Positions 1-64,000 of a stretch of 64,000 nucleotides of DNA are shown here, piece after piece. The stretch is from Pseudomonadota bacterium (lineage in GTDB: Bacteria > Pseudomonadota > Alphaproteobacteria > Acetobacterales > Acetobacteraceae). The notes beneath the pieces were generated by a model that was given only the letters and a program-made list of their open reading frames with translations, had not been told where the DNA came from and did no database searches. Every line of letters starts with the position of its first letter. Position 1 is the first letter of the stretch. The position numbers and the translations under genes were made by a program. The DNA is taken from contig JAJZES010000006.1 in NCBI GenBank assembly GCA_021845985.1, positions 62,001 through 126,000 of the forward strand, given 5' to 3'.

Positions 1-321
1 CCGCTGCCGGCGGGAACGCGGCGGCTGCGGCTGATCAGCCGGCGGTTCGTTCCGGCCTGGTTCGCCGAGCCGGATCGCCGCCAACTCGGCGTTGCCGTCG
101 CCGCGCTGACGGTCGCCGGCCGGCGGCTGCCGCGCGCCGCCTTCGCCAGCGGCTGGCACGCCCAGGAACGCCATTGGCGCTGGACCAATGGCGATGCGGT
201 GATCGAACTCAAGCCGGCGCGCGGCACGACATCGCTGCGCCTGACGCTGGCCGCCGCCGGGGCGCGCTACTGGACCGCGCCGGCACTGCCACGCCGCCGG
301 GACATGGCTGCCGACATCTGA
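1..321 (+). CDS. C-terminal fragment of a Hint-domain-like protein (5' end outside window)
   Basis: An open frame runs from base 1 to a TGA at 319-321 and gives 106 residues without a start, so the gene begins upstream of the window. The fragment has the pattern LRLISRRFVPAW, then RRQLGVAVAALTVAGRRLP, then GWHAQERHWRWTNGDA. This is the tail I associate with Acetobacteraceae proteins annotated as Hint (hedgehog/intein-type) domain proteins, in which a conserved GWH..E..WRWTDGDA stretch follows the Hint domain. The autoprocessing Hint motifs themselves are not in the window. The call rests on recollection of the family's C-terminal signature and is tentative. No partner gene is evident; the next gene starts 134 bases downstream. 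Confidence 0.45.
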   Translation, partial: PLPAGTRRLRLISRRFVPAWFAEPDRRQLGVAVAALTVAGRRLPRAAFASGWHAQERHWRWTNGDAVIELKPARGTTSLRLTLAAAGARYWTAPALPRRRDMAADI

Positions 322-455
322 GCGGCGTCCGACTGCCCGGCAAGCCGTCGCTCACCGCGCCAATGCGCCGGATCGAGCGGGCAGTGCATTGCGCGCTCTC
401 GCCTTTTGGCTGAACCCGGGGTATCGGCGGGCGCGCCTTGCCCGAGGGTATCACC

Positions 456-1064
456 ATGCTGCGGCCGCAATTGACCGATCTGATCGCCGCCGCCGGAGAC
501 CTGTTGCGGCGCGACGACCTGCCGTTCGCGCTGGCGTGGCCGGCGGCCGGGCCGCTGCGCGCCAGTCCCGCCTGTGGATTGCCGGTGCTGCGCTGGCTGC
601 CGGCCGCCTGCGCCGCCGGCACGCCGGCGGAACTGATGGCAGCGCTGCTGGCGGCAGCGCCGCATCTGGCCTGGGGTCAGACCTATGCGGCGGCGGACAT
701 CGACGCGGCGTTTCTCGACCGTTACGGCTGGACGGAGTTGATCGGGCTGCGCGGCCCGGTGCCGAGCCGGCATCTGGCCGCCGGGTTCCTGCTGCTCGGC
801 CCCGACACGCACTATCCGCGGCACAGCCATGCGGCGGAAGAACTCTATCTGCCTCTGTCCGGCACTGCCGCGTGGCAGCGCGGCGACGCGCCGTGGCAGG
901 AGCGCGCAGCGGGGGACTGCGTGCATCATCCGGGCGGCATGCCGCACGCGATGCGGACGGGGGCGGCGCCGCTGCTGGCGTTCTACGTCTGGCGCGGCGG
1001 CGATCTGGCGGAGAAATCGCGCTTTGACCCGGCCGGGACCGCCGCGCCGGCAAATGGCCGTTGA
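456..1064 (+). CDS. Cupin protein of the DMSP-lyase (DddL/DddQ-like) family
   Basis: This 202-residue protein has a single C-terminal cupin domain. The metal-binding motif is seen at residues 119-131 as HYPRHSHAAEELY, and a second histidine cluster follows in CVHHPGGMPHAM. That combination, with a helical N-terminal half, is typical of the dimethylsulfoniopropionate lyase cupin family (PF16867). Characterised members cleave DMSP to dimethyl sulfide and acrylate in a metal-dependent reaction, but many homologues have no demonstrated lyase activity, so the substrate here is inferred only. ATG 456 is preferred over the upstream in-frame TTG at 438 because GAGGG at 444-448 lies 7 bases before it. 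No acrylate-utilisation genes are adjacent, which weakens a dedicated DMSP role. Confidence 0.7.
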   Translation: MLRPQLTDLIAAAGDLLRRDDLPFALAWPAAGPLRASPACGLPVLRWLPAACAAGTPAELMAALLAAAPHLAWGQTYAAADIDAAFLDRYGWTELIGLRGPVPSRHLAAGFLLLGPDTHYPRHSHAAEELYLPLSGTAAWQRGDAPWQERAAGDCVHHPGGMPHAMRTGAAPLLAFYVWRGGDLAEKSRFDPAGTAAPANGR

Positions 1065-1157
1065 CCGGCCTTCGGGCAACGCGGCGACGGACAAAGCGGA
1101 GCGGCCTTTCCTTCGCCAAGCCGCGTGTCATCTTCCCCGCCGCCAGGGGGGCGCAGG

Positions 1158-2567
1158 ATGAGCACGGGGTGGTCGGAACTGGTGCGCGGCGGCAATGCGG
1201 GGCGCAGCGCGGTGGTCGGCGGCGGCATGGTGCTGCACGCGGTCAATACATTCATCGTCACCACCATCCTGCCCTCGGTGGTGCGCGACATCGGCGGGCT
1301 GCGCTATTTGGCCTGGAGCACGGTGCTCTACATCGTCGCCTCGCTGCTCGGCGGCGCCGTCGCCTCGCGCCTGCTGCAGCGCCTCGGCGCGCGCAACGCC
1401 TATCGGCTGGCGCTCGGCCTGTTTGCCGCCGGGTCGCTCGGCTGCGCCATGGCGCCGGCGATGCCGGTTCTGCTCGCCGGACGCCTCGTGCAGGGGCTGG
1501 GGGCGGGCCTGCTCTCGGCGCTCTGTTTCACCATGGTCCGCACACTGTTCCCAGCCCGTCTGTGGCCGCGGGCGCTGAGCGTCGTGTCGATCGCCTGGGG
1601 CATGGCGACCTTGCTCGGGCCGGCGGTCGGCGGGGTGTTCGCCCAGTACGGCGCCTGGCGCGCCGCGTTCTGGAGCGTCGCCGCGGTAACGCCGGTGCTG
1701 TTGCTGCTGGTCGAGTTCTCTCTGCCGCGTGGCCTCGCCCGTCCGCCGGCCGCGCCGACGGCATTGCCGGTGCAGACCCTGCTGCTGCTCGCCGGCAGCG
1801 TGCTCGCCGTCTCGGCCGGCAGCATGTCGGCCGATGCGGGCTGGAACATCGCCGGGCTGGTGCTGGCCATCGCCGGCTTCGCCCTGTTCGCCCGGCGGGA
1901 AGCCACCGCCACGGCGCGGCTGTTTCCGTTCGGTGCGACGCTGCCCGACACGCCGCTGGCGGCGACCTATGCCGCCATGATCATGCTGATGGCCGGCACC
2001 ACGCCGGAAATCTTCGTGCCCTATTTTCTGCAGACGCTGCACGGGCTGTCACCGCTGCATGCCGGCTATATCTCGGCGCTGATGGCGGTCGGCTGGACGC
2101 TCGGCTCGGTGGTGATCTCGGGCGCCGCGGCGGCGCGGGCGCGGGCGGCGCTGACGGCGGGGCCGGTGGTCCTGGCGGCCGGGCTGGCCGGGCTGGCGCT
2201 GCTGATGCCGCGCGCCGGGATGGCGGGGATCGGCCTGCTCGGCATCGCCGTGTCGCTGGCCGTGCTCGGCGTCGGCATCGGCATGACCTGGCCGCATCTC
2301 GGCGCCCGCGTGTTCGGCTTCACCCGCGAGGCGGATCGTGAAATGGCCGGTGCCTCGATTACCATGGTGGTGATGATCGGCGGTGCCTTCGGCGCGGCGC
2401 TCGGCGGCATGGTGACGAACCTCGCCGGACTGACCCAGCCGGGCGGCAGCGCCGGGGCGAGTGCGGCGGCGGCGTGGCTGTTCAGCCTGTTCGTGGCGAC
2501 GCCGCTGCTGGCGGCGCTGGCGATCCGTCGCCTGCCGGCACAGGTCCGCCCCGCCGCGGCGCAATGA
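1158..2567 (+). CDS. Major facilitator superfamily (DHA2/EmrB-like) transporter
   Basis: The 469-residue product is almost entirely hydrophobic, with roughly 12-14 predicted membrane helices. It has MFS hallmarks: an early VTTILPSVVRDIGG segment, a cytoplasmic loop 2-3 motif (ASRLLQRLGARNAY), and a LAGRLVQGLGAGLL helix typical of drug:proton antiporters. It should be an inner-membrane secondary transporter, and the substrate cannot be read from sequence. ATG 1158 follows AGGGGGG (1145-1151) at good spacing and is preferred over the in-frame GTG at 1125. Its TGA overlaps the ATG of prmC in an ATGA (2564-2567), so the two are probably translationally coupled. This is odd, because prfA usually occupies this position upstream of prmC in alphaproteobacteria. 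Confidence 0.85.
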   Translation: MSTGWSELVRGGNAGRSAVVGGGMVLHAVNTFIVTTILPSVVRDIGGLRYLAWSTVLYIVASLLGGAVASRLLQRLGARNAYRLALGLFAAGSLGCAMAPAMPVLLAGRLVQGLGAGLLSALCFTMVRTLFPARLWPRALSVVSIAWGMATLLGPAVGGVFAQYGAWRAAFWSVAAVTPVLLLLVEFSLPRGLARPPAAPTALPVQTLLLLAGSVLAVSAGSMSADAGWNIAGLVLAIAGFALFARREATATARLFPFGATLPDTPLAATYAAMIMLMAGTTPEIFVPYFLQTLHGLSPLHAGYISALMAVGWTLGSVVISGAAAARARAALTAGPVVLAAGLAGLALLMPRAGMAGIGLLGIAVSLAVLGVGIGMTWPHLGARVFGFTREADREMAGASITMVVMIGGAFGAALGGMVTNLAGLTQPGGSAGASAAAAWLFSLFVATPLLAALAIRRLPAQVRPAAAQ

Positions 2568-3406
2568 TCCGCACCGTCGAGCTGCTGCGCGCGGCAACGG
2601 CGCGGCTCGCCGCCGCCGGCATCGCCGCGCCGGCGCGCGAGGCGCGCCTGCTGTTGCTGCACGCCCTCGGCCGAGCCGATGGCACGGTGCTCGACCCGGC
2701 AATGCCGGTCGAGCCGTCGCTGCTCAACCCGCTGCTGGAGCGCCGGGCAGCGCGCGAGCCGATGGCGCTGATCCGCGGGCGACAAGGGTTCTGGACGCTC
2801 GATCTGGCGGTCTCCCCGGCGACGCTGATCCCGCGCGCCGATTCAGAGACGCTGATCGAAGCGGCGCTGGCCGCCCTGCCCGAGCGCAGCCGGGTGCGCC
2901 GCATCCTCGACCTCGGCACCGGCAGCGGGGCGCTGCTGCTGGCGGCGCTGAGCGAGTTTACCGCCGCCTTCGGCATCGGCATCGACATCGCCCCGGCGGC
3001 GCTGCACCTTGCGCGCGACAATGCGCAGACGGCGCAGCTCAGCGGCCGGACGGCGCTGATATGTGGAAGCTGGGCTGCGTCGATTGCAGGTCACTTCGAC
3101 CTCGTGCTGAGCAACCCTCCCTACATCCCGACGCTGGATATCCTGCGGCTGATGCCGGAAGTGGCGGCGCATGAGCCGCGTGCCGCGCTCGATGGTGGCC
3201 CCGATGGGCTTGATGCCTATCGTGCGCTGCTGGTGGACGTGGCACGTCTGCTGGCGCCGTCGGGCCGGGCGGTGCTGGAACTCGGGGTGGGACAGGCGGA
3301 TGATGTCATCCGGCTGGCCGATCTGGCGGGTTTGCAGCCGGCGCAGGTGGCGACGGATCTCGGCGGCATCGACCGCGCTTTGGTGCTGCGGCGTGGCGAT
3401 GGCTGA
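2564..3406 (+). CDS. prmC: Peptide chain release factor N5-glutamine methyltransferase
   Basis: PrmC methylates the glutamine of the GGQ motif in release factors RF1 and RF2 using SAM, which is needed for efficient termination. The 280-residue protein has the usual two parts: an N-terminal helical domain (about residues 1-85), then a Rossmann methyltransferase domain. The SAM-binding motif is LDLGTGSGALLLA and the catalytic signature is LSNPPYIPT. Length and motif order match the family. It overlaps the MFS gene by four bases and is followed 257 bases later by DUF4167, a neighbour conserved with prmC in alphaproteobacteria. The usual upstream partner prfA is not in the window. Confidence 0.93.
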   Translation: MIRTVELLRAATARLAAAGIAAPAREARLLLLHALGRADGTVLDPAMPVEPSLLNPLLERRAAREPMALIRGRQGFWTLDLAVSPATLIPRADSETLIEAALAALPERSRVRRILDLGTGSGALLLAALSEFTAAFGIGIDIAPAALHLARDNAQTAQLSGRTALICGSWAASIAGHFDLVLSNPPYIPTLDILRLMPEVAAHEPRAALDGGPDGLDAYRALLVDVARLLAPSGRAVLELGVGQADDVIRLADLAGLQPAQVATDLGGIDRALVLRRGDG

Positions 3407-3540
3407 AAAAACCGTTTGGCACCCGGTGATGCAGCGGCTAGGGTTTTGATGCACGGCAGGGACCGACCGAGTGCGGGCGGCTCCCGAATGGCCCGGTCAG
3501 TGACTGGCAGGGGCGCCGCGCGGAAGCCAATGGAACGAAA

Positions 3541-3580
3541 CGGCCCGATGGCGGGCCGCAGCAGGAACCCGGATGGGTTC
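3541..3580 (+). terminator. Two consecutive perfect hairpins in the prmC-DUF4167 gap
   Basis: CGGCCCG (3541-3547) pairs with CGGGCCG (3552-3558) across a 4-base loop. GAACCC (3565-3570) pairs with GGGTTC (3575-3580) across GGAT. No T-tract follows, so this is not a textbook intrinsic terminator. It may be a weak terminator, or part of a structured leader for the downstream gene. The rest of the 257-base gap (3407-3663) contains nothing else I can support. Confidence 0.3.
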
Positions 3581-3663
3581 TTGCGCCCAAACTCACGAAG
3601 GCTGCCGCCGATGCGGGCAGCGTGCGTGGTGGGCCTGTGGACAGGAAAGCGTATGGCACACGC

Positions 3664-4176
3664 ATGAATAATATGAAACGTATGCGCGGTCGCAATCACC
3701 GGGGCGGTGGCAGCGGCGGCGGCGGTGGCGGCGGAGGGAGTGGCGGCGGTGGCGGCGGTGGCGCAATCCGCCACCACAGCGGCGGCATTCCGCTCAACCG
3801 CAACCACGTTTTCGACAGCAACGGGCCGGATTTGCGCCTCCGCGGCACCGCGCAGCAGCTGTTCGAGAAGTATCTGCAGCTTGGCCGCGACGCCACCAGT
3901 GTCGGCGATCGGGTCATGGCGGAGAGCTACTTTCAGCATGCCGAGCATTATTTCCGCATCTTGAACGCCATGGCCCAGGCACAGCAGCAGAGCGGCCCGG
4001 GCGGGCCGAATGGCGGTCCGGTGCGGCGCCCGGCGCCGCAGGATGGGCTTTCCGGCGAGGGCGAGGGACCCGGCGACTCCGACGACAACGATCCGGGCGC
4101 GGCCGGCATCGGCGATCAACCCGGCGGCGGCGATGCGCGCGACATCCCGACCGCCGCGGCGCCGACCTCCGGCTGA
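3664..4176 (+). CDS. DUF4167 domain protein with glycine-rich linker
   Basis: The 170-residue product starts MNNMKRMRGRNH, an Arg-rich opening typical of DUF4167. A very Gly-rich linker of about 30 residues follows, then the conserved core (PLNRNHVFDSNGPDLRLRGTA, then a helix with DRVMAESYFQHAEHYFRI). The tail is acidic and low-complexity. DUF4167 is common in alphaproteobacteria downstream of prfA-prmC. Its role is unknown, although the basic start and low-complexity flanks suggest RNA or nucleic-acid contact (inference). ATG 3664 is chosen because the family begins this way. The GTG at 3622 would add 14 atypical residues. The GGC/GGT repeat encoding the glycines (about 3708-3768) is likely to vary in length between strains. 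Confidence 0.8.
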   Translation: MNNMKRMRGRNHRGGGSGGGGGGGGSGGGGGGGAIRHHSGGIPLNRNHVFDSNGPDLRLRGTAQQLFEKYLQLGRDATSVGDRVMAESYFQHAEHYFRILNAMAQAQQQSGPGGPNGGPVRRPAPQDGLSGEGEGPGDSDDNDPGAAGIGDQPGGGDARDIPTAAAPTSG

Positions 4177-4187
4177 CCGCCTGGGTT

Positions 4188-4232
4188 GGCAGCGGCGGCG
4201 CGGCGGGGCAGCCCGACCCCGCGCCGCTGCCG
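4188..4232. terminator. GC-rich hairpin between convergent genes
   Basis: GGCAGCGGC...GCGG...GGGG pairs imperfectly with CCCCGCGCCGCTGCC between the stop of DUF4167 (+, 4176) and the stop of the methyltransferase (-, 4243). The convergent layout fits a bidirectional terminator. The stem has bulges and no T-tract follows on either strand, so confidence is low. Confidence 0.3.
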
Positions 4233-4242
4233 CCGGGGCGCG

Positions 4243-5355
4243 TCAGCGCGGGCGGAGCACGATCTGCATCGCTTCCAGCGCCGCACCGTCCGGCCCCCGG
4301 CAATCGCCACCGTCTTCGGCCACCACCACGTCGTGCACCTGCACGAAGCTGCCGGCGTAGAGGCAGGTGAAGCGCTCCACCAGCCGGCCGCGCAGGCGGG
4401 CCGCGAAGCCGTAAAGCGATACCCCCTGCCCGCGCGAGCCAAGGAAACTGCCCGCCGGCATCCATGTGGTCCAGCGCCCGTCCGGCAGCAGGGCGCGGTA
4501 TTCCATCTCGGTCGTCGCCTCCGCCATGGTGACGACGAAGCCCTGGATCGGATGCTGGCTGCCGCGCAGGCCGCCGGACAGCGTGCCCTCGGAAGTGGCA
4601 TCACCGAGGAAGGCGATATGCACGCCGAGCGTCATCGCCATCTCCTGCTCGGCGCCGCCCTCCGCCAGCAAATGCGTCACGTCCGCCCGCGGCAGGCGCC
4701 GCTGGCGCGTGCGCAGCACGGCGGTATGGCGGTGCAGCGCGACGAACTCGGTCATCGGCGCATAGCTGCGCAGGAACGAGTCTTCCTCGTGCACCAGATC
4801 ATGGTCGATGTCGCCGACCATCAGCGCATTGAGCTTGGTCAGGTAGTCAAACGCCGAGCAGGTCGCATTGCCGCGATAATCCCGCCTGTAGTCGCCGAAA
4901 CTGGTGTGGATGTCCTCCATGATGAAATAGCCGCCCGGCCGCACGAACGGATAGAGATATTGCAGCGTGGCGATCTGGTGATTCCACAGATGCGACCCGT
5001 CATCCACCACCACGTCGAACGGCCCGTAGGTGACACCGAGCCGCACCAGCTCGCGCACATCCGACTGATCGGCCATCTCGATGATGATGCGGTCGCCGGC
5101 GAATTGCAGCGTATTGCGGTCGATATCGACGCCGATGATGCGCCCGGCGGGAAAATACTCCGCCCATGTGCGCGCAGACCGGCCGCCGAGCACGCCGATT
5201 TCCAGCAGCGTGATCGGCCGGTCGCGCAGCTCAGCGAGGAAGCGCTCGTAGAAATCGAGGTAGCCGTGCCCGCCCTTGCCCTTGTCGGTGCCGTGGCGGG
5301 TGCCGATGGCGTTCAGTGACTCGCGCGCGCGTCGTTCGCCGCTCATGCCGCTCAT
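4243..5355 (-). CDS. Class I SAM-dependent methyltransferase (CmcI/macrocin-type)
   Basis: This 370-residue protein carries a Rossmann-type methyltransferase core in its N-terminal half: TLLEIGVLGGRSARTW (SAM loop), RIIGVDIDRN, FDVVVDDGSHLWNHQ and PGGYFIMEDIH. The DDGSH and EDIH motifs resemble cephalosporin CmcI, macrocin and rhamnosyl O-methyltransferases, so a sugar or secondary-metabolite hydroxyl is a plausible acceptor, but the substrate is unknown. The C-terminal ~150 residues are unassigned. Its ATG overlaps the ctaG stop in an ATGA (5352-5355), which makes it the last gene of the cytochrome oxidase unit. That is an unexpected partner, because nothing in oxidase assembly obviously needs this enzyme family. 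Confidence 0.75.
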   Translation of the reverse strand: MSGMSGERRARESLNAIGTRHGTDKGKGGHGYLDFYERFLAELRDRPITLLEIGVLGGRSARTWAEYFPAGRIIGVDIDRNTLQFAGDRIIIEMADQSDVRELVRLGVTYGPFDVVVDDGSHLWNHQIATLQYLYPFVRPGGYFIMEDIHTSFGDYRRDYRGNATCSAFDYLTKLNALMVGDIDHDLVHEEDSFLRSYAPMTEFVALHRHTAVLRTRQRRLPRADVTHLLAEGGAEQEMAMTLGVHIAFLGDATSEGTLSGGLRGSQHPIQGFVVTMAEATTEMEYRALLPDGRWTTWMPAGSFLGSRGQGVSLYGFAARLRGRLVERFTCLYAGSFVQVHDVVVAEDGGDCRGPDGAALEAMQIVLRPR

Positions 5356-5942
5356 CGCACCAGCGGCCCGACATGTGGCCCCGCCTTGGCCAGCGCTCCG
5401 CTGCGCGCCGCATCGTCCAGCGAATGAAAGAAGGTGTACGACAAGGTGATCTCCGTCACATCCGCGGTCGATGGGTCGCTGGCGATTGCCGGATCGACCC
5501 AGAAACTCACTGGCAACTGCATCCGCTGATGCGGCGCCAGTGTCTGTTCATTGAAGCAGAAACAGGCGGTCTTGTGGAAATAGCGGCCGATCTTGTCGGG
5601 CGTGACGTTATAGGTGGCGATGCCCTTCACCGGCACGTCGGCGGTATTGAGCGCCGCGTAGAAGGCCACCTGCTCGGCGCCGAGCTTCACCGTCACCTGC
5701 TTCTGCTCGGGGGCGAACTGCCACGGCAGGCCGGGGCTGGTATCGGCATCGAAGCGCACGATGATGGTCTTGTCGCTGTGGCTGGTGCTGGTCTCCGGTC
5801 CGATCTGCGGCGTGCCGCCGAAGCCGGTCAGGGCGCAGAACACGCGGTACAGCGGCACCGCGGCAAACGACAGGCCGAGCATGCCGGCGATGACGGCGGC
5901 AAGCGAGACGGCAACGGCGCGGTTCGGCCTGCGGGAGGGCAT
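5352..5942 (-). CDS. ctaG: Cytochrome c oxidase assembly protein CtaG (Cox11)
   Basis: CtaG/Cox11 delivers copper to the CuB site of cytochrome c oxidase subunit I. The 196-residue protein has one N-terminal membrane anchor (about residues 8-30, followed by VPLYRVFCALTGFGG) and a periplasmic domain with the diagnostic copper-binding CFCF motif (KTACFCFNEQ). The family-typical MQLPVSFWVDP and TEITLSYTFF stretches follow. It lies downstream of ctaB and the 44-residue membrane protein, in the standard alphaproteobacterial order. It overlaps the start of the methyltransferase by four bases. Confidence 0.95.
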   Translation of the reverse strand: MPSRRPNRAVAVSLAAVIAGMLGLSFAAVPLYRVFCALTGFGGTPQIGPETSTSHSDKTIIVRFDADTSPGLPWQFAPEQKQVTVKLGAEQVAFYAALNTADVPVKGIATYNVTPDKIGRYFHKTACFCFNEQTLAPHQRMQLPVSFWVDPAIASDPSTADVTEITLSYTFFHSLDDAARSGALAKAGPHVGPLVR

Positions 5943-5948
5943 CGCGGT

Positions 5949-6083
5949 TCAGCCGGTCATTCCGTGATGCGCCATCTTCACCATGGCAATGGCGTAAAAC
6001 AGCGCCGCCATCGCCAGCAGCACCACCAGCATGGCGATGTTGCGCCCGCGCCGCCGCCGGGCCAGCGTTTCCTCGGGCGTCAT
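5949..6083 (-). CDS. 44-residue single-pass membrane protein of the cox operon (CoxF-like)
   Basis: This small gene encodes [18 protein letters not shown]... and ends ...KMAHHGMTG. It has a short basic N-terminus with four consecutive arginines, one membrane segment (about residues 16-36), and a short tail. Small MTPEE-type proteins of this design are found between ctaB and ctaG in many alphaproteobacteria and are usually annotated as hypothetical or CoxF-like. Its start overlaps the ctaB stop by one base (TGATG at 6081-6085), and ctaG follows 6 bases after its stop. A start at 6095 (MDRLMTPEE) is possible but less like the family. A role in oxidase assembly or stability is inferred from position alone. 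Confidence 0.75.
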   Translation of the reverse strand: MTPEETLARRRRGRNIAMLVVLLAMAALFYAIAMVKMAHHGMTG

Positions 6084-7048
6084 CAGCCGATCCATCCGGC
6101 CAGCAGCCGATCGACCGCCAGCGCCCCGAACAGCACGAACAGATACAGCAGGGAGTAGCGGAACAGCGCCTTGGCCGGCGCATCATGCGTCAGGCTGCGT
6201 CCGGCGCCGTCCTGCCGGTCGCGCAGCACCCGCCATGCACCGAACAGGAACCAGCCGCCCAGCGCCACCGCCGCCGCGCCATACAGCGGTCCGGCCAGAT
6301 GCAGCGCCCACGGCATCACCCCGAGCGGCGCCAGCAGCGCGGTGTAGATCATCACCTGCCGGCGTGTTGCCCTGGCGCCGGCGACCACCGGCAGCATCGG
6401 CACGCCGGCGCGTTCATAATCGCCATGCGCCCACAGCGACAGCGACCAGAAATGCGGCGGCGTCCAGACGAACACGATGGCGAACAGCAGCAGCGGCAGC
6501 ACATCGACCCCGCCGGTCACCGCCGCCCAGCCGATCAGCGGCGGAAACGCGCCGGCGGCGCCGCCGATGACGATGTTCTGCGGCGTGCGGCGCTTCAGCC
6601 ACATCGTATAGACGAAAACATAGAAGGCGATCGACCCGGCGAGCAGCCCGGCGGCCACCGTGTTGGTGGCCAACCCCATCAGCAGCACCGAGAAGATGGC
6701 GAGGGTGACGCCGAACCCCAGCGCCTGCCCCGGCGCGATCCGCCCGGCCGGGATCGGCCGCTTGGCGGTGCGCCGCATCTTGGCGTCGATGTCGCGATCG
6801 TACCACATGTTGATGGCGCCGGCGGCGCCGGCGGCAACGGCAATGCACAGCACCGCGGTCAGCGCCAGGACAGGATTGAGGTGGCCCGGCGCCACCAGCA
6901 GCCCGACCAGCCCGGTGAACACCACCAACACCACCACGCGCGGTTTGAGCAGAGTCAACCAGTCGCCGGCCGAAGAGGCGCCGATATCGGTGGCGGTAGA
7001 AAACGCCATTCCCGGCGCGTCGGCCAGCGCTGCGGCAGTCTGGTCCAT
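6083..7048 (-). CDS. ctaB: Protoheme IX farnesyltransferase (heme O synthase)
   Basis: CtaB/CyoE is an inner-membrane UbiA-family prenyltransferase that farnesylates heme b to heme O, the precursor of heme A for the aa3 oxidase. The 321-residue product has about nine membrane helices and both prenyl-diphosphate-binding loops: [20 protein letters not shown], and a second conserved region around [18 protein letters not shown] 7048 is chosen because it follows TTAGGACG at suitable spacing. The in-frame TTG at 7063 lacks such a site. It is downstream of ctaD across a 144-base gap with a strong hairpin, and it overlaps the small membrane protein gene. Confidence 0.95.
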
Positions 7049-7151
7049 GATCGTCCTAACCAAGTGGCACGGTCCTGAGGTTCACCCGCACCGGCGGTCT
7101 GCGGCAGTGGCCGGGCGGTCCCGGCGATCACGTCATCCGGGCGCACCGCGT

Positions 7152-7185
7152 CCGGCCGCGCCGCCCTGATGGGCGGCGCGGCCGG
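7152..7185 (-). terminator. Perfect 15-bp hairpin between ctaD and ctaB
   Basis: CCGGCCGCGCCGCCC (7152-7166) pairs perfectly with GGGCGGCGCGGCCGG (7171-7185) around a TGAT loop. It begins 8 bases after the ctaD stop on the minus strand. There is no T-tract on the downstream side, so it may be a partial terminator, or an mRNA 3'-end stabiliser that lowers ctaB and ctaG expression relative to the structural subunits. Confidence 0.5.
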
Positions 7186-7192
7186 GCCCGGC

Positions 7193-8809
<1,617 letters not shown>

Positions 8810-8855
8810 GCTGCGTCTCCTGTGGGCGCCGCTGCGGGCGTCACACGCACTGGTC

Positions 8856-9713
8856 TCACTGGTGGATATCCGCGGCGGCGATCTTTGCCGGATCGGCCGG
8901 CGGATTGGCGGCGAACTTGGTCTTGGCCTGTTGCACCCAGGCGTCGAAATCGGCGGGCGCCACGGCCTCGATCGAGATCGGCATGAAGCTGTGGTTGGTG
9001 CCGCAGATCTGGTTGCATTCGCCGTAATAATGCCCCGGCTTGTCGATGCGCACCCAGGTCTCGATGGTGCGGCCAGGAATGGCGTAGCGCTGCACCCCGA
9101 GGCTCGGGATGAAGAAGCTGTGGATCACGTCGCCGCTGGTCTCGATGATGCGGATATTCTTGCCCACCGGCAGCACCAGCGGATTATCCACGTCAAGCAG
9201 CCTGTGCTGGCCCGGCTTGAGGTCGGCGTCCTTGACGTAATAGCTGGTGAAATCGACGTTGCCGTGGTCGGGGTAGGTGTATTCCCAGTACCACTGATGG
9301 CCGGTCACCTTGATCGTCATGTCGGCGTGCTCGGTGCGGTCTTCAAAATACACCAGCCGGAAGCTCGGAATGACGATGATCGCCAGGATCAGCACCGGCA
9401 CCACCGTCCAGGCGATCTCCAGCAGCGTGTGGTGGCTGGTGCGGCTGGCCACCGGATTACGCTTGCTGTCAAAGCGCACCATTACCCAGATCAACAGCGC
9501 ACCGACGAACAGGGTGATCAGGGTGATGATCCAGAGCACCAGCGAATGCAGGCTCTCGATCTCGGCCTGCACCGGACTGTGCGCCGCCTGAAAACCCATT
9601 TGCCACGGGTGCGGCATTTGTGCCGCGGCGTCGCCGGCGAATGCCAGCGCCCCCCCGCAAGTCGTGGCGAACGCGGCAGCAAGCCGCCGGAGTAGCTGCA
9701 TCGGCCGATCCAT
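8856..9713 (-). CDS. ctaC: Cytochrome c oxidase subunit II
   Basis: Subunit II accepts electrons from cytochrome c at the binuclear CuA centre. The 285-residue protein has a signal peptide ending near AGDAAAQ, two membrane helices (about residues 50-110), and a periplasmic cupredoxin domain. That domain carries the aromatic electron-entry stretch [12 protein letters not shown] and the CuA ligands [12 protein letters not shown] (C-x3-C-x3-H-x2-M) plus the upstream VIHSFF histidine. ATG 9713 (MDRPMQLL) is chosen; ATG 9701 is also possible. It heads the oxidase gene set. The 72-base gap upstream contains a GGCCCGCGCGGGCC palindrome (9732-9745). Confidence 0.95.
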
Positions 9714-9785
9714 CCCGCTGAGATGCCGCACGGCCCGCGCGGGCCTGCGGTGCAGCAAATGGGCTACAAGACGCTCACGTCGAGA

Positions 9786-11066
9786 TCAAGCCCCCGTAAA
9801 GCCATCTTTACGCTGCACCAGCCCGGCGGCGCGCGCGCCCGACAGAAACGCGCCGCCAACGGTGCCGGCCAGCCCGTCCATGCACCACGCTTCGCCGGCG
9901 ATAACGAGGCCGGCGCCGATCGGCGCAGCCATCGCCGCGCGTGCCGCCATGCAGCCCGGTCGGGCATAGGCGTAGGCGCCGAGGAAAGCCGGATTGGTCC
10001 CCCAGTCGCTCAGCACCGCCGGCCCCAGCGGCGGCGCGCCGCCGAGCAGCCGGGCCAGTTCGGCGCGCGCGAACGCCTCGGTCGCCGCCGGCCCTGCCGC
10101 CGCCAGCGCCCAGGCCGCCCGCCCGCCGAAGAAGCTGACGATGTGGTCCTGGCCGAGCGGGCGGGAAAAAAACATCGCCCGCTCGCCGGCATCGGCGACG
10201 CGATGATAGAGCGAGGTGCCGGCCGGCAGCAGCGGCGTCGGACCCGCGGCGATGCCCAGCTTGCTCAGCAACCCCATCGGCAGCCCGTCCAGCGCCGCCC
10301 GCGCCGCCTCGGGCAGCGCCGGCGTGAAGCCGATGCCACCGGCACGCAGCACCCCGGTCGAGACGGTGACGATGCAGGCGCCGGCGCTGTGCGTGCCGGC
10401 GCCGGTGGTGATCGCGACGCCGCCGCCCGGCCGGTCCCAGGCGACATGGCGCACCGGGGTCGCCAGATGCAGCGTCGCGGGCGGCGGCGCCAGCACCCGC
10501 GCGACCATCGCGCCGACGCCGCCGGCGACGGCCAGGTTGCCGCCGGTGAGTTCGTTGAGATGCCAGTCCTGCACGCTGAACTCGCGCGGATCGGCGGCGG
10601 CGATCAGGGTCGCTTGCCAGGTCTCGACCAGCGGCAGCCAGGGGTCGCCGCGCAGCCCGGCCACCGCCTCGGCGACGCTCGCATCCGGCCCGGCGGCGGC
10701 GCGAGCGCGGGCGAGGCGCTCGAAGCGCTCGCTGGTCGCCTGATAGGCGGCGAGCTCGGCCTCGGTCGCCGCCCAGCCGTCGAGCATGATGCGCCGCGTC
10801 CAGCTTCCCTCGGTCGCGCGCAGGCCGATGCCGGCGGCGCGCGCCAGCGGCGCCAGCGGGTTGCGGTCGGCGGCGTGCAGCCAGGAGGCGCCGAGGTCGA
10901 ACGGCGCGCCGCCCAGCGCCGCCGGATGGTCGGTGAAGGCGCGCCCGCCGATGCGTGGCAGCGCCTCGAACAGCACCGGCCGCCGCCCCGCCGCACGCAG
11001 CGCCGCCGCCGCCGACAGCCCGGCGACCCCGGCGCCGACGATGGCGACGTCAATGTCAAAGCTCAT
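9786..11066 (-). CDS. FAD-dependent amine oxidase / NAD(P)-binding oxidoreductase
   Basis: The 426-residue protein begins with a classic dinucleotide-binding fold (VAIVGAGVAGLSAAAAL, then an E at the strand-2 end) and the flavin amine oxidase motif GGRAFTDHP. It ends with the FAD-closing segment LVIAGEAWCMDGLAGTVGGAF. This matches the flavin-containing amine oxidase family (polyamine or monoamine oxidase type, PF01593). The substrate is unknown, and there is no signal peptide. Its ATG overlaps the yacG stop in an ATGA, making it the last member of the infA-maf-rng-yacG chain. This is an unexpected partner for translation and RNA genes. Confidence 0.82.
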   Translation of the reverse strand: MSFDIDVAIVGAGVAGLSAAAALRAAGRRPVLFEALPRIGGRAFTDHPAALGGAPFDLGASWLHAADRNPLAPLARAAGIGLRATEGSWTRRIMLDGWAATEAELAAYQATSERFERLARARAAAGPDASVAEAVAGLRGDPWLPLVETWQATLIAAADPREFSVQDWHLNELTGGNLAVAGGVGAMVARVLAPPPATLHLATPVRHVAWDRPGGGVAITTGAGTHSAGACIVTVSTGVLRAGGIGFTPALPEAARAALDGLPMGLLSKLGIAAGPTPLLPAGTSLYHRVADAGERAMFFSRPLGQDHIVSFFGGRAAWALAAAGPAATEAFARAELARLLGGAPPLGPAVLSDWGTNPAFLGAYAYARPGCMAARAAMAAPIGAGLVIAGEAWCMDGLAGTVGGAFLSGARAAGLVQRKDGFTGA

Positions 11067-11242
11067 GCGTCGTCCTCAACCGGCGGCACCGGCTCGCCGG
11101 GGATGCGGTAGGTCTCGGTCAACCAGCCGCCGAGGTCGCGGTCGGCGCAGCGCACGCTGCAGAACGGGCGGACCTGATGCACGGACGGCTTGCCGCAGAT
11201 CGGGCACGGCGCGGACGAACGGACGACAGCCACGCGGCTCAC
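11063..11242 (-). CDS. yacG: DNA gyrase inhibitor YacG (zinc-finger protein)
   Basis: YacG is a small zinc-finger protein that binds GyrB and inhibits gyrase. The reading frame gives 59 residues with the family pattern CPICGKPSVHQVRPFCSVRC followed by DRDLGGWLTETYRIPG. The four cysteines form the zinc site. The GTG start at 11242 overlaps the stop of the ribonuclease gene in a GTGA (11239-11242), and its own TGA overlaps the start of the amine oxidase. The family's usual size is 55-70 residues, so the frame is complete. Confidence 0.9.
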   Translation of the reverse strand: MSRVAVVRSSAPCPICGKPSVHQVRPFCSVRCADRDLGGWLTETYRIPGEPVPPVEDDA

Positions 11243-12372
11243 TCCTCGATATGCCAGCCGAGCGGCGCCAGCATTGCATCGGCCCGCAGCATGAGGGGTC
11301 GCCCGGCGCGGCGCGCAAGGTCTGCCCGCGCCACCGCGTCCTGCTCCAGCGCCCGCACCACATCGGGCGCGGCGCGCAGCACCGGGGCGCGGCGCGGATC
11401 GGCGGCGATCTCCGCCGCCAGCGCCCGCAGCGCCGCCAGACCCGCCGCATGCGGCCCGGCGAGCAGCTCGTGCAGCGGCGGATGCACCCGCCCGCGCACG
11501 ATCTCGGCCAGCCCGAGCGCGGTGAAGCCCAGCAGTTGCGGCCGCAGCGGATCGCCGGCCAGCGCCGCGGCGAGGTCCGGCCCGAGCGCCGCCCGCCGCC
11601 GCGGCGACAGCCCGGCGAAATCGACCAGAATGGCGCCCGACAGATTGCGCAGCCGCATCTGCCGGGCCAGACCGGGCAGTGCCGCGCGGTTGGCCGCCAC
11701 ATGCGCCGCCGCCTTGTCGCCGCGTCCGCCCGCCAGCGCCCCGAGATCGAGGTCGATCGCGGTCAGTGCCGGGGTCGGGAAGACATGCAGCCGCGCCCCG
11801 CCGGGCAGCGCCGCCTCGGTCTCGGCCAGCGCCGCCGCCTCGGCAGCCACCGTCTCGTCGAAGGCGCGCGCCACCAGCCGCACCCGCGCCCCCAGCGCCG
11901 GGCGCAGCAGGGCAACAAGGGCCGCGTCATCGGCCAGCACTGGCGCGGCCGGATGCAGCGCGGCGAGGCGCTGCACCGCGTCCGGCCCGCGCCGCAGCAG
12001 CGCCGGCGGGCCGCTGCCGGCCAGCGCCCGGTCGGCGTCGGACAGGCGCGCGGTCAGCCGTGGCCCCTTGCCGCCCTGCGCCGCACGGGTGACGCGCACC
12101 GCCAGGACGCTGCCCTCACTTGGTCGGCCGAGGCCCGATCTGCCGACGCCGGGCGTGGCCTCCGCCTCGGTGTCGGGCAGGAACCCGTCGGCGCCGCCGA
12201 TGGCGACGAAGCTGCCGGCCAGCGCCGGCAGCCGCGCGGTGATACGCCCGCGATGCAGGTCGCCGACGCCATCCGGCGCGCCCGGACGCCAGACGGCATA
12301 GTCCAGCAGCCCGTCCGCATCCACCGCCGCCACGCGCACCTCGCCCGGCGCGGCGGCGGCCAGGACGATCAT
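11239..12372 (-). CDS. rng: Ribonuclease E/G-type endoribonuclease
   Basis: This is a 377-residue RNase E/G catalytic-domain protein acting in RNA decay and processing. The N-terminal part contains the S1-type region (GDLHRGRITARLPALAGSFVAIGG). The catalytic DNase I-like region shows AIDLDLGALAG and AILVDFAGLS, which I align with the two metal-binding aspartates of E. coli RNase E (IDVN...IDF). It is shorter and more divergent than E. coli RNase G (about 490 residues), and it lacks the C-terminal degradosome scaffold of RNase E. The start at ATG 12372 is set by the four-base overlap with maf. The maf-rng-yacG order is standard in alphaproteobacteria, which supports the call. Confidence 0.85.
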   Translation of the reverse strand: MIVLAAAAPGEVRVAAVDADGLLDYAVWRPGAPDGVGDLHRGRITARLPALAGSFVAIGGADGFLPDTEAEATPGVGRSGLGRPSEGSVLAVRVTRAAQGGKGPRLTARLSDADRALAGSGPPALLRRGPDAVQRLAALHPAAPVLADDAALVALLRPALGARVRLVARAFDETVAAEAAALAETEAALPGGARLHVFPTPALTAIDLDLGALAGGRGDKAAAHVAANRAALPGLARQMRLRNLSGAILVDFAGLSPRRRAALGPDLAAALAGDPLRPQLLGFTALGLAEIVRGRVHPPLHELLAGPHAAGLAALRALAAEIAADPRRAPVLRAAPDVVRALEQDAVARADLARRAGRPLMLRADAMLAPLGWHIEE

Positions 12373-12935
12373 GCGATCGGGTAGCCGAGACCGCGCAGCA
12401 ATTGCGCCGTCTCGAACAACGGCAGGCCGACGACGTTGGAATAGCTGCCGGAGACGAAGCGGATATGCGCCGCGGCAAGCCCCTGGATGGCGTAGCCACC
12501 GGCCTTGCCGCGCCATTCACCGCTGGCCAGATAGGCGTCGATCTGGGGTGCGGTCAGCCGGGCGAAGGCAACGACGCTTTCGACCACCCGTTCACCCCGC
12601 CGCCCGCCGGGCGCCAGCAGCACGACGCAGGTGACCACCCGGTGCCGCCGGCCGGACAGCAGGGCAAGGCAGGTGCGCGCCTGATCCGCCGTTTCGGCTT
12701 TCGGCAGGATCCGCCGCCCGCAGCCGACGACGGTATCGGCGGCGAGCACGAAGGCGCCGCTGCCGGCGCCGGCAGCGGCCTTGGCGTGGGCCAGTCGCTG
12801 CGCCAACAGCCGCGGGATATCGCGGGGGTGCGGGGTTTCGTCGATGTCGGGCGCGAGCACGCGATCGGGGGTAATGCCGATCTGCGCCAGCAGGGCGAGC
12901 CGTCGCGCACTGGCCGAGGCGAGAACCAGCGTCAC
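12369..12935 (-). CDS. maf: Maf family nucleoside triphosphate pyrophosphatase
   Basis: Maf proteins hydrolyse non-canonical or methylated nucleoside triphosphates (house-cleaning enzymes) and have been linked to septum formation. The 188-residue product opens with the diagnostic [14 protein letters not shown] (S-x-S-x-R-R) and contains the substrate/metal motifs DIDET and AADTVV. It ends with [13 protein letters not shown] and [13 protein letters not shown], all conserved in the family. It overlaps infA at its start and rng at its end by four bases each. Confidence 0.95.
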
Positions 12936-13150
12936 TTGAAGCGGAAGGTGATCCGGCCTTTGGACAGATCGTACGGGGTCATCTCGACATTGACCCGGTC
13001 GCCGGCCAGCACGCGGATGCGATTCTTGCGCATCTTGCCGCTGGTATGGGCGAGAATGACGTGCTCGTTGTCGAGTTTGACGCGGAACATCGCGTTGGGC
13101 AGCAGTTCCGTCACCGTCCCGCTGAACTCGATCATGTCTTCTTTGGACAT
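12932..13150 (-). CDS. infA: Translation initiation factor IF-1
   Basis: IF-1 binds the 30S A-site during initiation. The 72-residue protein ([20 protein letters not shown]..., ending GRITFRFK) is essentially the alphaproteobacterial consensus, a single S1/OB-fold domain. ATG 13150 is preceded by AAAGAGGG a few bases upstream. The TTG at 13153 is not needed. Its stop overlaps the maf start in an ATGA, so translation of maf is probably coupled to this highly expressed gene. Confidence 0.98.
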
Positions 13151-13208
13151 CAACCCTCTTTACAAACCCGCCATGCGGGCCGGAACATGAGGGCCGGGCA
13201 ACGGCAGG

Positions 13209-14507
13209 TCAAGCCGCGCCGCCGCTCCCCAGACGCAGGGCGACACTGCGCGCGTGCGCGCCAAGCCCCTCCGCCTCGGCCAGCGCCACCGCGGCCGGGC
13301 CGATCCGCGCCAGCGCGGCGGCGTCGGCGGCGACCCAGGTGGTGCGCTTGAGGAAGTCATAGACCGACAATCCCGAGGCAAACCGCGCCGTCCGCCCGGT
13401 CGGCAGGACGTGGTTGGGGCCGGCGACATAGTCGCCCACCGCCTCCGGGGTGAAGGCGCCGAGGAACGCCGCACCGGCATGACGGATGCGTCCGAACAGG
13501 TGCTCCGGCTCCGCCACCATGATTTGCAAATGTTCGGGGGCGAGGCGATCAACCAGCCCCGCCGCCTCGTGCCAGTCGCGCACCACGATCACCGCGCCGT
13601 GGTCGCGCCAGGAGGCGCCGGCGATGGCGGCCCGCGGCAGCGTCGGCAGCTCGGCGGCCACCGCATCGGCCACCGCATCGGCGAACGTGGCGTCGTCGGT
13701 GATCAGGATGGATTGCGCCGCCTCGTCATGCTCGGCCTGCGCCAGCAGATCGACGGCGACGCGGCGCGGATCGTTCGCCGCGTCCGCCAGCACCACCACT
13801 TCCGAGGGTCCGGCAATGCTGTCGATGCCGACCCGGCCGAACACCTGCCGCTTCGCCTCGGCCACATAGGCGTTGCCCGGCCCGACGATCCGGTCCACCG
13901 GCGCCACCGTCGCGGTGCCGAAGGCCAGCGCCGCCACCGCCTGCGCCCCGCCGATGCGATAGATTTCCGACACCCCGGCCCGCCGCGCCGCTGCCAGCAC
14001 CAGCGGGTTGAGCGCCCCGCCCGGCGCCGGCACGCACATGGCGACGCGCCCGACGCCGGCCACCCGCGCCGGGATGGCGTTCATCAGCACCGAGGACGGA
14101 TAGGCCGCCTTGCCGCCGGGCACATACAGCCCGACCGCGTCGAGCGCCGTCCAGCGCAGGCCGAGCGTCACCCCCGCCGCGTCCTCAAGGCGCAGATCGT
14201 GCGGCATCTGCGCGCGATGGAACGCCTCGATGCGCCGCGCGGCAAGGTCGAGCGCCGCATGCAGCCGCTCCGGCACGGCGGCGACGGCGGCGTCGATCTC
14301 CTCGGCCGACAGGCGCAGCCGTTCGGCCGTCAGCGTGACATGGTCGAACCGCTCGGTCAGCGCGATCAGCGCCGCATCGCCGTGCGCCCGCACCTCGGCG
14401 ATGATCGCGGCGACCGGCACGCCGACATCCTGCACCGTGTCGCGGTCGGCCAGCAGGGCGGCGAAGCCGGCCGCGAACGCCGCCTCGCTGGTGACCAGCC
14501 GCCTCAT
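13209..14507 (-). CDS. hisD: Histidinol dehydrogenase
   Basis: HisD oxidises L-histidinol to L-histidine in two NAD-dependent steps, the last steps of histidine synthesis. The 432-residue length is typical. Recognisable segments are the GLYVPGGKAAYPSSVLMN glycine-rich stretch, YRIGGAQAVAALAFGT, VDRIVGPGNAYVAEAKR, DSIAGPSEVVVLAD and QAEHDEAAQSILIT (zinc-site residues). It is translated downstream of hisG through an ATGA overlap (14504-14507), and infA follows 58 bases later. Confidence 0.97.
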   Translation of the reverse strand: MRRLVTSEAAFAAGFAALLADRDTVQDVGVPVAAIIAEVRAHGDAALIALTERFDHVTLTAERLRLSAEEIDAAVAAVPERLHAALDLAARRIEAFHRAQMPHDLRLEDAAGVTLGLRWTALDAVGLYVPGGKAAYPSSVLMNAIPARVAGVGRVAMCVPAPGGALNPLVLAAARRAGVSEIYRIGGAQAVAALAFGTATVAPVDRIVGPGNAYVAEAKRQVFGRVGIDSIAGPSEVVVLADAANDPRRVAVDLLAQAEHDEAAQSILITDDATFADAVADAVAAELPTLPRAAIAGASWRDHGAVIVVRDWHEAAGLVDRLAPEHLQIMVAEPEHLFGRIRHAGAAFLGAFTPEAVGDYVAGPNHVLPTGRTARFASGLSVYDFLKRTTWVAADAAALARIGPAAVALAEAEGLGAHARSVALRLGSGGAA

Positions 14508-15211
14508 GCCGCCAGCGCCGCGCGGAATCGGGCGATCCAGCCGCCGATCGCCTCCGGCCGGGTTTTCAGCGCGGTGCGGTTGACGATCAGCCGGCTGGTG
14601 ACATGGGCGATCACTTCGGTCTCGGCCAGCCCGTTGGCGGCCAGCGTCGCCCCGGTCGCCACCAGATCGACGATCAGCCGGGCGAGGCCGAGGCTCGGCG
14701 CCAGCTCCATCGCCCCGTTGAGATGCACAATCTCCGCCTGGACGCCGCGCGCGGCGTAGTGGCGGCGGGCGATGGCGGGGTATTTTGTGGCCACCCGCAC
14801 CCGCGACCAGGTGCGCGGATCGTCGCTGCCCGCGGTCTCGCGCGGCTCGGCGACGGCGATGCGGCAGGCGCCGATGCCGAGATCGAGCGGGGCGTAGATC
14901 TCCGGGTAGTCGAACTCCATCAGCACGTCGGCGCCGCAGATGCCCAGCGCCGCGCCGCCGAAGGCAACGAAGGTGGCGACATCGAACGGGCGCACGCGCA
15001 CGAGATCGAGCGTCGGATCGTCGGTCGGGAAGCGCAGGCGGCGGCTGTCCTCATCAAGCAGGTCGGCGGCGGCGACGATGCCGGCGCGCGCGAACAGCGT
15101 GCCGCATTCCTTGAGAATGCGGCCCTTCGGCACGGCCATCACGATCGGCGCCGCGGCGTCTGGATCAGGCCCCTTTGGCTCCAGCGCGGCGACGCTGGCT
15201 TGAACGGTCAT
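14504..15211 (-). CDS. hisG: ATP phosphoribosyltransferase, short (HisZ-dependent) form
   Basis: HisG catalyses the committed step of histidine synthesis, joining ATP and PRPP. The 235-residue product has VPKGRILKECG near the start, LGICGADVLMEFD, and the PRPP-binding region LVATGATLAANGLAE. It lacks the C-terminal regulatory domain of the ~300-residue long form. It should therefore be the short form that needs the HisRS-like regulatory subunit HisZ, which is not in this window. An N-terminal extension of ~20 residues precedes the conserved core. Its stop overlaps the hisD start. Confidence 0.95.
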   Translation of the reverse strand: MTVQASVAALEPKGPDPDAAAPIVMAVPKGRILKECGTLFARAGIVAAADLLDEDSRRLRFPTDDPTLDLVRVRPFDVATFVAFGGAALGICGADVLMEFDYPEIYAPLDLGIGACRIAVAEPRETAGSDDPRTWSRVRVATKYPAIARRHYAARGVQAEIVHLNGAMELAPSLGLARLIVDLVATGATLAANGLAETEVIAHVTSRLIVNRTALKTRPEAIGGWIARFRAALAA

Positions 15212-15265
15212 CGTCCTGCTGCTCCAGCGCGGGGGGCCGTCCTACCACCGGGCGCAGGCGCCCCG

Positions 15266-15802
15266 CTATCCCCCCGTCACCGCGCGCGCCGCCGGCACCG
15301 CGCGGACGGTCAGCGCATCGTGCGACAGCGGCGCCGGCGCGACGATGAAGCCGTCGGTCGGATAGGCATGAATGCCGAGCGTCCCGCCTGGCGGATACCA
15401 GACCCGCACCAGCGACCAGTCGTTGCGCGCCGATACATCGACGACGCGCTGGTCCTCGTCCAGCTCCCCGCGCACCCAGTTGGCCGAGATGACATCAATG
15501 CGGCGCGCGTCGAGCACGCGCGACACCACCGAGACATGGCCGGAAGGCAGCCGCCCGGTCCGGCGGAACACCAGCACGCTGCCGACCGCGGGGCGGTGGC
15601 TGCGGGTATAGCGTCTGGCCGCCTCTGGCCACCAGTCGGCAGCATCGCCGGTCAGTTCGATCCCGGTCAGGGCGCGGGCGAACGGGGCGCAGGTCAGCCC
15701 GTCGAAGTGGCGCGCCGCGGTGAGGCCCGGCCCGGTGCGGGCGGCCGGCCCGGCACAGGCGGCGAGCAGCGGCAGGACCAGCAGAGCGGCGGCGCGGCGC
15801 AT
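15266..15802 (-). CDS. CHAP-domain lipoprotein (putative peptidoglycan amidase/peptidase)
   Basis: The 178-residue protein starts with a lipoprotein signal peptide (LLVLPLLAAC lipobox). A CHAP/NlpC-P60-like domain follows: the candidate nucleophile cysteine is in LTCAPFARALTG, the histidine in LPSGHVSVVS, and the polar third residue near ISANWVRG. CHAP enzymes cleave peptidoglycan cross-bridges or stem peptides. It is probably anchored in the inner or outer membrane facing the periplasm. It lies upstream of hisG with a 54-base gap. The divergent side (15803-15930) is noncoding and leads into the candidate small RNA. Confidence 0.72.
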   Translation of the reverse strand: MRRAAALLVLPLLAACAGPAARTGPGLTAARHFDGLTCAPFARALTGIELTGDAADWWPEAARRYTRSHRPAVGSVLVFRRTGRLPSGHVSVVSRVLDARRIDVISANWVRGELDEDQRVVDVSARNDWSLVRVWYPPGGTLGIHAYPTDGFIVAPAPLSHDALTVRAVPAARAVTGG

Positions 15803-15930
15803 GCCGCAGCTTGGCGCGCCCGGCGCCGTCGCGGCAAGCCAGTGCTAACGGAAAGGTGAACGGCGCGGGGGCTGCGCAGCCGCAACGTCACCCCATTAAC
15901 CCGATGGTGACGCTTGTGCGTGATCCTTGC

Positions 15931-16049
15931 GTCTGAGGCCGTTGGGTCGGCCTCGGACTCCCTCCCCCTCTGCAGTTTCGGGCTCAGGTCCGGGATTGGC
16001 GGACACTTTACGGGCGGCGCGCCGATTCGGCGAGCCGCCCGCTTTTTTT
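15931..16049 (+). ncRNA. Candidate small RNA with intrinsic terminator
   Basis: In the 257-base gap between recX and the CHAP gene (both minus strand), the plus strand has three ordered stem-loops. Stem 1 is 11 pairs with one G-U (15931-15941 with 15948-15958, loop TTGGGT). Stem 2 is GTCCG/CGGAC (15988-15992 with 16000-16004). Stem 3 (16011-16024 with 16028-16041) has 13 pairs and one mismatch and is followed by seven T residues (16043-16049), a textbook terminator. Between stems 1 and 2 lies an unpaired pyrimidine tract TCCCTCCCCCTC (15959-15970) complementary to Shine-Dalgarno sequences. No ORF or RBS fits this strand. The 5' end is set by stem 1; no convincing promoter was recognised. Confidence 0.5.
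16011..16049 (+). terminator. Rho-independent terminator
   Basis: CGGGCGGC-G-CGCCG (16011-16024), loop ATT, CGGCG-A-GCCGCCCG (16028-16041), then C and seven Ts. The T-tract is on the plus strand, so it ends plus-strand transcription, not recX. Confidence 0.8.
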
Positions 16050-16059
16050 GTCGCCTCGC

Positions 16060-16608
16060 TCAGGCGTCGCGCGCCGCCGCCAGCAGCGCCTCGGCGCGCT
16101 CCGCCGACATGCCGAGCGCGGCCAGCGCGGCGGCGCGGGTGAAGCCGGCGCGGGCGAAGGCGGCGCGCTCGCGCTGTTCGGTGCCTTCGGCCGCGGCGGC
16201 GCGCCGGAACGGCCCGAAGCGGCGGCGGCGGGCGAAGGCGACGGCGGCGGCCAGTTCCGCCGCGTCATCGGCCGGCAGCGCCGCACGCAGCACCTGCGCG
16301 TCGATGCCGCGCGCCGCCAGATGCGCCGCCGCCGCCTGCCGCGACCGCCCCGACCGGCGCAGCCGCCGCGCCCGTGTCTCGGCAAAGGCGGCATCATCGA
16401 CCGCCCCCGCCGCCGCCAGCCGCGCCACCAGCGCCCGCACCACGCCGCGCAGCGCGGCCAGCTCGCTGACACCGGCGGCGCGCGCCCAGCGATCGACCCG
16501 CCGGTCGAGCGCACGGGTCAGCGTCGCCCGCGTCGCCGCGTATCGGGCGAGATAGGTCAGGGCTGCCTCATGCAGTTCGGCCTCGGTCGGCGCCGGCATC
16601 GTCTCCAT
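16060..16608 (-). CDS. recX: RecX family regulatory protein
   Basis: RecX proteins bind RecA filaments and limit their extension. The 182-residue, Arg/Ala-rich product has the family's repeated three-helix units: AALTYLARYAATRATLTRALDRRV at the start, AVDDAAFAETRARRLRRSGRS in the middle (the conserved DD..FA...A..R..G.. pattern), and a C-terminal ALGMSAERAEALL. METM at 16608 and MPAP nine bases later are both possible starts; a GGAG lies just before the second. recA is not adjacent. The divergence of the family in alphaproteobacteria makes this a confident family call only. Confidence 0.82.
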   Translation of the reverse strand: METMPAPTEAELHEAALTYLARYAATRATLTRALDRRVDRWARAAGVSELAALRGVVRALVARLAAAGAVDDAAFAETRARRLRRSGRSRQAAAAHLAARGIDAQVLRAALPADDAAELAAAVAFARRRRFGPFRRAAAAEGTEQRERAAFARAGFTRAAALAALGMSAERAEALLAAARDA

Positions 16609-16644
16609 CGGCCAAGCTTGCCACCGAAGCCGGCGCGGCGAAAC

Positions 16645-18081
16645 TCAGCCGCCGAACAGCCGGCGCAGCGCCGCCAGCAGACCCGTTCGCGGTGGCGCGG
16701 CCGGCGGCGGCGGCGGTGCATCGCGCAGGATCTCCCACGCCCGGGTCGGCGGCGGACGGGCGGGGACGACCGGCACGGCGAAGGCGACGCACCAGTTGAA
16801 GAGCGGATAGGGGCGGCCGACCAGTTCGGGCAGGTTGGCCTCCGGGTAATGGCCGGTGCCGGCCGCATAATCGTAACAGTCTGCCGCCATGTCGGGATCG
16901 CTGTCATGCAGCGCGCCACGCCCGCCGCAGGTCTGGTCGGCATAGCGCAGCGTCACCGCGCCCGCGGCGGCGCGGCCGAGGCTGATCGCCACCGCGTCCG
17001 GCCCGGCCAGTTCGACGCCGGCGATCGGCACATCGCCCAGCCCATCGACCACCGAAAAACCGCGCCGCGGCGGCTCGCCGAACGCCTGGCCGATCAGCGG
17101 CCGGCCCCAGCGCAGCGGCGGCACCGGGACATGAAAGCGCACCAGCAGCGCCTGCCCGGCCAGTTCCGCGGCGAGCGGATGCAGCGGCCGCCATGCCTCG
17201 CCGAGCGTCAGCACCCGGTGCAGCACCTTGCCGAACTGCGCGCCGAGCCAGCGATAGCCGTTGGCGTCGAGATGGCCGCCCTTCTCCGTTACCGGATAAT
17301 GCGGCGCCACCATGTAGCAGCCGGGCAGGCTGAGCGCGCAGTCGAGCTGCGCCTGCGGCACCGATTGGCTCGGGCTGGCATAGCTGCCGCCGGTTTGATA
17401 GAGAAACATTGCCGGCGGCGGCGCCGCGCCGGCCAGCGCCGCCGCATCGGCGTAGAAACGACGCAGCAGCGCGGCATAGGCGGCGGTGTCGCGGGTGCCG
17501 CCGTCCAGCCCCCAGTTGTTGTGCTCGCCCTGCAGCAGCAGCAGGGCGGTGACGCCGTAGCTCAGCCCCGCCGCCGCCGCGGTCTGCCGGGCCAAAGCGA
17601 TGCAGCCGCGCAGCCGGTTGAACAACTCGGGCGAGGCGCCCTGCGACAGCGCCTCCAGCGTCCGCCCGCCGGTGCCGCAGGAACTGGCCAGCAGACGCTG
17701 CCGCCCGATCACGGCGCCGCCGACCAGTTGCCGGCCGCGCCAAGTATTGAGTGCCCCCTCCAGCACCGTCTCGCCGACCGCGATCGAGCCGCGCGGCAGG
17801 GCGGCAACCTCCGCCGGCGTCAGCAGCGCGCCGGTGAAAATGTCCTGCACCGTGGCGCGCAACGGCCGGAACGCGGCGGCGCCGGTCGGCTGCCAGTCCG
17901 GGCTGTCGTCGCGCAGCGGCCGCACGCTGTCGCCGAGCATCAGCGAATCATGCGGCTGGGCCTGCGACAGCGCCGGCCAACCTTCGTAGCCGTTGGACAG
18001 CGACTGGCCATAGGCAAGCACATGATTGATGTCGCGATCGGGCCGGGCGGTGGGCGTCGGGCGCGGCGCGGAAGCAGCCAT
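16645..18081 (-). CDS. SGNH-type esterase, sialate O-acetylesterase-like
   Basis: The 478-residue protein shows the two blocks of the SASA/SGNH esterase family: AYGQSLSNGYEG near residue 25 (block I, nucleophile serine in GQS) and LLLQGEHNNWG (the QGE..N block). A late TEKGGHLDANGYRWLGAQ probably holds the catalytic histidine. Family members remove O-acetyl groups from sugars such as sialic acid or xylan. There is no signal peptide, and no sialic-acid genes are nearby, so the substrate is open. ATG 18081 has a strong GGAAGG site 6 bases upstream. A longer in-frame start at 18216 is not supported. The C-terminal ~130 residues form a beta-rich accessory region and a proline-rich linker. Confidence 0.68.
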   Translation of the reverse strand: MAASAPRPTPTARPDRDINHVLAYGQSLSNGYEGWPALSQAQPHDSLMLGDSVRPLRDDSPDWQPTGAAAFRPLRATVQDIFTGALLTPAEVAALPRGSIAVGETVLEGALNTWRGRQLVGGAVIGRQRLLASSCGTGGRTLEALSQGASPELFNRLRGCIALARQTAAAAGLSYGVTALLLLQGEHNNWGLDGGTRDTAAYAALLRRFYADAAALAGAAPPPAMFLYQTGGSYASPSQSVPQAQLDCALSLPGCYMVAPHYPVTEKGGHLDANGYRWLGAQFGKVLHRVLTLGEAWRPLHPLAAELAGQALLVRFHVPVPPLRWGRPLIGQAFGEPPRRGFSVVDGLGDVPIAGVELAGPDAVAISLGRAAAGAVTLRYADQTCGGRGALHDSDPDMAADCYDYAAGTGHYPEANLPELVGRPYPLFNWCVAFAVPVVPARPPPTRAWEILRDAPPPPPAAPPRTGLLAALRRLFGG

Positions 18082-18116
18082 GCAATCCTTCCTTTGGTCC
18101 AGGGTGCCTGCATGGT

Positions 18117-18145
18117 TTGACGCGGCGGCGGGCACGCCGCATTGT
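18117..18145 (+). promoter_or_regulatory. Candidate sigma-70 promoter for argD-argF
   Basis: TTGACG (18117-18122), a 17-base spacer and CATTGT (18140-18145) lie about 75 bases upstream of the argD start, in the 139-base divergent gap with the esterase gene. The -35 is strong and the -10 weak. Confidence 0.35.
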
Positions 18146-18220
18146 CCCCGCCCTCCCGCAACCGTCCGCGCAGGGGCGCGGATGCTCGCAGTTCGGGAGC
18201 AGCAGGACAATGACACGGCA

Positions 18221-19417
18221 ATGATCCCCGCCCTGATGCCGACCTACAACCGCGCCGACCTCGCTTTCGAGCGGGGTCAGGGCGTCTGGCTGTACACGCA
18301 AGACGGGCGACGATTCCTCGATTTCGGCGCCGGCATCGCGACCTCCTCGCTCGGCCACAACCACCCACTGCTCGTCGCCGCCATCGCCGAACAGGCGGCG
18401 CGGGTGATGCACGTCTCCAATCTCTACCGGGTGCCGCAGGCCGAGCGGCTGGCGCAGCGGCTGGTCGATGCCTCGTTCGCCGACAGCGCCTTCTTCTGCA
18501 ATTCGGGCGCCGAGGCCAATGAAGGGCTGGTCAAGATGATCCGCCGCGCCCAGCACGACGCCGGCCACCCGGAGCGCAGCCGCGTCATCTGCTTCGAGGG
18601 TGCGTTTCACGGCCGCACCCTGGCGATGCTGTCGGCGACCGGCAACGCCAAATACCTGCACGGCTTCGGCCCCCCGGTCGAAGGCTTCGACCATGTGCCG
18701 TTCAACAACCTCAACGCCGTGCGCGCCGCCATCACCGCCGAGACCGCCGGCATCCTGATCGAGCCGGTGCAGGGCGAGGGCGGCATCCGCACCGCGCATC
18801 TGCAGTTTCTGCGCGACCTGCGGGCGACCTGCGATGAATTCGGGCTGCTGCTCGGGATGGATGAAATCCAGTGCGGCATGGGGCGATCGGGCAAGCTGTT
18901 CGCGCATGAATGGGCCGGCATCACCCCGGATGTGCTGTCGGCGGCGAAGGGCATCGCCGGCGGCTTCCCGATGGGGGCGATCCTGGCCACCGAACCGGTC
19001 GCCCGCCACCTCGTCGCCGGCAGCCACGGCACCACCTTCGGCGGCAACCCGCTGGCCTGTGCCGCGGCCAATGCGGTGCTCGACGTGATCCTGGCGCCCG
19101 GCTTCCTCGCCGGCGTCGATCACCATGCCCGCATGCTGTGGCGCGGGCTGGAGGCGCTGGTCGCCGAGCTGCCGGACGTGTTCGCCGAGGCGCGCGGGGC
19201 CGGGTTGCTGGTCGGCCTTAAATGCGTCGTGCCGAATGCCGAGGTGCAGGCCGCCTTCGCTGCCGAGGGGCTGCTGTCGGTGATGGCGGGCGACAACGTG
19301 GTGCGCTTTGCCCCGCCGCTGATCGTCTCGGAGGCGGAGATCGCCGAGGCGCTGGCGATGATGCGCCGCGGCGGGCTGCGCTGCCGTCCCGCCGCGGTGC
19401 GGACCGCCGTGACGTGA
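18221..19417 (+). CDS. argD: Acetylornithine aminotransferase
   Basis: ArgD is a PLP-dependent class III aminotransferase that converts N-acetylglutamate semialdehyde to N-acetylornithine; many also transaminate succinyl-diaminopimelate. The 398-residue protein has the cofactor and substrate motifs [33 protein letters not shown] and [12 protein letters not shown]. The Schiff-base lysine is in [17 protein letters not shown] 18221 gives the family's usual N-terminus ([19 protein letters not shown]). An open frame extends upstream, but it has no good start. Its stop overlaps the GTG of argF in a GTGA, as in many alphaproteobacteria. Confidence 0.96.
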
Positions 19418-20385
19418 GTGCGGCGGCGCCGCGGCATTTTCTCGATCTGCGCGACTTCGACCGGGCGACGCTGCGCCGCATGCTCGACCTCGCCGCCGGC
19501 CTGCGTGCCGGCGGCGCGGCGCGGCCGCTGGCCGGGCGCACGGTGGCGCTGATCTTCGAGAAACCATCCACCCGCACCCGGGTCAGTTTCGAGGTCGGCG
19601 TGCGCCAGCTCGGCGGCGCCCCGATCACCCTGAGCGGGCGCGACATGCAGCTCGGCCGCGGCGAGACGGTGGCCGACACGGCGCGGGTGCTGTCGCGCTA
19701 TGTCGATGCCATCATGCTGCGCACCGACGCGCCGGAGAAGCTGGCCGAGATGGCGGCGCATGCGACGGTGCCGGTGATCAACGGGCTGACCGCGGCGAGC
19801 CATCCGTGCCAGGTGATGGCCGATGTGATGACGTTTGAGCAGCATCGCGGCCCGATCGCCGGCGCCGTGGTGGCCTGGGTGGGCGACGGCAACAATGTCG
19901 CGGCGAGCTGGATCGAGGCGGCGGCGCGGTTCGGCTTCACCCTGCGGCTGGCGACGCCCGCGGCGCTGCGTCCGCCGGCGGCGCTGCTCGACTGGGCGCG
20001 GGCGGCGGGTGCGGATGTGCTGCTGCTCGACGACCCGGCGGCGGCGGTGGCGGGGGCGGGCTGCGTGGTGACGGACACCTGGGTCAGCATGTCCGACGAT
20101 CCGGCGTCGAACCGGCATAATCTGCTGGTGCCGTACCGGGTCGATGCGGCGCTGATGCGGCGGGCGGCGCCGGACGCGCTGTTCATGCACTGCCTGCCGG
20201 CGCATCGCGGCGAGGAGGTGACGGCCGAGGTGATCGACGGGCCGCAATCGGTGGTGTTCGACGAGGCGGAGAACCGGCTGCATGCCCAGAAGGGCGTGCT
20301 GGCTTGGGTGATGGACGGAGCATTGGTGCAGCCGGCCGGGCAGCCTGGCGTCAGGGCACAGGCGGGCGACGACGACACCGCCTGA
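19414..20385 (+). CDS. argF: Ornithine carbamoyltransferase
   Basis: ArgF joins carbamoyl phosphate and ornithine to form citrulline. The 323-residue product has the carbamoyl-phosphate motif [15 protein letters not shown], the HPCQVMAD substrate loop, a DTWVSM segment and the catalytic [11 protein letters not shown]. Its GTG start at 19414 overlaps the argD stop by four bases. Longer upstream reading frames run inside argD and are not real starts. It is followed by a convergent lipoprotein gene 54 bases downstream. Confidence 0.96.
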
Positions 20386-20439
20386 GGCTGCGCGCTTATT
20401 GTGGCTTTGGCCTTCGCGCCGGCGGCAGGCCCACCCTGC

Positions 20440-21066
20440 CTACGGTTTGGGCGGCGTGCCCAGATCCTGCTGCTCGACCGGCGGCGGCGGCGGTGCGGCG
20501 GGGGAGGTGGGTTGCAGCCAGTCTTTCAGCGAGCGGCGGACTTGGTACTCGAACTCGACGTTCATGTCGTCCATCGCCGCCTTCTCCAGATCGTACAGCT
20601 CGCGCCGCGTACCCTCCGGCGTGTAGTCGCTGATGGTGCGGGTGCGGCTGATGCGCGCCTCGGCGTAGCCGGTGCGGGTGCCATCGCCGCTGCTGATGTC
20701 CAAGTGGACGGCGAAATCGGCCTGAAAGCGGTCGTTGATCCGGCTCAGCGAGGCATCGTCGATGACAAAAGTGGCATGCCCGCTGCTGCCGCCCGACAGC
20801 AGACGGTCCTGCGCCATGCGCCGCAGCGCGTCCACCGGCGCCTCGGGCGCCTGACCTTCGACATGCGCCCCGCCTTCGGCCACCGGCCCCGGCGTCCAGC
20901 CATTGTCCACATCGACCGTCGCGACATCGAGCCGCAGCTTGGTCAGATATTCAAACGTCAGCGGCCGGTAGGTCGCCGCCGGCGGCGTTTCGGCGCAGGC
21001 GGCGAGCAGCGCCGCGGCCAGCAACGGCAGCATGGCGCGGCGCGGCAAGACTGCGGGGGCATGCAT
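20440..21066 (-). CDS. Lipoprotein of unknown function
   Basis: The 208-residue product has a lipoprotein signal (MLPLLAAALLAAC, lipobox LAAC at about residue 24) and a mature domain that I do not recognise as a named family. It contains YRPLTFEYLTKLRLDVATVDV, a VDALRRMAQDRL helix, a mixed region with FVIDDASLSRIN and HLDISSGDGTRTGYAEARISRTRTI, and a helical C-terminal YDLEKAAMDDMNVEFEYQVRRSLKDWL. The tail is proline-rich. The layout suggests a periplasmic assembly or adaptor protein conserved in related species, but that is inference. ATG 21066 is chosen because it gives a proper signal peptide; the frame extends to 21132. Confidence 0.65.
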   Translation of the reverse strand: MHAPAVLPRRAMLPLLAAALLAACAETPPAATYRPLTFEYLTKLRLDVATVDVDNGWTPGPVAEGGAHVEGQAPEAPVDALRRMAQDRLLSGGSSGHATFVIDDASLSRINDRFQADFAVHLDISSGDGTRTGYAEARISRTRTISDYTPEGTRRELYDLEKAAMDDMNVEFEYQVRRSLKDWLQPTSPAAPPPPPVEQQDLGTPPKP

Positions 21067-21158
21067 GGCGGCTGCGGTTCCTCGATCAGGAGCATTCGGG
21101 CGCGCAACCATGCCACAAGCCGAGCGGCGCATGAAGCCGCCGCGCCCCTACTTCCGCG

Positions 21159-21821
21159 TCATCGCAGCGCGATATCGGCGGAGACGGTCGCCTCCACCGC
21201 CTCGGGCGCGGCGCTGGCCTGCGGCGGCGGGGCACTGAGGGTGCGCGACAGCATCGCCGTCATCGGCCGCGGCACGAAACCGGGACTGTCCAGCCGCACG
21301 TCCAGCAGCCGGTCGATATGCAGGCCGAGCGTCTCGGCGGCCATTGCCGCCCGCGCCTGCAGTTCGCGCAGCGCCGCAACCGTCGCCGCGTCATGCGCCC
21401 GCCGGCGCGCCGCCGGGGAAAGCTGCCAGTCCAGCGCGCGCACCACGAATCCGGCCTCCTGCAGCTTGCCGACAATGTCGAGCAGCGCCGGCGCATCGGC
21501 GCCGCGCAGCTCCAGCGTCTGCTGCGCGGTCCAGGTGTTGTGCCTCTCATCGGCCGGCATCACCCCGTAGCCGAGGGCGCGGGCATCGAAACCGGCCGCC
21601 GCCTGGGCCGCCGCCATCCCCTCCGCCATCTGGGCGTTCACCCGCCGCTGCGCCGCCGCGGCGCCAGCCGATGTCGCCTGCGCCAGCAGATCGGCGACCA
21701 GCAGATCGGGCGACGCCTGCACCGATCCGGTGGCCGACAGATGCAGCACCGGCTGGGCCAGCGCCGGCGCCGCCGCGCCGGCCAGCAGACCGATCAGACA
21801 CACCCCGTACCGCCTGTTCAT
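21159..21821 (-). CDS. SIMPL/DUF541 domain periplasmic protein
   Basis: The 220-residue protein has a cleavable signal peptide (MNRRYGVCLIGLLAGAAAPALAQ) and a DUF541 (SIMPL) domain: LHLSATGSVQASPDLLVADLLAQA opens it, followed by a long alternating helix/strand body ending VEATVSADIALR. SIMPL proteins such as E. coli YggE are periplasmic or outer-membrane-associated and linked to oxidative stress protection, with no defined activity. ATG 21821 overlaps the stop of the uracil-DNA glycosylase gene by four bases (21818-21821). Confidence 0.8.
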   Translation of the reverse strand: MNRRYGVCLIGLLAGAAAPALAQPVLHLSATGSVQASPDLLVADLLAQATSAGAAAAQRRVNAQMAEGMAAAQAAAGFDARALGYGVMPADERHNTWTAQQTLELRGADAPALLDIVGKLQEAGFVVRALDWQLSPAARRRAHDAATVAALRELQARAAMAAETLGLHIDRLLDVRLDSPGFVPRPMTAMLSRTLSAPPPQASAAPEAVEATVSADIALR

Positions 21822-22456
21822 CGGCCACCCCCGCAACCCGGATAGGAGGGCGCGCCGCTGCGGTCAAACGGCGCATCGGCCAGCGCCGCCGCCACCGCCG
21901 CGCGCAGCGCCGGCAGCACCTCGGCGGCGAACCACGGGTTGCGCTGCTCCCAGCCGATGGTGCGCCAGGATGGATGCGGCAGCGGGAAGCGGTCGGGCAG
22001 ACAACGGCGGAAGTCGCGCACAAGCCCGGTCATGCCGCCACGGCCGAGGGCGAACGCCTGCGCATGGCTGCCGACCAGCAAGGTCAGCCGCAGCCCGCTC
22101 AGCAGCGGCAGCAGCCGGGGATGCCAATGCGCCGCACAGCCGGCGCGCGGCGGCGCATCGCCGCCCTGTTGCAGGCGGCCGGGATAGCACAGGCCGGTCG
22201 GGATCACTGCGATGCGCGACTCGTCGTAGAACGCCGCCCGCGTCATGCCGAGCCAGCCGCGCAGCCGGTCGCCGGAGGCGTCGTTCCAGGGCACGCCGGT
22301 TTCATGCACCCGCGTCCCCGGCGCCTGGCCGACGATCAGCAGCCGCGCCGTCGCCGAGGCGCGCAGCACCGGGCGCGGCCCGCGCGGCAAGTCGGTGCAG
22401 CGGGTGCAGGCGCGTGCGGCGGCGACTTCGCGCGCCAGAAGGCCAGGATCGTCCAC
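21818..22456 (-). CDS. Uracil-DNA glycosylase family protein
   Basis: The 212-residue protein belongs to the UDG superfamily of the COG1573 type (not classical Ung). It has VGQAPGTRVHETGVPWNDASGDRLRGWL, which contains the GQ.PG....G.PW motif A region, and FPLPHPSWR as motif B with the conserved histidine. N-terminal cysteines (ACTRC) hint at an iron-sulfur cluster, but only part of the expected four-cysteine pattern can be placed. The role is probably removal of uracil or related lesions from DNA. The GTG at 22456 is the best start by comparison with family N-termini, but it lacks a clear RBS. The frame is open far upstream, so the start is uncertain. Confidence 0.8.
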   Translation of the reverse strand: MDDPGLLAREVAAARACTRCTDLPRGPRPVLRASATARLLIVGQAPGTRVHETGVPWNDASGDRLRGWLGMTRAAFYDESRIAVIPTGLCYPGRLQQGGDAPPRAGCAAHWHPRLLPLLSGLRLTLLVGSHAQAFALGRGGMTGLVRDFRRCLPDRFPLPHPSWRTIGWEQRNPWFAAEVLPALRAAVAAALADAPFDRSGAPSYPGCGGGR

Positions 22457-22597
22457 GCACGCGAATGTGGCGCGCCGCCGCCGCTGGTTCCAGCGTTCGA
22501 CATCCAGACATGCGGCCCCGGTGGCTTGCCCGCCCGCGCCCACGCGGTGGTATAAAGCGCGGTCCGCACGTCCTCCCCACTGGTAGAGAGAAGCCGC

Positions 22598-23260
22598 ATG
22601 ATCCGCTTGGTCCTTGCAGCACTGCTGGCCCTGCTGCCGCTGGCGGCGCGGGCGCAGACCGAACAGCAGGCGCTGGTCGATCGTTCGACGCTGACGGTGC
22701 AGGAAATGTTCACCGGCCCGCACGGCAGCGACCTGCTGTCGCTGCTGCGGCAGGCCAAGGGGGCGCTGGTCTGCCCGCGGGTGTTCAAGGCCGGCTTCAT
22801 CCTCGGCGGCTCGGGCGGCGGCTGCGTGCTGGTCTCGCGCACCCAGGGCGGCTGGAGCAGCCCGGCCTTCTATACCATCGGCAGCGGCAGTTTCGGGCTG
22901 CAGGCCGGCGTGCAGGACAGTCAGATGATCTTTCTGATTCTCACCGAGCGCGGGCTGCACGCGGTGCTCGACAGCCAGTTCAAGGTCGGCGCCGACGCCT
23001 CCATCGCAGTGGCCACGATGGGCGCCGGGGTCGAGGGCGCGACCACCGCGGCGCTGCGCGCCGACATCGTCGCCTTTGCCAAGACGCGCGGCCTGTTCGC
23101 CGGCATCTCGGTCCAGGGCAGCATCATTTCCGCCGACAGTGGTTGGAACCAGGCCTATTACGGCCGGCCGGTGGCGGCCCAGCAGATCGTGCTGCAAGGC
23201 GAGGCGAACAATCCCGGCGCCGCGCCGCTGCGCGAGATGCTGGCCAAGTTCGGCGGCTGA
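22598..23260 (+). CDS. SYLF (Ysc84/DUF500) lipid-binding domain protein, secreted
   Basis: The 220-residue protein has a signal peptide ([20 protein letters not shown]) and a SYLF domain: [50 protein letters not shown] and [13 protein letters not shown] are all typical. SYLF domains bind phosphoinositides in eukaryotes; bacterial members are periplasmic or membrane-associated with unknown roles. ATG 22598 is preceded by GAGAGAAG. It is divergent from the glycosylase gene across 141 bases and followed closely by the YcgN-family gene. Confidence 0.85.
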
Positions 23261-23276
23261 GCGCGGCCTGCGGCCG

Positions 23277-23762
23277 ATGGATGCCGAGGTCCCGTTCTGG
23301 CGGCGCAAGAGTCTCGACGAGATGACGACGGCGGAATGGGAATCGCTGTGCGACGGCTGCGGGCGCTGCTGCCTGCACAAGCTGCGCGAGGAGGAGACGG
23401 GCGAGCTCGCCTTCACCAACGTCGCCTGCCGCCTGCTTGACCTGGAGAGCTGCCGCTGCGGCGACTATGCCGGGCGGCGGCGGCGGGTGCCGGATTGCGT
23501 GCAGTTGTCGCCGGCCTCGCTGGCGACAATCGACTGGCTGCCGCCGAGCTGCGCCTATCGGCTGCGCGCCGAGGGCAAGCCGCTGGCGTGGTGGCACCCG
23601 CTGGTCTCCGGCGATCCGACGACGGTGCATCGCGCCGGCGTCTCGGTGCGCGGGCGTGCGATCAGCGAGAAGCGCGCCGGGCCGCTCGAACATCACGTCG
23701 TGGACTGGCCGGGCCGGGCGCCGAAGCGCCGGGCGCCGGCGCCCAAGGAGACCACAGAATGA
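23277..23762 (+). CDS. YcgN/UPF0260 cysteine-cluster protein
   Basis: The 161-residue product matches the UPF0260 (YcgN) family: [26 protein letters not shown], then [27 protein letters not shown] and [19 protein letters not shown]. The clustered cysteines suggest a metal or Fe-S site. The function of the family is unknown. The gene starts 16 bases after the SYLF stop, and its own stop overlaps the start of the aldolase-family gene in an ATGA (23759-23762), so the two are coupled. Confidence 0.88.
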
Positions 23763-24676
23763 TGCGCAATGCGCTGTTCGGCGGCGTCAATGCGGCGGTG
23801 TTGACGCCGATGCACGCCGATCTCTCGGTCGATCTCGACCGCATGGCGGCGCATGCGCGCTGGCTGCTCGAGCATGGCTGCGACGGCCTCGGCATTCTCG
23901 GCACCACCGGCGAGGCCAACAGCCTGGGCGTCGCCGAACGCATCGCCATCATGGAAGGTCTGGTGGCGCGCGGCATTGCCGCCGCCGTGCTGATGCCCGG
24001 CACCGGCACCCCGGCGCTGCCCGACACGGTGGCGCTGACCCAGCGGGCGGCGCAACTCGGCTGCCGCGGCGCGCTGGTGCTGCCGCCGTTCTTCTACAAG
24101 AACCCGAGCGAGGACGGGCTGTTCGCCTGGTTTTGCGAACTCGCCCGCCGGGTGCCGGCGGAGATCGCGCTCTACCTCTACCATTTCCCGGCGCAATCGG
24201 CGGTGCCGATCACCGTGCCGCTGCTGGCGCGGCTGCTGCGGGCGTTTCCCGGCCGTTTCCGCGGGGTCAAGGATTCCAGCGGCGATCTGCAGAACACTCT
24301 GGCCTATGTGGAAAACTTCGCCGCCGACGGGTTCGAGGTGTATTGTGCCGACGATGCCGCGCTGCAGGCGGTGCTGCGCGCCGGCGGCGCCGGCTGCATC
24401 ACCGCCGCGGCCAATGTCGGCAGCGCGGTCAGCGCCCGCGTCTGCGCCGGCTGGGACAGCGACGCCGGCACCGCGGCGCAGGCGACGCTCGCCGCGATCC
24501 GCCGCGCGGTGACGGCGGGAGCGCTGATCCCCGGCCTCAAATCGCTGATCGCCCGGCATACCGGGGACTCCGGCTGGCGCAACATCCGCCCGCCGCATCT
24601 GCCGCTGTCGCCCGAGCAGGAGGCGACGCTGTTCGCGACGTTCGATACGACCGGGGCGCAACTGGCGGCGGGCTGA
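23759..24676 (+). CDS. DapA/NanA family aldolase (not a typical dihydrodipicolinate synthase)
   Basis: The 305-residue (beta/alpha)8 protein has the class I aldolase signature of the DHDPS/NAL family: [17 protein letters not shown] early, the catalytic tyrosine in [11 protein letters not shown], and the Schiff-base lysine in [13 protein letters not shown]. In true DHDPS the tyrosine motif reads YN.PGRT, with an arginine binding the substrate carboxylate. Here it is YHFPAQS, so the arginine is missing and lysine biosynthesis is unlikely. A 2-keto-3-deoxy sugar acid aldolase or related lyase is more plausible. It is translationally coupled to the YcgN-family gene. Two adjacent ATGs (23759 and 23762) are both usable. 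Confidence 0.8.
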
Positions 24677-24687
24677 CCGGCCAGCGC

Positions 24688-25560
24688 TCAGTCGTTGGTC
24701 ATCATCGCCGCGGCGAAGGCCGCGGTATTGTGACGGAGCATGTTCAGATATGTGTCGGCCGGGCCGCCGGGCGGCGACAGCGCGTCGGAATAGACCGCCG
24801 CCCCGACCGTCACGCCGGTCTCCCGCGCGACCATCTCGACCAGCCGCGGGTCGGTCATCTTCTCGATGAACACGGCGCGGATGCCCTCGCGCCGGATGTC
24901 GCGGACAAGCTGCGCCATCTGCCTGGCCGAGGGTTCGGAATCGGTCGAAATCCCCTCGACGAAATGCAGTTCGATGCCGTAGCGCGCGCCATAATAGCCG
25001 AAGGCGTCATGGCTGGTGACGATCTTGCGCTTGGTCGGCGCGACGCGCCCGATGGTGGCGGCGATCCAGCGATCGGTCTCGGCGATCTGCGCGGCATAGG
25101 CGTCGGCGCCCGGCGCCGTCAGCCCGGCACGGCCGAGGCCGGCGGCGATGGCACGGGCATAGAGCACGCCGTTGCGCGGGTCTTGCCACGCATGCGGATC
25201 GGTCGCCGCCCGGCCGTCCTCGACAAAACTGCGCGGCGCCACCTGCTGCGTGGCGATCACCCGCACGCCGGCAAACGCCGCGGCGCCGCGCAGCCGGTCG
25301 ATCCAGCCCTCCAGCCCGAGGCCGTTTTCCACCAGTACCCGCGCCGCCTGCACCCGGCGCACATCGCTTGGCCGCGGCGTGAAGACATGCGGGTCGCCAT
25401 CCGGGGGCACCAGCGCGCTCACCGCCAGGGCGTCGGCGCCAACGGCGCGGGTCATGTCGGCGAGGATCGACATGGTCGCCACCACCGGCACCCGCTCCGC
25501 CGCGACGGCGGCCACCGGCGCCAGCGCCATGCCGGCCAGAAGACTGCGCCGAGTCCGCAT
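24688..25560 (-). CDS. znuA: Zinc ABC transporter substrate-binding protein
   Basis: The 290-residue protein is a cluster A-I metal-binding lipoprotein-like SBP: an MRTRRSLLAG Tat-like signal, a domain with VVATMSILADMTRAVG and the first metal histidine in GDPHVFTPRPSDV, then DPHAWQDPRNG, TSHDAFGYYGARYGIELHFVEG and a C-terminal lobe with FIEKMTDPRLVE. There is no long His-rich loop. ATG 25560 follows GAGGAACCG. Ten bases upstream sits a near-perfect Zur-type palindrome, which supports zinc as the ligand. No znuB or znuC is adjacent, so the permease and ATPase must be encoded elsewhere. Confidence 0.88.
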   Translation of the reverse strand: MRTRRSLLAGMALAPVAAVAAERVPVVATMSILADMTRAVGADALAVSALVPPDGDPHVFTPRPSDVRRVQAARVLVENGLGLEGWIDRLRGAAAFAGVRVIATQQVAPRSFVEDGRAATDPHAWQDPRNGVLYARAIAAGLGRAGLTAPGADAYAAQIAETDRWIAATIGRVAPTKRKIVTSHDAFGYYGARYGIELHFVEGISTDSEPSARQMAQLVRDIRREGIRAVFIEKMTDPRLVEMVARETGVTVGAAVYSDALSPPGGPADTYLNMLRHNTAAFAAAMMTND

Positions 25561-25569
25561 CGGTTCCTC

Positions 25570-25594
25570 GCGTATGTTATAGCATAACATACGC
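25570..25594. promoter_or_regulatory. Zur-type operator upstream of znuA
   Basis: GCGTATGTTAT (25570-25580) and ATAACATACGC (25584-25594) are perfect inverted repeats separated by AGC. The TGTTATnnnATAACA core matches the known zinc-uptake-regulator box. It stands out as an AT-rich island in GC-rich DNA and ends 10 bases before the znuA start codon, so Zn-Zur would block transcription or initiation. The divergent peptidase gene starts 73 bases away on the other side. Confidence 0.8.
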
Positions 25595-25666
25595 TAGCCG
25601 CGCCGCGGCGCAAACTCAAGCGCGGCGATTGCCCCCAGCGGCGGGACGCGGCAATCTCTCTGCCGC

Positions 25667-26368
25667 ATGCAGAGCGCATCCTGCGAGGTCCTGAAATTGC
25701 CCGGTGGCCCCGCCCGCGTCGAGTGGCGGCGCAGCCGGCGCGCGCGCCGCGTCAGCCTGCGCATCGACCCGCGCGGCGGCGCCGTGGTGGTGACGCTGCC
25801 GCCGCGGGCCGCACGCACCGCCGGGGTGGCGCTGCTGCTCAACCATGCCGAATGGATCTCCGCCCGGCTCGCCGCCCTGCCCGGCGCCGTGCCGTTCGCC
25901 GATGGCGCGGCGTTGCCGCTGCACGGCACCGAGCATCGCATCCGTCATGTCGGCGGGTTGCGCGGCACGGTGCGCATTGAGGCGGGGGAAATCCTGGTCG
26001 CCGGCGATGCCGCCTTCCTGGTCCGCCGGGTCGGAGATTTCCTGCGCGCCGAGGCCCGCCGTCGGTTTGGCGAACTGGCCGCGGGCAAGGCCGCGGCGGC
26101 CGGGCTGGTGCCGGGCCGGATCACCGTCAAGGACACCAAAAGCCGCTGGGGAAGCTGCTCGGCCAGGCGGCACCTCGCCTTTAGCTGGCGCCTGGTGATG
26201 GCGCCGCCGCATGTCCAGGACTACGTCGCGGCGCATGAGGTGGCGCATCTGCGCCACATGAATCACGGCCCGCGGTTCTGGGCGCTGGTGCATGAACTGA
26301 CCCCGCACCATGCCGCCGCCGTTGCCTGGTTGCACGCGCACGGACCGAAGCTGTTGCGGGTCGGCTGA
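25667..26368 (+). CDS. YgjP-like (M48/DUF45) metallopeptidase
   Basis: The 233-residue protein shows the DUF45 layout: an N-terminal beta-rich part (RRSRRARRVSLRIDPRGGAVVV...), then KDTKSRWGSCSARRHLAFSWRLVMAPP and the zinc-binding motif VAAHEVAHLRHMNHGPRFW, with a third ligand candidate downstream. The family is a predicted soluble zinc metallopeptidase resembling SprT. It is divergent from znuA, so the Zur box could in principle affect it too. It is followed directly by lspA (TGA then ATG with no gap). Confidence 0.85.
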   Translation: MQSASCEVLKLPGGPARVEWRRSRRARRVSLRIDPRGGAVVVTLPPRAARTAGVALLLNHAEWISARLAALPGAVPFADGAALPLHGTEHRIRHVGGLRGTVRIEAGEILVAGDAAFLVRRVGDFLRAEARRRFGELAAGKAAAAGLVPGRITVKDTKSRWGSCSARRHLAFSWRLVMAPPHVQDYVAAHEVAHLRHMNHGPRFWALVHELTPHHAAAVAWLHAHGPKLLRVG

Positions 26369-26878
26369 ATGCAGCGCCGCAATGCCCTGACAACGCTCGG
26401 CGGCGGCGGCGCGCTGCTCGTCCTGGCCGCTGATCAGGCGAGCAAATGGTGGGTGCGCGAGGTGCTCGACCTGCCGGATGTCGGCTCGATCGCCGTGCTG
26501 CCGGTGCTCAATCTGACAATGGTGTGGAATCGCGGCGTCACTTTCGGGCTGCTCAACTCCTTCGGCGCCTGGAGCGCGCCGATTCTGGTGGCCGGCGCGC
26601 TGGGCATCGTCGTTGCCCTCGGCATCTGGCTGCGCCGGGCAGAGCGCCGGCTGGTGGCCAGCGCACTCGGGGCGATTGCCGGCGGCGCGGTCGGCAACGT
26701 CATCGACCGGCTGCGTTTCGGCGCCGTGGTCGATTTCATCCACGCCCACGCCTTCGGCTGGTCCTGGTACGTTTTCAACATCGCCGACGCCGCGATCGTC
26801 TGCGGCGTCGCGGCGCTGCTGCTGGATGGCATGCGCGGCGGCGACGGCCGGCTTGCCGACGCCGGAGGGCAGCGCTAG
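26369..26878 (+). CDS. lspA: Lipoprotein signal peptidase (signal peptidase II)
   Basis: LspA cleaves the signal peptide of diacylated prolipoproteins in the inner membrane. The 169-residue protein has four membrane helices, an AADQASKWWVR start, the WNRGVTFGLL segment, and both catalytic-aspartate boxes GNVIDRLRFGAVVDF and VFNIADAAI. It starts immediately after the peptidase stop. The DUF3035 lipoprotein gene that follows is one of several candidate substrates in this window. Confidence 0.96.
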   Translation: MQRRNALTTLGGGGALLVLAADQASKWWVREVLDLPDVGSIAVLPVLNLTMVWNRGVTFGLLNSFGAWSAPILVAGALGIVVALGIWLRRAERRLVASALGAIAGGAVGNVIDRLRFGAVVDFIHAHAFGWSWYVFNIADAAIVCGVAALLLDGMRGGDGRLADAGGQR

Positions 26879-26887
26879 AACGCCGCG

Positions 26888-27454
26888 ATGCAGGTTTTGC
26901 GTCCCGTTCCGATCGCCGCCCTGGCCGCGCTGACGCTGCTCGCCGGCTGTGGCCGCGAGGAGGTGCAGCGCAGCTTCGGCCTGACCCGCAGCGCCCCAGA
27001 TGAGTTCGTGGTGACGACGCGCGCGCCGCTGTCGGTGCCGCCGGATTTCGCCCTGCGCCCGCCGCAGCCCGGCGCCGCCCGGCCGCAGGAACAGACGACG
27101 ACGAATGCCGCCGAAGATGCGCTGGTGCCGCAGGCGGCGCTGACCGCCGCCCCCGCCGCGGCCTCGGCCGCCGACAGCCCCGGCCAGGAAGCGATCATTG
27201 CCGCCGCCGGGCCGACGCCGCCGGCCGACATCCGCCGCCGCGTCGATCAGGAAGCGGCCAAGGAAGCCAGCAGTCACGCGCTGACCGACCGGTTGATGTT
27301 CTGGAAGACTCCCGCCCCGCCCGGCACGGTGGTCGATCCGCAGAAAGAGGCGCAGCGCCTGCGCAACAACGCCGCCCTCGGGCAGAGCCAGACCACCGGC
27401 GACACGCCGATCGTCCAGACTCCGCCGAAATCGCTGTTCAACGAGCTGTTCTAA
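26888..27454 (+). CDS. DUF3035 lipoprotein
   Basis: The 188-residue product has a lipobox (LAALTLLAGC) and the DUF3035 signature SFGLTRSAPDEFVVTTRAPLSVPPDFALRPP, followed by a disordered Ala/Pro-rich stretch. The conserved end is a RVDQEAAKEAS helix, DRLMFWK and SLFNELF. This family lies downstream of lspA in many alphaproteobacteria and is thought to be an outer-membrane lipoprotein; its role is not established. It starts 9 bases after lspA, probably the same operon. A hairpin follows its stop. Confidence 0.88.
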   Translation: MQVLRPVPIAALAALTLLAGCGREEVQRSFGLTRSAPDEFVVTTRAPLSVPPDFALRPPQPGAARPQEQTTTNAAEDALVPQAALTAAPAAASAADSPGQEAIIAAAGPTPPADIRRRVDQEAAKEASSHALTDRLMFWKTPAPPGTVVDPQKEAQRLRNNAALGQSQTTGDTPIVQTPPKSLFNELF

Positions 27455-27463
27455 CGCCGCCCG

Positions 27464-27482
27464 ACGGCGCGACCGGCGCCGT
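27464..27482. terminator. Short hairpin between convergent DUF3035 and otsA genes
   Basis: ACGGCGC (27464-27470) pairs with GCGCCGT (27476-27482) across GACCG, in the 27-base gap between two convergent stops. It could end both transcripts, but it lacks a T-tract. Confidence 0.35.
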
Positions 27483-29005
27483 TACACGCGACCTGGCATC
27501 ATCACCGGCATCAGGGCCGGGCTGCGCCGCGGTTCGGCCAACACCAGTTCGCTGCTGACCGCCGCCTGCGAGCCATGGTCGCCGACCGTGCGCAGCCGCA
27601 TCTCCGGCACCGCGACCGGCACTGGCGCAATGGCGGTGGCGCGCAGCAGCGTCGCCACGAAGGCCCTGCCCCACACCAGCGGCGACCGCTCGGCGATCGC
27701 CGACCACATGCTCTGCCAGCGCTCCCGCCGCTCGGCCAGCGGCATGGCCAGCGCCACATCGAGCGCCTCGGCCATCGCATCGGCGTCGTGCGGGTTGATC
27801 AGCAGCGCGCCGTCGAGCTGTTGCGCCGCCCCGGCGAAGCGCGACAGCACCAGCACCCCCGGATCCTCGGGCGCCTGCGCGGCGACGAACTCCTTGGCGA
27901 CGAGGTTCATCCCGTCCCGCAGCGGCGTCACCAGCCCGACCCGCGCCATGCGCATGTAGCCCGCCGCCAGTGAGCGGTCGATCGCCCGTGTCACCAGCCG
28001 CAACGGCTGCCAGTCCGCCTCGGCCAGATCGGCGTTCAGACTGCCGGCCTCGCGGTCGAGGCTGACGCGCAGCGCCCGGTAGCTGCCGACCTCCTTGCGC
28101 GACAGCGCCGCCACCTGCAGCAGCGTCGCCCGTCGCACCCAGCCCGGATGGCGTTCCAGCAACCGCCGCATGCCGCTCAGCCGCTGCAACAGCCCCTTGG
28201 TCGGGTCGAGCCGCTCGACGCCGAGGATCAGGTGTTGGCCATACAGGCTCCGGCGCAGCCGCTCGGCCTCCGCCGACCCGGCCATGCGCTGCGCCAGTTC
28301 GGCAAAGCCATGCGGCTCGATCTCGACCGGAAACACGCCCAGGCGCACCCGCCGCCCGGCGACATCCAGCACGCTGCCGGCCAGCCGCTCGGCGCCGGCG
28401 AACATTTCCGCGGCAACGACGAAATTGGCCAGATCATTGGCGGTCTGGAAACCGATCAGGTCGGCGGCGAGCAGGTCGCGCACCAGATTGCCCATCTCCG
28501 GCGCCGCGCTCAGCACATCGGCCGAGGCAAACGGCACATGCAGGAAAAAGCCGATCGGGTTGGTCACGCCGCGTCCGCGCAGGCAGGCGGCCAGCGGCAG
28601 CAAGTGGAAATCATGGATCCAAACCAGATCGCTCGGCCGCAGCAGCGGCTGCAGCGTCGCCGCCATGCGCGCATTGACGCCGCGATACACCTCGGCGTCG
28701 CGCCGATCGAACTGCATCAGCTCGGGCATCGTATGCAGCAACGGCCACAACACGCCGTTGGCGAAGTTGTTGTAGTAGCGGTCGTGCTCTTCCGGCGTCA
28801 GGTCGATCGTGGCGTAATCGACGCGGGCGTCGTGGCGGACACAGACCGTGGTGCCGCCGGCGCCGGCGACGATGGCGCCGCTCCAGCCAAACCACAGGCC
28901 GCCGCGCTTTTCCATCAAGCCGTCGAGGGCGACGGCAAGGCCGCCGGAGGGCGCGCCGGCGTTGGCCGTGGGCACCCGGTTCGAGACTACAACCAGGCGG
29001 TTCAT
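27482..29005 (-). CDS. otsA: Alpha,alpha-trehalose-6-phosphate synthase
   Basis: OtsA (GT20) makes trehalose 6-phosphate from a nucleotide-glucose and glucose 6-phosphate. The 507-residue protein starts VVVSNRVP, has PSGGLAVAL, the active-site stretch IHDFHLLPLA, GFFLHVPFASADV, and the nucleotide-sugar region GVERLDPTKGLLQRL and TPLRDGMNLVAKEFVAA. The C-terminal ~40 residues beyond the GT-B fold are extra. ATG 29005 overlaps the treY stop (ATGA), which makes it the last gene of the trehalose/glucan operon. No otsB phosphatase is in the window, so dephosphorylation depends on a gene elsewhere. Confidence 0.95.
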   Translation of the reverse strand: MNRLVVVSNRVPTANAGAPSGGLAVALDGLMEKRGGLWFGWSGAIVAGAGGTTVCVRHDARVDYATIDLTPEEHDRYYNNFANGVLWPLLHTMPELMQFDRRDAEVYRGVNARMAATLQPLLRPSDLVWIHDFHLLPLAACLRGRGVTNPIGFFLHVPFASADVLSAAPEMGNLVRDLLAADLIGFQTANDLANFVVAAEMFAGAERLAGSVLDVAGRRVRLGVFPVEIEPHGFAELAQRMAGSAEAERLRRSLYGQHLILGVERLDPTKGLLQRLSGMRRLLERHPGWVRRATLLQVAALSRKEVGSYRALRVSLDREAGSLNADLAEADWQPLRLVTRAIDRSLAAGYMRMARVGLVTPLRDGMNLVAKEFVAAQAPEDPGVLVLSRFAGAAQQLDGALLINPHDADAMAEALDVALAMPLAERRERWQSMWSAIAERSPLVWGRAFVATLLRATAIAPVPVAVPEMRLRTVGDHGSQAAVSSELVLAEPRRSPALMPVMMPGRV

Positions 29006-31821
29006 CGTGCCTCCAGCAGGGCGACGGGACATGCAGCGAACAGGTCGGCGAGCCTTACCCGCCCGTTCGTCCCCGGCGTGTCGATCAAACGTTCACCCGG
29101 CTCCAGCAAACTCGCCAGCCGCCGGCCATGCAGCAAACGCGGCATCACCGCGGTCGTTGCCGACCAGACGTGCGGCGGAATGTTCGGCCGCACGTTCTGT
29201 CCGTCTACGGAATGAAGATGCCGCGCGGCGAGGCGGCTGACCGCGATCACCGCCGCCCGTCCCTCATGGATGCGGGCGAAGGCAATGGCATGCTCGGCGG
29301 CCGGCCCGTCGATGCGGATTTTGTGATAGCCGCCGGCGGCAAACAGGCCCGGCGCGCGGGCGCGCAACGCCAGGGTCCGCGCGATCAGCGCCTGTTTCAC
29401 CCGCCCGTCATGCCACGCGCCGAGTAGCGTCGCCGGGTCGCCCGCCGCCGCCAGCGCCGTGCGCCGCGCCGCCCAATCGACCGGCCGCCGGTTATCCGGA
29501 TCGACCAGCGAGAAATCCCACAGCTCGGCGCCCTGATAGAGGTCCGGCACGCCCGGCACGGTCAGTCGCAGCAGCGTCTGGGCGAGGCTGTTGACGACCC
29601 CGGCCGGCGCCAGCCGTGCCGCAAAGTCGCAGAGCGACTGCGCCACCGGCCGCGCCGGGTCGAGGCTGTGGGCGAGGAAATCGTGGCACGCAGCTTCATA
29701 CTCGGCGTTCGGCGCGGCCCATTCGCCGTGGCGTTTGGCCTCGCGGATCGCCTTCTCCAGCCACCCGCCAAGCCGATCGCGGAACGCCGCCAGCGACGCC
29801 GCGGCGTCGCAGGTCAGGCCGGGCGGCCAGCCGGCAACGATGGTCTGATAGATCATCACCTCGTCGGCGGCGTCCGGCGCCGGGCCGCCATCGGCCTCGC
29901 GCTTCTGCGCCGCGTTCAGCCGCATCCAGCGACCGAGTGCGGCGTCCCACGCGTCGGGCAGTTCGCTGAGAACGGCAAGCCGGGCGCGGGTGTCTTCGCC
30001 GCGCTTGTGGTCATGCGTCGCGGTGGCCAGCAGCGCCCGCGGAAAACGCCGCCGCCGCTCCATCTCGGCATGAAACGCCGCCGGCGACAGCGCGAACTGG
30101 CCGGGGTCGGAACCGACCTCGTTGCGGCTGAGCAGCCGGCCGTAACGATAGAACGCGGTGTCCTCCACCGCTTTCGCCGCAGTTGGCGCGGATAATTGCT
30201 GAAAGCGCACCATCGCGCGCAGCCGCTCCTGGCGGAGCGCCCCGGCAGGCACCGCGCGCAGCCCCTCGCCCAGCATCCACTGGCCGATCAGGTCGAGCAG
30301 CCCGCTGTCGGCGGCGCGCAAGGTGCGGTGCGCCCCCGCCATCGCCCAGGCAAGGTCGCGCTGATCCGCCTCGGTCGCGCCGCCGGCGCCGGCATAGATC
30401 CGGTAACTGTGGAAATGCACCAAGAGCTCCTCAAGCGCCCTTCGCATCGCGGTAAGTGTCCAGTCTCGTGTGGCGACATTACGGCGGGCGATCCGGTGCA
30501 GTGCGGCAGCCGTTGCCCACAGCTCCGAGGACAGCGTCTCACGCAGAATCTGCCGCCGGGCCGGCTCGGCCTCGGCGGCAAAGCTGGCGGCGCGGCCGGT
30601 CAGCGTCGTCCACAGCGCGGTCAGCGGCGGCTCGCCCGCCGGATCGTGCAGCACCGCAGCCACCTGATCCATGAAGTCGTAGCCGGTGCTGCCGTCGGTC
30701 AGCCAGTCGGCGGCGAGATGGGCATGCGCGGCGGTGATCTTCTCCACCCAGATCACCGCCGGTTCGCCGCGCAGCGTCGGCGGGCGGGAATGCCGGGCGG
30801 TATCGAGCCGCCGCCGCAGCTTGCGGCAATAGCCGCGCGGATCGGCCAGCCCATCGACATGGTCGATACGCACGCCGTCGATCAGCCCGTCGGCATACAG
30901 CCGCAGGATGTAGTCATGCGTCGCCTCGAACACCTCGGCCTGCTCGACGCGCACGCCGGCCAGCCCGTTGATGTCGAAAAAGCGCCGCCAGTTGATCTCG
31001 TCGGCGGCGGCGCGCCACCAGGCGAGGCGGTAATGCTGGCGCTCCAGCAGCCGATGCAGCCGGTCGCGGCCGTCCGCGGTATCCGCACGGTAGGCGTCGA
31101 GCGCCGCGCGGAACGCCGCGGCGCGCGGCACCAACGCCGCCACCAGCGCGGCGCGGCCGGCGGCAACCCGCTGACGCCCGGCCTCCCGACCGCCGCCGCC
31201 ATCCTCGAACGGCGCGGTCAGATCGTCGAGCGCGTGGCCGGCGATGCGCAGGATGAACGGGTAGTCGCGCGGCGCGATCGGAAACCGGTGCGTGCCATAA
31301 GCGGAGACGAAGAACCGGCCGTCGTCGGCGTCGAAGTGCAGCACAAGGTCGCCCGCCGCCAGCGCCGCGCCGTAGGAGGCACCGAGAAACGGCGCCAGCA
31401 GTCGCCCGCGCAGCGCCGCGTCGGGCGGGTCCCAGTCGATGTCGAAGAACTCGGCATAGGGGCTGGCGCGGCCCCATTCCAGCACGTCAAGCCACCAGAC
31501 ATTGTCGTCGCCGCCAACCGCCATGTGGTTGGGCACGATATCGAGGATCAGCCCCATCTCGTGCCGGCGCAACGCCGCCACCAGCCGGCGCAGCGCCGCC
31601 TCGCCGCCGAGTTCCGGGTCGATCGCACGGTGATCGACGATGTCGTAGCCATGCGTCGAGCCGGAGCGCGATTTAAGCAGCGGCGAGGCATAGATATGGC
31701 TGATGCCGAGCGCGTGCAGATAGGGCACCAGCTCGGTGGCGCGGTCGAGCGAAAAGCCGCGGTGAAATTGCAGCCGGGCGGTGGCGCGCAGCGTCAGCAA
31801 GGCCGGCGCCGGCCCGCTCAC
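29002..31821 (-). CDS. treY: Malto-oligosyltrehalose synthase
   Basis: TreY (GH13) converts the reducing end of malto-oligosaccharides into a terminal alpha,alpha-1,1-linked trehalosyl unit. The 939-residue length is normal. Motifs are LQFHRGFSLDRATELVPYLHALGISHIYASPLLKS, DIVPNHMAV, the nucleophile region DGVRIDHVDGLADPRGY, the acid/base region VIWVEKITA, and the late TVPGVPDLYQGAELWDFSLVDPDNRR. It overlaps treZ upstream and otsA downstream by four bases each. Together with TreZ it releases free trehalose from glucan. Confidence 0.96.
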   Translation of the reverse strand: MSGPAPALLTLRATARLQFHRGFSLDRATELVPYLHALGISHIYASPLLKSRSGSTHGYDIVDHRAIDPELGGEAALRRLVAALRRHEMGLILDIVPNHMAVGGDDNVWWLDVLEWGRASPYAEFFDIDWDPPDAALRGRLLAPFLGASYGAALAAGDLVLHFDADDGRFFVSAYGTHRFPIAPRDYPFILRIAGHALDDLTAPFEDGGGGREAGRQRVAAGRAALVAALVPRAAAFRAALDAYRADTADGRDRLHRLLERQHYRLAWWRAAADEINWRRFFDINGLAGVRVEQAEVFEATHDYILRLYADGLIDGVRIDHVDGLADPRGYCRKLRRRLDTARHSRPPTLRGEPAVIWVEKITAAHAHLAADWLTDGSTGYDFMDQVAAVLHDPAGEPPLTALWTTLTGRAASFAAEAEPARRQILRETLSSELWATAAALHRIARRNVATRDWTLTAMRRALEELLVHFHSYRIYAGAGGATEADQRDLAWAMAGAHRTLRAADSGLLDLIGQWMLGEGLRAVPAGALRQERLRAMVRFQQLSAPTAAKAVEDTAFYRYGRLLSRNEVGSDPGQFALSPAAFHAEMERRRRFPRALLATATHDHKRGEDTRARLAVLSELPDAWDAALGRWMRLNAAQKREADGGPAPDAADEVMIYQTIVAGWPPGLTCDAAASLAAFRDRLGGWLEKAIREAKRHGEWAAPNAEYEAACHDFLAHSLDPARPVAQSLCDFAARLAPAGVVNSLAQTLLRLTVPGVPDLYQGAELWDFSLVDPDNRRPVDWAARRTALAAAGDPATLLGAWHDGRVKQALIARTLALRARAPGLFAAGGYHKIRIDGPAAEHAIAFARIHEGRAAVIAVSRLAARHLHSVDGQNVRPNIPPHVWSATTAVMPRLLHGRRLASLLEPGERLIDTPGTNGRVRLADLFAACPVALLEAR

Positions 31822-33578
31822 CGGCCGGCCAGCAGGAAGGCGACGGTGCAGCGGCCGGGCAGCGTGCCGTCGCGCACCGCATCGGCGTCGCCGCTGCGGC
31901 TTTCAAACAGCGTCTCGCCCTCAACCGCATCGACCGGCAGCGGCGCGGCGCCGAGATTGCAGGCGATCACCAGCTCCGAGCCATCGCCGAGCGCCCAGCG
32001 CGCCAGCACCCCGGTCTGACCGACCGGGCCGGCGCCGAGACTGCTGGTGCCGGGCAGACGCGCCATCAGTTCATGCCGGCGCAGCCCGAGCAGCAGCCGC
32101 GTCTGCGCCAGCGTCCGCGCATCGCCGTCGGTTGGATCGGGCACCGAGAGGGCGAAGGTCTCCGGCGCGTTCGGGTCGGGGATGCGCGAGCGCCGCATCG
32201 GGTCGGCAAAGGCGGCGAAATGCGCGAATTCCTGGCGCCGGCCGTCACGCACGCGCTGCGCCAGCTCGGGCGTGTGATCGGTGAAGTAAAGGAACGGTGC
32301 CCGGCTGCCGTATTCCTCGCCCATGAACAGCAGCGGGATATGCGGCGTCAGCAGCAGCAGCGCCTGCGCCGCCAGCAGCGCATCGGGGTCGGCCAGATGC
32401 ACCAGCCGTTCGCCGAAGGCGCGGTTGCCGATCTGATCGTGGTTCTGCAGGCAGAACACGAAACAGCTCGGCGGCAGCCCGCCGCTCGGCTCGCCACGCC
32501 GCCGGCCGCGCGGCGAAAGCTCGCCCTGCCAGGCGAAGCCCTCGCCGAGCGCGCGCGCCAGTTGCGCCGCCGGGTCGGGATAGTCGGCATAATAGCCTTC
32601 ACGCTCACCGGTCAGCAGCACGTGCAGACAATGATGCGCGTCGTCGGCCCATTGCGCATCGAACGCCTGACCGCCGAGCAGCGAGCTGCGATTGCCCTCA
32701 TGCTCCAGCACCAGATGCACATGTCGGCCCGGCGCGATGCCGGCGCGGATGGCGGCGGCAAGGTCGCGCAGCGCCGATTGCGGCGTGATCGCATGCGCGG
32801 CGTCCAGGCGCAGCCCGTCGAAGCGGTATTCGTTCAGCCAGTACAGCGCATTATGCGCGAAAAACGCCTGCACCTCGGGCCGGCGGAAGGCGATCGCGGC
32901 ACCCCAGGGGGTGTGCGTGGTGGCGTCGAAAAACGCCTCCGCGCAGGCGTACAGGTAATTCCCGTCCGGCCCGAAATGGTTGTACACGACATCGAGCATG
33001 ACCATCAGACCGAGTCCGTGGGCATGGTCGATCATCGTCTTCAGCTCGCCCGGCGTGCCATAGGCCTCGTCCGGCGCGAACGCCAGAACGCCGTCGTAGC
33101 CCCAGTTGTGCCGGCCGGGGAAATCGGCAATCGGCATCAGTTCAATCGCCGTGACGCCGAGATCGCGCAGATGCGCCAGCCGCGCGGTGAGGCCACGGAA
33201 CCCGCCCATGGCGCCGACATGCACTTCGTACACCACCGCCTCATGCCATGGCCGGCCGCGCCAATCGTCGAACGTCCACTCATGCGCCAGCGGGTCGAAC
33301 ACTACGCTGGCACCATGCACGTCGCCATGCTGCAGCCGCGATGCCGGATCGGGCACCGCCAGGCCGTCCGGCAGGCGGTAGCGATAGCGCGCGCCGGCAC
33401 CACAGACGACCTCGGCGACGTGCCATCCGCCGGCCTCCTCCTGCATCGCCACCGGCGGCAGACCCTCGATGTCGAGCGTCATGCCGACAATGCTCGGCGC
33501 CCAGATGCGGAATCGGGTGGTTCCGTTGGTGCGCAACTGGGCACCGAACGGCAAGTCATGGGCGAAGCGGGCCGCCAT
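31818..33578 (-). CDS. treZ: Malto-oligosyltrehalose trehalohydrolase
   Basis: TreZ (GH13) hydrolyses the bond next to the trehalosyl unit made by TreY and releases trehalose. The 586-residue protein has an N-terminal CBM48-like domain (FRIWAPSIVGMTLDIEG), then the catalytic barrel with YEVHVGAMGGFRGL, IELMPIADFPGRHNWGYDGV, MLDVVYNHFGPDGNYL, RFDGLRLDAAHAI, HLVLEHEGN and LQNHDQIGNRAFGERL. It overlaps glgB by one base (TGATG) and treY by four bases. Its position directly after the branching enzyme gene fits turnover of the same polymer. Confidence 0.96.
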   Translation of the reverse strand: MAARFAHDLPFGAQLRTNGTTRFRIWAPSIVGMTLDIEGLPPVAMQEEAGGWHVAEVVCGAGARYRYRLPDGLAVPDPASRLQHGDVHGASVVFDPLAHEWTFDDWRGRPWHEAVVYEVHVGAMGGFRGLTARLAHLRDLGVTAIELMPIADFPGRHNWGYDGVLAFAPDEAYGTPGELKTMIDHAHGLGLMVMLDVVYNHFGPDGNYLYACAEAFFDATTHTPWGAAIAFRRPEVQAFFAHNALYWLNEYRFDGLRLDAAHAITPQSALRDLAAAIRAGIAPGRHVHLVLEHEGNRSSLLGGQAFDAQWADDAHHCLHVLLTGEREGYYADYPDPAAQLARALGEGFAWQGELSPRGRRRGEPSGGLPPSCFVFCLQNHDQIGNRAFGERLVHLADPDALLAAQALLLLTPHIPLLFMGEEYGSRAPFLYFTDHTPELAQRVRDGRRQEFAHFAAFADPMRRSRIPDPNAPETFALSVPDPTDGDARTLAQTRLLLGLRRHELMARLPGTSSLGAGPVGQTGVLARWALGDGSELVIACNLGAAPLPVDAVEGETLFESRSGDADAVRDGTLPGRCTVAFLLAGR

Positions 33579-35748
33579 CAGGCGGCGACCAGCACGACCG
33601 TCGCCAGCGGCGGCAGTGTCAGTGTCAGCGCGTGCGCCATGCCGTGACTGGCCACCGTGTCGGCCTCGACCCAGCCGCCATTGCCCATGTTGCTGCCTCC
33701 GTAGATCGCCGCATCACTGTTCAAAACCTCACGCCAGCCGCCGCCCTGCGGCACGCCGACACGGTAGCCTGAACGTGGAACCGGGGTGAAGTTGCACACC
33801 ACCAGCACCGGCCGCTCATCCGCACCGCCGCTGCGCAGATAGGCAAACACGCTGTGCTCGCTGTCATCCATGACGATCCAGAGAAATCCCGCCGGGTCGC
33901 AATCGTGGCGGTGCAGCGCCGGCGTCTGGCGATACAGGTGGTTGAGGTCGCGCACCAGCAACTGCACCCCGGCATGACGCGGATCGTCAAGCAGGCCCCA
34001 GTCCAGCTCGCGATCGTGGTTCCACTCCCGCTCCTGCGCCAACTCGCCGCCCATGAACAGCAGCTTCTTCCCCGGATGGGTCCACATGAAGGCCAGATAG
34101 GCGCGCAGATTGGCCAGCCGCTGCCACGCATCACCGGGCATTTTGCCGAGCAGCGAGCCTTTCCCGTACACCACCTCGTCATGCGACAGCGGCAGCACGA
34201 ACCGCTCGGAGAACGCATAGACCAGACCAAAGGTGATCTGATCGTGATGCCATCGGCGATGAATCGGGTTCTGCTCGATATACGCCAGCGTGTCGTGCAT
34301 CCAGCCCATGTTCCATTTATAGGCGAAGCCGAGGCCGCCCTGATCGGGCGCGCGCGTCACCCCTGGCCAGGCCGTGCTCTCCTCGGCAATCAGCACCGCA
34401 CCGGGGCAACGGTCGCCAACGACGCGGCTGAGTTCCTGGAGAAACGACACCGCTTCCAGATTCTCGCGCCCGCCATAGCGGTTCGGCACCCAGGCGTCGG
34501 CATCGCGGCTGTAGTCGCGGTACAGCATCGAGGCGACGGCATCGACGCGCAGCGCATCGGCGTGGTAGTGCTCCAACCAGTGCAGCGCGCTGCCGATCAG
34601 AAAGCCGCGCACTTCCGTACGGCCGAGATTGTAGATCAGCGTGTTCCAGTCGCGATGGAAGCCCTCGCGCGGGTCGCCATGCTCATACAGCGGCGTGCCG
34701 TCGAAGCGCGCCAGGCCATGCGCATCGGTCGGAAAATGCGCCGGCACCCAGTCCAGAATAACCCCGATCCCCGCCGCATGCAGCCGATCGACCAGCGCCG
34801 CGAACGCCTCCGGCGGCCCGAGCCGCGCGCTCGGCGCAAACTGACCGAGCGGCTGGTAGCCCCAGGAGCCGCCGAACGGATGCTCCATCACCGGCATGAA
34901 TTCGACATGGGTGAAGCCCATGCGCTGCACATACGGCACCAAGCGCTGCGCCAGAGCGGTCCAGCCATCGGTTCCCTGTGCCCGCGCCATCAGCCAGGAC
35001 GGCGCGTGTACCTCATAGATCGACATCGGCGCGTCCGGCGCCTGATGCGCCGCGCGGCGCGCCAGCCACGCCGCATCGGTCCACACCAGCGCATCGTCGA
35101 TGACGCGCGAGGCGGTGGCCGGCGGCGCTTCCGCCGCCCCCGCCACCGGATCGGCCTTCAGCGGCAGCAGCTCGCCATCCGGCCCGACGATTTCGTATTT
35201 GTAGAGCGCACCAGGGCCGAGCCGCGGGAGGAACAGTTCCCACACCCCGGCGCCATGCCGCAGCCGCATCGGATGGCAGCGCCCGTCCCAGCCGTTGAAA
35301 CTGCCGACAACCGAGACTCGCCGCGCATTGGGCGCCCACACCGCGAAGCGGACGCCGGGCACGCCCAGCAGGGTGTGCAGATGCGCCCCGAGAATGCGGC
35401 CGAACTCGTGATGACGGCCCTCGCCCAGCAGATAGATGTCGAGATCGCCGAGCACCGGCGGGAACGCATACGGATCGTCGCTGATCCGCTCCTCCTCGCC
35501 CACGCGGATGCGCAGCCGATACGCCGCGCGCGCCGGCATCATCCCGCTCCACAGCCCGGCCGCGTCGATGCGAACCAGCTCGGCCAGCACCGCATCGTCA
35601 GGCCCGATCGCCGCGACCTGCGTCGCCTCGGGCAAGAAGGCGCGCACCGCACAGCCGCCGTCGATGTCATGCGGCCCCAGCACGGCGAACGGGTCGCCGT
35701 GCCGCGCCGCAACGATGGCGGCAATCGCCTGCGGCGGCGGGGCGCCGA

Positions 35749-35752
<4 letters not shown>
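33578..35752 (-). CDS. glgB: 1,4-alpha-glucan branching enzyme
   Basis: GlgB (GH13) introduces alpha-1,6 branches into glucan. The 724-residue protein has an N-terminal GlgB domain ([12 protein letters not shown]), a CBM48 ([25 protein letters not shown]), and the catalytic barrel: [44 protein letters not shown] (nucleophile D), [11 protein letters not shown] (acid/base E) and [18 protein letters not shown] 35752 overlaps the treS stop in an ATGA. An open frame continues upstream to 35965 but is non-homologous. No glgA or glgC is nearby, so the polymer is probably supplied by GlgE. Confidence 0.96.
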
Positions 35753-39045
<3,293 letters not shown>

Positions 39046-39053
39046 GGGGTTCC

Positions 39054-42000
39054 TCAGAAGGCCGGGTGCAGCCGCCAGATGCGGCAAGGCGCCTCGGGCG
39101 TCAGCGTGACCCGGCGCCATTTGCCCGGCCAGGGCTCCGTCGCTGGGCTGAGCAGGTCCTCGGCCAACAATGTCGCCGTATCCGGCAATCCCCACCGCCA
39201 CAGCGGCAGCTCGATATCGGCCGTCTGCGTGGCGAACGGATCAAGACTGATCGCCGCCAGCACGACATTGCTGCGGTCGTCGTTGGCTTTTTCAAATGTC
39301 AGCACATGATCGTTGGTATTGGTCAGAAAGTGCAGCCCGCTCTGGCGCTGCAGCGCCGGATTGCGGCGGCGGATGCGGTTGAGCGCGGCGATGTCGCCGA
39401 CGATGTTGCCGGGACGCTGCCAGTCCCACGCCCTGATCTGGTATTTCTCGGAATCGGCATACTCCTCCCGACCCGGCAGCGCCGCCGACTCGCACAGTTC
39501 AAAGCCGCAATACACCCCCCAGAGCGGCGCCAGCAGCGCCGCCAGTGCGGCCCGGATGAGGAACCCGGCCCGCCCGGAGGTCTGCAGAAACACCGGGTTG
39601 ATGTCGGGCGTGTTGACAAAGAAATTGGGCCGCATCAGGTCGCTGACCGGCGGCGCCGAAATCTCCTCCAGATAGGCGGTCAGCTCGGCCTTGGTGTGGC
39701 GCCAGGTGAAATAGGTATAGGACTGCGCGAACCCGACCTTGCCCAGGCGCTGCATCATTTTCGGACGGGTGAAGGCCTCGGCGAGAAAGATCGCGTCCGG
39801 GCAGGCGGCACGCACTTCGGCGATCAGCCATTCCCAGAACGGCAGCGGTTTCGTGTGCGGATTATCGACGCGGAAGATGCGGATGCCCTGCGCCGCCCAG
39901 TAAAGCACCACCTCGCACAGCGCGATCCACAGCTCCGGCACCGCACCGGTGGCGTAGAAATGGACGTTGACGATGTCCTGATATTTCTTCGGCGGATTCT
40001 CGGCGTAGCGCAGCGAGCCGTCGGGTCGCCAGTCGAACCAGTCGGGGTGCTCGGTGAGCCAGGGATGGTCGGGCGCACACTGGATGGCGAAGTCGAGCGC
40101 CAGTTCCAGACCATGCGCCGTCGCCGCGTCGCGCAGCGCATGAAATTCGGCCAGCGTGCCAAGCTGCGGATGGATCGCCTGATGCCCGCCTGCGGCGCTG
40201 CCGATGGCGTACGGGCTGCCCGGATCGTCCGCTGCCGGCGCCAGCGAATTGTTGCGGCCCTTGCGGAAGCTGCTGCCGATCGGATGAATCGGCGGGAAAT
40301 AGAGCACGTCGAAGCCCATCTCGCGCACCCGTGGCAAGTGCCGGATGACATCGCGGAACGTGCCGTGACGCGCCGGGTCGTCGCTCATCGAGCGCGGAAA
40401 CAACTCGTACCAACTGGCAAAGCCGGCAATCGGCCGGTCGGCGTCGAGCGGACACGGCGGCGTCAGCCGCACCGCGAATGGCCGCTGATCGGCCCGCCGC
40501 ATCAGTACCGCGGTCTCCGCCGCGAGCAGGATCGCCACCTGCTGCCCGGCGTCGGCGGCGGCGGCATCGAGCCGCGCCAGCACCGGGCGCAGCTCAGGCA
40601 CCCGTGGCGCGGCGGCGGCGAGCAACGCGCTGCCTTCGATCAGTTCAAGCCGCAGGTCGATGCCGGCGGCATGCTTCTTGGCCAGTTCGTCGCAATAGCT
40701 GGCGAAGCTGTCGCGCCACGCCTCGATGGTGAACAGCCAGCGGCCAACGCGCGGCAACGCGAAGCTGCCCTCCCAGCGATCATTGCCGAGCGACCGCATC
40801 GGCGCCTGCTGCCACGCGGCGGCATCGGCGCTGCGCCACAGCAGCATCACCGCAAGCTGGTCGTGGCCGTCGCAGAGCACGTCGGCGCGCACGCGCACGG
40901 TCTCGCCGGCAATGCGCTTGGCGGCGAAGCGCCCGCCATCGACGCTGGGCGACACCGCCTCGATGGCGATGCGCGCGGCCCGCGCCGCCGCCGCCGCGCT
41001 GCGCGGCAATGCCGGCCGCGCCAGGGTGATCGGCGGGGTGGCGCGCAACGTCAGCGTGACCACCGCGCCGGGGTCGAGACTGGTAGGCAGAGTGTCAGTC
41101 TCCCAGCCGCCGGGCAGCGTTCCGAGGCGCGGTCTGGCCGGCCGGTCGAGCGCCGCATTGGCCAGCAGCAGGGTCGCCGTTTCGGCCCCTGGTCTGGCCC
41201 GCAGGAAGGCCACCACGGCGGCGCCGGGCGGGCTCAGCAGCAGCGGCGGCGGGGCCGGCGGCAGCGGCGGGGCCGGCGGCAGCGCGGCGTCGGCAAACCA
41301 TGCCGGGACCATCCAGCCGTCGCCGAAAGCGGCGGCAAAACGCGCCGCCCGCTGCGCCGCGAGCGGCCGCAGCAGCGGATCGGCGGCAATCGCACCGGGT
41401 CGCTCGGCGGTCGCCGCCGGCGCGATCAGCGGCGCGATGGCACGCAGCCGCGCCGCCTCCGTCCACAGCCATTCCTGGCGGAAATCCCACTCCGGCAACG
41501 AGCAAAACACGAAATCAAGGCCACAGCCGGCAAGCGCCGACTGGCGCTCGGGCGAAAGCCCGCAGGTCCACCCCAGCAACAGGCAGTCCTGCGGCAGGCT
41601 GCTGCGCAGGGCGCGCAGCACCGCCGCCGGGATCATCCGCAGCGAGGCCAGCCGGAACCCGGCAATCCCCGCTTTATGCCAGACACGCATCCGCTCGGCG
41701 AACCACGCCACCACCGCCGGGGCGGCATCGTCGAAGCGCGCCGCGGCGATATCGCCCTCCGCCGCATAGGAGCGCGGATCGAGCGCGCGCGCCGGATCGG
41801 GGGGGCGGAACACATCCGGGCGGGACAGCGCGATCTGCCCGCCGGCGGCGACGTAATCCGGCATCACGTCAAACAGCACACACAGCCCGCGGGCGCGGGC
41901 ATCGCGGGCAATCTGCGCCACCAGGGCCGCGGCGTCGTCGCCGGCGCCGAGCGCCGGATGCGCCCGCCCGTCGTCGGCGATACAGAACCGCAGATCGCCG

Positions 42001-42167
42001 GCAAGCGGCGGCGGCATCAGCACATGCGAGATGCCGAGCCGCGCCGCCCGGTCGAGTGCCGCGTGCAGCCGCGCCGGCGGTCCCAGATCGGCGGCGCCGA
42101 GCTGCAGAATCCGCGGCGCCTCCGCCGCCTCCGCCGGCGTCATCATCACGCCTGCCGTCATGTCCAT
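39054..42167 (-). CDS. glgE: Alpha-1,4-glucan:maltose-1-phosphate maltosyltransferase with ~370-residue N-terminal extension
   Basis: GlgE (GH13_3) polymerises maltose 1-phosphate into alpha-1,4-glucan. The C-terminal two thirds match the family: FASWYELFPRSMSDDPARHGTF, DVLYFPPIHPIG, the nucleophile in FRVDNPHTKPLPFWEW (Asp768) and the acid/base in FLAEAFTRPKMM (Glu797). The 29-residue spacing equals that of Streptomyces GlgE (Asp394/Glu423), so this protein carries about 374 extra N-terminal residues. The extension reads like a reduced GH13 barrel (ARGLCVLFDVMPDYVAAGG, WHKAGIAGFRLASLRMIP) without recognisable catalytic acids, and it ends in a Pro/Ala-rich linker. ATG 42167 or 42161 may be the start. 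It heads the trehalose/glucan operon. Confidence 0.93.
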   Translation of the reverse strand: MDMTAGVMMTPAEAAEAPRILQLGAADLGPPARLHAALDRAARLGISHVLMPPPLAGDLRFCIADDGRAHPALGAGDDAAALVAQIARDARARGLCVLFDVMPDYVAAGGQIALSRPDVFRPPDPARALDPRSYAAEGDIAAARFDDAAPAVVAWFAERMRVWHKAGIAGFRLASLRMIPAAVLRALRSSLPQDCLLLGWTCGLSPERQSALAGCGLDFVFCSLPEWDFRQEWLWTEAARLRAIAPLIAPAATAERPGAIAADPLLRPLAAQRAARFAAAFGDGWMVPAWFADAALPPAPPLPPAPPPLLLSPPGAAVVAFLRARPGAETATLLLANAALDRPARPRLGTLPGGWETDTLPTSLDPGAVVTLTLRATPPITLARPALPRSAAAAARAARIAIEAVSPSVDGGRFAAKRIAGETVRVRADVLCDGHDQLAVMLLWRSADAAAWQQAPMRSLGNDRWEGSFALPRVGRWLFTIEAWRDSFASYCDELAKKHAAGIDLRLELIEGSALLAAAAPRVPELRPVLARLDAAAADAGQQVAILLAAETAVLMRRADQRPFAVRLTPPCPLDADRPIAGFASWYELFPRSMSDDPARHGTFRDVIRHLPRVREMGFDVLYFPPIHPIGSSFRKGRNNSLAPAADDPGSPYAIGSAAGGHQAIHPQLGTLAEFHALRDAATAHGLELALDFAIQCAPDHPWLTEHPDWFDWRPDGSLRYAENPPKKYQDIVNVHFYATGAVPELWIALCEVVLYWAAQGIRIFRVDNPHTKPLPFWEWLIAEVRAACPDAIFLAEAFTRPKMMQRLGKVGFAQSYTYFTWRHTKAELTAYLEEISAPPVSDLMRPNFFVNTPDINPVFLQTSGRAGFLIRAALAALLAPLWGVYCGFELCESAALPGREEYADSEKYQIRAWDWQRPGNIVGDIAALNRIRRRNPALQRQSGLHFLTNTNDHVLTFEKANDDRSNVVLAAISLDPFATQTADIELPLWRWGLPDTATLLAEDLLSPATEPWPGKWRRVTLTPEAPCRIWRLHPAF

Positions 42168-42199
42168 CGCGTTGCGTTCGCCCCCGTCATGGTCTGTTC

Positions 42200-42224
42200 A
42201 AAGCGCGGCGGCGGCGCTGGTTCC
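42200..42224 (-). promoter_or_regulatory. Candidate EcfG-type promoter for the glgE-otsA operon
   Basis: On the minus strand GGAAC (42224-42220) is followed after 16 bases by CTTT (42203-42200). The alphaproteobacterial EcfG consensus is GGAAC-N16/17-CGTT, so the -35 is perfect and the -10 has one mismatch. The implied transcription start leaves a leader of about 25-30 bases before the glgE start codon. The operon sits beside the phyR-ecfG-nepR locus, which makes stress control plausible. Confidence 0.45.
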
Positions 42225-42284
42225 CCGGCCGGCAGCACCCGCGGGCGCAACCGGCGCGCGGCCGCGACTTTGGGGCGGACAGGG

Positions 42285-42467
42285 TCAGATATGCAGGATG
42301 TTCGGCAGATAGCCGGCGTGGATCAGCAACGACAGCACAAACAGCACCAGGAACACGCCGAACAACAGCCGCGCGATGCCCGCCGCGGCGGAGGCCAGTC
42401 CGCCAAAGCCGAGGATCGCCGCCACCACCGCCACGACGAGGAAAATGATCGTCCAGTTCAACAGCAT
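42285..42467 (-). CDS. DUF1328 small membrane protein
   Basis: The 60-residue product has two membrane helices: [25 protein letters not shown], then [18 protein letters not shown]. The GFGG(L/I)A..A...A..LF pattern is that of DUF1328 (YtjA). These proteins are widespread in Proteobacteria, often stress-induced, and of unknown role. AGGAG lies 7 bases before the start. It is between phyR and glgE on the same strand. A candidate EcfG promoter lies upstream. Confidence 0.88.
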
Positions 42468-42523
42468 TGCCGCTCTCCTGAACCGTGCCGGCGGCGCAAC
42501 AGCGGGCGTCCCGGCGCGGCGGC

Positions 42524-42548
42524 AACGCGCCGCCGCCGCGTCGGTTGC
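42524..42548 (-). promoter_or_regulatory. Weak candidate EcfG-type promoter before the DUF1328 gene
   Basis: On the minus strand GCAAC (42548-42544), 16 bases, then CGTT (42527-42524). It matches GGAAC-N16-CGTT with one -35 mismatch and has the same spacing as the site upstream of glgE. The two elements are also part of an inverted repeat (CGGCAAC...GTTGCCG) just after the phyR stop, so this may instead be a terminator stem. Confidence 0.25.
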
Positions 42549-42552
42549 CGGC

Positions 42553-43293
42553 TCAGCCGAGCCGCAATCCGCCGGTCACCGCCTGATAGGTGGCGATTGC
42601 CAGCGTCACCGGCTCGAACGGCTTGGTGATCACGAAGGCCGGCTCGCTCGATGTGCCGGTCAGCAGCCGCTCGGGATAGGCGGTGACGAAGATCACCGGC
42701 GCGCGATGGTGCAGCATGATGCGCGCGACCGCCTTGGTGCCGTCACCGCCGATGCCGAGATTGATGTCGGCGAGAATGAGGCCCGGCCGGGTCCGCGTGG
42801 CGATCTCCACCGCCTCGCTTTCGCTCGCCGCCACGCCGACGACGCGATGGCCGCAGCCGCGCACCAGTTCCTCGATGTCCATGGCGATGATCGGCTCGTC
42901 CTCGATGATCAGGACATCGGTGGCGGCGGCGTTGCGCAGATGTTCGCGTGCCGCGGCGAGGCTCTGCGCCGCCTCCGGCACGCTGAGCGCGACGATCGGC
43001 GCCGCGTCCTCGACGCGGACTTCCTCCAGCGAGGTCAGCAGCAGCAATTGCCGCTGCTTGCCGCTGAGTTCCTGCGGCCCCGATTGCGGCGGCAGCATGC
43101 CGTTGAACCGCCGCGTCACCTGCGCGTAGAAGGCAAGGCGCACATCCTCCGGCGTCGTGCCACCGGCGAGCATGTCGCGCAGACTCTCGGCCACCAGATG
43201 GTCGCCGCTGCTCTGCAGGCCGGTCAGCGCACGGGCATAGCGCCGCGCATAGGGCAAGGCGCGCATCAGGTCTTCGCGACACAGGTCGCTCAT
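42553..43293 (-). CDS. phyR: Two-component response regulator PhyR (anti-anti-sigma factor)
   Basis: PhyR is the partner-switch of the alphaproteobacterial general stress response. When its receiver is phosphorylated, the N-terminal sigma-like domain binds NepR and frees EcfG. The 246-residue protein has that layout: an ECF-sigma-like helical region (residues ~1-120, ending with the sigma4-like [23 protein letters not shown]), then a receiver domain with [13 protein letters not shown], the phospho-acceptor aspartate in [10 protein letters not shown], and the FVTAYPE and ITKPF motifs. ATG 43293 follows AGGGGA. It is divergent from ecfG, the common arrangement. Confidence 0.94.
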
Positions 43294-43355
43294 GACGGAT
43301 TTCCCCTTGCAGTCGGCGGCGCCGCATCGGACATCGCCGGCGCCGTGGTTGAGAT

Positions 43356-43901
43356 ATGCAGCAGGACATCGGACCCGACGGTTTGGACACCGACGACAGA
43401 CGCACAATTCTGCTGGCGTCGCTGCCGGATCTGCGCGCCTATGCGCGTTTCCTGACGCCGCAGCGCGCCGAGGCCGACGATCTGGTGCAGGAAGCGCTGG
43501 TACGGGCGCTGGCGGCGCTTGGGCAGTTCCGTCCGGGCACCAGCATGCGCGCCTGGCTGTTCGTCATCCTGCGCAACGCCTTCTATGAACAGGCACGGCG
43601 GCGGCGCAGCGAGCGCACGGCGTTGCAGTTCGCACCGCCGGGCGAAGTCTCCGGCGCGCCGGTGCAGGAGGCGCGCAGCGAACTCGCCGATCTCCAGCGC
43701 CGCTTGTTTACCCTGCCGCCGCTGCTGCGCGAGGCGCTGGTCCTGGTTGGCGCCCAGGGCATGCGCTACGAAGAAGCAGCGGAGATTTGCGGCGTGCCAG
43801 TCGGCACGATGAAGGCGCGCGTGTCGCGGGCACGGCGGCAGCTCGCCGGGGTCATGCAGCGCAGCATGCCGGGCGCGGCAGACAACGGCGACATTGGCTG
43901 A
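43356..43901 (+). CDS. EcfG-type extracytoplasmic-function sigma factor (first copy)
   Basis: The 181-residue protein has sigma region 2 (LPDLRAYARFLTPQRAEADDLVQEALVRAL..., with the GTSMRAWLFVILRNAFYEQARRRR -10-binding helix) and region 4 (LPPLLREALVLVGAQGMRYEEAAEICGVPVGTMKARVSRARRQL). This is the ECF15 (EcfG) type that drives the general stress regulon from GGAAC/CGTT promoters. It starts 62 bases from phyR on the opposite strand. It is one of two sigma genes here and lies farther from nepR. The pair are clearly diverged paralogues, so they may differ in promoter choice or in NepR affinity. Confidence 0.9.
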   Translation: MQQDIGPDGLDTDDRRTILLASLPDLRAYARFLTPQRAEADDLVQEALVRALAALGQFRPGTSMRAWLFVILRNAFYEQARRRRSERTALQFAPPGEVSGAPVQEARSELADLQRRLFTLPPLLREALVLVGAQGMRYEEAAEICGVPVGTMKARVSRARRQLAGVMQRSMPGAADNGDIG

Positions 43902-44112
43902 CCCCGCGGCCCGCGGCCTCCTGTGCCAAACCGATCCGCCAGTCGCGTGAGGTAATTCCTGCTTGACCATCGCGCCTGTGGTGAATCGCACCTTGGCAGT
44001 ACGCCTGCAACTCACGCTCGCCATGATCGCGCAGTCGTGAGCACGACGATGCAACTGACGCATGGCGCCGTTCATTGTCCCGCTGAGATCAGGCATGATC
44101 GGAGACGACCGC

Positions 44113-44676
44113 GTGAGCCAAACTATATTTCATGATCAGGTCATCGGCATTCTGCCGAAGCTGCGGGTGCAGGCGCTGGCGCTGACCCGCAACCGCGCCG
44201 CCGCCGAGGACCTGGTGCAGGACGCCGTCTGCAACGCGCTCTCGGCCCAGGACAGTTTCATTCCCGGCACCAACTTTGCCGCCTGGATGCACCGGATTTT
44301 GCGCAACCGCTTCATCTCCAACCTGCGCAAGCGCCGCGACACCACCGACATCGAGGATGTTCCCTCGTCCGTCTTCGCCACCGAGGCACCGCATGAAGAC
44401 CGTCTGGCGTTGAAGGAATTGTCGAGCGCGATGGGCCGCCTGCCGGCCGATCAGCGCGAGGCGCTGGTCATGGTGGTACTCAACGGACTGAGCTACGAGG
44501 CGCTCGCCGAGGCCACCGGCTGCGCCGTCGGCACCGCCAAAAGCCGCGTCTTCCGCGCCCGGCGACAGTTGGAGGCATGGCTGCTCGGCGAACCCGCGAC
44601 CGGCACGACGGCGCCGCGCGGCCGTGACGCAACCATTGCGGGAAAGGCTGGCATCCCAATGTCCGCCGGCGTATAG
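44113..44676 (+). CDS. ecfG: EcfG-type extracytoplasmic-function sigma factor (second copy)
   Basis: This 187-residue protein is closest to canonical EcfG. Region 2 reads LPKLRVQALALTRNRAAAEDLVQDAVCNAL with DSFIPGTNFAAWMHRILRNRFISNLRKRR, and region 4 reads LPADQREALVMVVLNGLSYEALAEATGCAVGTAKSRVFRARRQLEAWL. GTG 44113 is preferred because GGAG (44101-44104) lies 8 bases upstream; ATG 44095 is an in-frame alternative. It is separated from the first sigma gene by 211 noncoding bases in which I see no gene, and it precedes nepR by 72 bases, so it is the likely direct client of that anti-sigma factor. Confidence 0.92.
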   Translation: MSQTIFHDQVIGILPKLRVQALALTRNRAAAEDLVQDAVCNALSAQDSFIPGTNFAAWMHRILRNRFISNLRKRRDTTDIEDVPSSVFATEAPHEDRLALKELSSAMGRLPADQREALVMVVLNGLSYEALAEATGCAVGTAKSRVFRARRQLEAWLLGEPATGTTAPRGRDATIAGKAGIPMSAGV

Positions 44677-44748
44677 ATCGCGGCGGCGAGAGCGTCGATC
44701 TCCGCAGGGGCGGCGCTCGCCGTCCCCGTCATTCCGGGCCGGGTGAGC

Positions 44749-44949
44749 ATGAAGCACCTTGTGATGACGCGCCCCAATAACCCCTCGACCTCGACCTCAC
44801 CGCGTCTGCCTGGCGAGAGCGGGGGTGTGCCCGATACGGCGTTCGACCTCTGGCTACAGCGCAGCCTGCATCAGTTGTTCGATACCGTGGCGAAGGAGCC
44901 GATCCCCGAGGATCTGCTCCGTCTCATCGAGCAGGATCGCAGGAAATGA
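44749..44949 (+). CDS. nepR: Anti-sigma factor NepR
   Basis: NepR sequesters EcfG until phosphorylated PhyR titrates it. The 66-residue protein has a disordered N-terminus and the hallmark NepR helices FDLWLQRSLHQLFDTVAKEPIPEDLLRLIEQDR, which match the PF18557 signature. ATG 44749 is used; GTG 44743 or ATG 44764 would also work. Its position between the second ecfG and the sensor kinase completes a full signalling cassette (phyR, ecfG, nepR, kinase). A strong hairpin begins four bases after its stop. Confidence 0.93.
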   Translation: MKHLVMTRPNNPSTSTSPRLPGESGGVPDTAFDLWLQRSLHQLFDTVAKEPIPEDLLRLIEQDRRK

Positions 44950-44952
44950 GCC

Positions 44953-44997
44953 ATGCCGCCGGCACGGCAGAATGCCGGTGCCGGTGCCGTGCGGCAT
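44953..44997 (+). terminator. Long hairpin between nepR and the histidine kinase gene
   Basis: ATGCCGC-CGGCAC-GGCA on the 5' side pairs with TGCC, GTGCCG and GCGGCAT on the 3' side, giving about 17 pairs with two single-base bulges. No T-tract follows. It may act as a partial terminator or RNA-stability element that sets kinase expression below nepR. Confidence 0.45.
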
Positions 44998-45053
44998 AGC
45001 CACACCGACCCGCCGCGGCGGTTGAACCCGGCGGTGCGCCCCGCCCCCGGCGA

Positions 45054-46754
45054 ATGACCCGACCGGCGCTGAGGCTGCTGCTGGGCGTGCGCGGACGGGT
45101 GGCGCTGCTGCTGCTGTTCGCGGCGATTCCGCTGATGATGCTGGCCGTCGTCATCGTCTGGCAAAATTACCGCATGGTCGCCGACAAGGCGCTTGAACGG
45201 GTCGAGATCGCCCGCGCCGCCACCGAGGCACGCTATCAAACCATGTTGGATGGCGCCGGACGCGCCCTTGACGGCCTCGCCGCCGATCCGGCTATCGCCG
45301 ATGCCAGTGCCGCGGCGTGCGGCGCGGCGCTGGCCCGCGCCCATGCCCTGCTGTCGAGCCGCTTCCTGGCCATCGGCGTCTATGCCGCCGATGGTACGCC
45401 GCATTGCCGTTCCGGCGCCCTGCCCGATCCGGACTCCTGGTTCGCCGCGCTGCGGGCGCATGAACTGACGACGCGGCTCGGCGGGGAGGGCCAGATTCTG
45501 GTGGCACTGCCGCGCGCCGGGGCGGCGGGCGGGGCGGTCGCAGCGTCGCTGGCGCTGGCCACGCTGGTCGATGCGGGCAGCGGCGTGCAAACTTGGCTGG
45601 TCGATGTGGCGGGCAACGCGGTGCCGCTCGGCGGCGGCCGCGCGCCGCTGCCGGTTGCCGCGGTGCGCGCGGCCGATCCGGGGATCGGCACGCTGCTCAC
45701 CGTGGCGGCCGACGGGCGACCCTATGCTTTTGCTTCGGTGGTGTTGCCGGGCGGGGCACGCCTGCTGGTCACCCGCGACATCGGCGCCGAGATCGACGCG
45801 GCGCGCGGCGTGCTGTGGCGCCGTCTCGCCGGTCTGGTGCTGCTGCTCGGCGCCGGCCTCGCCGCGGTGGCGCTGGGGGCCAACGTGGCGCTGGTCCGGC
45901 CGATCAAGCGCCTGTCCGCCGCGGTTCAGAGCTGGCAGCCGGGCGTCGCGTTCGATCCCGGCCCGCCGGCCGGCATGCCGCTGGAGGTGCAGCAACTGGC
46001 GCGCTCGTTCGCGCAGGCGTTCGCCGCCCTGGCCGAGCGCGAGCACCAGCTCGGCCTCGCCGTCGAGCAGCAGAATCTGCTGATGCAGGAAATCCACCAC
46101 CGGGTGAAAAACAACCTGCAGATCATCGCCTCGCTGCTCAACCTGCAGGCGAGCCGCATCCGCCTGCCGGAAGCGCGGCGGGAGTTCGCCTCCGCCCGCG
46201 ACCGCATCCGCGCGCTGGCGACCCTGCACCGTCATCTGTACGTCCATGGCGACCTGCACACCATCAACATGCGCAGCTTCCTGCACGAGCTGTGCGACCA
46301 GTTGCTGGCGGCGCTGGGGGAGACGGCGGGCGGGCGCATCCATCTGGAGATCGAGGCGCCGGCGTTGCAGATCAGCTCCGACCAGGCGGTGCCGATGGCG
46401 CTCATCGTCACCGAGGCGGTCAGCAACGCCGCCAAATATGCCTTCCCCGATGGCCGCCACGGCCGCATCCATGTCACCCTCTCGACCGCAGGCGAGGAGG
46501 CACGGCTGGTGATCCAGGATGACGGCGTCGGCATTCCGGCGGGGCCGGCCGAGACCGACACCGGGATGCGCGACGGCATCGGCATCCACCTGATCCGCGG
46601 CTTCGCCCGCCAGCTCGGCGGCCGGCTCGATGTGACGCAGCACGACGGCACCTGCTACGACCTGCATTTGCGGCTGCGGCGCGACCGGGCCGAGGCACTG
46701 GCGCAGGAACCGCCCCTGTCAAACTCTGCCGGGTACGCTAAAGCATCATCCTGA
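45054..46754 (+). CDS. Membrane sensor histidine kinase, HisKA_2 type (putative PhyR kinase)
   Basis: The 566-residue protein has two membrane helices (about residues 15-38 and 260-283) flanking a periplasmic sensor region, followed by a HAMP-like linker (ANVALVRPIKRLSAAVQSW). The HisKA_2 dimerisation domain reads EIHHRVKNNLQIIASLLNLQASR, with His349 as the likely phospho-acceptor. The ATPase domain contains ALIVTEAVSNAAKYAFP (N box), DDGVGIPAG and GIGIHLIRGFARQLGG. HisKA_2/HWE kinases beside phyR-nepR-ecfG are the usual PhyR phosphodonors. Its stop overlaps the cydD start (TGATG), so it may be coupled to an unrelated exporter operon. Confidence 0.9.
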   Translation: MTRPALRLLLGVRGRVALLLLFAAIPLMMLAVVIVWQNYRMVADKALERVEIARAATEARYQTMLDGAGRALDGLAADPAIADASAAACGAALARAHALLSSRFLAIGVYAADGTPHCRSGALPDPDSWFAALRAHELTTRLGGEGQILVALPRAGAAGGAVAASLALATLVDAGSGVQTWLVDVAGNAVPLGGGRAPLPVAAVRAADPGIGTLLTVAADGRPYAFASVVLPGGARLLVTRDIGAEIDAARGVLWRRLAGLVLLLGAGLAAVALGANVALVRPIKRLSAAVQSWQPGVAFDPGPPAGMPLEVQQLARSFAQAFAALAEREHQLGLAVEQQNLLMQEIHHRVKNNLQIIASLLNLQASRIRLPEARREFASARDRIRALATLHRHLYVHGDLHTINMRSFLHELCDQLLAALGETAGGRIHLEIEAPALQISSDQAVPMALIVTEAVSNAAKYAFPDGRHGRIHVTLSTAGEEARLVIQDDGVGIPAGPAETDTGMRDGIGIHLIRGFARQLGGRLDVTQHDGTCYDLHLRLRRDRAEALAQEPPLSNSAGYAKASS

Positions 46755-48415
46755 TGGATGCGACGAAACAGGCGGCGCGCGACTGGCTGCGCCGGGAGGG
46801 GGTGCTCGGCCGGCGCGGCGCGCGGCCGATGCTGGCCCTTGGCCTCGCCGGCACGCTGGCCGGGATCCTGCAGGCGCTCTGCCTGGCCACCGGTCTGGCG
46901 GCGTTGCTGGCCGGGCGGCGCGTCGCCTGGAGCCTGCTGCTGGCGGTCGCGGTGCTGGCGGTGCTGCGCGCGGCGGGCGGGTTGCTGAGCGATCGGGCCG
47001 CCGCCGCCGCCGGGGCGGCGGCGCGACGGCGGCTGCGCGGCGACGCGCTGGCGCGGCTGCTTGGCGCCGGTCCCGCCCTCTTGCGCCGCCGCCACAGTGG
47101 CGACCTCGCCGCCATCGTCGTCGATCGGATCGAGGCGCTGGACGGGTATTTCGCCCGCTATCTGCCGGCCGCGACGCTGGCCCTGGCCGGGCCGCTGCTG
47201 GTGGTTATGGCGGTGGCGTGGCGCGATCCGATGGGCGCGCTGATCCTGGCGCTGTGTGCGCTGCTGGCGCCGCTCGCCATGGCATTGTCCGGTCTCGGCG
47301 CCGCCGCCGCGTCGCGCCGGCAATTCGCCGCGCTGAGCCATCTGCAGGTCCGCTTCCTCGACCGCGTGCGCGGAATCGCCACCATCGTCATGCACGGACG
47401 GATGGAGGACGAGGCGCGCGCCCTCGGCGCCGCCGCCGACGAACTGCGCCGCCGCACTCTGCGGGTGCTGCGCGTCGCCTTCCTCTCCTCGGCGGCGCTC
47501 GATCTCGCTGCGGCGCTGGCGCTGGTGCTGCTGGCGCTGCGTGCGCTCGGGCGCGGCATGGCGGCGCCGCTCGCCCTGTATGAATTGTTGCTCGTCGCTG
47601 AGCTGTTCGCCCCGCTGCGCGGTTTCGCCCTGGCCTATCAGGACCGGTTCGCGGCGCAGGGGGCGGCATCGGCGCTGGCCGGGCTGCCCGAACTGCCGGC
47701 GGTGGCGGTGCCGCTGCCGGTGCGCACGGTCGCCGCGCGCGGCGTCGCCGTGGCGTTCGATGAGGTGTGCTTCACTTATGACCCGGCGCGCGGCATGGCG
47801 CTTGACCGGCTGAGCTTCCGCGTGCCGGCGGGTGAGACATTGATCCTGGCCGGCCCCTCGGGTGCCGGCAAATCGACGGTGATGGAACTCCTGCTCGGCT
47901 TCGTCCGCCCCGATTCCGGGCGGGTGACGCTGAACGGCGCCGACATGACGACGCTGGTGCCGCAGGCGCTTGCCCGGCTCACCGCCTGGATCGGCCAGCG
48001 CCCGGTGCTGTTCGCCGGCAGCCTCGCCGACAATATCCGCTTCGCCCGCCCCGACGCGACCGAAGCCGAGGTGGCCGAGGCGGCCCGCGCCGCGCGGCTC
48101 GACGCCGTCGCCGCGCTGCTGCCCGACGGTCTGGCGACGCAGATCGGCGAAGGCGGGTTCGGCCTCTCCGGCGGTCAGGCGCAGCGCGTCGCCATCGCCC
48201 GCGCCTTTCTCAAGAACGCACCGTTGCTGCTGCTCGATGAGCCGACCGCGCATCTCGATCCGGCGACCGAGGCCGAGGTGCTGGACAGCCTGCGCCGGCT
48301 GACCATCGGGCGAACGGTCATTCTCGCCAGCCATTCTGCGGCGGCGCACGCTTTTGGCGGGCGGCGGCTCGACCTGCGGGAGGGGCGCGCCGTGCCGGTG
48401 CGCGGCGTCGCCTGA
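46754..48415 (+). CDS. cydD: Thiol reductant ABC exporter subunit CydD
   Basis: CydDC is a heterodimeric ABC exporter of cysteine/glutathione to the periplasm and is required for cytochrome bd assembly. This 553-residue half has six membrane helices (residues ~25-310) and an ATPase domain with Walker A GPSGAGKSTVMELL, signature LSGGQAQRVAIARAF and Walker B LLLLDEPTAHLD. The N-terminal half matches CydD (AAAGAAARRRLRGDALARLLGAGPALLRRRHSGDLA). It overlaps both the kinase upstream and cydC downstream by one base. No cydAB genes are in the window. Confidence 0.92.
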   Translation: MDATKQAARDWLRREGVLGRRGARPMLALGLAGTLAGILQALCLATGLAALLAGRRVAWSLLLAVAVLAVLRAAGGLLSDRAAAAAGAAARRRLRGDALARLLGAGPALLRRRHSGDLAAIVVDRIEALDGYFARYLPAATLALAGPLLVVMAVAWRDPMGALILALCALLAPLAMALSGLGAAAASRRQFAALSHLQVRFLDRVRGIATIVMHGRMEDEARALGAAADELRRRTLRVLRVAFLSSAALDLAAALALVLLALRALGRGMAAPLALYELLLVAELFAPLRGFALAYQDRFAAQGAASALAGLPELPAVAVPLPVRTVAARGVAVAFDEVCFTYDPARGMALDRLSFRVPAGETLILAGPSGAGKSTVMELLLGFVRPDSGRVTLNGADMTTLVPQALARLTAWIGQRPVLFAGSLADNIRFARPDATEAEVAEAARAARLDAVAALLPDGLATQIGEGGFGLSGGQAQRVAIARAFLKNAPLLLLDEPTAHLDPATEAEVLDSLRRLTIGRTVILASHSAAAHAFGGRRLDLREGRAVPVRGVA

Positions 48416-50052
48416 TGCGGCCGCTGCTGCGCATCCTCGGGTTGTGGCGCGGCCGGGCCGGCATCCTGGCGTTCGGCGTGCTGGTGTCGCTGGCGGCGCT
48501 GGCCGCCGGGGTCGGGCTGATGGTGGCCTCCGGCGGCATGGTGGCGGGGATGCTGGCGGGCGGCGTGCTGGCCGGCAGCCTGCTGGCGGCGCCGCTGCTG
48601 CTGCGCCTGCTCGGGCCGGCGCGGGTGGTGTTGCGCTATCTAGAGCGGCTGGTGACGCATGACGCGCTGTTCCGGGCGCTGGCCGATCTGCGCGTCTGGT
48701 TCTTCCGCGCCCTCGCCACCGGCAGCGCCGGAGGGCTGGGCTTCCGTCGCTCGGGCGATGTGCTGGCGCGGCTGGTCAACGACGTGGAGGCGCTGGACGG
48801 GGTCTATCTGCGCGTCATCGTGCCGCTGGCCGGCGCGGTGCTGCTGCTGCCGGTGCTGGTGGTGGTGATCGGGCGCACCAGCGCGTGGCTGGCCGCGGTC
48901 GAGGCGGTGCTGTTCGGGCTCGCCGCCTTCGTGCTGCCGGCGCTGGCCGCGCGCACCGCCGCCGCCTCCGGCGGGGCGCTTGCCGCCGCCGGCGCGGATC
49001 TGCGCATCGCCTGCCTCGACGCGCTGCAGGGCATGCGCGAGGTGCGCGTTTTCGCCGCCGAGGACCGCATGCGCGCCGCCATTGCGCGGCACGAGGCGAC
49101 GCTGCTCACGGCGCAGCAGGCGGTGGCGCGGCGCAGCGCCTGGGCTGGGGCCGCGGCGCTGCTGTGCGCCCAGGCGGGGGTGCTCGCGGTGCTCGCCGCC
49201 GCGCCCTCCGCCGCGGCGGCGGTGCTGCTGTTCCTCGCCGTCGCCGCGTTCGAGGCGGTGGGCGGCCTGCCGCGTGCCGGGGTTGCCGCCGGGCAGGCGG
49301 TGACGGCGGCGCGCCGGGTGCTGGCGGCAGCGCAGGCCAAACCGGCCGTCGCCGAGCCGGCGCAACCGGCGAGCCTGCCTGTCGGCAGCGCCCTGCGCTT
49401 CGAGGGCGTCCACTTCGCCTGGGCACCCGGCCGCCCGCCGGTGTTCGACGGGCTGACGCTGGAGGTGCCGCAGGGCAGCCGGGTCGCCCTGCTCGGCCCC
49501 TCCGGCACCGGCAAATCGACGCTGGCGGCGCTGGCGCTGAAAGTGGTGGCGCCGCAGGCCGGGCGGGTGCTGCTCGGCGGCACCGACATCGCCACTCTCG
49601 CCGCGGCCGAGTTGCGCGGCCGCATCGGCTGGCTGGCGCAGGCGACGCATCTGTTCGACGACACCATCCGCGCCAATTTACGTCTCGCCCTGCCGGATGC
49701 CGACGAGCCGGCACTGTGGGCGGCGCTGGAGGCGGCACGCCTCGCCGAATTCGTCCACGGCCTGCCCGAACGGCTCGACACCTGGGTCGGCGAGGGCGGC
49801 GCGCGGCTGTCCGGCGGCCAGGGGCGGCGGCTGGTGCTGGCCCGCGCCCTGCTGTCGCCGGCGCCGGTGCTGATCCTCGACGAGCCCTGTGCCGGACTGG
49901 ATGCGCAGACCGAGCGCGCCTTCCTGGCGACGCTGAACGAGGTGGCCGAGGGGCGCAGCGTGGTGCTGATCGCCCACCGGCTGACCGGGGTGGAGCGGCT
50001 CGACCGCATCTGGCGGCTTTCCAACGGGCGCGCCGTCGCCGCGGCGGGTTGA
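48415..50052 (+). CDS. cydC: Thiol reductant ABC exporter subunit CydC
   Basis: This is the second half-transporter of CydDC, 545 residues long. Six membrane helices (LVSLAALAAGVGLMVASGGMV at the start, and VLRYLERLVTHDALFRALADLRVWFF, a stretch characteristic of CydC) precede an ATPase domain with GPSGTGKSTLAALAL, LSGGQGRRLVLARALL and VLILDEPCAGLD. It starts on the last base of cydD's stop (TGATG) and is followed 57 bases later by the OmpA-like lipoprotein gene. Confidence 0.92.
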   Translation: MRPLLRILGLWRGRAGILAFGVLVSLAALAAGVGLMVASGGMVAGMLAGGVLAGSLLAAPLLLRLLGPARVVLRYLERLVTHDALFRALADLRVWFFRALATGSAGGLGFRRSGDVLARLVNDVEALDGVYLRVIVPLAGAVLLLPVLVVVIGRTSAWLAAVEAVLFGLAAFVLPALAARTAAASGGALAAAGADLRIACLDALQGMREVRVFAAEDRMRAAIARHEATLLTAQQAVARRSAWAGAAALLCAQAGVLAVLAAAPSAAAAVLLFLAVAAFEAVGGLPRAGVAAGQAVTAARRVLAAAQAKPAVAEPAQPASLPVGSALRFEGVHFAWAPGRPPVFDGLTLEVPQGSRVALLGPSGTGKSTLAALALKVVAPQAGRVLLGGTDIATLAAAELRGRIGWLAQATHLFDDTIRANLRLALPDADEPALWAALEAARLAEFVHGLPERLDTWVGEGGARLSGGQGRRLVLARALLSPAPVLILDEPCAGLDAQTERAFLATLNEVAEGRSVVLIAHRLTGVERLDRIWRLSNGRAVAAAG

Positions 50053-50109
50053 CGCGGCGGCGACGGAACGGGCACGAGACAACCGTGATTGCTCCGCGGA
50101 GATATGCCG

Positions 50110-50496
50110 ATGCGCCGCCTGCCGTTGTTTGCCCTGTTGGTGCTTGGCGCCTGCAGCATGCTGCCGCCCTCCTCACCGACGGCGCGCTATGTCGTGTTCT
50201 TCGAGCAATGGTCGGCCAAACTCGACCCGCCGGGGATGCAGGCGCTGGCAGCGGCGGCGGCGGCGGCGCAGCAGCATCCGGGCGTGCCGATCGTGGTCAC
50301 CGGCTACGCCGACCCGGAGGGCAGCCCACAGGCCAACAAGGACCTCTCCCGCCTGCGGGCGCAGATGGTGATCGACACGCTGGTACAAGATGGCGTGGCC
50401 GCCGCGCGCATCACCCGGCGCTCGCAGGGGTCGGTGGTGTTTCAGATAGATTCGCTGGAGAGCCGGCGGGTGGAGATCAAACTCGGCGGCGGATGA
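50110..50496 (+). CDS. OmpA-family lipoprotein
   Basis: The 128-residue product has a lipoprotein signal (RRLPLFALLVLGACS) and an OmpA-C-like domain: FFEQWSAKLDPPGMQALAAAAAAAQQHPGVPIVVTGYADPEGSPQANKDLSRLRAQMVIDTLV, which has the peptidoglycan-binding G-x-(A/T)-D...N..LS..RA pattern, then GVAAARITRRSQGS. It is probably outer-membrane-anchored and bound to peptidoglycan. ATG 50110 is preferred because GGAG is 8 bases upstream; ATG 50104 is also possible. The recQ start codon follows its stop by one base. Confidence 0.82.
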   Translation: MRRLPLFALLVLGACSMLPPSSPTARYVVFFEQWSAKLDPPGMQALAAAAAAAQQHPGVPIVVTGYADPEGSPQANKDLSRLRAQMVIDTLVQDGVAAARITRRSQGSVVFQIDSLESRRVEIKLGGG

Positions 50497-50497
50497 C

Positions 50498-52321
50498 GTG
50501 ACCGCGCCACCGCTCGAGGTTCTCCGCCGGGTCTTCGGCTTTCCCGCCTTTCGCGGGCTGCAGCAGGCGGCGGTGGAGCATGTCGTCGGCGGCGGCGATG
50601 CGCTGGTGCTGATGCCGACCGGCGGCGGCAAGTCGCTGTGCTACCAGTTGCCGGCGCTGTGCCGCGACGGCACCGCGCTGGTGATCTCGCCGCTGATCGC
50701 GCTGATGGATGACCAGGTGGCGGCGCTGCGCCAGCTCGGCGTCAATGCCGGGGCGCTGCATTCCGAGCTGGAGGCCGAGGAGCAGAGCCGCGTCACCCGC
50801 GACCTCGCCGCCGGGCGGCTCGATCTGCTCTATGTCTCGCCCGAGCGGCTGCTGTCCGGCTCCATGCTGGAGCGGCTGCAGCGGGGCAGGCTGGCGCTGA
50901 TCGCCATCGACGAGGCGCATTGCGTCAGTCAGTGGGGCCACGAGTTCCGCCCCGAATACCGCGGTCTCGCCTGCCTGCCCGAGCGGTTTCCCGGCGTGCC
51001 GCGGGTTGCGCTGACGGCAACCGCGGACCCGCGCACCCGCGCCGACATTCTCCACGCCCTGGCGATGGACGATGCGACGGTGTTCGCCGCCAGCTTCCAC
51101 CGGCCGAACCTGCATGTCGCGGCAGCGGCGAAACAGTCCGAGACGGCGCAGCTCGCCGCCCTGCTGCGCGACCATCCCGGCGCCGCCGGCATCGTCTATT
51201 GCGGCAGCCGCGCCAAGACCGACCGCGTCGCCGCCGCACTGACTGCGCGCGGCCTGACCGCGGCGGCGTTTCATGCCGGGCTGCCGCCCCAGGCCAAGCG
51301 GGCGGCGCTCGGCCGCTTCCGCGGCGGCGAGGCGATGGTGATGGTGGCGACCATCGCCTTCGGCATGGGCATCGACCGGCCGGATGTGCGCTTCGTCGCC
51401 CATCTCGACATGCCGGACAGCCCGGAAGCCTATTATCAGCAGATCGGCCGCGCCGGGCGTGATGGTGAGCGGGCGGACACGCTGCTGCTCTATGGCGGCG
51501 AGGACATCGCCCGCGCCCGCCACTGGCTGGCGCAGTCGAACGCGCCGGAGACGCAGTTGCGGGTGATGCGCGAGCGGCTGGAGGCGATGATCGCGCTGAC
51601 CGAGACCGCCGGCTGCCGCACCGCCGCCCTGCTCGCCTGCTTCGGCGAAAGCCTCCCCGACGCCTGCGGCCATTGCGACAATTGCCTGACCCCGGCGCGC
51701 ATTTTCGACGGCACCACGGAGGCGCAAAAGGTGCTTTCGGCGGTGTGGCGCACCGGCCAGCGGTTCGGCGCGGTGCATGTGGTCAACGTGCTGATCGGCG
51801 AGGCGAGCGAGGCGGTGCGCAAATGGTCGCACGAGACGCTGCCGACCTTCGGCGTCGGCAAGGAGCGCACGCCGGCATTCTGGCGCGGCGTCATCCGCCA
51901 ACTCATCGCGCTCGGCGTGCTCGATGTCGAGGACGGCGAATATCGCACCTTGCGACTCGATGCCGAGCGGGCGCGGCCGATCCTGCGCGGCGAGACGCGC
52001 ATCCGGCTGCGTGAGGAGGATGCGCCGCCACCGCGCGACCGCGGCGCGCGCCGCGCCGCGACGGCAGCGGCGGCGTCGGTCGATGGCGGGCCGCGCGGGG
52101 CGGCACAGGAGGGACTGTTCGAGACGCTGCGGGCGTGGCGCGCCGGCGAGGCAAAGGCGCAGGCGGTGCCGCCCTATGTCATCTTTCACGACAGCGTGCT
52201 GCGCGAGATCGCCGCGCTGCGGCCGGCGACCAACGACGAACTCAGCGCGATCAAGGGCGTTGGCGGGTCGAAACTGGCGCGCTACGGTCAGGCGGTGCTG
52301 CAGGCGGTGCGCGCGGCATAG
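50498..52321 (+). CDS. recQ: ATP-dependent DNA helicase RecQ
   Basis: RecQ is a 3'-5' helicase in recombination and repair. The 607-residue protein has both helicase lobes (LMPTGGGKSLCYQLPAL Walker A, IDEAHCVSQWGHEFRPEY with the DEAH box and aromatic-rich loop, VMVATIAFGMGIDRPDVRFVAHLDMP, QQIGRAGRDG). Next come the RQC zinc site (CRTAALLACFGE...CGHCDNC) and a winged-helix region, and a C-terminal HRDC domain (PYVIFHDSVLREIAALRPATNDELSAIKGVGGSKLARYGQ). GTG 50498 is the start, one base past the lipoprotein gene. Architecture and length are standard. Confidence 0.96.
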   Translation: MTAPPLEVLRRVFGFPAFRGLQQAAVEHVVGGGDALVLMPTGGGKSLCYQLPALCRDGTALVISPLIALMDDQVAALRQLGVNAGALHSELEAEEQSRVTRDLAAGRLDLLYVSPERLLSGSMLERLQRGRLALIAIDEAHCVSQWGHEFRPEYRGLACLPERFPGVPRVALTATADPRTRADILHALAMDDATVFAASFHRPNLHVAAAAKQSETAQLAALLRDHPGAAGIVYCGSRAKTDRVAAALTARGLTAAAFHAGLPPQAKRAALGRFRGGEAMVMVATIAFGMGIDRPDVRFVAHLDMPDSPEAYYQQIGRAGRDGERADTLLLYGGEDIARARHWLAQSNAPETQLRVMRERLEAMIALTETAGCRTAALLACFGESLPDACGHCDNCLTPARIFDGTTEAQKVLSAVWRTGQRFGAVHVVNVLIGEASEAVRKWSHETLPTFGVGKERTPAFWRGVIRQLIALGVLDVEDGEYRTLRLDAERARPILRGETRIRLREEDAPPPRDRGARRAATAAAASVDGGPRGAAQEGLFETLRAWRAGEAKAQAVPPYVIFHDSVLREIAALRPATNDELSAIKGVGGSKLARYGQAVLQAVRAA

Positions 52322-52352
52322 GGTGCGTCTGCCCCAAGCGGGAGGAAACGCG

Positions 52353-53297
52353 GTGCCGGATGGAGCAAAACTGATCGCCGATATCGGCGGCACCAATGCA
52401 CGGTTCGCCATCGCCGATGCCGGCGGCATTGGACATTTGCGCGTGCTGCCGACCGCACAGTTCCCGACTCTGGAGGCGGCGGCACGGGATTTCCTCGCCG
52501 GGCTGCCCGCCGATAGGCCGGTCAGACGCGGCGCCTTCGATGTCGCCGGACCGGTGACCGGCGATCATGTCAGGCTGACCAACAGCGGCTGGTCATTCTC
52601 GATCGCCGCGGTGAAGGCCGCGCTGGGCTTTGACGATCTCAAGGTGGTCAACGATTTCGCCGCCGCAGCGCTGGGGATTCCGCAACTCGCCGAGTCCGGC
52701 TTCATCGCCGTCGGCGGCGGGGCGGCGGTGGCGCATGCGCCGATCGGAGTCATCGGCCCCGGCACCGGCCTCGGCGTCGCCGGGCTGCTCTGGGCCGACG
52801 ACCGATGGGTGGTGCTGCCCGGCGAGGGCGGCCACAGCACCGTGCCGGCGGCAACCGCCGAGGAAGCGCGCATCCTCGACGTGCTGCGCGAGCGCTACGG
52901 CCATGTCTCCGCCGAGCGGGTCATTTCGGGCCACGGACTGGTCAATCTCTACGAAGCGGTGTGCAGCGTCGCCGGGCATGCCGCGGCGCCGCTCAGCGAC
53001 AGCGAGATCACCGCCCGCGCGCTCGCCGGCAGCGATGCCGCGTGCGTCAAGGTGCTGGAACTGTTTTGCGCCATGCTTGGCACCGTCGCCGGCAATGTGG
53101 CGATCACCCTCGGCGCCGGCGGCGGCGTCTATCTGATCGGCGGCATCCTGCCACGCTTCGCCGACGCCTTCGCCGGCTCCGGGTTCCGCGCCCGGTTCGA
53201 GAGCAAGGGCCGCTTCACCGACTACATGAAGGCGATTCCGACCTTTCTGGTGACGCACGAGAACCCGGCAATGCTCGGTCTGGCGGAGCTGCCATAA
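52353..53297 (+). CDS. glk: Glucokinase
   Basis: Glk phosphorylates glucose to glucose 6-phosphate with ATP. The 314-residue protein has the ROK-independent bacterial glucokinase pattern: IADIGGTNARFAIAD phosphate-binding loop, LTNSGWSFS, VVNDFAAAALGIPQL (catalytic Asp region), GPGTGLGVAGLLW and PGEGGHSTVPA, then ITLGAGGGVYLIGGILPRF. GTG 52353 follows GGAGG at 7-base spacing. It may feed glucose 6-phosphate to OtsA and recycle glucose released by GH15. It lies 31 bases after recQ. Confidence 0.95.
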   Translation: MPDGAKLIADIGGTNARFAIADAGGIGHLRVLPTAQFPTLEAAARDFLAGLPADRPVRRGAFDVAGPVTGDHVRLTNSGWSFSIAAVKAALGFDDLKVVNDFAAAALGIPQLAESGFIAVGGGAAVAHAPIGVIGPGTGLGVAGLLWADDRWVVLPGEGGHSTVPAATAEEARILDVLRERYGHVSAERVISGHGLVNLYEAVCSVAGHAAAPLSDSEITARALAGSDAACVKVLELFCAMLGTVAGNVAITLGAGGGVYLIGGILPRFADAFAGSGFRARFESKGRFTDYMKAIPTFLVTHENPAMLGLAELP

Positions 53298-53316
53298 GCG
53301 GCGGCGGCCGGCTCAG

Positions 53317-54252
53317 CTACAGCGCCAGCTTCAGCCGGTTACCGAGTTCGCCGATGATGCCGCGCCGGAAGGCCAGCACGCAGAGGACGAAAATGGCGCC
53401 CTGCGTCACCGTCACCCAGTCGCCGAACTGCGCCAGATAGGTCTCCAGCGCGCCGAACAGCAGCGCCCCCATGACCGGGCCGAAAATCGTGCCGATCCCG
53501 CCGATCAGCGTCATCAGGATGACCTCGCCCGACATCGACCAGTGCACGTCGGTCAGCGTGGCGATGCCGAAGACCTGGCTCTTGGCGCCGCCGGCGATGC
53601 CGGCCAGCGCCGCCGACAGCACGAAGGCCAGAAGTTTGTAGTCATCGACGCGGTAGCCGAGCGAAATCGCCCGCGGCTCGTTCTCGCGGATCGCCTGGAG
53701 GACCTGCCCGAACGGCGAATGGATGATGCGGTGGATCAGCAGGAAGCCGATCAGGAATACCGCCGCGATCACCCAGTACAGCGCCATGTCGTTCTGCATC
53801 GGGATGACCCCGAACAGGGGCGAGCGGGGCACCTGCTGGATGCCGTCCTCGCCGCCGGTGAAGGACGCTTCGAGGCAAAAGAAATAGACCATCTGCGACA
53901 AGGCGAGCGTGATCATGGCGAAGTAGATGCCCTGCCGGCGGATCGCCAGCCAGCCGACGACGAGGCCGAGCACGCCGCCGGTAGCACCACCGGAGAGGAT
54001 CGCCAGCTCGCTGGAAAAATGCCAGTTCTTCGCCGTCCATGCGGCGACGTAGCTGCCCATGCCGAAATACGCGGCGTGGCCGAAGCTGAGCAGGCCGACA
54101 TAGCCGATCAGCAGGTTGAAGGCGCTGGCGAACAGGCCGAAGCACAGCACCTTCATCAGGAACACTGGATAGAGCACCGCCGGCGCGACGATGATGATGG
54201 CGATCATGGCGACCAGCGCCGACGCCTGCGCGCGGGTGAAGCCGAGCATCAT
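53317..54252 (-). CDS. livM: Branched-chain amino acid-type ABC transporter permease LivM
   Basis: The 311-residue protein has about nine membrane helices and the LivM signature: ASAFNLLIGYVGLLSFGHAAYFGMGSYVAAW, RRQGIYFAMITLALSQMVYF, RSPFGQVLQAIRENEPRAISLGY (cytoplasmic coupling loop) and IGGIGTIFGPVMGALLF. It forms the channel with LivH. It is the last gene of the transporter operon, beginning one base after the livH stop. ATG 54252 and 54249 are both usable. HAAT-family systems also carry urea, amides and other ligands. Confidence 0.93.
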   Translation of the reverse strand: MMLGFTRAQASALVAMIAIIIVAPAVLYPVFLMKVLCFGLFASAFNLLIGYVGLLSFGHAAYFGMGSYVAAWTAKNWHFSSELAILSGGATGGVLGLVVGWLAIRRQGIYFAMITLALSQMVYFFCLEASFTGGEDGIQQVPRSPLFGVIPMQNDMALYWVIAAVFLIGFLLIHRIIHSPFGQVLQAIRENEPRAISLGYRVDDYKLLAFVLSAALAGIAGGAKSQVFGIATLTDVHWSMSGEVILMTLIGGIGTIFGPVMGALLFGALETYLAQFGDWVTVTQGAIFVLCVLAFRRGIIGELGNRLKLAL

Positions 54253-54253
54253 G

Positions 54254-55141
54254 CTACGCCGCCTTTCCGAACAAACCGGCCGGCCGCAGCAGCAGCACGA
54301 TGACCATGACGACGAAGATCACCGTTGCCGAACCCTCGGGGTAATACACTTTGGTCAGCCCCTCGATGATGCCGAGGCCGAAGCCGGTGATGATCGACCC
54401 AAGAATCGATCCCATGCCGCCGATGACGACGACGGCGAACACGACGATGATGAGATTGGTGCCCATGTTGGGGTTGACCGAGTTCATCGGCGCCGCCAGC
54501 ACGCCGCCAAACGCCGCCAGCGCCGCCCCGGCGGCGTAGGTCAGCGTCACCATGCGCGGCACGTTGACGCCGAACGCCTGCACCAGCGGCGCATTTTCGG
54601 TCGCCGCCCGCAGCAGCGCACCGAGCCGGGTGCGCTCGATCACCAGCCACACCGCCAGACACATGACGGCGGCGGCGATCACCACCCAGGCGCGGTAGCG
54701 CGGCAGCACCATGAAGCCGAGATTGACCGCTCCGGACAGCGCCTCGGGGATCGCGTACGGGACACCGGAGGAGCCGAACTGATTGCGCATCAGCCCTTCG
54801 ATGACCAGCGCGCAACCGAAGGTCAGCAGCAGCCCATAGAGCGGGTCGAGGCCGGCGAGGCGGCGGATGAGTGTTCGCTGCATCACCGCGCCCAGCACGC
54901 CGATTACCAGCGGCGCCAGCACCAGTGACGGCCAGTAGCCGATGCCGAGATAGGTCAGCAGCCCCCAGGTGACGAAGGCGCCAAGCATGAACAGCGCGCC
55001 ATGGGCGAAATTGACGACATTGAGCAGCCCGAAAATCACCGCCAGCCCGAGCGAGAGCAGCGCGTAGAACGCGCCGTTGATCAGCCCGAGCGTCAACTGA
55101 CCGTAGAGCAGGATAAGCGGTTTGCCGAAAATCATCACCAT
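54254..55141 (-). CDS. livH: Branched-chain amino acid-type ABC transporter permease LivH
   Basis: This is a 295-residue inner-membrane permease with LivH features: QLTLGLINGAFYALLSLGLAVIFGLLNVVNFAHGALFMLGAF at the start, RTRLGALLRAATENAPLVQAFGVNVPRMVTLTYAAGAALAAFGGVL in the middle, and VVIGGMGSILGSIITGFGLGIIEGL near the end. It follows the second substrate-binding protein gene by 31 bases and precedes livM. Initiation at ATG 55141 has an AGGAG about 10 bases upstream. Confidence 0.93.
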   Translation of the reverse strand: MVMIFGKPLILLYGQLTLGLINGAFYALLSLGLAVIFGLLNVVNFAHGALFMLGAFVTWGLLTYLGIGYWPSLVLAPLVIGVLGAVMQRTLIRRLAGLDPLYGLLLTFGCALVIEGLMRNQFGSSGVPYAIPEALSGAVNLGFMVLPRYRAWVVIAAAVMCLAVWLVIERTRLGALLRAATENAPLVQAFGVNVPRMVTLTYAAGAALAAFGGVLAAPMNSVNPNMGTNLIIVVFAVVVIGGMGSILGSIITGFGLGIIEGLTKVYYPEGSATVIFVVMVIVLLLRPAGLFGKAA

Positions 55142-55172
55142 GCGGGAGAGGCTCCTGTGAGCGCCGAACGCA

Positions 55173-56381
55173 TCAGGTTTTCACGAAATAGCAGCCGCCC
55201 TCGCTGAGCGGGCGCCACGCCTCATCGGCCGGCGTGGTGTGCACGGTCTTGTAGTAGTCCCATGGACCTTTGCTCTCGGCCGGCGTCTTGACCTGGAACA
55301 GGTAGCTCGGGACCATCAGCAGCCCGTCCTCGCGGATATAGGCCTTGCCAAAACAATCGTCGTCGGTCGGCATCGCCTTCATGCGGTTGACGATGGCGGT
55401 GCCGCTGCGCTTTGCCTCGGCGATGCCGAGATCCTGCACCGCCTTGAGGAAGTGCAGCGTGCCGGCATAGCAGCCGGCATGGATCATGTTTGGCCAGTTG
55501 TTCGGCGTCTTCGGCCGCACCCGGTCGGTGAAGGCGCGGGTGCGGTCGTTGAGATCCCAGTAGAAACTTTCGGTCAGGGTCAGCCCCTGCGCCACCGGCA
55601 GCCCGAGCGCGTGGACGTCGGTGATGAACATCAGCATCGCCGCGATCTTGGCGGTCCAGCCGAATTCATGCGCCTGCTTGATGCTGTTGACGGTGTCGGC
55701 GCCGGCGTTGCACAGACCGAGCACCTTCGCCCCGGTCGACTGCGCCTGCAGCAGGAAGGCGGAAAAATCGCTGGTGCCGGGAAACGGATAGGACGAGGCG
55801 CCGAGCACACGGCCACCTTCCAGCTCGATGAAATGCGTTGCGTCACGCTGCAGCTGGTGGCCGAAGACATAGTCCGCGGTGATGAAATACCAAGTGTCGC
55901 CGCCCGCCTTGACCGTCGATCCGCCGGTCGATTTCGACAGCATGTAGGTGTCGTACGACCAGTGGACGATTGACGGCGCGCATTGCTTGCCGGTCAGATC
56001 GGCGGTCGCGGCGCCGACGTTGACGTAGGCCTTGTCTTTCTCCTTGGCGACGGCGCCGACGGCGAGGCCGACCGAGGAGGTAGGCACGTCGATGATCATA
56101 TCGACGCCTTCGCGGTCATACCATTGCCGGGCGATGCCGGCGCCGATGTCGGGCTTGTTCTGATGATCGGCGGCGATGACATCGACGTCGAAGCCGCGCG
56201 CGGCGAACTCCTGCACCGCCTGACGCGCGCAGATGACCGAGGTCAGACCCCCGGTATCGCGATACGGACCCGACTGGTCGTTCAGCACGCCGATACGGAT
56301 TTTCGCCGTCTGGGCCCGCGCCCGCAGCGGCAGCGCCGCGACCGCAGCGCCACCCAGCAGCATCCGACGTGATACGGTCAC
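55173..56381 (-). CDS. ABC transporter substrate-binding protein (Leu/Ile/Val-binding family), copy A
   Basis: The 402-residue periplasmic protein starts with a Tat-like signal (MTVSRRMLLGGAAVAALPLRARAQ) and a type I periplasmic binding fold: IRIGVLNDQSGPYRDTGG, ADHQNKPDIGAGIARQWYDREGVDMIID, YDTYMLSKSTGG, FPGTSDFSAFLLQAQSTGAKVLGLCNAGADTVN. The family binds amino acids, urea, amides or aromatic acids. The GTG at 56381 has GGAGG 7 bases upstream. It is strongly similar along its length to the next gene upstream (copy B), so the two are tandem duplicates with probably different ligands. Confidence 0.92.
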   Translation of the reverse strand: MTVSRRMLLGGAAVAALPLRARAQTAKIRIGVLNDQSGPYRDTGGLTSVICARQAVQEFAARGFDVDVIAADHQNKPDIGAGIARQWYDREGVDMIIDVPTSSVGLAVGAVAKEKDKAYVNVGAATADLTGKQCAPSIVHWSYDTYMLSKSTGGSTVKAGGDTWYFITADYVFGHQLQRDATHFIELEGGRVLGASSYPFPGTSDFSAFLLQAQSTGAKVLGLCNAGADTVNSIKQAHEFGWTAKIAAMLMFITDVHALGLPVAQGLTLTESFYWDLNDRTRAFTDRVRPKTPNNWPNMIHAGCYAGTLHFLKAVQDLGIAEAKRSGTAIVNRMKAMPTDDDCFGKAYIREDGLLMVPSYLFQVKTPAESKGPWDYYKTVHTTPADEAWRPLSEGGCYFVKT

Positions 56382-56412
56382 CGCATTCCTCCCTTTTTCG
56401 GCTGATTGAGGC

Positions 56413-57633
56413 TCAGCTTTTGACCAGCGGGCAGCCACCGTCCTTCATCGGCCGGAACGCCTCATCGGCCGGCGTGGTGGCGAGCAGCGTGTAGTAGTCC
56501 CAGGGCTTCTTGCTCTCGGCCGGCGTCTTGACCCTGAACAGATAGCACGGATGGAGCTTGCGCCCGTCTTCGCGGATCATGCCCTTGCCAAAGCAGTCAT
56601 CGTCGGTCGGCATCGCCTTCATGCGCGCGACGGTCGCCGCACCATCGGCCTTGGCCTGCGCCACGCCCATCTCGGCGGCGACTTTCATGTAGTGCAGGGC
56701 GGCGGAATAATCGCCGGCATGGCCCATGCCGGCGCGCACATTGGGCGCGCGCGCCCACAGCCGCTCGGAAAAGGCGCGGGCGCGATCGTTGAGATCCCAG
56801 TAGAAGGTGGATGAGATGACGAGGTTCTGCGCCACCTGCAGCCCCATGCCGTGCACGTCGGCGATGAACACCAGCAGCCCGGCCCGGGTCTGCGTCAGAC
56901 CGAACTCGGCGGCCTGCTTGATGCTGTTGACGGTGTCGGCGCCGGCATTGCAGAAGCCGACGACCTTCGCCCCGCTCGCCTGCGCCTGCAGCAGAAAACT
57001 GGAGAAATCATTGGTGCCGGGGAAGGGATAGGCGACCGAGCCGACCACCTTGCCGCCCGCCGCGTTGATGAACTGCGTCGTATCGCGCTGCAGCGCGTGG
57101 CCAAAGGCATAATCGGCGGTGATGAAGAACCACGAATCGCCGCCCGATTTCACCGTCGCGCCGCCAGTCGAGTGCGCCAGCATCCAGGTGTCGTAGGCCC
57201 AGTGGATGGTGTTGGCGTTGCAGTCCTTGCCGGTGAGATCGGAGGTCGCCGGGTTGCTCGGCAGGAAGACCTTGTTTTTCTCCTTGGCGACGCCGGCGAT
57301 GGCCAGCGACACGCCGGAATTGGGCACGTCGAGAATCACATCGACGCCATCCCGATCGAACCACTGGCGGGCAATGCCGGCGCCGACATCGGGCTTGTTC
57401 TGATGGTCGGCCTGGATCACCTCAACCGTCATGCCCTTGGCCGCGGCGCCGAAATCAGCCACCGCGAGACGGGCGCAGTCGCTCGCCAGCGGGCCGCCGA
57501 TATCCTTATACGGACCGGAAAGATCGGTCAGCACGCCGAACTTGATTGTCGGCGAAGCGGCGCGGGCGCGCACCGCGGGAAGCGCCACGGCAGCGGCAGC
57601 GGTGGCCATCAGGTGGCGGCGGGTGACGATCAT
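56413..57633 (-). CDS. ABC transporter substrate-binding protein (Leu/Ile/Val-binding family), copy B
   Basis: The 406-residue paralogue of copy A has a Tat-like signal (MIVTRRHLMATAAAAVALP), then IKFGVLTDLSGPYKDIGG, ADHQNKPDVGAGIARQWFDRDGVDVILDVPNS, YDTWMLAHSTGG, FPGTNDFSSFLLQAQASGAKVVGFCNAGADTVN and the shared C-terminal TPAESKKPWDYY. ATG 57633 is chosen because GGAG lies 6 bases upstream; ATG 57639 has the GGAG immediately adjacent, which is too close. Its position between livF and copy A shows both proteins serve the same permease. Confidence 0.92.
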   Translation of the reverse strand: MIVTRRHLMATAAAAVALPAVRARAASPTIKFGVLTDLSGPYKDIGGPLASDCARLAVADFGAAAKGMTVEVIQADHQNKPDVGAGIARQWFDRDGVDVILDVPNSGVSLAIAGVAKEKNKVFLPSNPATSDLTGKDCNANTIHWAYDTWMLAHSTGGATVKSGGDSWFFITADYAFGHALQRDTTQFINAAGGKVVGSVAYPFPGTNDFSSFLLQAQASGAKVVGFCNAGADTVNSIKQAAEFGLTQTRAGLLVFIADVHGMGLQVAQNLVISSTFYWDLNDRARAFSERLWARAPNVRAGMGHAGDYSAALHYMKVAAEMGVAQAKADGAATVARMKAMPTDDDCFGKGMIREDGRKLHPCYLFRVKTPAESKKPWDYYTLLATTPADEAFRPMKDGGCPLVKS

Positions 57634-57654
57634 GCGCATCTCCTTCGCTCCGGG

Positions 57655-58347
57655 TCAGACGCCCAGATATTCATGCAGCTTGCCCATGTTGGCGGCCAGA
57701 TCGGCATTCGGGATCATGTCGATGACCCGGCCGTGCTCCATCACGTAAAAGCGGTCGGCGACCGTCGCGGCAAAGCGGAAGTTCTGCTCGACCAGCAGCA
57801 CGGTGAAGCCGCGCGCCTTGATCTCGCGGATCGTGCGGCCGATCTGCTGGACGATCACCGGCGCCAGTCCCTCGGTCGGTTCGTCGAGCATCAGCAGCCG
57901 CGCCCCGGTGCGCAGGATGCGCGCAATCGCCAGCATCTGCTGTTCGCCGCCCGACAGCCGGGTGCCCTGGCTGCGGGCGCGTTCCTTGAGGTTGGGAAAC
58001 AGCGTGTGCAGCGTCGGGATGTCGAGGCCGCCCGGCGCGATCACCGGCGGCAGCACGAGATTTTCGGCCACCGACAGCGAGGCGAAAATCCCCCGCTCCT
58101 CGGGGCACAACGCAATGCCGGCGCGGGCGATGAGGTCCGACCGCTGGCGGATCGTTTCTCGCCCGCCATAGAGCACGCTGCCCTCGCGGCGCGGCACCAG
58201 CCCCATGATCGATTTCAGCGTCGTCGTCTTGCCGGCGCCGTTGCGGCCAAGCAACGTGACCACCTCGCCTTGCGCCACGTCGAAATCGACACCATGCAGG
58301 ATATGGCTCTCACCGTACCAGGCATTGAGGCCGCGCACCTGCAGCAT
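57655..58347 (-). CDS. livF: Branched-chain amino acid-type ABC transporter ATP-binding protein LivF
   Basis: The 230-residue ATPase has MLQVRGLNAWYGESHILHGVDF, Walker A GRNGAGKTTTLKSIMG, a Q-loop region with LIARAGIALCPEERGIFASLSV (the EDR/EER-IF motif typical of LivF), signature LSGGEQQMLAIAR and Walker B LLMLDEPTEGL. The start is uncertain. ATG 58347 has GGAGG ten bases upstream and fits family N-termini. ATG 58413 would add a 22-residue Gly/Glu-rich stretch and overlap livG by 8 bases. It is the second gene of the operon. Confidence 0.93.
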   Translation of the reverse strand: MLQVRGLNAWYGESHILHGVDFDVAQGEVVTLLGRNGAGKTTTLKSIMGLVPRREGSVLYGGRETIRQRSDLIARAGIALCPEERGIFASLSVAENLVLPPVIAPGGLDIPTLHTLFPNLKERARSQGTRLSGGEQQMLAIARILRTGARLLMLDEPTEGLAPVIVQQIGRTIREIKARGFTVLLVEQNFRFAATVADRFYVMEHGRVIDMIPNADLAANMGKLHEYLGV

Positions 58348-58405
58348 CGCACCCCCGCCTCCACCTTCGCCGCTGCCCCCACCTTCGCCCGCGTCGTCGC
58401 CCCCG

Positions 58406-59200
58406 TCACGCATGCGCGGCGCTCGCCGGGTCGGGATTGGCGGCGTCGGCAGGCGCGTCGGTGCCGAGATAGGCGGCAATCACCTCGGGATTGCGCGAAA
58501 CGGTGGCGTAATCACCCTCCGCCAGCACCCGGCCGCGGGTCAGCACGGTGATGTGGTCGCATAATCCCTCGACCACCGACAGATTGTGCTCGACCATCAA
58601 AATGGTGCGGCCCTGCCGCACGCGACGGATCAGTGCCACGATGCGATCGACATCGGCATGCGTCATCCCGGCGGTCGGTTCGTCGAGCAGCATCATCTCC
58701 GGGTCCAGCGCCAGCGTGGTGGCAATCTCCAGCGCCCGCTTGCGGCCGTAGGCGAGCTGCCCGGCCTGCGTCTCGGCAAATTCCGCCAGCCCCACCTCGT
58801 CGAGCAGTTCGGCGGCCCGGGCGTTGTAGATGTCCAGCACCTTCGCCCCGCGCCAGAAGTCGAAACTGCCGCCGCGGGCGCGCTGCAGCGCCAGCCGCAC
58901 ATTCTGCAGCGCCGTCAGGTGGCTGAACACCGCCGAGATCTGGAAACTCCGCACCAGACCCAGCCGCGCCACATGCGCCGGCTGGGCACCGGTGATGTCG
59001 CGCCCCTTGAAACGGATGGTCCCGCGCGTCGGCGCCAGGAACTTGGTCAACAGATTGAAACACGTCGTCTTCCCGGCCCCGTTGGGGCCGATCAGCGCAT
59101 GGATCGTGCCCGCAGCGACGCGCAGCCCGACGCCGTTGACGGCGATGAAGCCACGGAACTCCCGCGTCAGTCCCTCAGTTTCGAGGATGGGGTCGGACAC
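58406..59200 (-). CDS. livG: Branched-chain amino acid-type ABC transporter ATP-binding protein LivG
   Basis: The 264-residue ATPase has Walker A GPNGAGKTTCFNLLT, the LivG-specific RLGLVRSFQISAVFSHLTALQNV, LAYGRKRALEIATTLAL in place of the usual LSGGQ signature (typical for LivG), and Walker B MMLLDEPTAGMTHADVDR. GTG 59200 follows GGAGGG at good spacing. It is the first gene of the livG-livF-SBP-SBP-livH-livM operon. The 84 bases upstream (59201-59284) separate it from the GH15 gene and show no obvious promoter. Confidence 0.93.
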   Translation of the reverse strand: MSDPILETEGLTREFRGFIAVNGVGLRVAAGTIHALIGPNGAGKTTCFNLLTKFLAPTRGTIRFKGRDITGAQPAHVARLGLVRSFQISAVFSHLTALQNVRLALQRARGGSFDFWRGAKVLDIYNARAAELLDEVGLAEFAETQAGQLAYGRKRALEIATTLALDPEMMLLDEPTAGMTHADVDRIVALIRRVRQGRTILMVEHNLSVVEGLCDHITVLTRGRVLAEGDYATVSRNPEVIAAYLGTDAPADAANPDPASAAHA

Positions 59201-59284
59201 CCCGGAACCCTCCCGGCCATTGTCATTGGCGCGTTGCTTCGCACGCGCCGGCCCGGCGCACAAGACCACAACCGGCGCCCGCGC

Positions 59285-61111
59285 CTAGGTTGACGCCCGC
59301 GCCTGCACCGGGCCGCCGTCGGACAGCACCAGCGCCGTACCGATCAGCCCGACATGGCTGAACGCCTGCGGAAAATTGCCCACCTGCCGGCACCGGCGCG
59401 GGTCATATTCCTCGGCCAGCAGGCCGACATCGTTACGCAGCGCGAGCAGCCGCTCGAACAGCGCCTCGGCGTCGGCGCGCCGTCCCTGCAGCGCGTAGGT
59501 GTTGGCGAGCCAGAACGAGCAGGCGAGGAATGCCCCCTCGCCGGACGGCAGCCCGTCGCTGCCGGTGCGCGTGTCGTAGCGCAGGACAAACCCGTCCGAC
59601 AGCAGCTCGCGCTCGATCGCGGCGACGGTGCCGAGCACCCGCGGATCGCTGGCCGGCAGGAAATTGACCAGCGGGATCATCAGCGTGCTGGCATCCAGCG
59701 CGTCTGAGCCGAAGCTCTGGGTGAAGCTGTTCTTGGCGGTGCTGAAACCGTCACGGCAGATCGTCTCGTGCATCGTGCGGCGCAGCGCCCGCCACTGGTC
59801 GAGCGGCGCCGGCAGGCCGAACATCTCGGCGCTGGTGATGGCACGGTCGAACGCCACCCAGGCCATGACCCGCGACAGGGTGAACGGCCGCCGCCCGCCG
59901 CGCGTCTCCCAGATCCCCTCATCGGGCTCCTGCCAAATCTGTTCGAGATGGCCAAGCAGACTGCGCTCCAGATCCCAGCTCGCCGGCGCCGCCGCCAGCC
60001 CGCCGACCCGCGCGTGATGCAGCGCGTCCATCACCTCGCCGTACACATCGAGCTGCAGCTGCGCATGCGCGGCGTTGCCGATGCGCACCGGGGCGGAGGC
60101 CTCATAGCCGGGCAGCCAGTCCGCCTCCCATTCGCGCAGATGCCGCTCGCCGGCCAGCCCGTACATGATCTGGATCTGATCCGCCCGCCCGGCCACAGAA
60201 CGGTGCAGCCAGTCCCGCCACGCCTGCGCCTCCTCGAAATATCCGGCGTGCATGAAGGCGAGCAGCGTCAGCGTCGCGTCGCGCAACCAGCAGAAGCGGT
60301 AATCCCAGTTGCGCGTGCCGCCGATCTGCTCGGGCAGGCTGGTGGTCGGCGCCGCGACGATGCCGCCGGTGGGATGATAGGTCAGCGCCTTCAGCGTCAC
60401 CAGGCTGCGGCTGACCGCCTCGGCGTAACGACCGCGATAGCTGCCGCGGCGCGACCAGCGCGTCCAGAACCGCATCGTCTCGGACAACGCCGCCCGGGCG
60501 TCGATGGCTTTCGGCGGGCGCAGATGGCTGGGGCCGTGCGTCAGCACGAAGGGAACGGTCTGGCCCTCGTGCACGGTGAAACGGGCGGTGGTGGTGAAGC
60601 CCTCGCCCTCCAGCGGTATCGGCGTGCGCAGCACCGCCATGTCCGGCCCGGCAATGGCGATCAGCCCGCTGCCGTCGGCGAGCTGCGTCACCCACGGCAC
60701 CGCCGCGCCGTAGTCGAAGCGCAGCGCCAGTGCCATGCGCATATCGACCTGCCCGCGCCGTCCCTCGACCAGCCGCACCACCGCGGAGCCATGGCTGCCG
60801 ACCGGCATGAAATCGGTGACCACCACCTCCCCGCCGCCGCTGCGGATGGTGGTTTCCAACACCACAGAGCCGTCGAGATAGCGCCGCTGCACCTGTGCCG
60901 CCGGATCGGCGGCGGCAATGCGCCAGGCACCGTGCTCGGCGCGGCCGAGCAGGGCGGCGAAGCAGGCGGCGCTGTCGAAACGCGGCCAGCACAGCCAGTC
61001 GATCGAGCCTGAGCGGCTGACCAGAGCGGCGGTGACGCAGTCGCCGATCAGCGCGTATTCCTCGATCCGCTTGGCACCGCCGCCGAGGAACCCGTCGTCG
61101 TCGGCCGCCAT
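59285..61111 (-). CDS. Glycoside hydrolase family 15 protein (glucoamylase/trehalase type)
   Basis: The 608-residue protein matches the bacterial GH15 layout: an N-terminal beta-sandwich domain (RIEEYALIGDCVTAALVSRSGSIDWLCWPRFDSAACFAALLG), then an (alpha/alpha)6 barrel with AAPTTSLPEQIGGTRNWDYRFCWLRDATLTLLAFMHAGYFEEA, MYGLAGERHLREWEADWLPGYE and late YDPRRCRQVGNFPQAFSHVGLI. Family members release glucose from the non-reducing ends of glucans; mycobacterial-type relatives are trehalases. Given the trehalose/glucan operon elsewhere in the window, either substrate fits. No signal peptide is seen, so it is probably cytoplasmic. Its ATG shares one base with the stop of the proline-rich gene (TGATG). 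Confidence 0.9.
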   Translation of the reverse strand: MAADDDGFLGGGAKRIEEYALIGDCVTAALVSRSGSIDWLCWPRFDSAACFAALLGRAEHGAWRIAAADPAAQVQRRYLDGSVVLETTIRSGGGEVVVTDFMPVGSHGSAVVRLVEGRRGQVDMRMALALRFDYGAAVPWVTQLADGSGLIAIAGPDMAVLRTPIPLEGEGFTTTARFTVHEGQTVPFVLTHGPSHLRPPKAIDARAALSETMRFWTRWSRRGSYRGRYAEAVSRSLVTLKALTYHPTGGIVAAPTTSLPEQIGGTRNWDYRFCWLRDATLTLLAFMHAGYFEEAQAWRDWLHRSVAGRADQIQIMYGLAGERHLREWEADWLPGYEASAPVRIGNAAHAQLQLDVYGEVMDALHHARVGGLAAAPASWDLERSLLGHLEQIWQEPDEGIWETRGGRRPFTLSRVMAWVAFDRAITSAEMFGLPAPLDQWRALRRTMHETICRDGFSTAKNSFTQSFGSDALDASTLMIPLVNFLPASDPRVLGTVAAIERELLSDGFVLRYDTRTGSDGLPSGEGAFLACSFWLANTYALQGRRADAEALFERLLALRNDVGLLAEEYDPRRCRQVGNFPQAFSHVGLIGTALVLSDGGPVQARAST

Positions 61112-61527
61112 CAGCCGACGCGCCCGCCGGCCCGCCCGGTGTTGGTCGGGCAGGAGCAGGGCGCGCCGAGCGGCGTCGGCGTATCCAGCGGGCAGATATA
61201 GGCGCCGGCATAACAGGCCAGCCCGGTCCCGGCGGCCGCCCCGCCCGACGCGCCGGCCGGCGGCGTGTAAGTGGGCGGCACAGAGCCGGGCGGCACAGAG
61301 GCTGGCGGCGCGCCGGCATAGCCGGGCGGAGGATAGGCCGGCGGCGCATAGATCACCGGCGGCGGGGCATAGATCACCGGCGGCGGTGCGTAGAAATAGG
61401 GCAGGATCGGCGGCACCGGAACGAACAATCCGCCGCGCCACCAGGCATGCGCGGCCGACGGCACCACCAGCGCCGCAACGACGGCCGCCGCCATCAGGCG
61501 GGTGAGCAGCATCAGACGGTCGGTCAT
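61111..61527 (-). CDS. Secreted proline-rich protein of unknown function
   Basis: The 138-residue product has a signal peptide (MTDRLMLLTRLMAAAVVAALVVPSAAHA) and a Pro/Tyr/Ala-rich region with the nearly perfect repeat YAPPPVI twice, then YAPPAYPPPGYAGAPPASVPPGS. The C-terminal segment has four cysteines (LACYAGAYICPLDTP...APCSCPTN). It resembles small periplasmic proline-rich proteins of unknown role. I do not recognise a named family. It is translated just upstream of GH15 through a one-base overlap, which is a surprising pairing. ATG 61527 gives the best signal peptide. Confidence 0.65.
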   Translation of the reverse strand: MTDRLMLLTRLMAAAVVAALVVPSAAHAWWRGGLFVPVPPILPYFYAPPPVIYAPPPVIYAPPAYPPPGYAGAPPASVPPGSVPPTYTPPAGASGGAAAGTGLACYAGAYICPLDTPTPLGAPCSCPTNTGRAGGRVG

Positions 61528-61596
61528 GGGACACCCATTACCAGCGTACGGATTCAACCTTCGCCTCAAATGAGGGCCGTCGGCGGCCGGTGCAAC

Positions 61597-61632
61597 GGCC
61601 GGGCGGCGTCACGGTTGCGACGCCGCCCGGCC
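61597..61632 (-). terminator. Perfect 14-bp hairpin after the HD-domain gene
   Basis: GGCCGGGCGGCGTC (61597-61610) pairs perfectly with GACGCCGCCCGGCC (61619-61632) across ACGGTTGC, 11 bases past the stop of the HD-domain gene on the minus strand. No T-tract follows. It is probably the 3' end of the two-gene oxygenase unit. Confidence 0.5.
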
Positions 61633-61643
61633 GGTCTGGTCGC

Positions 61644-62243
61644 TCAGACCGGCGGCAGCCCGACCACGCGGCCGGTCTGTAGCACAGCTTCATCATAGGC
61701 GTGGCGCGCGAACACCCGCTCGACCAGCGGCGCGAACCGCTCCAGCGCCTCGGTCGGATAGTCCGGGTCGAACGAGCACTGGTCCCAGCGATGGCAGAAG
61801 GCGACGCAGGCCGGGTAGAACGGGCTATCGCGGTATTTTTCGCGCTCCAGCGGGTTCCAGCCGTAATGCTCGGCGTAATAGACCATCTGGAACGCGCCGT
61901 GATGCGCCACCACCCAGGCGCATTCGTCGCGCACGAACGGGCGCAACAGTTCGGCGGCGAAGCGGTCATGGTTCTGCGGCGCCAGCCCGTCGCCGATGTC
62001 GTGCAGCAGCGCGGCGACGATCCAGTCCTCGTCCGCCCCGTCGCGCCACGCCCGCGTCGCCGATTGCAGCGCGTGATCGAGCCTGGTGATGCGGTAGCCC
62101 TCGAACGTCTCGTCCGCCTGACGGCGCAGTTCGCGCAGCACCCGCCCGGCGGTGCCGGCCAGATGCGGCTTCTCCAGCCGCTGCAGCAGCAGGTATTCGT
62201 CGCGTGTGCCGTCCGCCATGTGGGCGAAGCTGACCTGTTCCAT
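61644..62243 (-). CDS. HD-domain oxygenase-like protein (PhnZ/TmpB-related)
   Basis: The 199-residue protein has the HD-domain metal set of di-iron oxygenases: His57 (RLDHALQ), His81-Asp82 (LLHDIGD), His92 (QNHDR), His114/115 (VAHHGAF) and Asp154 (RWDQCSFDPDY). The 24-residue spacing of the first two matches PhnZ (His34/His58). PhnZ and TmpB cleave 1-hydroxyphosphonates with O2 to an acid and phosphate. The positions equivalent to PhnZ Tyr24 and Glu27 are Phe47 and Tyr50, so substrate gating differs. It is coupled to the upstream oxygenase gene (TGATG, or GTGA if GTG 62246 is used). The family is assigned confidently, the substrate is not. Confidence 0.75.
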   Translation of the reverse strand: MEQVSFAHMADGTRDEYLLLQRLEKPHLAGTAGRVLRELRRQADETFEGYRITRLDHALQSATRAWRDGADEDWIVAALLHDIGDGLAPQNHDRFAAELLRPFVRDECAWVVAHHGAFQMVYYAEHYGWNPLEREKYRDSPFYPACVAFCHRWDQCSFDPDYPTEALERFAPLVERVFARHAYDEAVLQTGRVVGLPPV

Positions 62244-63355
62244 CACTCGGCCGCCTGTTCCAGCGCCGGGGCGCGTTTGAGCACCCGATACAGGCTGCGC
62301 GGACCATCGATGTCAATGTAGCAGCCCTGGAGATGCCGCGGTCCCTCCTGCGGGTCAAAGCCGGTGCGGCCATGCAGCAGGCGGCGGTTGTCGAACATCA
62401 CGCAGTCGCCGTCCTGCAGCAGGAAACGGATGGCGAATTCGGGCGCCCGCAGCATCTGGTCGAACCGCCGCCGGGCACGATAGAACGCCTCCAGTTCGGC
62501 CTCGTCGAGCAGCGGCACGTAATCGAGCCGCGGGCTGAAGCGGATGCCGACGATCTCGCCGGTGACGCTGCATTCGATCATCGGCGCGTGATCGGTCAGC
62601 GCCGTCGCCGGATCGGTGTATTGGAAGCGCACCGGCACCGTGCACAGCAGGCGGTAGCCCTCCGGGTCGCGCGCCCGCATCGCCGCGGCGACGGTGACGC
62701 CATCGACCAGCGTGGAATATCCGCCGGTCGAGCGGTTGACCAGGCAGTGCAGCAATTGCACCCCCGGCATCGGGTCGCGATACGGGTTGTCGTTATGGGC
62801 GTCGAGCGGCAGGCCGGTATAGGCGAGGTCGATCGGCTGCGGCACCGAGCGCACGTCGAACATGATGCCGAAATTGGTGTCGCGCGGGAAGCCGAAGCGG
62901 CGCGCCACCGCCAGCACCTGCCCCTCCTCGGAGGGCACGCCGCGCAGGATGACGAAGCCGAGCCGCAGCAGCGGCTCGACCAGCGGCAGCATTCCCTCCG
63001 GCCCCGGCGGCCAGGCGCGGATCGGCAGCGGCGCGAGGTCGCCCGACCACGGGTCGCGCGGCGGCAGCCCGGCATCGGGCGCCGCCTCCGCCAGCAGTCT
63101 CGCCGCCACATAGTCTATGCGCGCCCCGTCGCTGAACAGCACGCGCCAGGATTGCGCCGTCAGCGGCGTCACCTCGCGCACGGCGAGGTCGGCCGGCAGG
63201 TCGGACGGATCGTAGAGGCGCTGGCCGTTCACCGGGTCGAGGCTGGCCGGATCCTCGGCCCGCTCGCGCAGCCACAGCGGATGGATCGGCCGCACTGTTC
63301 CGTCGTCCTGCACCACCTGAAGGCCGGGGCGGGTCGGGATCGGCTCGATGCGCAT
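62243..63355 (-). CDS. TauD/gamma-butyrobetaine-hydroxylase-like Fe(II)/2-oxoglutarate oxygenase (TmpA-like)
   Basis: The 370-residue protein has the two-domain GBBH layout: an N-terminal DUF971-like domain (RPIHPLWLRERAEDPASLDPVNGQRLYDPSDLP) and a TauD barrel. The iron ligands are in PLDAHNDNPYRDPMPGVQLLHC (H-x-D), with the distal His in NRRLLHGRTGF. The zinc-binding cysteines found in carnitine-pathway GBBH are absent from the N-terminal domain. Adjacency to an HD-domain oxygenase is the arrangement of tmpA-tmpB, where TmpA hydroxylates 2-(trimethylamino)ethylphosphonate. ATG 63355 follows GAGGACC. The function is a reasoned guess; the enzyme class is secure. Confidence 0.8.
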   Translation of the reverse strand: MRIEPIPTRPGLQVVQDDGTVRPIHPLWLRERAEDPASLDPVNGQRLYDPSDLPADLAVREVTPLTAQSWRVLFSDGARIDYVAARLLAEAAPDAGLPPRDPWSGDLAPLPIRAWPPGPEGMLPLVEPLLRLGFVILRGVPSEEGQVLAVARRFGFPRDTNFGIMFDVRSVPQPIDLAYTGLPLDAHNDNPYRDPMPGVQLLHCLVNRSTGGYSTLVDGVTVAAAMRARDPEGYRLLCTVPVRFQYTDPATALTDHAPMIECSVTGEIVGIRFSPRLDYVPLLDEAELEAFYRARRRFDQMLRAPEFAIRFLLQDGDCVMFDNRRLLHGRTGFDPQEGPRHLQGCYIDIDGPRSLYRVLKRAPALEQAAE

Positions 63356-63380
63356 GATGACGGTCCTCGGCAATTCAGCG

Positions 63381-63747
63381 ATGCGCTGCTATTATGCGCT
63401 TAAGAACCTCGCCCTGCGCAAGACCTGGACGGTGGAGGTGTTTCTCGCCTGGGAGGAACACCTTATGCGCGAACTGGGCACCCATCTGCCGGGATCGCCA
63501 GCCGCCGATCGATCCATGCCGACCGCGTCGTCAGGAATGCGGAATTCCGCGCGGCCCCCGAGATCCCGTGCTGCGTCCTGCGGCAGCAGTCGCACGCCGG
63601 CGCCTCGTGTTCGCCCGCCACGACACGCTGAGGAGCGATGAGAGCGTCGCTGGAGCGGCGGGGATCATCAGCCCGCCGGAGGTCGGCAGCGAGATACCGC
63701 TCGGCCTGATCTACGGCGACGCCCCGCTGGATGGCGCGGCAAGCTGA
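63381..63747 (+). pseudogene. Degraded Uma2-family (DUF820) gene
   Basis: In one frame from 63381 the translation gives LALRKTWTVEVFLAWEEH, the start of a Uma2-family endonuclease-fold protein. In a different frame the stretch ending at the TGA 63745-63747 gives VFARHDTLRSDESVAGAAGIISPPEVGSEIPLGLIYGD, which matches the family's C-terminal end. The middle (about 80 residues of a ~190-residue family) is missing, and the two ends are out of frame. It is therefore a remnant with a deletion and frameshift. Its 3' end overlaps ruvX on the other strand. Uma2 genes are often multi-copy and of unknown role. Confidence 0.65.
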
Positions 63748-64000
63748 GCCAGCCGGTCCAGCGCCCCCTGCAGCATCCATGCCGCCGCCGCCCGATCGAC
63801 CACCTCGGCCCGCTTCGCCCGGCTGAGATCGGCCTCGCCGACCAGCATCCGCTGCACCGCCGCGGTGGACAGCCGCTCGTCCCACAGCGCCGCCGGCAGT
63901 CCCGCCGCCGCCGCCAGCGCATGCGTCCAGTCGCGCGCCGCCTGCGCCGCCGGCCCGGTGCTGCCGTCCAGCGACAGCGGCACGCCGACCACCAGCCCCG
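63711..64000 (-). CDS. ruvX: Holliday junction resolvase-like protein RuvX/YqgF (N-terminal part outside window)
   Basis: The minus-strand frame runs in from the right edge and stops at 63711. It reads GLVVGVPLSLDGSTGPAAQAARDW, then LPAALWDERLSTAAVQRMLVGEADLSRAKRAEVVDRAAAAWMLQGALDRL. The VVG.PLSLDGS, WDERLST and D..AA..ML.G.L motifs identify the YqgF/RuvX RNase H-fold family, implicated in rRNA processing and DNA junction resolution. About 95 C-terminal residues are visible of a typical 140-160. The gene continues past 64000. Confidence 0.9.
   Translation of the reverse strand, partial: GLVVGVPLSLDGSTGPAAQAARDWTHALAAAAGLPAALWDERLSTAAVQRMLVGEADLSRAKRAEVVDRAAAAWMLQGALDRLAQLAAPSSGASP

Follow-up and report, generated by a model that had tools for sequence, protein, structure and literature searches.

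The 64,000-nucleotide stretch of DNA analysed here (the window) carries two overlapping minus-strand genes, a TauD-family ORF followed by an HD-domain ORF, whose products probably form a two-step oxidative catabolic module for a quaternary-ammonium, non-phosphonate substrate, a reading held with moderate confidence. In the first step, the TauD protein would use Fe(II), 2-oxoglutarate (2OG) and O2 to hydroxylate a carbon of a substrate whose trimethylammonium (or similar onium) group would be held in an aromatic cage. In the second, a mixed-valent di-iron site in the HD protein, with a second O2, would cleave the bond adjacent to the newly formed C-OH by chemistry like that of PhnZ, TmpB and MIOX, and the product would probably enter a butyrobetaine, carnitine or glycine-betaine route. 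Because the two proteins lie on separate branches, have changed active sites and have relatives that are sometimes found near carnitine or choline genes, the substrate is probably carnitine- or choline-like. A phosphonate appears less likely from the sequences, since both partners have changed together at the positions that would hold one. An earlier note on this DNA, which took organophosphonate catabolism as its main reading, had also allowed for substrates other than 2-trimethylaminoethylphosphonate; among these a non-phosphonate compound stands as possible, while another hydroxyphosphonate is less likely.

The TauD gene (62243..63355, minus strand) begins with ATG at 63355 and encodes a 370-residue Fe(II)/2-oxoglutarate oxygenase of the TauD/GBBH superfamily, belonging to a 'D-type' group; the HD gene (61644..62243, minus strand) encodes a 199-residue HD-domain protein that is predicted to be a di-iron oxygenase. 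Inspection of sequence and ORFs found the pair to be real and coupled, in line with the earlier note. The TauD stop and the HD start overlap at 62241..62246 (minus strand) by one shared base (TGATG), which is a sign of translational coupling. A GTG at 62246 offers an alternative HD start; the ATG was used, as homologues begin there (M-x-x-V-x-F), so that residue numbering is the same as in the earlier note, with codons checked. An inverted repeat lacking a T run (61596..61633, minus strand; perfect 15-bp arms, 8-nt loop) lies 10 bases past the HD stop and may end the transcript; a promoter scan gave one promoter-like site, a terminator scan gave none, and Rfam at gathering scores gave no match across the window. 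A link of the pair to the downstream LIV-type ABC transporter or GH15 gene was rejected because a tblastn comparison with the nearest paired relative, the single relative compared, matched none of the seven downstream proteins within its 18-kb locus.

This layout resembles that of TmpA/TmpB from Leisingera caerulea, which catabolize 2-trimethylaminoethylphosphonate and likewise consist of a GBBH-like 2OG oxygenase followed by a protein of the HD oxygenase fold. The logic of hydroxylase plus HD oxygenase is shared with PhnY/PhnZ, which act on 2-aminoethylphosphonate, PhnY being of the PhyH type. One review names three HD-domain oxygenases, MIOX, PhnZ and TmpB (PMC8177086), and a later one adds PhoF, a fungal PhnY-PhnZ fusion (PMC10574752). 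Our search of the open-licence literature found no paper on the HD clade described here or on its pairing with a D-type TauD, a weak negative.

The TauD protein matches PF02668 (167 bits), and its AlphaFold model has a mean pLDDT of 94.0. The iron triad and the 2OG arginine are kept: His187, Asp189, His328 and Arg340 are invariant (41/41), the His187-x-Asp189 ligands lying at 62789..62797 (minus strand; codons checked). Phe162 and Phe166 (62858..62872, minus strand), with Tyr179 and Tyr346, form a predicted aromatic cage whose residue types match those in Pseudomonas BBOX, Phe184/Phe188/Tyr201/Tyr368 (PMC4736438). BBOX thus shares with this protein its fold, its 2OG and iron residues and its cage residue types, but differs in that BBOX Asn191, like TmpA Asn187, is replaced by Asp176 (62828..62830, minus strand; codon checked), at the place of TMLH Asp231. 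Two Asn of BBOX, including Asn191, bind the carboxylate (PMC4736438, PMC9296572), and both are replaced here, by Asp176 and Pro275. The TmpA phosphonate contacts, listed as Asn187, Asn287 and Arg288 in PMC9296572, correspond to Asp176, Pro275 and Arg276, so that one of the three is kept; the Asn287 position varies among TmpA-type TauDs too. In the tree, the window TauD falls in the D-type group, on a branch apart from the TmpA type; all 22 members carry Asp176, the residue by which the group is itself defined. Its best-scoring named model is NCBIfam TmpA NF049936, at 341.7 bits, below the cut-off of 400 and within the range of seven other D-type TauDs (304-358 bits), whereas three TmpA-type proteins scored 538-586. 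It also falls below the cut-offs of the GBBH model TIGR02409 (264 bits against 414.75) and the TMLH model TIGR02410 (146.1 against 268.3).

The HD protein (PF01966, 29.5 bits; AlphaFold mean pLDDT 97.2) has the complete di-iron ligand set that the earlier note had seen, and all six residues are the same in each of the 90 clade members aligned: His57 (62073..62075), His81-Asp82 (61998..62003), His92 (61968..61970), His115 (61887..61901, a span that includes the invariant Phe118-Gln119) and Asp154 (61782..61784), all on the minus strand with codons checked. The surroundings of this site differ from those in a reference set of eight PhnZ/TmpB sequences. Asp85 (61989..61991, minus strand; codon checked) is invariant in the clade; at this position the PhnZ/TmpB set carries a His, likewise without exception. 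The stretch F47-E48-G49-Y50 aligns with the Y-x-x-E of PhnZ/TmpB, described in PMC8177086 as a substrate loop, so that its Tyr and Glu are replaced by Phe47 and Tyr50, as the earlier note had aligned them; position 47 is variable in the clade, while Tyr50 is at least 90% conserved. The shorter spacing between the middle ligands was likewise borne out: ten residues separate Asp82 from His92, against 21 for the equivalent D60-H81 of the spacing reference, a TmpB (L023) that scores above its model cut-off. A second deletion, which the earlier note had not mentioned, leaves 39 residues between His115 and Asp154, against 57 in the PhnZ/TmpB comparison; Ser126, Leu130 and Gln133, which are invariant in the reference set, fall in this interval. 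The invariant Lys108 and Arg158 of that set are replaced by Gln119 and by His151, the latter at a position where the clade consensus is Glu. In PhnZ, Lys108 and Arg158 presumably have a role towards the phosphonate.

By fold, the HD protein sits among the known oxygenases: its model gave VIA-align Z scores of 17.4 with PhnZ, the closest solved fold, 16.3 with TmpB and 11.6 with MIOX, and every other listed structure scored 8.0 or less. By tree, it lies outside the PhnZ/TmpB clade, the eight PhnZ/TmpB rows splitting off on a branch of 4.09 with support 100/100. The earlier note's placement of the protein with the oxygenases therefore holds for the fold and not for the PhnZ/TmpB clade. Fold and ligand pattern suggest an HD-domain oxygenase with a mixed-valent di-iron site and O2-dependent cleavage. 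The protein scored below the cut-offs of the TmpB and PhnZ models (NF049941, 41.0 against 300 bits; TIGR03276, 46.3 against 214.6; NF052439, 32.3 against 300) and of Pfam MIOX PF05153 (18.1 bits; gathering score 25), the model of a stand-alone enzyme that acts on myo-inositol and has the same ligand pattern. That model is nonetheless matched at E<=0.01 by 56 of the 90 clade members. Since the scores are under the model cut-offs, membership in TmpA/TmpB, PhnZ, GBBH, TMLH or MIOX was rejected; the match to TmpA-TmpB proposed in the earlier note holds for the arrangement of the genes and not for the identity of either protein. Thus, the pair has in common with TmpA/TmpB a trimethylammonium cage (predicted here) and six di-iron ligands, but differs in the Asn-to-Asp change of TauD, in an HD protein without the YxxE loop, the invariant Lys and Arg and the Ser/Gln segment, in clade and in neighbours. 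In fifteen plasmid records, HD relatives were named HD domain-containing protein (3), phosphohydrolase (1), inositol oxygenase family protein (1) or hypothetical (1), or were unnamed (9).

The TauD and HD partners change together. An HD-clade gene directly follows a D-type TauD on the same strand in 14 of 22 typed cases, eight D-type TauDs have no HD gene within their short loci, and an HD of the PhnZ/TmpB type occurs at none of the 22. Of 14 TmpA-type TauDs, 12 directly precede such a PhnZ/TmpB-type gene. The rule has an exception, since one TmpA-type TauD adjoins an HD gene of the window's clade. The D-type counts are lower bounds, as Asp/Asn typing covered the best-scoring TauD matches (30 fetched places and those already in hand) and weaker matches were left untyped. 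Among 385 genomes sampled from the window's class, which named relatives indicate to be Alphaproteobacteria, the HD clade is present in 109, more than a quarter, and it also occurs in SAR11. It is found in 16 of 17 genomes with a D-type TauD against 93 of 368 others, while D-type TauD is not associated with PhnD (7/17 against 122/368). In raw odds ratios, which ignore genome size and kinship, the clade correlates with both PhnD-type genes (3.7) and carnitine dehydrogenase (8.4), so that, for the HD protein alone, co-occurrence does not distinguish use of phosphonates from use of carnitine. A 2OG oxygenase of one of two unrelated families, TauD or PhyH, stands beside the HD gene in 21 of 80 loci; in the other 59 neither lies within 1 kb on the same strand, at least 1.3 kb of upstream sequence being available in 76 of the 80.

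In three independent lineages the pair has choline, betaine or DMSP genes nearby, and in a fourth a GbdR-like regulator. A Pseudomonas plasmid has the order LysR, TauD, HD, choline binding protein, choline dehydrogenase and aldehyde dehydrogenase; Hellea has a BCCT transporter, TauD and HD; a marine lineage has DmdA-like, MFS, RidA-like, TauD and HD genes, with choline dehydrogenase 3.6 kb off. The GbdR-like regulator adjoins a TauD-HD-TauD array in another genome, where the TauD is Asp-type and the full cage is absent. In the window and in the nearest paired relative (L002/L135), no onium-compound gene was seen adjoining the pair. Gene calls in these neighbourhoods came from an in-house script that missed some, such as the HD and TauD of one locus (L179), and neighbour statements therefore rest on tblastn, HMM and annotated-record results. 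The host genome (98.93% complete) has a carnitine dehydrogenase above its model cut-off, in a run of BKACE-, carnitine dehydrogenase-, acyl-CoA dehydrogenase-, CoA ligase- and CaiD-like genes.

Several more specific or competing readings bear on the substrate. A tentative one is an O2-dependent shortcut, described in none of the papers that could be searched, for the use of carnitine-type compounds or trimethylated amino acids. In it, 2OG-dependent beta-hydroxylation would be followed by cleavage of the adjacent C-C bond by an HD di-iron oxygenase of a third type; the shortcut would replace an aldolase or dehydrogenase step and deliver butyrobetaine or glycine betaine. It is unlikely that TauD converts butyrobetaine to carnitine and that the HD protein acts on carnitine or a closely related compound, cleaving it oxidatively towards glycine betaine. 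An operon in which an HD-clade gene is flanked by BKACE and carnitine dehydrogenase genes occurs in 12 of 80 loci, and as none of these 12 genomes has a D-type TauD, the HD protein may find its substrate in the carnitine pathway. However, TauD misses the GBBH model and has Asp at the place of the carboxylate-binding Asn191, and the HD protein would be redundant in operons that already hold carnitine-route genes. These operons, with the 59 loci lacking TauD and PhyH, also indicate that the HD clade is not tied to the product of D-type TauD alone.

A specific version of the preferred reading, unlikely as it stands, makes TauD a bacterial trimethyllysine-type hydroxylase acting at C3 of a trimethylated amino acid, with the HD protein cleaving Calpha-Cbeta of the resulting hydroxy amino acid to give gamma-butyrobetaine and iminoglyoxylate. 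TMLH resembles the window TauD in having an aromatic cage and, where the pocket meets the substrate end, an Asp, although we know of no HD partner for TMLH. RidA acts on imines, and a RidA-like gene precedes TauD in one lineage; the retained Arg276 could hold the carboxylate, and the host carries the butyrobetaine/carnitine-type cluster. Asp176 occupies the place of TMLH Asp231, which, according to PMC7764450, is thought to bind the alpha-ammonium. Against this version are the low TMLH model score and the absence of D-type TauD from genomes with the HD gene in carnitine operons.

The main reading of the earlier note, in which the pair is a divergent phosphonate pathway for a different hydroxyphosphonate, is now improbable. 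It draws on TmpA as the best named model for TauD, on TmpB and PhnZ as the structures closest to the HD protein, on the retained Arg276, on the correlation of the clade with PhnD-type genes, on three weak PhnD-type matches in the host (53.6, 39.5 and 28 bits; Pfam cut-off 27) and on a PstS-family gene directly after the pair in one genus (L180, L181), which may point to a phosphorus role. However, both Tmp models are missed, the HD protein lies outside the PhnZ/TmpB clade, two of three TmpA contacts are replaced, Asp176 would face the phosphonate, and the invariant Lys, Arg and Ser/Gln segment are replaced or deleted. Neither PhnJ nor any other Phn-HD family match was found in the host genome, no phosphonate gene was seen beside the pair, as the earlier note had observed, D-type TauD shows no association with PhnD, and some relatives lie amid carnitine, choline or betaine genes. 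Least probable of all is that the HD protein is a phosphohydrolase or other hydrolase, with TauD acting alone and the gene overlap incidental: one plasmid relative is annotated 'phosphohydrolase' and at 59 of the 80 loci neither TauD nor PhyH is close to the HD gene, but the nearest folds are the oxygenases MIOX, PhnZ and TmpB, with a clear gap to the rest, and the 21 loci with TauD or PhyH repeat the pattern of TmpA/TmpB and PhnY/PhnZ.

The analysis shows a coupled gene pair with complete ligand sets, the fold class, the separate clades, the joint variation of the partners and a recurrent linkage to onium-compound genes in relatives; the oxygenase chemistry, the order of the two steps and the class of substrate are inferred from these. 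The earlier note was right to recognize a GBBH-like 2OG hydroxylase coupled to an HD protein of oxygenase type with an altered active site. That HD protein is one of a much larger clade that shares fold and ligands with the known HD oxygenases and differs from them in its pocket, and if such pairs were scored as phosphonate genes, phosphonate use would be overestimated. If the O2-dependent shortcut is real, the clade would be a large unrecognised oxygenase family. The identity of the substrate would show how the hydroxylase-plus-HD logic has been adapted to other compounds, which in soil and sea are probably of the carnitine or choline kind.

The TauD gene, encoding the 370-aa GBBH-like Fe(II)/2-oxoglutarate (2OG) oxygenase (62243-63355, minus strand; PF02668, 167.2 bits), and the gene for the 199-aa HD-domain protein, HD (61644-62243, minus strand; PF01966, 29.5 bits, its sole match at E<=0.001), form a pair in which one base is common to the TauD stop and the HD start (TGATG). 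A perfect, GC-rich 15-bp inverted repeat without a T run (61596-61633) is situated directly past the HD stop. The ligand sets of the pair are in place. The complete HD ligand set claimed in the earlier note was borne out (H57, H81, D82, H92, H115, and D154), PhnZ Tyr24 and Glu27 aligned with Phe47 and Tyr50 as proposed, and the reported shortening between the middle ligands was confirmed, with 10 residues from D82 to H92 where a TmpB relative has 21. The note had not mentioned a second deletion, which lies between H115 and D154.

Membership of the pair in the TmpA and TmpB families was not borne out by the tests run. The TmpA model gave TauD 341.7 bits (cut-off 400), the GBBH model 264 (414.75), and the TMLH model 146.1 (268.3), while HD reached 46.3, 41.0, and 32.3 bits with the NCBIfam models Phn-HD, TmpB, and PhnZ1 (cut-offs 214.6, 300, and 300), in matches spanning the N-terminal HD region only. 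In a tree of 102 rows, a branch 4.09 long (support 100/100) splits off the eight PhnZ/TmpB rows, leaving HD outside them. The separate clade to which HD belongs is large, with at least 556 confirmed candidates in a scan of public genomes and a member at E<=1e-20 in 109 of the 385 genomes sampled from the window's class. In an alignment of 90 members after filtering at 85% identity, among them five from plasmids, R54, H57, L79, H81, D82, G84, D85, H92, P102, H115, F118, Q119, R134, F149, C150, D154, F158, and D159 are invariant. Profile comparison with the eight PhnZ/TmpB-type sequences gave a probability of 99.1%, and the two groups are therefore homologous. Lys108, invariant in the eight-sequence set, aligns with Gln119 of HD, and the equally invariant Arg158 with His151, where the clade consensus is Glu; the segment bearing the invariant Ser and Gln of that set is missing. 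The structure model of HD (mean pLDDT 97.2) has an oxygenase-type fold, matching PhnZ (Z 17.4), TmpB (16.3), and MIOX (11.6), with the next matches at 8.0 and below. Its separate clade and these fold matches mark HD as a putative HD oxygenase of another type. A further HD family was seen at L012-L015 and L020, in genomes of which three belong to the window's genus, one to its family, and the fifth to a more distant organism, and the HDs of L012, L013, and L020 combine HDIS in place of HDIG with short middle spacing.

In residue type, the aromatic cage of TauD (Phe162, Phe166, Tyr179, and Tyr346) matches that of Pseudomonas BBOX. At the pocket end opposite the cage, Asp176 occupies the position of BBOX Asn191 and TmpA Asn187, TmpA Asn287 is replaced by Pro275, and Arg276 preserves TmpA Arg288; the roles of these TmpA residues follow PMC9296572. 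TmpA-type sequences carry Asn, Ser, or Ala at the Asn287 position, so Asp176 is the solid difference. According to PMC7764450, TMLH has Asp231 at this position, thought to hold the alpha-ammonium of trimethyllysine. In a tree of 42 TauDs, 22 with this Asp (D-type) form one group (support 92/92) and 14 with Asn (TmpA-type) another (97/86); three further Asp-bearing TauDs lack the full cage.

The TauD and HD clades vary together. When each TauD locus was scanned with profiles of both HD types, an HD of this clade directly followed TauD on the same strand in 14 of the 22 D-type loci, several of these pairs being close relatives of one another, with 298-327 bits for this clade's profile versus 40-64 for the PhnZ/TmpB profile; the remaining eight had no HD of either type. 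Twelve of the 14 TmpA-type TauDs were followed by a PhnZ/TmpB-type HD (219-321 versus 29-47 bits with this clade's profile). At L172 the scan found no HD, and the exception, L049, adjoins an HD of this clade in reversed gene order. Among the 385 genomes, with TauD typing covering best-scoring matches only and kinship ignored, the HD clade was present in 16/17 with a D-type TauD versus 93/368 without (Fisher p 1e-8).

Among the neighbours scanned, no informative neighbour of the pair was found in the window, its nearest paired relative (L135), or L184. A branched-chain/urea-type ABC transporter operon on the same strand as the pair (minus, 53317-59269) is absent from the 18-kb L135 locus. Two paralogous substrate-binding proteins are encoded side by side in it (55173-56438 and 56413-57639). 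Onium-compound neighbours recur among other relatives of the pair. On a Pseudomonas plasmid, LysR precedes TauD-HD, and the pair is followed by a choline binding protein that passes its cut-off at 457.7 bits, a choline dehydrogenase exceeding the PRK02106 cut-off (673.9 versus 732.1 for BetA), and an aldehyde dehydrogenase for which the BADH model gave 425 bits (cut-off 668.6). In Hellea, a BCCT transporter directly precedes TauD-HD (444.8 bits, over the TIGR00842 cut-off and under the betaine-specific one). A DmdA-like protein was found by tblastn in 4/4 loci of a marine lineage (L044, L045, L185, and L186); that of L045 scored 482.9 bits, over cut-off, and this locus also carries MFS, RidA-like, TauD, and HD genes, with a choline dehydrogenase, likewise over cut-off, at a distance of 3.6 kb. 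At L141, a GbdR-like regulator (252.7 bits; cut-off 480) adjoins TauD-HD-TauD (7270-10116). The two TauDs there differ: one is Asp-type but lacks the complete aromatic cage, and the other is divergent. Pointing the other way, a PstS-family protein follows the pair in L180 and L181, of one genus (160 and 157.3 bits; cut-off 206.6), and a divergent GMC oxidoreductase neighbours it in L182/L183.

Much of the HD clade occurs apart from TauD. Among the best 80 of at least 556 candidates, 76 of which offer at least 1.3 kb of upstream sequence, TauD or PhyH lay within 1 kb on the same strand in 21 loci and not in 59; a PhyH-family 2OG oxygenase was directly upstream of HD in 16, and BKACE upstream with carnitine dehydrogenase downstream in 12. 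No D-type TauD was found in the 12 genomes with a carnitine-operon HD, of which six have a TmpA-type TauD (three also another type) and six none at E<=1e-25. HD must therefore have substrates beyond the product of this TauD, or else its compound must be reached in other ways too. In SAR11-type genomes (L087, L088, L090, L098, L101, L105, and L106), HD occurs in a constant position, immediately behind a putatively purF-like gene of 493 aa, and no TauD or PhyH match was found in these loci. Class II aldolase genes directly precede HD in L030 (9208-9978; PF00596), L042 (4039-4794; by similarity), and L147 (5052-5849; as annotated). The L042 contig (CAMAXE010000037.1) bears a Klebsiella pneumoniae metagenome-bin label at 66% G+C and is probably mislabelled.

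In Mesorhizobium and relatives, HD lies between BKACE and carnitine dehydrogenase, whereas the window's own genome has a carnitine/butyrobetaine-type cluster (L204 7722-14008, contig C19) of BKACE-, carnitine dehydrogenase-, acyl-CoA dehydrogenase-, CoA ligase-, and CaiD-like genes without that HD. The genes of this cluster share 50-68% identity with their counterparts in the HD-bearing operons, and the host carnitine 3-dehydrogenase scores 682.6 bits, over cut-off. Upstream of the cluster lies a class II aldolase-like gene (L204, about 5994-6701) that is 61% identical to the L030 pre-HD gene. With kinship ignored, D-type TauD was enriched with carnitine dehydrogenase (7/17 versus 35/368, p 0.001) and not with PhnD (7/17 versus 122/368, p 0.6); HD considered by itself was associated with carnitine dehydrogenase (odds ratio 8.4) and also with PhnD (3.7).

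A trimethylated amino acid would fit the TauD pocket, judging from Asp176 and Arg276, and a carnitine-type compound fits the place of HD in carnitine operons; neither accounts for everything. A phosphonate substrate is less likely: neither PhnJ nor another Phn-HD match was found in the host genome, and its three PhnD-type matches are weak (53.6, 39.5, and 28 bits; Pfam cut-off 27), such matches occurring at E<=1e-20 in 129/385 sampled genomes. What survives of the TmpA-TmpB reading is the two-gene oxygenase logic: although a member of neither family by the tests run, the window's pair would work alike, with TauD hydroxylating a trimethylammonium substrate and HD then using O2 to cleave the bond adjoining the new hydroxyl.
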